Positions 1 through 22,583 of a stretch of DNA of 22,583 nucleotides are shown here, piece after piece. This DNA is from Isotricha intestinalis. Lineage: Eukaryota; Ciliophora; Litostomatea; Vestibuliferida; Isotrichidae. The stretch spans positions 1 through 22,583 of the forward strand of contig JAJJLU010000057.1 of the NCBI GenBank assembly GCA_023807065.1. Direction: 5' to 3'. The translations under genes and the position numbers were made by a program. The stretch's first letter is position 1; every line of letters starts with the position of its first letter. The notes beneath the pieces are model-generated. The model was not told the DNA's origin and ran no database searches. It saw only the letters and a program-made list of their open reading frames with translations.

Positions 1-40
1 CCCAATCCCCAATCCCCAATCCCCAATCCCCATCCCCAAT
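1..40. repeat. Left telomere, CCCCAAT repeats
   Basis: Tandem 7-base units CCCCAAT run from the first base, starting with a partial unit. One 6-base variant (CCCCAT) lies at 28-33, and a last full unit at 34-40 precedes unique AT-rich DNA. The G-rich strand (ATTGGGG) has its 3' end facing outward, as telomerase products do. The same unit in opposite orientation closes the window, so both ends are true chromosome ends. Confidence 0.95.
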
Positions 41-166
41 TATTATTGTTATATTTTTTTTTTGATTTACTGAAAAATAATTAATTTATTAATTATATTT
101 CAATTGCTTTATCTATATATTTTTTTAATTCTGCTTTTCTGTTTTTTTCTATTTTTTATAAATTAT

Positions 167-618
167 CTAATTTAATTTATTTCCAAACATACAAGAGACA
201 TAAGGAGTTAAATCTAATTTATTAAGATTACTGTTATAAGGATAAGAATTTTAAATATTTTTATATAAGTGTTATTATTAATTCCTTTTAAAAAAACAAT
301 TATGATGAATTTCAGGAGGTTTATATTCATCATCATCTTCATTATCTTTCTTATTTTCTTTTAATTTTTTTAAAATAGGGATTCTAATAGAAGTATCATT
401 AATTTGAGTGGGAAAAAATTCTTTATAATCATCTTCTTAATTCAAAAAATATTTTATTTCTCTTTTTGGTTTTTGATTTGATTCATTAAATATATATAAT
501 GTATTTCAGGGATTTGCTTATCAAGAAATTAATACAAGTATATTCCTTTATTTGGCTTTTATGGAATTATTAAAAAAATTATGAGTACAATAAAGTACAA
601 ACTATTGATTATAATAAT
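167..618 (-). pseudogene. Subtelomeric coding relic with in-frame TAA/TGA
   Basis: Read on the minus strand, one frame from about 618 down to 170 has coding-like codon use and composition (for example stretches reading FFPTQINDTSIRIPILKK, NEDDDEYKPPEIHHN and NLNKLDLTPYVSCMFGN). It is broken by TAA at 548-550, 518-520, 437-439, 278-280, 275-277, 272-274 and 251-253, TGA at 521-523 and 506-508, and TAG at 602-604 and 167-169. I find no frameshift over about 140 codons. No family is recognised. A pseudogene decayed by C-to-T changes is the simplest reading; a gene with stops read as Gln/Trp is the alternative. The frame runs toward the telomere. Confidence 0.4.
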
Positions 619-1003
619 AAAGGAAAAGAAGGAAAGGAAAAAAGAAGAAAGAAGAAAAAATAATAAAGTAATAGATATTCAATAAAAACTGATTTTTAAA
701 TTTAAAAATAAATTAATTAATTAAATAAAAATGGCTAAAATATATTCTAAATAATTAAAATTTAATAAAATATATTATTAATTCTATCAAAAATTGAGTA
801 AAAATTTATTCAAAATTATTTCACAATTGAATATAAAAAAATTAAAAAATTTCCAAAAAGCATAAATAAAATTTTTTGGAAAATACAAAAACATTTGAAA
901 ATTTATACTATTATCAAAAAAAATAAATAAACTAAATACCCGTTTTCAAAAAATAAAAAATCACAAAAAACCAAAAAAAATAACAAAATAAAAAAAGAAA
1001 AAA
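619..1003. other. A-rich leader region upstream of the calpain-like gene
   Basis: About 385 bases of very AT-rich DNA, with a purine-rich tract near 620-660 and long A runs just before the ATG at 1004. I see no ORF, RNA gene or clear motif. It presumably holds the promoter and 5' leader of the downstream gene. Confidence 0.4.
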
Positions 1004-2884
1004 ATGGGTTGCTGTCAAGAAAAATCAGTACCAATAGACAATCAATTAAGTACCTCAAACAAATTTATAGATTTATCCTTCAATCCAAATGCTTCAATAG
1101 CAAACTGTACTGTATACTATAAAAACCAATCTCCAGGTTCAGATGACTCTCCCTTTATAGATGACTTATTTCCACATACACCTGAAACAGTTTTTGGTAA
1201 ATTAAATGGAACATTCACAGACCCAAACAAAAAAAGACGTGATTTAAATTTAAATAAAATAAATTTCACAGAAGATGAAATTGAATGGAAAAGAGCACGT
1301 GAAATATGGGGAAATGATATAAGTATATTTAAAAAATACATTCAATTAGATGATATTAAATTAGGTTCTTTACCAGATGCTTATATAATAGCAGTATTAT
1401 CATCAATGGCAGAATTTCCATTATTAATTCTTCAATTGTTTAAAACGATAGAACTACCAAAAGAAGAAAAAGCAATAGAAATAGGAATGAGAATAGATGG
1501 TATATGGAAAATAGTATGTGTGGATGATTACTTCCCCGTATATAAAGGAACTGGAAAACCTGTTTTTTCAGATGCTCCAAATGGTGCAATTTGGGGTGTT
1601 TTATTAGAGAAAGCTTGGGCTAAAGTTAATGGTGGTTATGCTAATATTATTAATGGTTATCCTAAAGATATTTTCGATGTTTATACTCCTTTCACTGCTA
1701 TACAATTATTTACTAATAATGAAAATCCAAATGATTTATGGAAAAATATTAGAGATGCTGATTCTTATAATTGTATTATGACTTGTACTATTTTAGATGG
1801 TACTCCTAATATTGAGAATGTTGGTTTAATTGCTAATCATACTTTCTCTCTTGTTTCTGCTTTTGAAGGAACTGTTGAAGGGAAAGTTGAAAAACTAATG
1901 AAATTAAGAAATCCTTTCGGTGAAGGAGAATGGAATGGTGATTGGAGTGATGATTCACCTAAATGGACTGAAGAAGCTAAAACTGCTTTTCCTACTTATG
2001 ATGGTATGAAAAGAGATGATGGTATTTTTTGGATTGATTTTGATAATTATATTAAATATTTTCCCATTACTACTATTTGTGTTCCTTTAAAACCAATTAT
2101 ATCTCATTATTTCAAAGTTTCTAAAGACAATGCTACATTTTTTAATGTGATGAAAATTAAAGTAGAAGAAAATGGTATTTTAACATTTACAATAAATAAA
2201 AAAAATCCAAGAATTCATAGGACAATAGATATAGAACCAACAGAAAATCTTCTTTTGGTTAAATTAGAAAGAAATAGATTAATATATATGGATAGTGCAT
2301 TTAATGAGCAAATGTCAACAAATGTTCAAACAGGAGAATATATATGTATATATCATGTTGATTATGAAGGAATGAATGTTAATCCACGAAAATATGTTGT
2401 TACTATTTCAGGTTGTGTTCCTTATAAAATTTCCCACTGTAATCCTGATAAAGATTTATCATTAATAAAAAGCATTTTATATCAAAATATTGAAAATATA
2501 AGTAAATATAGAGATAGATTAAATAATCCTATTGTTTTATTTACTGGAAATCATTTTGAAAGTACTTCAATTTCTTTTATATATATTAAAAATCAAACAG
2601 GTGAAGATATTCATTTTAAATTAAAAGTTGATTTAAAAAATATTAGATCAATTGAAGGAAATCCACCTTCAAGTCTTTTTTTAAAGAAAAATGAGAAATT
2701 TATTCTTCTTGGAATGAGAGAAGATCATTTTAAGGTTTCAGAATGTGCTGCAAGTGGTACAACTACTGAAACTGCTAATCAAGGAGAAGTTTCTCCTAAT
2801 TTTAATCAAAATCTTGTTGATAATTATTTGAGTGATGCACAATATGATGATTTAGAAATATGTTTTTTTTTTAAACAAGATTAA
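1004..2884 (+). CDS. Calpain-like protein, probable pseudoprotease (catalytic Cys replaced by Ala)
   Basis: 626 residues. A calpain papain-like core spans roughly residues 85-355. The active-site block reads LGSLPDAYIIAVLSSMAEFP at 120-139, where calpains have LGDCW/Y; the nucleophile Cys is Ala126 and the preceding Gly is Pro124. The other two catalytic positions are kept: His279 in NHTFSLVSA and Asn303 in LRNPFGEGEWNGDWSD. Further family hallmarks are VDDYFP at 173-178 and LLEKAWAKVNGGY at 200-212. After the core comes about 270 residues of beta-rich, domain III-like sequence. The N-terminus MGCC offers Gly2 for myristoylation and Cys3/Cys4 for palmitoylation, suggesting membrane attachment, although Glu at position 6 is not ideal. 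The GCT codon at 1379-1381 is two changes from a Cys codon, so this is not a single-base error. It is probably a regulatory or scaffolding protein rather than a protease. It ends in TAA. Confidence 0.88.
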   Translation: MGCCQEKSVPIDNQLSTSNKFIDLSFNPNASIANCTVYYKNQSPGSDDSPFIDDLFPHTPETVFGKLNGTFTDPNKKRRDLNLNKINFTEDEIEWKRAREIWGNDISIFKKYIQLDDIKLGSLPDAYIIAVLSSMAEFPLLILQLFKTIELPKEEKAIEIGMRIDGIWKIVCVDDYFPVYKGTGKPVFSDAPNGAIWGVLLEKAWAKVNGGYANIINGYPKDIFDVYTPFTAIQLFTNNENPNDLWKNIRDADSYNCIMTCTILDGTPNIENVGLIANHTFSLVSAFEGTVEGKVEKLMKLRNPFGEGEWNGDWSDDSPKWTEEAKTAFPTYDGMKRDDGIFWIDFDNYIKYFPITTICVPLKPIISHYFKVSKDNATFFNVMKIKVEENGILTFTINKKNPRIHRTIDIEPTENLLLVKLERNRLIYMDSAFNEQMSTNVQTGEYICIYHVDYEGMNVNPRKYVVTISGCVPYKISHCNPDKDLSLIKSILYQNIENISKYRDRLNNPIVLFTGNHFESTSISFIYIKNQTGEDIHFKLKVDLKNIRSIEGNPPSSLFLKKNEKFILLGMREDHFKVSECAASGTTTETANQGEVSPNFNQNLVDNYLSDAQYDDLEICFFFKQD

Positions 2885-3004
2885 TTATATTTATTCTTCT
2901 TTATTTTTTATTTCATATTTTTATTTATAATATTTTATTTTTATTTTTTTATTTTTTTGTGTTTTTAATACGTTTATTTTTTATTTGTATATTTGAAAAA
3001 TAAT

Positions 3005-3652
3005 ATGGAAACTGAAAATGAAAATGGAAATGAAGAGCCTATTACAAATAAAAATTTGTTTATTATTGGTGCTATTTGTTGTGTAGTAAATTCAATTATT
3101 ATCACAACAATTTTTAAATTAATTTGTCCTTCTTTCACTTTAAAAAATAGCTTTGATTTACCATATATATTTAAATTCTTAGTTATCAATATTGATACAA
3201 TATCATTCACTAATTTAATACTCTTTTTATATATTTTAAAAAATAAAAATATTCAAAAACCTGAATTTTTAGTTTATGGATATGCAATTGATTTAATTCC
3301 ATTTTTAATTTTATGTATCATGTTAATAATAGATAAGATATTTGCAATTGATCTTTTATTTATAATTTCAATATTTTACTTATTAATATTTGCATATTCA
3401 ATTCCATTTTGGATCATATTCAAAAATGCTATTCAAAACTTCAAAAATATGTCAATTGGATTATTAGTATTAGGATTAGTTATTCATAATATTTCTATGA
3501 TAATAATGATACAAAATTTTTTATCAGTAATATTCTATCTCAATTGTGTATATTTTGCCATTCACATTGGAATTATTATTTATTTACAAAAAAAAGTTTC
3601 AGATCCAGTAAACAATCCAACAGTTCAACCATACAACATAATCAATTCCTAA
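3005..3652 (+). CDS. Six-helix integral membrane protein, unknown function
   Basis: 215 residues from the ATG at 3005. The open frame extends four codons upstream, but only to a TTG, so the ATG is chosen. A short acidic/Asn-rich N-terminus (METENENGNEEP) is followed by about six hydrophobic segments near residues 18-38, 55-78, 89-110, 114-140, 151-172 and 174-194, and a short polar tail. No signature motif is visible, so no transport or enzyme role can be assigned. It lies 120 bases after the calpain-like gene and 137 bases before the kinesin, on the same strand. It ends in TAA. Confidence 0.75.
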   Translation: METENENGNEEPITNKNLFIIGAICCVVNSIIITTIFKLICPSFTLKNSFDLPYIFKFLVINIDTISFTNLILFLYILKNKNIQKPEFLVYGYAIDLIPFLILCIMLIIDKIFAIDLLFIISIFYLLIFAYSIPFWIIFKNAIQNFKNMSIGLLVLGLVIHNISMIIMIQNFLSVIFYLNCVYFAIHIGIIIYLQKKVSDPVNNPTVQPYNIINS

Positions 3653-3789
3653 AATGGAAAAAAAAAAATAAATATTTATAAGATTAGTTATAATTAAAAA
3701 ATCATAAAAAAAAAATACCTTAACCTTAAATTAAATAAAAGAATAAAAAAAAAAAAATCTAAAAACCCTTAAAAAACCATTTAAAAAAA

Positions 3790-6700
3790 ATGTCAAAAAG
3801 TCAAAGCATCCGTGTAATATGTCGTATACGTCCAGAAAATGAAAGAGAGAAAGCATCAGGAATGAAAGGATGTATAGATGTATTATCCGAAAACTCATTA
3901 AAAATATATCCATTAGATCAACCAGCAAAAAGTGGTCAAGTGACAAAAGAAGAGCCACATGAGTTTACCTTTGATAGAGTATTTCCAAATACTACTCGTC
4001 AAATTGAAGTATTTGAATTTGCAGCTAAACCATTAATTGATGGAGTTTTTGATGGAATTAATTGTACTTTATTTTGCTATGGACAAACTTCAAGTGGTAA
4101 AACTTTCACAATGGAAGGTATTCATGGAAATGAAGATTTACAAGGGATTATTCCCAGAGCTATGAGATATATTTTCCAAAAAATAACTGAAGTAGAAAAT
4201 GCTGAATGTAGTGTTAAGTGTTCTTATTATCAAATTTATAATGAAAAAATTCAAGATTTGTTAGATCCTAAAAAAAGTGATTTAATTGTTAGAGAAGATA
4301 AAAGAAAAGGAATTTGGGTTGAAGATCTTACTGAAAAATACGTAGCTTCTGTTAAAGATATGCAAGATGCTTTTGCCTTAGGAGCTAGTAATCGTACTGT
4401 CTCTGCTACTCAAATGAATGCTGGATCATCAAGATCTCATTCTTTATTTGTTGTTACTATCTTTCAAAAAAATACTGTTACTGAATCTACAAAAAGTGCT
4501 AAAGTCTTTTTCGTTGATTTAGCAGGAAGTGAAAAAATGAGTAAAACTGGAATTACAGGAGGAATGGGATTAAAGGAAGCACAAAATATTAATAAGAGTT
4601 TAATGGTTCTTGGAATGGTTATTAATGCTTTGACTGAAGGAGCTCAACATATTCCTTATAGAGATAGTAAATTAACTAGAGTTCTTCAAGAAAGTATTGG
4701 AGGAAACAGTCAAACTACACTTATTGTAACTTGTACTAGTAATGGATTAAATCAAAGTGAAAGTTTAAGTACTTTAAGATTTGGACAAAGAGCTAAGTTA
4801 ATTAAGAATAAAGTTGTAGCAAATACTGTGAAAAGTGTTAAAGAATTAATGATTATTATTAAACAATTGGAAGAAAAAATTAAGAAGTTAGAAGCTGCTA
4901 AAGGGAAAATCACTGATGAAGATGATAATAATAATAATGAGAATACTAATAATGATAATAATAATAATAATAATTGTAATAATAATAATGATGGAAAAGA
5001 AGATGTTAAGGTTAAGACAATTGAGAAAATTGTTCAAGTTACTAAATGTGAAAATTGTGAAAAATACATTAATGAATTAATGAATAAAAGAGTTGAAATT
5101 TTGACTTTAACTGAACAAGTAGATGATTTAGAGAAAGATAAAGATGATTTAGAAGTTGAAATAAAAGATAAAGTTCAAGAAATTTATGATTTAAATGAAA
5201 AAGGAAATGAAAATGAAGAAGAGAAGAAAAAAATAATTGAAAAACATGAAGAATTAGTTAAAAATGTTCAAAATACAATGGAAAAAATAAATGAATTTAC
5301 AGATGAGAAAAAAAGAGTAATTGATAAATTAAAAAGTAGTAAGGAAACAGAAGAAATAAATAATGCAATAGATGAATTAGTTAAATTATTTAAAAATGAT
5401 GAAGATAATTGTAAAGAAATTTTAAATATAATTGAAAAAGATGAAAAAGAAAAAGAAATAAAAAATAATAATAATAATATTATAGATTCAATTAATGAAG
5501 ATAATAATTCAAATATGATTGTTTATATAAATAAAGATTCAACACAAGAAGAAATTAAAATTGAAAAAAAAATTTTTGTTGATAAAGAAATAATGACTGA
5601 AGAATTTATTAATGAAAAAGAAAAAATTGAAATTGATGATAAAGTCAAAGAATTAAAAGAAGATAAAGAAATAATTAAACAATTAAATATTGAAAATGAT
5701 CAATTAAAAAGTACAAAAGAAATATTAATTAATGAAAAAAATAATATTGAAAAAGTTTTAAGTCAATTAAATGATAAAGTTAAAGAAATGAATAAAATTA
5801 TTTTTGAAAAAGATGAAAGAATGAAAGAATTAAATTCTAAAAATATTTCTTTAACAAAAAAATTTGAAGATTATAAAAAAACTGTTTTAGAAACAATTTC
5901 TCAAAATGAAAATAATGCTAAAGAATTAATTAATAATATTAAAGTTTTAGAAAGTGAAAATCAAAATCTTAAAAAAGAAATTGATAAAAGGAAAAATATT
6001 ATTTTTTCAATTGATAATCTTGAAAATATTATTTTAAAAGGTAAAGAAAAAATTGAATTGAATTTTGATAATCAAGAACATTTATCAATAAAAAGTTTAG
6101 ATAAACCTATTTTAATATTAAATAATCTTGAAAATATTGAAATAAAAGGAAAAGAAAAGCCTAATTTATCATTCATTATTCAAGAACAATTATCAATTAA
6201 AGAAAAAGATAAACCTAAATTAATAAATCAAAATGTAGAACAATTAATAATTAAAGGTAAAGATAAACCTAAATTAGTAGATCAAAATATAGAGCAATTA
6301 GTAATTAAAGGTAAAGATAAACCTAAATTAATAAATCAAAGTATTGAAAAAATATTAATTAAAGGAAAAGAGAAACCTAAATTAATAAATCAAAATATAG
6401 AACAACTAGTAATTAAAGGAAAAGAGAAAGCAAAATTAATAAATCAAAACATTGAAAAATTTTTAATTAAAGGAAAAGATAAACCTAAACTAATTAATCA
6501 AAATATAGAACAATTAATAATTAAAGGAAAAGAGAAACCTAAACTAATTAATCAAAACATTGAAAAAATATTAATTAAAGGTAAAGATAAACCTAAATTA
6601 ATAAATCAAAATATTGAAAAAATATTAATTAAAGGTAAAGATAAACCTAAATTAATAAATCAAAATATAGAACAACTAGTAATTAAAGGAAAAGATAAAC

Positions 6701-7869
6701 CTAAATTAATAAACCAAAATGTAGAACGATTAATAATTAAAGGTAAAGATAAACCTAAATTAATAAATCAAAACATTGAAAAAATATTAATTAAAAGTAA
6801 AAAGAAACCTAAATTAATAAATCAAAGTATTGAAAAAATATTAATTAAAGGAAAAGAGAAACCTAAATTAATTAATAAAAATATAGAACAATTAATAATT
6901 AAAGGCAAAGATAAACCTAAATTAATAAATCAAAATATTGAAAAAATATTAATTAAAGGTAAAGAAAAACCTAAATTATCATCTCTTCTTTTGGAAAAAA
7001 TATCAATAACAGGAAAAGAAAAACCAGAAATTCATTTATCTTCTCAAATTCAAGAAGATTTGACAATAAAAGGAAAAGAAAAAGAGAAAATAAATTTATT
7101 ATCATCAAAATTAGAAAATATATCAATAAAAGGAAAAGAAAAAGAAGAAAACTCAAAAAAAGAAGAAAAATTAAATATAAATATAAACCAATTACAAATA
7201 TCTCAGAATTTTAATATATCATCAGCACTTAAAAATGAAATTTTAAAATATGAAAAATCAACACAAATTTCAAAAGAAAAATTAGAAAAAATAAATAACA
7301 ACAAAAAGATAAAATTTAGCAATTTAATCTTTTCAGTTCAAAAGAGTTTTTATTTAAAAGGAAGAGAAATGAATAATGAAGATTTAATAAGTCAAATAAG
7401 TAGAAATGAAGATTTATTAAGTATAATAAGTAAGAATGAAGATTTAATGAGTAAAATAAGTTTAAGAAATGAAGATTTTAAATTTGAAACTTTATTAGTT
7501 GAAAAAGATTTAAAAGTAAAAGTAGAATATAGAGAAATAGATAGAAATACATTAGAAGTATTTTTTAAAACTAATAAAGATGAAAACTTAATTTTACATT
7601 GGGGAGTTTCAAAAAATAAAAATTGGTATCATCCTAAGAATGGTTTTATTCCTCCTAACTCAAGAAAATTTGATCAATATTCTATTGATACTCAATTTAT
7701 TATTAATAATAAAAACACAAATGAAAAAATCATACATTTAAATGTTAAAAAAGGGCAAGGTCATTCAAGAATTGATGGATTAAGTTTTGTGTTTTATAAT
7801 CCTTATATTAATAAATGGTATAACAATTATAATCAAGATTATCTTATTAAATTCAGACATGTTCATTAA
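3790..7869 (+). CDS. Kinesin-1-type motor with 18-residue repeats and C-terminal CBM45-like glucan-binding module
   Basis: 1359 residues. The N-terminal motor domain (about 5-345) has the P-loop GQTSSGKT at 98-105, switch I NAGSSRSH at 210-217, switch II DLAGSE at 243-248, the block YRDSKLTRVLQ at 290-300 and the closing FGQRAKLIKN at 331-340, closest in pattern to conventional (kinesin-1) heavy chains. An Asn-rich linker (379-401) leads to coiled coil (about 405-735). Then come 21 copies of an 18-20-residue unit (about 745-1120), a short 10-residue NED repeat (1196-1230), and a C-terminal beta-domain (about 1236-1356). That domain carries LILHWGV at 1267-1273, Trp1279 and NKWY at 1341-1344, the pattern of the CBM45 starch-binding modules of alpha-glucan water dikinases. 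An ATP-driven microtubule motor is certain; glucan cargo binding is inference. The frame is continuous, without a sign of intron or frameshift, and ends in TAA. Confidence 0.95.
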   Translation: MSKSQSIRVICRIRPENEREKASGMKGCIDVLSENSLKIYPLDQPAKSGQVTKEEPHEFTFDRVFPNTTRQIEVFEFAAKPLIDGVFDGINCTLFCYGQTSSGKTFTMEGIHGNEDLQGIIPRAMRYIFQKITEVENAECSVKCSYYQIYNEKIQDLLDPKKSDLIVREDKRKGIWVEDLTEKYVASVKDMQDAFALGASNRTVSATQMNAGSSRSHSLFVVTIFQKNTVTESTKSAKVFFVDLAGSEKMSKTGITGGMGLKEAQNINKSLMVLGMVINALTEGAQHIPYRDSKLTRVLQESIGGNSQTTLIVTCTSNGLNQSESLSTLRFGQRAKLIKNKVVANTVKSVKELMIIIKQLEEKIKKLEAAKGKITDEDDNNNNENTNNDNNNNNNCNNNNDGKEDVKVKTIEKIVQVTKCENCEKYINELMNKRVEILTLTEQVDDLEKDKDDLEVEIKDKVQEIYDLNEKGNENEEEKKKIIEKHEELVKNVQNTMEKINEFTDEKKRVIDKLKSSKETEEINNAIDELVKLFKNDEDNCKEILNIIEKDEKEKEIKNNNNNIIDSINEDNNSNMIVYINKDSTQEEIKIEKKIFVDKEIMTEEFINEKEKIEIDDKVKELKEDKEIIKQLNIENDQLKSTKEILINEKNNIEKVLSQLNDKVKEMNKIIFEKDERMKELNSKNISLTKKFEDYKKTVLETISQNENNAKELINNIKVLESENQNLKKEIDKRKNIIFSIDNLENIILKGKEKIELNFDNQEHLSIKSLDKPILILNNLENIEIKGKEKPNLSFIIQEQLSIKEKDKPKLINQNVEQLIIKGKDKPKLVDQNIEQLVIKGKDKPKLINQSIEKILIKGKEKPKLINQNIEQLVIKGKEKAKLINQNIEKFLIKGKDKPKLINQNIEQLIIKGKEKPKLINQNIEKILIKGKDKPKLINQNIEKILIKGKDKPKLINQNIEQLVIKGKDKPKLINQNVERLIIKGKDKPKLINQNIEKILIKSKKKPKLINQSIEKILIKGKEKPKLINKNIEQLIIKGKDKPKLINQNIEKILIKGKEKPKLSSLLLEKISITGKEKPEIHLSSQIQEDLTIKGKEKEKINLLSSKLENISIKGKEKEENSKKEEKLNININQLQISQNFNISSALKNEILKYEKSTQISKEKLEKINNNKKIKFSNLIFSVQKSFYLKGREMNNEDLISQISRNEDLLSIISKNEDLMSKISLRNEDFKFETLLVEKDLKVKVEYREIDRNTLEVFFKTNKDENLILHWGVSKNKNWYHPKNGFIPPNSRKFDQYSIDTQFIINNKNTNEKIIHLNVKKGQGHSRIDGLSFVFYNPYINKWYNNYNQDYLIKFRHVH
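4924..4992 (+). repeat. AAT-type microsatellite encoding Asn-rich linker in kinesin
   Basis: Nearly pure AAT/GAT triplets encode an Asn-rich stretch at kinesin residues 379-401, between the motor/neck and the coiled coil. It is likely a slippage-prone, disordered spacer. Similar AAT runs encode Asn in the large membrane protein near 10616-10632. Confidence 0.85.
6037..7146 (+). repeat. 54-base coding minisatellite, 18-residue repeats in kinesin
   Basis: The unit is KGKDKPKLINQNIEQLII with small changes. Its lysine-glycine core recurs at residues 750, 768, 786, 804 and every 18 residues to 1074, which is 19 in-register copies; two more at 1094 and 1114 are spaced by 20. The central copies (about 6190-6966) are nearly identical in DNA, alternating between IEQL(I/V)IKGK and IEKILIKGK versions, while the edges are diverged. 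That implies recent expansion by unequal exchange. Alternating hydrophobic and polar residues suggest paired beta strands per repeat. Confidence 0.95.
7495..7857 (+). other. CBM45-like domain at kinesin C-terminus
   Basis: Residues about 1236-1356 of the kinesin. Seen: the ordered landmarks VKVEYRE, LILHWGV, an isolated Trp, a Pro-rich turn (FIPPNS), IDTQF, a beta strand before IDGLSFVFYN, then NKWYNN and a final YLIKF. Family knowledge: this order and the paired aromatics match N-terminal starch-binding modules of alpha-glucan water dikinase (CBM45) and related SBD-type beta-sandwiches. No catalytic part accompanies it. Identification rests on pattern memory, not on a search. Confidence 0.7.
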
Positions 7870-8160
7870 TTAATTATAAATAGTTTGTTATTTTTTTGAT
7901 ATTTATTATTCATATTATTTTATTATTATTGATAAAAAACTAATTAATTTGTTTTATATAATAAATATATCATAATAATTAATTTTAATATTTATTCAAT
8001 TCAATTTAAATAAAATTAAAATATCTCATGATAAAAAATTAATAAATATTTGTATTCACTTAAACTAATTTTTATGTTTGTTTTATTTTATTTATAATAA
8101 TAAAAATTTTAAAGTTTTTTTTTAAAATATTTTATTAAAAAATTAAATTAATTTAAGGAA

Positions 8161-11100
8161 ATGTCAAACAATGAAATAGAATTATTTCAAAAAGACAAAT
8201 TAACTTTTATGGAAAAGTTTTATATATTAATGGATTTATTAATAACAAATCAAAAAGCTTCAAAAGTTGAATGTATAATATTTATGGGTGTATCTTATTT
8301 ACAAATTATTGTTGGATTTTTCGCACCACAAATTTTAGTTTTTAAAAAAGACAAATCAACATCCGATAAAATATTATATTATTGTGAAAAAATTTTAAGA
8401 TTATCTTCTCTTTTCTTTGATAAACATTCAGAATTTAAATTAATGATTTATTTTTTTTTTGTATTCATTGTTTTATTTATCATTTATTTTTTAATAATAA
8501 TATCAAAAACCTCAAAAAATTCTTTTTATTCTTATAATGAATTAATTCTTAATTATTCAATTAAAACATTTATTTATTTTGGATTTAATATAATTTTAGA
8601 TTTTATCTTTTCTAATTTTTGTTTTGGAGAAAATGAAATAAATCCTTTTTTTAAAGGAGTTTCATGTAAAATAAGAGATAATTTAGATGTGATAATTATA
8701 TCAATTTTACTATTTATTTTATCAGTAATTGTAATTCTATTTCTTCAATGTTTTTACTGTGATTCAATGTATTTATCAACTTCTTTTTATTCAAGAATAT
8801 CATGTAATTATGAAATTTATTCAAGTATTAATTCAATATTTTTTTCACTGTTTTTAATCCAAGCACATTATTTATCAAAAGAAATTTTTTTATTATATAA
8901 TATTATTTCAAGTGCTATTTTTTTTAAATTTTATATAGATCACTATTTATTTTATGACAAAAATACAAATATTTTAGCAGGTTTATATCATATATTATAT
9001 TTATGGACAAGTATATTTAGTTTAATTTTCGCTTATATAGAATTCCATGAGAAAGGAATAATATATTTAATATCAAGTTCAATAGTATTATATTTATTCT
9101 TTAATTTAAAATATAGAATAGAAGAAAATATATTTTTAGATACTCCCTTTCATAAAATAAGGAATAAAAGTCATTTTTTATATTATTTAAAAAATTTAAT
9201 TGATAAAATGAATCATATTGAAGAAAATCCAGAAGACAGAGCTGTTTTAGCAGGAATTATGGAAATGCATAATATTGAATGTCCTAATCCTGAATGTTTA
9301 GCAAAAAAGAATCAAAAGTTATATTTACCTATTACTGAAGAATGGAGTGATAGAAGTAAATTACTTATTGAAGATAGAGTTTTTCTTATTAATTATATCA
9401 TTATTGTTACTAATTATTTCCTTGATGATAATCATTATTCTCCTGATATGATTATTAATCTTTCTTTATATTATTTAGAAATTATTGGAAATTATTGTCA
9501 AGCTATGTATTATTATAAAAAAGTTAAAGAAATGAAATTAAGTTTTCAAGAACAATTTTCTTTTGAAAGATTAAAAATTAAAATTTCTAAAGCTTTAATT
9601 GAAAAATTTAAAGCACCAAATGAACAATGTACTTCTTTAGAAGATTTAAATGTTACTATATATTTTAAATATGATGATTTATCACAACAATTTATTGAAG
9701 AAATTAATAATGATGTAAATTTATCTTTAGAATTTTGGAAGTCTTTAAAAAATCAATATGTTGATTCAAATAAACAAATAAATTATAATAAAATGTTTAC
9801 TTTAACTGATCATATAAGATTAACTAAAGAAAAAGTAGAAAATTTATGGAATAAATTATTACAAATATATAATGGTGTTAATGACTTATTTGATTTATAT
9901 AGTGAATATGTAGAACAAATAAATGATGATGATTTAAAAAAAAGAGATTTAGATAATTTAAGAAGAAAAAATGAATCTTTTACTGATAATTTAACTCAAA
10001 ATTATTATTCTCTTTTATTTAATAAAGATACTGGTATTATCATTGCTAATGGAGATAAAGGAAAAGAAGGAATAATTGAAAAAATAAATTTAGAAACTGA
10101 AACAATATTCAAATATAAAAATGAAGAATTAAAAGGAAATAATGTAGGTATTTTAATGCCAAAAAATTATGCTTCTCTTCATAAGAAATTTATAGAAAAA
10201 TATTTTAATGTAGGAGAAAAAATTATAATAGATAAAAAAGATTTACGTTCATTAGGAAAAGATAAAGATAATGCAATAATAATGATAAAATTAATAGTAA
10301 AATTATTTCCAATGTTAAATGAAAATGTATTTTTTATTTCTCTTTTTTCAAAAGAAAATATAGATGATATTATATTCATAGATTCGAAATTTATAATTCA
10401 AGGAATGAGTTTAAAATTAATGAAAGAATTAAATATAGATAATAATTTATTATTCCAAGAAAATGATATTCCCTTTTATGTTATTTGCAAAAAATTTGTT
10501 AATTTTTATAAAATATTTCTCAAAGGAAAAAAGCAAAATGTAAAAGAAGTAAAAAATGCAAATTCACTATTAGATTCTTCTTCAGTGAGTAATAATCCTA
10601 AGAATAAGAATAAGAATAATAATAATAATAACTTAAATACAAATATATTAGATGGCTCAATAGTAAATGAGAATTTAGAAGAAAAAGAACATGAAAATAT
10701 AGAAATTAATGAAAATATTGAATTAGAATATGAAATAAGATTACCTCAATTTTTAATAGATTATGCAGAAATAACAAATAAAAAAAATAATTTTGATAGA
10801 GCAAAAACAATAAATTTAGGAGAAATAGATAATATAGAAGAAGAAGATGATAATGTAATAGAATCTGAATTTGGTGAAAGTGATTTATTAGTAGATGATG
10901 ATAGAAATTCATCAATATCAAATATTTCAAAACAGAATAAAGTAAATAAACTAAGTAATATGACTCCAAATAAAAAACCAATAAATAATAAAAATTTAAA
11001 TCTTAACAATAATTTAAATAAAGATACTCCAACTCCAAATATGACTCCAATTCCAGAATTAGTAACTGCAACTCCAGAATATAAAGTAACAATAAATGAT

Positions 11101-13617
11101 AATAAAGAAACAAAAAACCCAAATAATCCTTTAGATAATTCTTATGCTACTCTTTCTCAATCAAAGATAGAATTTAATAAGAAAAATGAAAGAGAGAAAG
11201 AATTTATAGAAAAAATAAAGAAATATAGAAATTTATTTGAATTAGGTAGATTTGATGAATTAGAAGATTATATTGATAATTGTAATGCAGAATCTCAATC
11301 AAGTGATTATAAATTTAATTTTACTTTTGATAGATATAAATATGGGAATAAATATATGTCTTATATAATTAGATGTATTGATAATAAGAATAATTGTAAT
11401 AAAAGTGAAGAAGAAAGTTTAGGTGAAAATGATCCTAAAATTATTAAATATAAAAAAGAAAAAATTGAAGCTATTCAACCTTTATATGAAATATTTGGTG
11501 ATGAGAAAAATAATATTCTTCAACAAGTTAACAATTTTTATTCTTTATCAACTGAAAATAAAAATTTTCAACAAACATTAAATTTATGTAAAGAAGATAT
11601 TAATAAATTAAGTATGGTTCATGGAACTAAAAAAAATGAAATTCAAGATGATGAAAATTCTTCTCAAACTTCTCAATCAGGATTTAACTCTGATTTAGTT
11701 AAAAAAAATAGAATTGAAGAAATAAGAGCTAATTTATTAAATAATGTATCTAATTTTTATACTTTGAAATATATTAAAATTTCAGTTTTTTGTATTTCTG
11801 TATTAACTGTTATTTATGGGATAATTTATTTAATTTTATTTTATGCAATTTTTGATACTTTAACTTTGTCTAATCAATTAAATATAGAATTATTTCAAAC
11901 TACAATTTGGATGACTAATTTAATAGGAACTTTAGTTTCTTTAAGAGCTCTTTTCGATAATATAAATTTGAATCAAAATTATAAATTTAATTCATATATT
12001 GAAGATAATTATGAATATTTTATGGAAATGAAAAAAAATAATTATTTAATATATAATAATATAACAAAATATTTTGGTTCATTGGAATATAATATAGGAA
12101 AATATATTAATAATAAAGAGCAAAATATATATTTTTGGGATAAAGAAAATATAACTTATTATTATAATAGATTAAAAGATTCTGAAGCTTTTCCTTTAGG
12201 TCTTTCTCAAGTTTTAAGTGATATAAATTCTCTTTTAATGAATAAATATTTTAAAATAAATAAAGAAGATGTTTTAATAGATGAACATGTAAGAAGTTAT
12301 ATTCAATTTATTAGTTTTTCATCTATTGAAAATTCATATGATAATATAATACCAAATCAATATTTAAAAATAAAAATAATTCCAAAATTATTTGAAAAAT
12401 CAAATAGTTCATCAAGAATAATATTATTTATTATATTATTAATATATGCTTGTCTAATCGTAACTTTTTGTGTTATTTATTCTCTTTTATTACATTTAAC
12501 AAATGAAAATATGGCTGAAGGAGTAATAAAAGTAACAAAGATAAAATTAGAAAGAATAGAGGAAACAATAAAAAAAATCGAAAATTTTGGTATAAACTTA
12601 AAAAAAATTTCAGAAAAAGATTCTCAAAAATCAGAACATGCATCAGTAAAAAGTAATGTAGAAAATACAATAAATCAAAAAACAATAATGGGAAGTATAA
12701 ATATGAATAATCATTCATTAATAAATCCTTTAGTAATATCAAATGAATATAATATAGAATCAAAAAGAGTAATTCCTTTAAAAATATTAAATTTTTCATA
12801 TTTTCAAACTTTTTTATTATTTTGTATTTTATGTGCATTTGTTATTCCAATATATTTAATAACAAATTCAATGGTAACTTCAACAAATAAATTAATTAAA
12901 GTAGAAAAATTTATGTATGGAAAAATTTTAAGAGCATCAGCTTCAATATTAAAAGTAAAATGTATGATGAATGAATGTAAAATAACAAAAAATTTAGAAT
13001 TTAATGATATTATTGATAAAACTCAAAATCAATTTATTGTTCAAGGAATAAGTTTATTTGATGATTTAAATATTTTTTATAATGATCAATTTTTATTAAA
13101 TGCTTGTAAAGCTATTTTACCTTTTAATTCAAGTGAATATTCTATATGTATGGATGATATTTTAATTCAAAGTGCTAATAATACTGATTCTTTATTAAAA
13201 TTAATTGATGAAATTGTGGATGATTTATATAATGATCAAGTTATTTATAAAGATAATACTTTTACTTTAGATAATGGAACCGAAGTTGAATTTAAGAATT
13301 ATTATTTATTTTCTGCAATTTCTTTTAAAAATTTAGAAACTATTTTTTATAAATATATAATTCCTATTTCTAATAATTTTTCTCAAATTTGTATTGATTC
13401 TTTATATAAGTTATTAAAGCAAAAAAGAAATTATGTGGTTGTTCTTACAATTACTTTTTTCTTTATGGTTATTTTATTATGTGTTTATATTGGTTTTTGC
13501 TTTGTTAATCATCTTATTCATTTATTAAGTGTTTCAAGATGTATTTTAAAAATTATTCCCATTTCTGTTATTAATAATACACAAGAATTGGAAAGTTGGA
13601 TTGAAAACAAATATTAA
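8161..13617 (+). CDS. Large TmcB-like multi-pass membrane protein with PAS-like domain
   Basis: 1818 residues. The N-terminal half holds about seven hydrophobic segments between residues 37 and 316. These are followed by a cytosolic Cys/His block (AGIMEMHNIECPNPEC at 364-379), an alpha-helical region, and a PAS-like domain at about 610-785 (GIIIAN, then KYKNEELKGNNVGILMP and a nearby LHKKF). This order is that of the ciliate and Dictyostelium 'tiny macrocysts' TmcB/TmcC-type proteins. A disordered acidic/Asn-rich stretch (about 800-1000) contains several TP pairs, including NMTP twice, which are potential phosphorylation sites. A second membrane half has hydrophobic segments near 1204-1232, 1240-1265, 1419-1447, 1543-1570 and 1758-1789. 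Its likely role is a plasma- or organelle-membrane sensor; the ligand is unknown. It follows the kinesin after 291 bases of featureless AT-rich DNA. It ends in TAA. Confidence 0.8.
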   Translation: MSNNEIELFQKDKLTFMEKFYILMDLLITNQKASKVECIIFMGVSYLQIIVGFFAPQILVFKKDKSTSDKILYYCEKILRLSSLFFDKHSEFKLMIYFFFVFIVLFIIYFLIIISKTSKNSFYSYNELILNYSIKTFIYFGFNIILDFIFSNFCFGENEINPFFKGVSCKIRDNLDVIIISILLFILSVIVILFLQCFYCDSMYLSTSFYSRISCNYEIYSSINSIFFSLFLIQAHYLSKEIFLLYNIISSAIFFKFYIDHYLFYDKNTNILAGLYHILYLWTSIFSLIFAYIEFHEKGIIYLISSSIVLYLFFNLKYRIEENIFLDTPFHKIRNKSHFLYYLKNLIDKMNHIEENPEDRAVLAGIMEMHNIECPNPECLAKKNQKLYLPITEEWSDRSKLLIEDRVFLINYIIIVTNYFLDDNHYSPDMIINLSLYYLEIIGNYCQAMYYYKKVKEMKLSFQEQFSFERLKIKISKALIEKFKAPNEQCTSLEDLNVTIYFKYDDLSQQFIEEINNDVNLSLEFWKSLKNQYVDSNKQINYNKMFTLTDHIRLTKEKVENLWNKLLQIYNGVNDLFDLYSEYVEQINDDDLKKRDLDNLRRKNESFTDNLTQNYYSLLFNKDTGIIIANGDKGKEGIIEKINLETETIFKYKNEELKGNNVGILMPKNYASLHKKFIEKYFNVGEKIIIDKKDLRSLGKDKDNAIIMIKLIVKLFPMLNENVFFISLFSKENIDDIIFIDSKFIIQGMSLKLMKELNIDNNLLFQENDIPFYVICKKFVNFYKIFLKGKKQNVKEVKNANSLLDSSSVSNNPKNKNKNNNNNNLNTNILDGSIVNENLEEKEHENIEINENIELEYEIRLPQFLIDYAEITNKKNNFDRAKTINLGEIDNIEEEDDNVIESEFGESDLLVDDDRNSSISNISKQNKVNKLSNMTPNKKPINNKNLNLNNNLNKDTPTPNMTPIPELVTATPEYKVTINDNKETKNPNNPLDNSYATLSQSKIEFNKKNEREKEFIEKIKKYRNLFELGRFDELEDYIDNCNAESQSSDYKFNFTFDRYKYGNKYMSYIIRCIDNKNNCNKSEEESLGENDPKIIKYKKEKIEAIQPLYEIFGDEKNNILQQVNNFYSLSTENKNFQQTLNLCKEDINKLSMVHGTKKNEIQDDENSSQTSQSGFNSDLVKKNRIEEIRANLLNNVSNFYTLKYIKISVFCISVLTVIYGIIYLILFYAIFDTLTLSNQLNIELFQTTIWMTNLIGTLVSLRALFDNINLNQNYKFNSYIEDNYEYFMEMKKNNYLIYNNITKYFGSLEYNIGKYINNKEQNIYFWDKENITYYYNRLKDSEAFPLGLSQVLSDINSLLMNKYFKINKEDVLIDEHVRSYIQFISFSSIENSYDNIIPNQYLKIKIIPKLFEKSNSSSRIILFIILLIYACLIVTFCVIYSLLLHLTNENMAEGVIKVTKIKLERIEETIKKIENFGINLKKISEKDSQKSEHASVKSNVENTINQKTIMGSINMNNHSLINPLVISNEYNIESKRVIPLKILNFSYFQTFLLFCILCAFVIPIYLITNSMVTSTNKLIKVEKFMYGKILRASASILKVKCMMNECKITKNLEFNDIIDKTQNQFIVQGISLFDDLNIFYNDQFLLNACKAILPFNSSEYSICMDDILIQSANNTDSLLKLIDEIVDDLYNDQVIYKDNTFTLDNGTEVEFKNYYLFSAISFKNLETIFYKYIIPISNNFSQICIDSLYKLLKQKRNYVVVLTITFFFMVILLCVYIGFCFVNHLIHLLSVSRCILKIIPISVINNTQELESWIENKY

Positions 13618-13931
13618 GTTTTGAGATATTTTATATATTTTAATTATGTAATTATTTTAAATTAAAATAATTTTTAAATTATTTAATAATTATTTTTTCA
13701 TAAAAAACAATTTATTATCATTTATTTTAATTAGGACTTTTATTTCAATTAAATATTATGAGAATAAAATATGTTAACACATTTTAAAAAATATAAAAAA
13801 ACAAATTTTGAATTCTCGTATATTATCATTTTAAATTAATTATACTTATTCATGTTTTATATAGTTATTTTTTTAATTCTATGTGTTTTTTTTAGTTTAT
13901 AATATTTTTATTTAAAGAAAATTATTAATTT
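13618..13931. other. AT-rich intergenic region, nothing recognised
   Basis: 314 bases between the large membrane protein gene and the small C2HC-type gene. It is T- and A-rich with no open frame, RNA structure or repeat that I can support. It presumably holds the terminator of the first gene and the promoter of the next. Confidence 0.5.
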
Positions 13932-14162
13932 ATGGAAGCTAATATGATTTTGTGTAAATGTGGAAAAAGGTTTTATGAATTTGAACTTGAAAATCACTAT
14001 AAATGTTGTAAGGAGTTAAAAAATTATTTTTTATTTTTTGATAAAGAAACAGTTAAACTTTTAAAGGAAAATACACAAGAAAAAGAAAATTTATGTTTAA
14101 TAAAATTCCTTCTTCAACAATATAATAATATTATTGATGAAAAAATACAAAGTTTAAATTAA
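13932..14162 (+). CDS. Small C2HC zinc-finger-like protein
   Basis: 76 residues from an ATG. The N-terminal part reads LCKCGKRFYEFELENHYKCC, giving Cys8, Cys10, His22 and Cys25/Cys26. This resembles the C2HC fingers (CxxCGRxF..H...C) and TRAF-type fingers, but the first pair is separated by one residue instead of two, so metal binding is uncertain. The remainder is Lys/Glu-rich and probably helical. The codon composition matches the neighbours. It may be a complete small protein or the surviving start of a longer gene, because a second short ORF follows 19 bases after the stop. It ends in TAA. Confidence 0.5.
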   Translation: MEANMILCKCGKRFYEFELENHYKCCKELKNYFLFFDKETVKLLKENTQEKENLCLIKFLLQQYNNIIDEKIQSLN

Positions 14163-14181
14163 TTTTTAAACCACTTAAATT

Positions 14182-14331
14182 ATGTCATGTAAAACAAATG
14201 ATTTTTTATTTAATCAATCTAAAATGTTAATTATATATTTTGGATTTAAATTAGAAAAAGAATTATCTTATTTTAATAATTTTTTTATTATAAAAATTTT
14301 ACATCTTAATTTGAATATTCTTTTAATTTAA
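14182..14331 (+). CDS. Possible 49-residue ORF, unknown
   Basis: An ATG at 14182 opens 49 codons (start MSCKTNDFLFNQSK) before a TAA at 14329. Codon use looks coding-like in its first two thirds and more random at the end. It lies directly behind the C2HC-type gene and before the convergent PARG gene. It could be a micro-gene, a 3' part of the preceding gene separated by a frame change, or chance. Confidence 0.2.
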   Translation: MSCKTNDFLFNQSKMLIIYFGFKLEKELSYFNNFFIIKILHLNLNILLI

Positions 14332-14375
14332 AAAATTTAATAAATTAAAATATATTTTTCTTTTAATAAACAATA

Positions 14376-16115
14376 TCAAATTAATTGTTTTAATATTCCT
14401 AAATAATCATTTAAAATTTCCTTTTCTTTTTTAACTTCCATATCACAAAAAGCTTTGAAAACAATTCCTTTAGTAACATTTTTTTCAGTAATAATATTTT
14501 TAAAACTCTCAATGAATTTTTCAAAAGCAATTTTATTCTTCTCATCATGATAGCAAGAAAATTGAAATTCAATATCAGCAAATAAACAAGCTAAAAACTG
14601 TATTAAAAATTTAATATAAACATTTCCTCCAAAAACACCACAACCCCATTTTCCAGTAGAACAAGAATTTAATTTTAAATCAGCATTTCCTTGTAATCCA
14701 GTTATGAATTTAATAAACTCTCTGAAACTAACAATAAAATCAAATTGATCACATTTAAGTTGAAAAATAGGTAAAGCATCAACTGCAATCATAAGTGATT
14801 TAAAAGAATTATTTTCATAAATACGATTATCATGATAATCTCCTTTAAACTTTAAGCTTCCTCCATATCCAGTATAATCACTAAATTGTTCAAAGCCTGA
14901 CATTGATATTGATTGAATATTATTCATTTTTTTTACAAATGCTCTTGCTACTAAAATTTCAGGACATATTAATAATAATATTTCTTCTTGAACACTTCCT
15001 CTATTCATACATCCTCCTCCTAAATATTTATTTGCAAAATTTACGATTATACTTTCTTTTTCTTCCGTCATTGATAATAAATGAATTTTTACTTTTTCTA
15101 TTATTTCTTTATTTATTTTTTCATTGTTTTTAATAAATACTTCTTCTTTTATTTTTTTCACCATTTTATCTTCATTAGGTTTTAATTCGCTTTTTAAAAA
15201 AAGTTTAATTTCATTATTTAATTCATTATTCATTTCGTTTTTTTTAAATTGATTTTCATTTAAGTTTTTATTATAAATATAAGGATCAAATTCATTTAAA
15301 TGTATTTTTAAAATACTATTTCTTTGGCAATCAAAATCATTATTTAATTCTTTATCAAAATTATATATTTCATTGAATTTATCTTTATAATCTTTAACTT
15401 TATTTAAAATATCTTCTTTTGAAGAAATAAAACTACAATGTTCAACTTTAGAAAGTTTATTTTGAGAAGCCATTCTAATTCCAATTTTAATAAAATATCT
15501 AATCATAAATAAAAATTTTTCATAAAGAATTCCATTTCCCATTAAATAATAAATAAAACTTAATTCAGGAAAATCATAAATCTTATAATTACCATTTTCT
15601 AATTCTTTAATATTTCTTCCTTCTGTTTCATTTCCAAACATATCTAAAAAAAAAGTTGAAAGAATCGAAGCACATTCAAATTGAGTTAATTCAATTATTT
15701 CATTATTATTGTTTGTTAACAGAAAAAAATCTTTTTTTATTTCTTCTGATGTTAATGCTATTGATTGAATTAATGGTAAAATAAAATCAAATATTGCTTC
15801 TTTACTTATTTGATTTTTTAATCTTTCAAAATTATTTATTGTTTTCGTTTTAAGATCTTTATTTATGTTAAATAATTCGGAATAATCTGCTTCTGTATAT
15901 TTTTTTTTTAATATTTTTTTTGCTTTTTCCCAATTTTTTGATTTCCAAATTCCAACATATTTACTTTTTATATTCTTTTTTTTTTTTAAATTATTATTTT
16001 CTTTGACTTCTTTTTTAATGTTTGGATTTTTATTAATAATAGTTACCTTTTTTTTATTATCACTCGTTTTTTTTATATTAGATGAACTACTTCCCATATT
16101 ATAATTTTTATTCAT
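14376..16115 (-). CDS. PARG: Poly(ADP-ribose) glycohydrolase
   Basis: 579 residues. It hydrolyses poly(ADP-ribose) chains made by PARPs, mainly in DNA-damage signalling. A Lys/Asn-rich N-terminus (1-55) precedes a helical accessory region (about 60-345) and the macrodomain-type catalytic core (about 350-525). The PARG signature is present: FANKYLGGG at 360-368 and SVQEEI at 374-379, with the catalytic Glu pair Glu377/Glu378. FEQFSDYTGYGGS at 408-420 matches the substrate-binding Tyr loop, and GKWGCGVFGG at 488-497 the C-terminal glycine loop. The residue 18 before the first Glu, usually Asp in PARG, is Asn359 (AAT), which may reduce activity. The first ATG is used here; a second at 16097 would give MGSSSSNIKK, a good N-myristoylation motif. 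It ends in TGA and is convergent with the small genes to the left. Confidence 0.92.
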   Translation of the reverse strand: MNKNYNMGSSSSNIKKTSDNKKKVTIINKNPNIKKEVKENNNLKKKKNIKSKYVGIWKSKNWEKAKKILKKKYTEADYSELFNINKDLKTKTINNFERLKNQISKEAIFDFILPLIQSIALTSEEIKKDFFLLTNNNNEIIELTQFECASILSTFFLDMFGNETEGRNIKELENGNYKIYDFPELSFIYYLMGNGILYEKFLFMIRYFIKIGIRMASQNKLSKVEHCSFISSKEDILNKVKDYKDKFNEIYNFDKELNNDFDCQRNSILKIHLNEFDPYIYNKNLNENQFKKNEMNNELNNEIKLFLKSELKPNEDKMVKKIKEEVFIKNNEKINKEIIEKVKIHLLSMTEEKESIIVNFANKYLGGGCMNRGSVQEEILLLICPEILVARAFVKKMNNIQSISMSGFEQFSDYTGYGGSLKFKGDYHDNRIYENNSFKSLMIAVDALPIFQLKCDQFDFIVSFREFIKFITGLQGNADLKLNSCSTGKWGCGVFGGNVYIKFLIQFLACLFADIEFQFSCYHDEKNKIAFEKFIESFKNIITEKNVTKGIVFKAFCDMEVKKEKEILNDYLGILKQLI

Positions 16116-16213
16116 TAGATTATTAATAATAAATGAAAAAACAAATTATTAATTTCTCTTTATTAAAATTATTATGATTGAAAAATCAACCAAAAATAAA
16201 TTAAGATAAAAAA

Positions 16214-16852
16214 ATGAAATTACTTTTGATAATAATAATAATAACATTAACAAAAGAAAATAAAAATGAAAGAACAATAACAGAGAAAGAAAGAACAAAA
16301 ATAAAAGGATTTATAGAATTATTAGAAATGGAATCAGAAGGAACAGAAAGAATAGAATTTCCTTATGTTACATACAGAAACATAACATATAAAATAATAA
16401 CAATAGACACAGCAATGCCAATAGATATAGAAGATATAGTAAAAAAAAATAATTTACCTAATACAATGAAAGGAGTTATTTCTGAAATTATTAAAGAAAA
16501 TGATATGGATGAAGTTTTTGTTAGATTTTCAGGTTTAAAAGATTCTTTAGGTGAAATAGAATTAAATTATTCTTATATTGTTCATTTACAAAGTTTTTAT
16601 GATGATGAGAATAAATTTAAAATTATTTATATTATATATAGTAATTCTAAAATTGGAGTTGAACCTTCTTTTCAAGTTGTTGAGAAATATGTTTGTAATA
16701 AAGGATTTCTTATTCAACCTTGTAAAAATATTAAAGTCTATAATAAAATTAGTTATTTCAATGATGCTTTTATTAAAAATGTCACAGAAACTAGTAATTA
16801 TGACACTAAAGTTGAATTTATTAAATTTTTAAAAAATATTTATGATGAATAA
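16214..16852 (+). CDS. Small secreted protein, unknown function
   Basis: 212 residues. It starts with a short hydrophobic leader (MKLLLIIIIITLT) directly followed by a charged stretch, consistent with a signal peptide. The mature part has potential N-glycosylation sites at Asn56 (NIT), Asn118 (NYS) and Asn189 (NVT), and two cysteines (161 and 170) close enough for a disulphide. That composition supports export or vacuolar residence. No enzyme or adhesion family is recognised. It is divergent from the PARG gene, with only 98 bases between the two starts, so the promoters probably overlap. Confidence 0.65.
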   Translation: MKLLLIIIIITLTKENKNERTITEKERTKIKGFIELLEMESEGTERIEFPYVTYRNITYKIITIDTAMPIDIEDIVKKNNLPNTMKGVISEIIKENDMDEVFVRFSGLKDSLGEIELNYSYIVHLQSFYDDENKFKIIYIIYSNSKIGVEPSFQVVEKYVCNKGFLIQPCKNIKVYNKISYFNDAFIKNVTETSNYDTKVEFIKFLKNIYDE

Positions 16853-16935
16853 ACTTTATTTATATTTTTTTTAATTGGTAATTATTCATAAATTATTCTT
16901 TTTTTGTTTATTTATTTATTTTTTAATTTTTTAAG

Positions 16936-17886
16936 TCATATATTTATTTTTTCAAAGGAAAATATTTCTGATGATGTTTCTATTATTAATATACCATTAT
17001 CCAATAATATTATTTTATTGAAATTCCCACAACTTTGTGTTAAACCAATTGATTCATTTTCATTTTTTTCTATTTTACAATTATTTAAATCTATTTGATA
17101 TGTTAAATATGATAAAAATCTAAAAGGGAAATTTTCTCCTTGATAACATTCCATTTCTTCTTCATATTCTCTTATGAAACATATTAAAACAGAATTTTTA
17201 TTAATAAACTTTAATGAAAAAAATTCATAGTATAAGTCACATTTATAAGTATTTATTATTTGATGAGTAAAAATATTTATAAAATAAAAAACATTTATTG
17301 AATTTAATATTATTAAAATTTTAAAATCTAACATTTTCATATCTTTAATTTTTAAATATTTTTCAATTTGAGTTTGATATATTAATTGATAAGAATTTAA
17401 ATTTATAAATTTTAAATTTAAACAATCACAAATTAATAATTCATTATTTGGTAATTGATAAAAGTAATCAATTTTATTTTTATATTTTAAATTTGTCATT
17501 AATATATAACTTTGGTTATTTATTTTTTTATAAATATAAATTATTCCTGAATTAAAGTATAAATCACCATTTAAATTTTCAAAAAATTGACAAAAATTTA
17601 TATATTCAAAATTAATTGTTTGAATTATTTTATATTGTGTATTACTATTTAATAATTCAATAATTAAAATAAAAGTATTTGATGAATAAATTATTCTATT
17701 TTTTTTCATTTTAAATAATTTTGAATTTATTGAACTATTTTGAATATTAATTATAAGTTTCTTTATATAAGGTTTTTGAGAAAAAATATTTATTTGATTT
17801 AAATTTCTAAAAGCAAAATCATTATTATCTAATAAAATAATAAAATGCGGAAATTCATCATCACAATGAAAATAAAACTTATTCAT
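16936..17886 (-). CDS. Beta-rich, propeller-like protein, unknown function
   Basis: 316 residues from the ATG at 17884-17886. The open frame continues upstream by 14 codons, but only to a TTG. The sequence alternates short hydrophobic beta-strand-like segments with polar turns at a spacing of about 40 residues (for example ELLICDCLNLKFINL, KILIILNSINVFYFI, NSVLICFIREYEEE), as in highly diverged WD40/beta-propeller proteins. There is no canonical WD or GH dipeptide, no signal peptide and no clear membrane helix. If it is a propeller, its role would be protein-protein scaffolding. It ends in TGA, 83 bases from the convergent secreted-protein gene. The annotation as a gene is supported by length and composition, not by a known motif. 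Confidence 0.6.
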   Translation of the reverse strand: MNKFYFHCDDEFPHFIILLDNNDFAFRNLNQINIFSQKPYIKKLIINIQNSSINSKLFKMKKNRIIYSSNTFILIIELLNSNTQYKIIQTINFEYINFCQFFENLNGDLYFNSGIIYIYKKINNQSYILMTNLKYKNKIDYFYQLPNNELLICDCLNLKFINLNSYQLIYQTQIEKYLKIKDMKMLDFKILIILNSINVFYFINIFTHQIINTYKCDLYYEFFSLKFINKNSVLICFIREYEEEMECYQGENFPFRFLSYLTYQIDLNNCKIEKNENESIGLTQSCGNFNKIILLDNGILIIETSSEIFSFEKINI

Positions 17887-18105
17887 ATTCTTATAAAATT
17901 TTATTAAATAAATTAAAAATAAATTCAATAGTAATTCAAAATAAAAATAGTAAAATTTAAAAAAATTATGAATAATATTAAAGAAGAAGAAAAAACAAAT
18001 TTAGAATATTAAATATATGTTTAATAATTGAATACTCAAAAAAAAAAGTGATTTATATAAATACATAAATAATTAAATTAATAAATAATAATAAAAATTA
18101 TAAAT

Positions 18106-20268
18106 TTAAATATTTATTTCAAATAAAGAAGAAACTGGTCTATGATCTGAAATAAGTACATCAATATCATCATAAAATATTTGATTTATATAATTTCCTT
18201 TTGAATTACCAAATAATATTCTATCTGTCCATGAAGGAATTCTTTTTTTTAAATCATAATTATTTGAATTTTTAATATATTTAAAAGTAGGTAAAAAATT
18301 AATTTTACCTTCATTTATCTTTTTATTATTAGATAAAAATATGTGTAATTCATCAGATAAAAATAAAGTGTCTTTAATATTTAATAAATTATTTTTATCA
18401 ATATAATCTTGTTTAGATATATTATCTTTATGAATTTTAATTCTAAAATTTAAATCGCCAAAAATAAAATAAAAGTCATTTAATAAATATTCAGGTCTTT
18501 TTGAATTGGAAAAATAAGTAGTTAAAATACTATTTAATTCATTTTGTCTTTGAGTTAAATTTTCTTTATTTTCTCCTGCAGTAAGGTGTCCTGTTGTAAA
18601 AACAAAGTATTTATTTTTAAAATTAAATTGTAACATTAAATAACCTTTATTTCCACTTAAACCAATAAATCCAGTTTTACAAAATGAAACATTAATTTCT
18701 GAAATTAAAGGTATTAAAGGAGTTTTCACATAAAATAAAAATAATACTCCTACCATATGTTCTTTATATAATAATTGGAATTGATATTTAGAAAAAAGAG
18801 TTTTTGAAATTTTATCTGATAAACTATTAATTAAAGAATTATTTGATTTAAAAAAAACATTTGATACATTTAATTCAACAATTTCTTGAAAACCTATACA
18901 AATAAAATCAGGTGAAAATTCTTTTGTGAAATATTTTTTATGTTTTTCAGGAAATAATATACTTTCTATATTTAAATCAGATAAATTTTGAGCTGCAATA
19001 TTATAGGTTAATATATATATACTTAGTTTATTTATATTTTCTATTTTTGAAGTTATATGATTAAAAGTTGTTATATTTGAATTTATTCTTTCATCTATTA
19101 AACGAAAGCTTTCTAATCTTTTTAAAGATATTTTATACATTTTAATTATTGTTTTTAAAAGTTCATTAAATCTTATATTATTAATTATTTCTTTATTTGT
19201 TATTTTTTTTCCTTTTTCTTGATTAAATAAATTATAATACGTATTAGAAACCCCAATATTATAATTATTAAAACATAATAATATATTTTCATTTATTATT
19301 TTTTCAAGAATATTTACCATTTCTTCATAACCTGAAGTTATTATTATACAACCTACTTTTTGAATTGAATCTTCTTCTTTATAAAACATAGATGAAAAAT
19401 AATTTGTTGATTTTTTATAATTAAATCCTATATTTAATAAATTTTCAATTGGAATATTTATATTGTTTTCATCTAATATAACTGTTAAATTTTCTTCTTT
19501 TGTTTTTTCATCTATTAAATTTAAATTATTTGTAAAAATTATTATATTTGATTGAAAATTTAATAAATCTATTAACTCATTATTAAATTTTTTTGACAAA
19601 TGATTATCATATGTAGAATAAACTTTAAAACTAAAACTATCTCCATTACTTAAATTATATAATATTTTTGTTTTATATATTTCATAATTTTTTAAAAAGA
19701 TATTTTTCTTTGAAATAAAATAAAATAAAAATTCATATCCATAAAATTTCATATTAAAAAAGCCAATATGACCTTGAATACATTTACAATAATAATATTT
19801 TAAATTATCATTTTCTATAAAAGCATTTAACATATCATAATTATATAAATATTTATCATCTTTGTTACTTAAATCCAAAATATAAGAAAAAAAAATAGAA
19901 GATTGAATAATTGTGTTAGAATAATTTTTAAAATTTTCTTCAATTTCAATTTCTTTTTGATTATTATAATCCTTGTTTAAAATAATATAATTTAATTTTT
20001 CAATTTTATATATTTGTCCTAAGCCATTAGTATAATCAAATACTTTTGAAATTATAATTAAACAAGGAATTAAACTAATATTTATTATTCCCATTATTCC
20101 ATATATTTCTTTTTTATTATTTAATGAAATTAAATTTGAAGTTTGTTCATTTAATAATATTATTTCTGAATTTATCTTTGAAATTGATAAAACTAATTTA
20201 TTCTTTAATTTTAAGTTTTCAATGTAAATATAATTCTCATCTTCTGAGTAATTATATATTAATGACAT
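18106..20268 (-). CDS. Synaptojanin-like SAC plus inositol polyphosphate 5-phosphatase
   Basis: 720 residues. The N-terminal half (about 20-340) is a SAC-type domain, recognised by KEIYGIMGIINISLIPCLII at 53-72, the QIYKIE strand and an IQGHIGF segment at 164-170. The catalytic CX5R(T/S) of SAC phosphatases is absent, so this half is probably a non-catalytic lipid-binding or regulatory module. The C-terminal half (about 415-720) is an inositol 5-phosphatase with the usual motifs in order: TYNI at 421-424, GFQEI at 459-463 (metal-binding Glu462), TGHLTAGE at 559-566, FGDLNFRI at 603-610, PSWTDRIL at 678-685 and SDHRPV at 707-712. It should remove the 5-phosphate from PI(4,5)P2/PIP3-type lipids at membranes, acting in endocytosis or phagocytosis. 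No Pro-rich tail follows. It ends in TAA. Confidence 0.92.
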   Translation of the reverse strand: MSLIYNYSEDENYIYIENLKLKNKLVLSISKINSEIILLNEQTSNLISLNNKKEIYGIMGIINISLIPCLIIISKVFDYTNGLGQIYKIEKLNYIILNKDYNNQKEIEIEENFKNYSNTIIQSSIFFSYILDLSNKDDKYLYNYDMLNAFIENDNLKYYYCKCIQGHIGFFNMKFYGYEFLFYFISKKNIFLKNYEIYKTKILYNLSNGDSFSFKVYSTYDNHLSKKFNNELIDLLNFQSNIIIFTNNLNLIDEKTKEENLTVILDENNINIPIENLLNIGFNYKKSTNYFSSMFYKEEDSIQKVGCIIITSGYEEMVNILEKIINENILLCFNNYNIGVSNTYYNLFNQEKGKKITNKEIINNIRFNELLKTIIKMYKISLKRLESFRLIDERINSNITTFNHITSKIENINKLSIYILTYNIAAQNLSDLNIESILFPEKHKKYFTKEFSPDFICIGFQEIVELNVSNVFFKSNNSLINSLSDKISKTLFSKYQFQLLYKEHMVGVLFLFYVKTPLIPLISEINVSFCKTGFIGLSGNKGYLMLQFNFKNKYFVFTTGHLTAGENKENLTQRQNELNSILTTYFSNSKRPEYLLNDFYFIFGDLNFRIKIHKDNISKQDYIDKNNLLNIKDTLFLSDELHIFLSNNKKINEGKINFLPTFKYIKNSNNYDLKKRIPSWTDRILFGNSKGNYINQIFYDDIDVLISDHRPVSSLFEINI

Positions 20269-20519
20269 TTTTTAAATTATTAGTTTCTTCACAAAAGTAA
20301 ATTTAAAAAATTAATAATTTTTTAAATTTTTTTCCATTTATAAAGTTTACTATATGAATTCATTTAATTTTTTCAAAAATTTTATGTCAATGAAAATTTA
20401 AATTGAAAGAGATATTTTGTTTTAAAAATTATATTTCTATAAAAATAAATAAGAAAAAAATTTAAATTTAAATATAATTGAAGAGGAAACTCAAAAAAAA
20501 TAACAAGCTCTAAAAGTTT

Positions 20520-20807
20520 TTAATTTTTCTTAAGGTTATAATTTTGAACAGTATAAAAAGTGAAATCTTTATCTCAAATACAAAGTATATAATAATAATT
20601 ATAAAAACAAAAATAGAAAAGACATAGGTTTTTAATTTCACATGATCTTATTACAGAAATATCTCCTTTAAATCCACATACTTGACATTTTAAAAATTAA
20701 GGATGATATCATATATTTGTTTCTTCTTCTTCTAATATTAATTGATTTTAAATACGATGTTAGGATTTATAATTTTATTTTTTTATTTTTTTATAATTTT
20801 GTTTCAT
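20520..20807 (-). pseudogene. LITAF-like relic with in-frame TAA/TGA
   Basis: An ATG at 20805-20807 (minus strand) opens a frame of about 95 codons interrupted by TAA at 20775, 20760, 20748 and 20697 and TGA at 20709 and 20574, then TAA at 20520. Between the stops it reads NQLILEEEETNI, FLKCQVCGFKGDISVIRSC and a hydrophobic Cys/Tyr/Phe-rich stretch, then DKDFTFYTVQNYN. This is the layout of a LITAF domain: a CxxC knuckle, a membrane-embedded hydrophobic loop and a second knuckle. Here the second pair of cysteines appears lost. It is most likely a decayed gene. The plus strand at 20477-20600 also looks coding-like but is stop-broken. Confidence 0.4.
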
Positions 20808-20983
20808 TTTATTTTTAATATTTGCTTTCTTTTTTATCTCTTAATTTTTTGTATTTTAAAAATATGAGAAAGTAGTTTAGAATTTAATTTGAATGTGTTT
20901 TAACTAAGAAAAATAAAATATTAAAATATCAATTATTCATTTTTATGATTCTTAAAAATAAAAAAAAATAAAAATTATTTATT

Positions 20984-21331
20984 TTATAAATAAAAAAATC
21001 CCGCTAGTTCTTTATGATTCCACAAAGGAACAACTTGATTACATAAATCTAAATCAAAATCATTTTCCAAAACAATATTATCAACATATTCAATGGATTT
21101 ATCACTTTCAACTTTACCAATAATTTTTAAGAAAGTTCCTTCATCAAATTTTTGATTAAATCCATTAATTAATATTTCAATATTAGTTGAAGGATTAACT
21201 AATAAAGACAGAGTATTGTTATTTATACTTTGAACTTTTCCATGAATAATCACATATTGATTTATAAAATGCTGAATATTTGTATCATTAATTAAAGGTA
21301 AAGGACTTTTCCAATAATCAACTGAAGACAT
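20984..21331 (-). CDS. RPA3: Replication protein A small subunit (RPA3/RPA14-like)
   Basis: 115 residues, the usual size for the family. A single OB-fold is suggested: an N-terminal approach helix (NIQHFINQ), strands YVIIHGKVQSI, TLSLLVN, IEILINGF, LKIIGKVES and IEYVDNIVLE, then the C-terminal helix that packs in the RPA trimer, beginning FDLDLCNQVV at 92-101. That FDL-L-N motif plus the GK-V strand pair is the best identifier. It would form the structural core of the ssDNA-binding RPA heterotrimer in replication and repair. Cysteines are few and no other domain is present. It ends in TAA. The start context is A/T-rich with no alternative upstream ATG in frame nearby. Confidence 0.83.
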   Translation of the reverse strand: MSSVDYWKSPLPLINDTNIQHFINQYVIIHGKVQSINNNTLSLLVNPSTNIEILINGFNQKFDEGTFLKIIGKVESDKSIEYVDNIVLENDFDLDLCNQVVPLWNHKELAGFFYL

Positions 21332-21440
21332 ATTTATTTTTTTATTTTTTTTTCATTTATATATTTAGTTTAAAATTTTATTATTTTTTTTATAATTTTG
21401 ACTTTTCTTTATTTTTATTATTATTCACTTATTAAAAAAT

Positions 21441-21447
21441 AAAAAAA
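21441..21447 (-). terminator. Pol III T-run behind tRNA-Gly
   Basis: A run of seven A on the plus strand gives seven T on the minus strand, four bases after the tRNA 3' end, the expected RNA polymerase III stop. A second T run follows. Confidence 0.75.
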
Positions 21448-21451
21448 GAAT

Positions 21452-21521
21452 GCATAATCCGGGAATCGAACACGGGTTCTCAGCTTGGGAAGCTGCTGTC
21501 CTACCACTAGACTAATTATGC
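21452..21521 (-). tRNA. tRNA-Gly, anticodon CCC
   Basis: A 70-base cloverleaf on the minus strand, without intron or encoded CCA. The acceptor GCATAAT/ATTATGC is fully paired. The D stem is GTCT/GGAC with loop AGTGGTA (G18-G19 present). The anticodon loop is TTCCCAA, reading anticodon CCC for GGG. The T loop is TTCGATT. Two pairs are imperfect: G-A at the top of the anticodon stem (27-43) and T-C in the T stem (52-62). Internal promoters are intact: the A box TAGTCTAGTGG and the B box GTTCGATTC. It lies between RPA3 and the CaaX protein gene. Confidence 0.92.
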
Positions 21522-21744
21522 TTATTAAAATTTAATAATTAAATTGAAATAATAATTATTCATTTTTTTTTATTTTTTATTACCATTAACAAATAAAAGA
21601 TTTCATCAAATATTATAAAATGAGAAAAATAAGAAAGAAATAGAAAAAAATCCCATTCAAGTAAAGAAAGAAAATATAATAATTAAACATTTTATAAATT
21701 ATATTTTTTATTATTTATAAAATTTACATAAATTAATTTTTAAT

Positions 21745-22314
21745 ATGTCTGAACCTTCAGTACAAAAAATAAAAGAAAATGCTATTATATTACATAAATT
21801 ACCTCCTTTAAGTACAAAACAACCGATTAAAAAATTACCAATTAATTCTCCAATAAGAACAAGAAATATTTTTCAACAGAATATTTTAAGTCCAATGAAA
21901 TTAGAAGATAATGAAATGTCAACTTTTGAAAATTCGAAAATAAAAGCATCAATAAATAATAATGTTCAAAATTATCAAAAATTAAATTCAAATGAAACAA
22001 TAAAATCAAAGAGATTTAATTCTCCTATAAGAACTAAAAAACCTTTAACTTTAAATATAGATAGATTTGCTCCTAAAATATCTAGAAATACTAATAATAA
22101 TAAGAAAGTTAGAGTTGATAGAAATGGAATTGAAATTAATCATAAAAATAAAAAAAGTGTTAAAGTTACTTTTATTGATCAAATTGATTCTGTTCCATTT
22201 ACTGAAATTGTTGAAATTGAAAGTATTAAAAGATATAATTATATTTCTGGAATGCCTAATGAAGATAAATATGTTAGAGATACTTGTTGTAATGCGAGTT
22301 GTAAAATTATATGA
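21745..22314 (+). CDS. Basic, probably disordered protein with C-terminal CaaX box
   Basis: 189 residues. The first two thirds are rich in Lys, Asn, Ser and Pro and contain two copies of NSPIRT (34-39 and 92-97), each a Ser-Pro phosphorylation candidate in a basic setting. A more conserved-looking block follows (KSVKVTFIDQID at 137-148, then FTEIVEIESIKRYNYI at 152-167). The C-terminus is CCNASCKII: a CaaX-type CKII with two upstream cysteines (181 and 182), which suggests prenylation of Cys186 plus palmitoylation and so membrane attachment. Ciliates have families of such short lipidated proteins; the exact role is unknown. It ends in TGA, and the CaaX box is placed correctly only if TGA is a stop. 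Confidence 0.7.
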   Translation: MSEPSVQKIKENAIILHKLPPLSTKQPIKKLPINSPIRTRNIFQQNILSPMKLEDNEMSTFENSKIKASINNNVQNYQKLNSNETIKSKRFNSPIRTKKPLTLNIDRFAPKISRNTNNNKKVRVDRNGIEINHKNKKSVKVTFIDQIDSVPFTEIVEIESIKRYNYISGMPNEDKYVRDTCCNASCKII

Positions 22315-22559
22315 TGTTTATTTTTTTTTTTTTTTTTCTTTTTATATAAAAAAGGTAGTTTTTTTCTAAAAATATTATTCTCCGAGGAAAAAAAGATATA
22401 ATTATTTATAGTAATAAATTTAATGGTTAAATTTTTTGCATAAATTATAAATAAAAAATAAGAATAAAAAGGGAAAAAAATAATAAATAAATATAATATT
22501 TTTTTTTAATTGTTTTCTTATTTCTTTTTAATATTTCTATTATTAATTCAATAATCTTT

Positions 22560-22583
22560 ATTGGGGATTGGGGATTGGGGATT
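22560..22583. repeat. Right telomere, ATTGGGG repeats
   Basis: Three full ATTGGGG units and a partial ATT end the window, the reverse complement of the left-end CCCCAAT. No variant unit is seen in this short stretch. The subtelomere between 22315 and 22559 is AT-rich with a long T tract at 22320-22337 and no gene that I can support. Confidence 0.95.

Follow-up and report, generated by a model that had tools for sequence, protein, structure and literature searches.

A kinesin-1-like protein of the ciliate Isotricha intestinalis with a predicted CBM45-type alpha-glucan-binding module in place of its tail

Kinesin cargo is generally a membrane, a protein complex or an RNA, and it is engaged through adaptors. 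Coupling of a storage glucan to a cell system is represented in mammals by the glycogen-binding STBD1, a CBM20 membrane protein that the part of the literature consulted implicates in glycogen autophagy and that presumably lacks a motor. The nearest precedent for the protein described here appears to be the plant malectin-domain kinesins MDKIN1 and MDKIN2, which, according to the part of their description available, also combine a kinesin with a carbohydrate-associated domain family (PMC7094084). The earlier note on this DNA had known of no described kinesin with this combination of domains, and among the open-licence papers listed as matches, judged by titles and the starts of abstracts, we likewise found none; nor did we find an open-licence paper that brings together ciliates, the rumen and water dikinase.

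The window, that is, the whole stretch of DNA analysed here, comprises 22,583 bases and corresponds to contig C57 in an assembly totalling 57.3 Mb. Inspection of both ends revealed CCCCAAT repeats at the start and their complement at the end, so that the window represents a whole chromosome; putative telomeric repeats (CCCCAAT)n have been described in the rumen ciliate Entodinium caudatum (PMC6211341). Its G+C content is low, at 14-30% per 1 kb. On the forward strand, positions 3790..7869 form a single uninterrupted open reading frame of 1359 amino acids, free of introns and closed by a TAA stop, which could be translated by the standard code with no need to read TAA or TAG as glutamine. Because the frame opens directly with the motor domain, there seems, by eye, to be no room for a secretion signal at the N-terminus.

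The motor domain (residues 12-338, forward strand 3823..4803) matched Pfam family PF00225 with an E value of 9.8e-108, and a genome-wide profile search found the same family at the same place. Its nucleotide motifs are kept: the P-loop GQTSSGKT at residues 98-105, NAGSSR at 210 and DLAGSE at 243-248. The motor exceeds the Pfam cut-off and possesses the P-loop as well as both switch motifs (I and II), which places the protein in the kinesin superfamily. Within it, the motor stands closest to kinesin-1 heavy chains, the best matches among solved structures being kinesin heavy chain or kinesin-1 chains (1goj, E 5.9e-97). The closest paralogue in the same genome, C389, is an ordinary kinesin of 945 aa that is 81% identical across the motor, and these three lines of evidence together uphold the original call of a kinesin-1-type motor. 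Behind the motor, residues from about 345 to 735 (4822..5994, forward strand) align with the stalk of C389 at falling identity and, by homology, constitute a putative dimerising coiled coil. A Pfam scan at E <= 1 detected no malectin domain in the window kinesin, and NCBIfam returned no match.

At the opposite end, residues 1235-1355 (7492..7854, forward strand) carry a predicted CBM45-type alpha-glucan-binding module, recognised by Pfam. The matching family, PF23166, is the N-terminal domain of glucan water dikinase (GWD) and covers 121 residues at the end of the kinesin; the score was 58.2 bits (E 1.2e-15) within the whole protein and 65.3 bits (E 7.4e-18) for the last 134 aa alone, both above the curated cut-off of 27 bits. 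On this profile evidence there is a strong case for a true family match rather than a coincidence of pattern. The motifs LILHWGV (1267-1273) and NKWY (1341-1344) and the residue W1279, from which a CBM45 module had been suggested, lie exactly where the earlier note had placed them. They contribute to a set of five aromatic positions, W1271, W1279, F1333, W1343 and Y1351 (7600..7842, forward strand), that fills the reported CBM45 signature W,W,F,W,F completely, with tyrosine for phenylalanine at the fifth; tyrosine occupies this position in 37 of 80 aligned domains. The first two aromatic spacings are 8 and 54, versus 10 and 45 in potato; like the tyrosine, they speak somewhat against a motor for glucan granules. 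PF23166 is putatively equated with CBM45 here because of where the domain sits in GWD1 and because it shows the five aromatics.

Searched by sequence against solved structures, the C-terminal domain gave no match at E <= 10, and a search with the domain alignment gave a single match, to an unrelated protein, at E 0.62. Among the fold matches, below the isoamylase entries, glucan-binding modules were mixed with unrelated sandwiches. A beta-sandwich of this kind might have been re-used as a protein-docking domain, the cargo then being a protein or vesicle and not glucan, a reading that we regard as improbable. The earlier note had named two outcomes that would refute its own reading: a C-terminal domain from a family without a relation to glucan binding, or aromatic binding residues that are buried or absent. 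Within the reach of these comparisons, neither profile nor fold suggests an unrelated family, and all five aromatic positions are occupied.

Across the assembly (57 Mb), nine places match PF23166, while the 14 control genomes have no match. Six of the nine are long open reading frames of 1072-1200 aa, all of which (6/6) also contain the GWD phosphohistidine and PPDK_N domains and are thus GWDs by Pfam; two (C557 and C1079) encode near-identical short acidic proteins with PF23166 at the extreme C-terminus; and the ninth is the kinesin. The assembly further contains phosphorylase (three full-length matches and two fragments), GT5 starch synthase (nine matches, including a partial one and another interrupted by a stop) and 30 matches to CBM20, with no match to the GT3 glycogen synthase family. 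Such a gene set would fit a reserve glucan of starch type that is probably cytosolic. Kinesin matches amount to 115 places, exon pieces and fragments being counted apart. These coincide with the nine PF23166 places on C57 only, so no second kinesin with PF23166 was seen, and none of the 30 CBM20 places falls within a kinesin frame when contigs and coordinates are compared by eye.

Since assemblies go wrong at repeat arrays, and the kinesin contains one, we considered whether an error of assembly or gene calling had fused part of a GWD-like gene to a kinesin. Three database proteins (P0002-P0004; 1197, 1233 and 1249 aa), encoded on other contigs of 5.2, 7.7 and 12.1 kb, carry the same fusion of motor and module. 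Compared with the window kinesin, they show no changes in residues 1-345 or in residues 1232-1359, 1-5 changes in residues 346-745, 2-13 in the repeat zone and 0-2 in the spacer. That the fusion recurs on different contigs, where the number of repeats differs and substitutions are scattered, argues against misassembly; moreover, the frame is single and open without stops, and the PF23166 domain of the kinesin is only 36-43% identical to the seven other aligned PF23166 domains of the genome. We therefore reject an assembly artefact, which has next to no probability left, and treat the fusion as real.

The same fusion was looked for in other species, as had been proposed. With the kinesin's own domain as query, 3 of 48 candidates were returned, all three being the fused proteins. 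The GWD domain as query (74 hits of 309 candidates) found no kinesin; as it missed P0002-P0004 too, this search was insensitive to such fusions. Of the best 120 among 7982 proteins scored in a motor search, 117 lack PF23166 and the other three are the fused proteins. Beyond these three database versions, the fusion was not seen in another species among the motor relatives listed, in a set that contained no relatives of the window's genome and from which genes with introns or more diverged motors could escape. So far, the fusion appears to be confined to one lineage.

How the module may have come to its position is suggested by comparison with unfused relatives. The kinesin-1-like heavy chains most similar to the window kinesin (the paralogue C389 and the relatives P0080-P0091, of which one bears the name kinesin family protein 5 in its source) share 79-81% of residues in the motor and have a stalk that can be aligned to about residue 735. 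Kinesins of the C389 type then continue into a C-terminal tail with the motif [IML]K.[IV][RKT]G, whereas the window kinesin has 18-aa repeats and the CBM45-type module instead. Identical residues per 40 relative to C389 number 25-39 in the motor, 6-23 in the stalk and 5-10 beyond residue 760, down to 920. BLAST alignments of the kinesin end at residue 738 (C961, P0098) or 727 (P0096), but with C389 a weak alignment continues to 903; we would place the exchange of tails near 735-760, with no sharp boundary to the homology. In a tree of 27 motors, the kinesin grouped with C389, P0080-P0083, P0085 and P0091 at support 89/91, a value short of the star threshold of the tree tool; its branch is long (0.36), and the tool called its placement unsure.

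The tail motif was present in the last quarter of 113 of the 117 unfused relatives listed, as well as in C389 and C961, and was absent from the window kinesin and P0002-P0004. The pattern had been widened after inspection of missed tails, a stricter initial version having matched 22 of 117; in shuffled controls (100 shuffles each of the first 40 hits), 22 of 4000 ends matched. Because the tail motif is missing, homology to C389 fades, and repeats and module follow, the repeats and the CBM45-type module appear to have taken the place of the tail in a kinesin-1-like heavy chain. The ciliate motif appears to resemble the IAK autoinhibition motif of kinesin-1, and its absence from all four fused versions implies that any tail-based autoinhibition is lacking or different in them. 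This would suit a module that acts in glucan sensing, binding soluble malto-oligosaccharides or granule-surface glucan as an on/off switch in place of the tail. A review, as far as its consulted part goes, suggests that the low affinity of CBM45 permits dynamic control in GWD1, which adds to the appeal of a sensor (PMC6243121). The long spacer, however, leaves a great sequence distance between module and motor, and we consider such a switch very unlikely.

The spacer contains an array of 18-aa repeats (54-bp unit) at residues of about 767-1072 (6088..7005, forward strand). Neither this array, nor the missing tail motif, nor the status of the window as a whole chromosome had been pointed out in the earlier note. 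By one pattern, 16 units were counted in the window kinesin and 7, 8 and 10 in the three database versions; the repeat had no match elsewhere in the assembly at E <= 0.001. Codon differences among 14 units comprised 192 synonymous and 345 non-synonymous changes, whereas simulated random single changes gave 3030 and 16970, and the units thus show an excess of silent change under a crude control with non-independent pairs. A short 30-bp tandem repeat was also detected just upstream of the C-terminal domain (7375..7478, forward strand). AlphaFold2, run without an alignment on residues 743-1087, produced a beta-solenoid with a best pLDDT of 76 and with one of five models at 29, and the model had no solved-structure match at E <= 0.001. 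We disregarded it because AlphaFold2, according to the portion of the source consulted, is reported to turn perfect repeats into unrealistic beta-solenoids (PMC11795689).

A long repeat spacer, with units varying from 7 to 16 by that one pattern while motor and module remain constant, would be well suited to a static tether or organiser, in which a slow or non-processive motor anchors amylopectin platelets on cortical microtubules, for instance in skeletal plates. The motor, however, keeps its nucleotide-binding motifs and remains kinesin-1-like, and skeletal plates are not found in all rumen ciliates. A purely static role is accordingly a minor possibility, if a less remote one than docking or sensing.

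We consider it rather probable that this kinesin, itself cytosolic, acts directly on cytosolic amylopectin granules, moving or positioning them through its CBM45-type module. With its motor at the N-terminus, it would descend from a kinesin-1-like heavy chain of ciliates in which the C-terminal tail for cargo and regulation gave way to a variable repeat spacer and a module of the kind found in the alpha-glucan water dikinases of the same cell. The two weak modules of a dimer would grip the granule surface while the heads walk or sit on microtubules, and the granule would be moved or positioned without a membrane adaptor. In the part of the report consulted, potato CBM45-2 binds beta-cyclodextrin weakly, with Kd values of 0.38 and 0.68 mM (PMC6243121); as single CBM45 modules bind weakly, one module pair may hold a granule poorly, and several motors per granule could provide avidity. 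Dimerisation, glucan binding, cytosolic-granule cargo and transport or positioning are all steps that we infer. Engulfed starch, the other cargo that the earlier note had entertained, is disfavoured: such starch should lie in a vacuole, whose membrane would presumably separate it from a cytosolic motor, which leaves storage amylopectin as the plausible cargo.

Whether a polysaccharide-binding module here serves as a cargo receptor in its own right, so that insoluble storage-glucan granules are gripped without a membrane and a starch-storing ciliate gains a dedicated machine for placing its reserve, seems to us an evenly balanced question. If true, carbohydrate granules would constitute a new class of direct kinesin cargo, and the finding would point to a way in which ciliates that store starch could position their reserve granules. 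The protein would also offer a natural case of a cargo domain gained in place of a kinesin-1 tail, for which the genome itself provides a control in the form of the ordinary paralogue.

Among known systems, GWD1 shares the Pfam domain and the aromatic signature with the kinesin tail. In the GWDs of the same genome, PF23166 is N-terminal and precedes the dikinase domains, whereas in the kinesin it is C-terminal and stands without a dikinase domain. STBD1, in what was available on it, is likewise non-enzymatic and couples an alpha-glucan to a cell system. Finally, MDKIN1 and MDKIN2, in the part of their description consulted, are Kinesin-14 proteins with an N-terminal malectin domain and roles in cell division and development, in contrast to the window protein with its kinesin-1-like motor and C-terminal CBM45-type module (PMC7094084).

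The window is a single complete macronuclear chromosome, because CCCCAAT-type telomere repeats lie at both of its termini (1-40 and 22560-22583). In a Pfam scan of seven of the eight other open reading frames of the window, no glucan-related gene was seen beside the kinesin. The matches obtained were a calpain-type protease (1004-2884), PARG (14376-16115), Exo_endo_phos2 (18106-20268) and Rep_fac-A_3 (20984-21331), together with a long frame (8161-13617) whose match to TmcB-TPR fell below the cut-off.

Elsewhere in the assembly, this one ciliate genome carries six genes for alpha-glucan water dikinase (contigs C800, C132, C1211, C978, C1152 and C2049; loci L021-L026), and in half of them (C978, C1152 and C2049) the CBM45-type domain is interrupted by long K/E-rich inserts. 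The same kind of domain as in the kinesin occupies the C-terminal extremity of two almost identical acidic proteins of about 308 residues, both with KPVEEVTKEEE repeats, encoded on C557 (736-1659 of locus L027) and C1079 (3534-3863); these are possibly glucan scaffold proteins. The CBM20 family is large, with 30 places in the assembly, for example C1293:24519-24713 and C1598:17229-17408. One member lies in an open frame of 6164 residues and another in a frame of 1931, and both frames are K/E/N-rich in the portions inspected.

Finally, two kinesin copies of equal score lie on opposite strands of contig C1297 (720-1613, forward; 13210-14103, reverse), a pattern as from inverted duplication or palindromic assembly.
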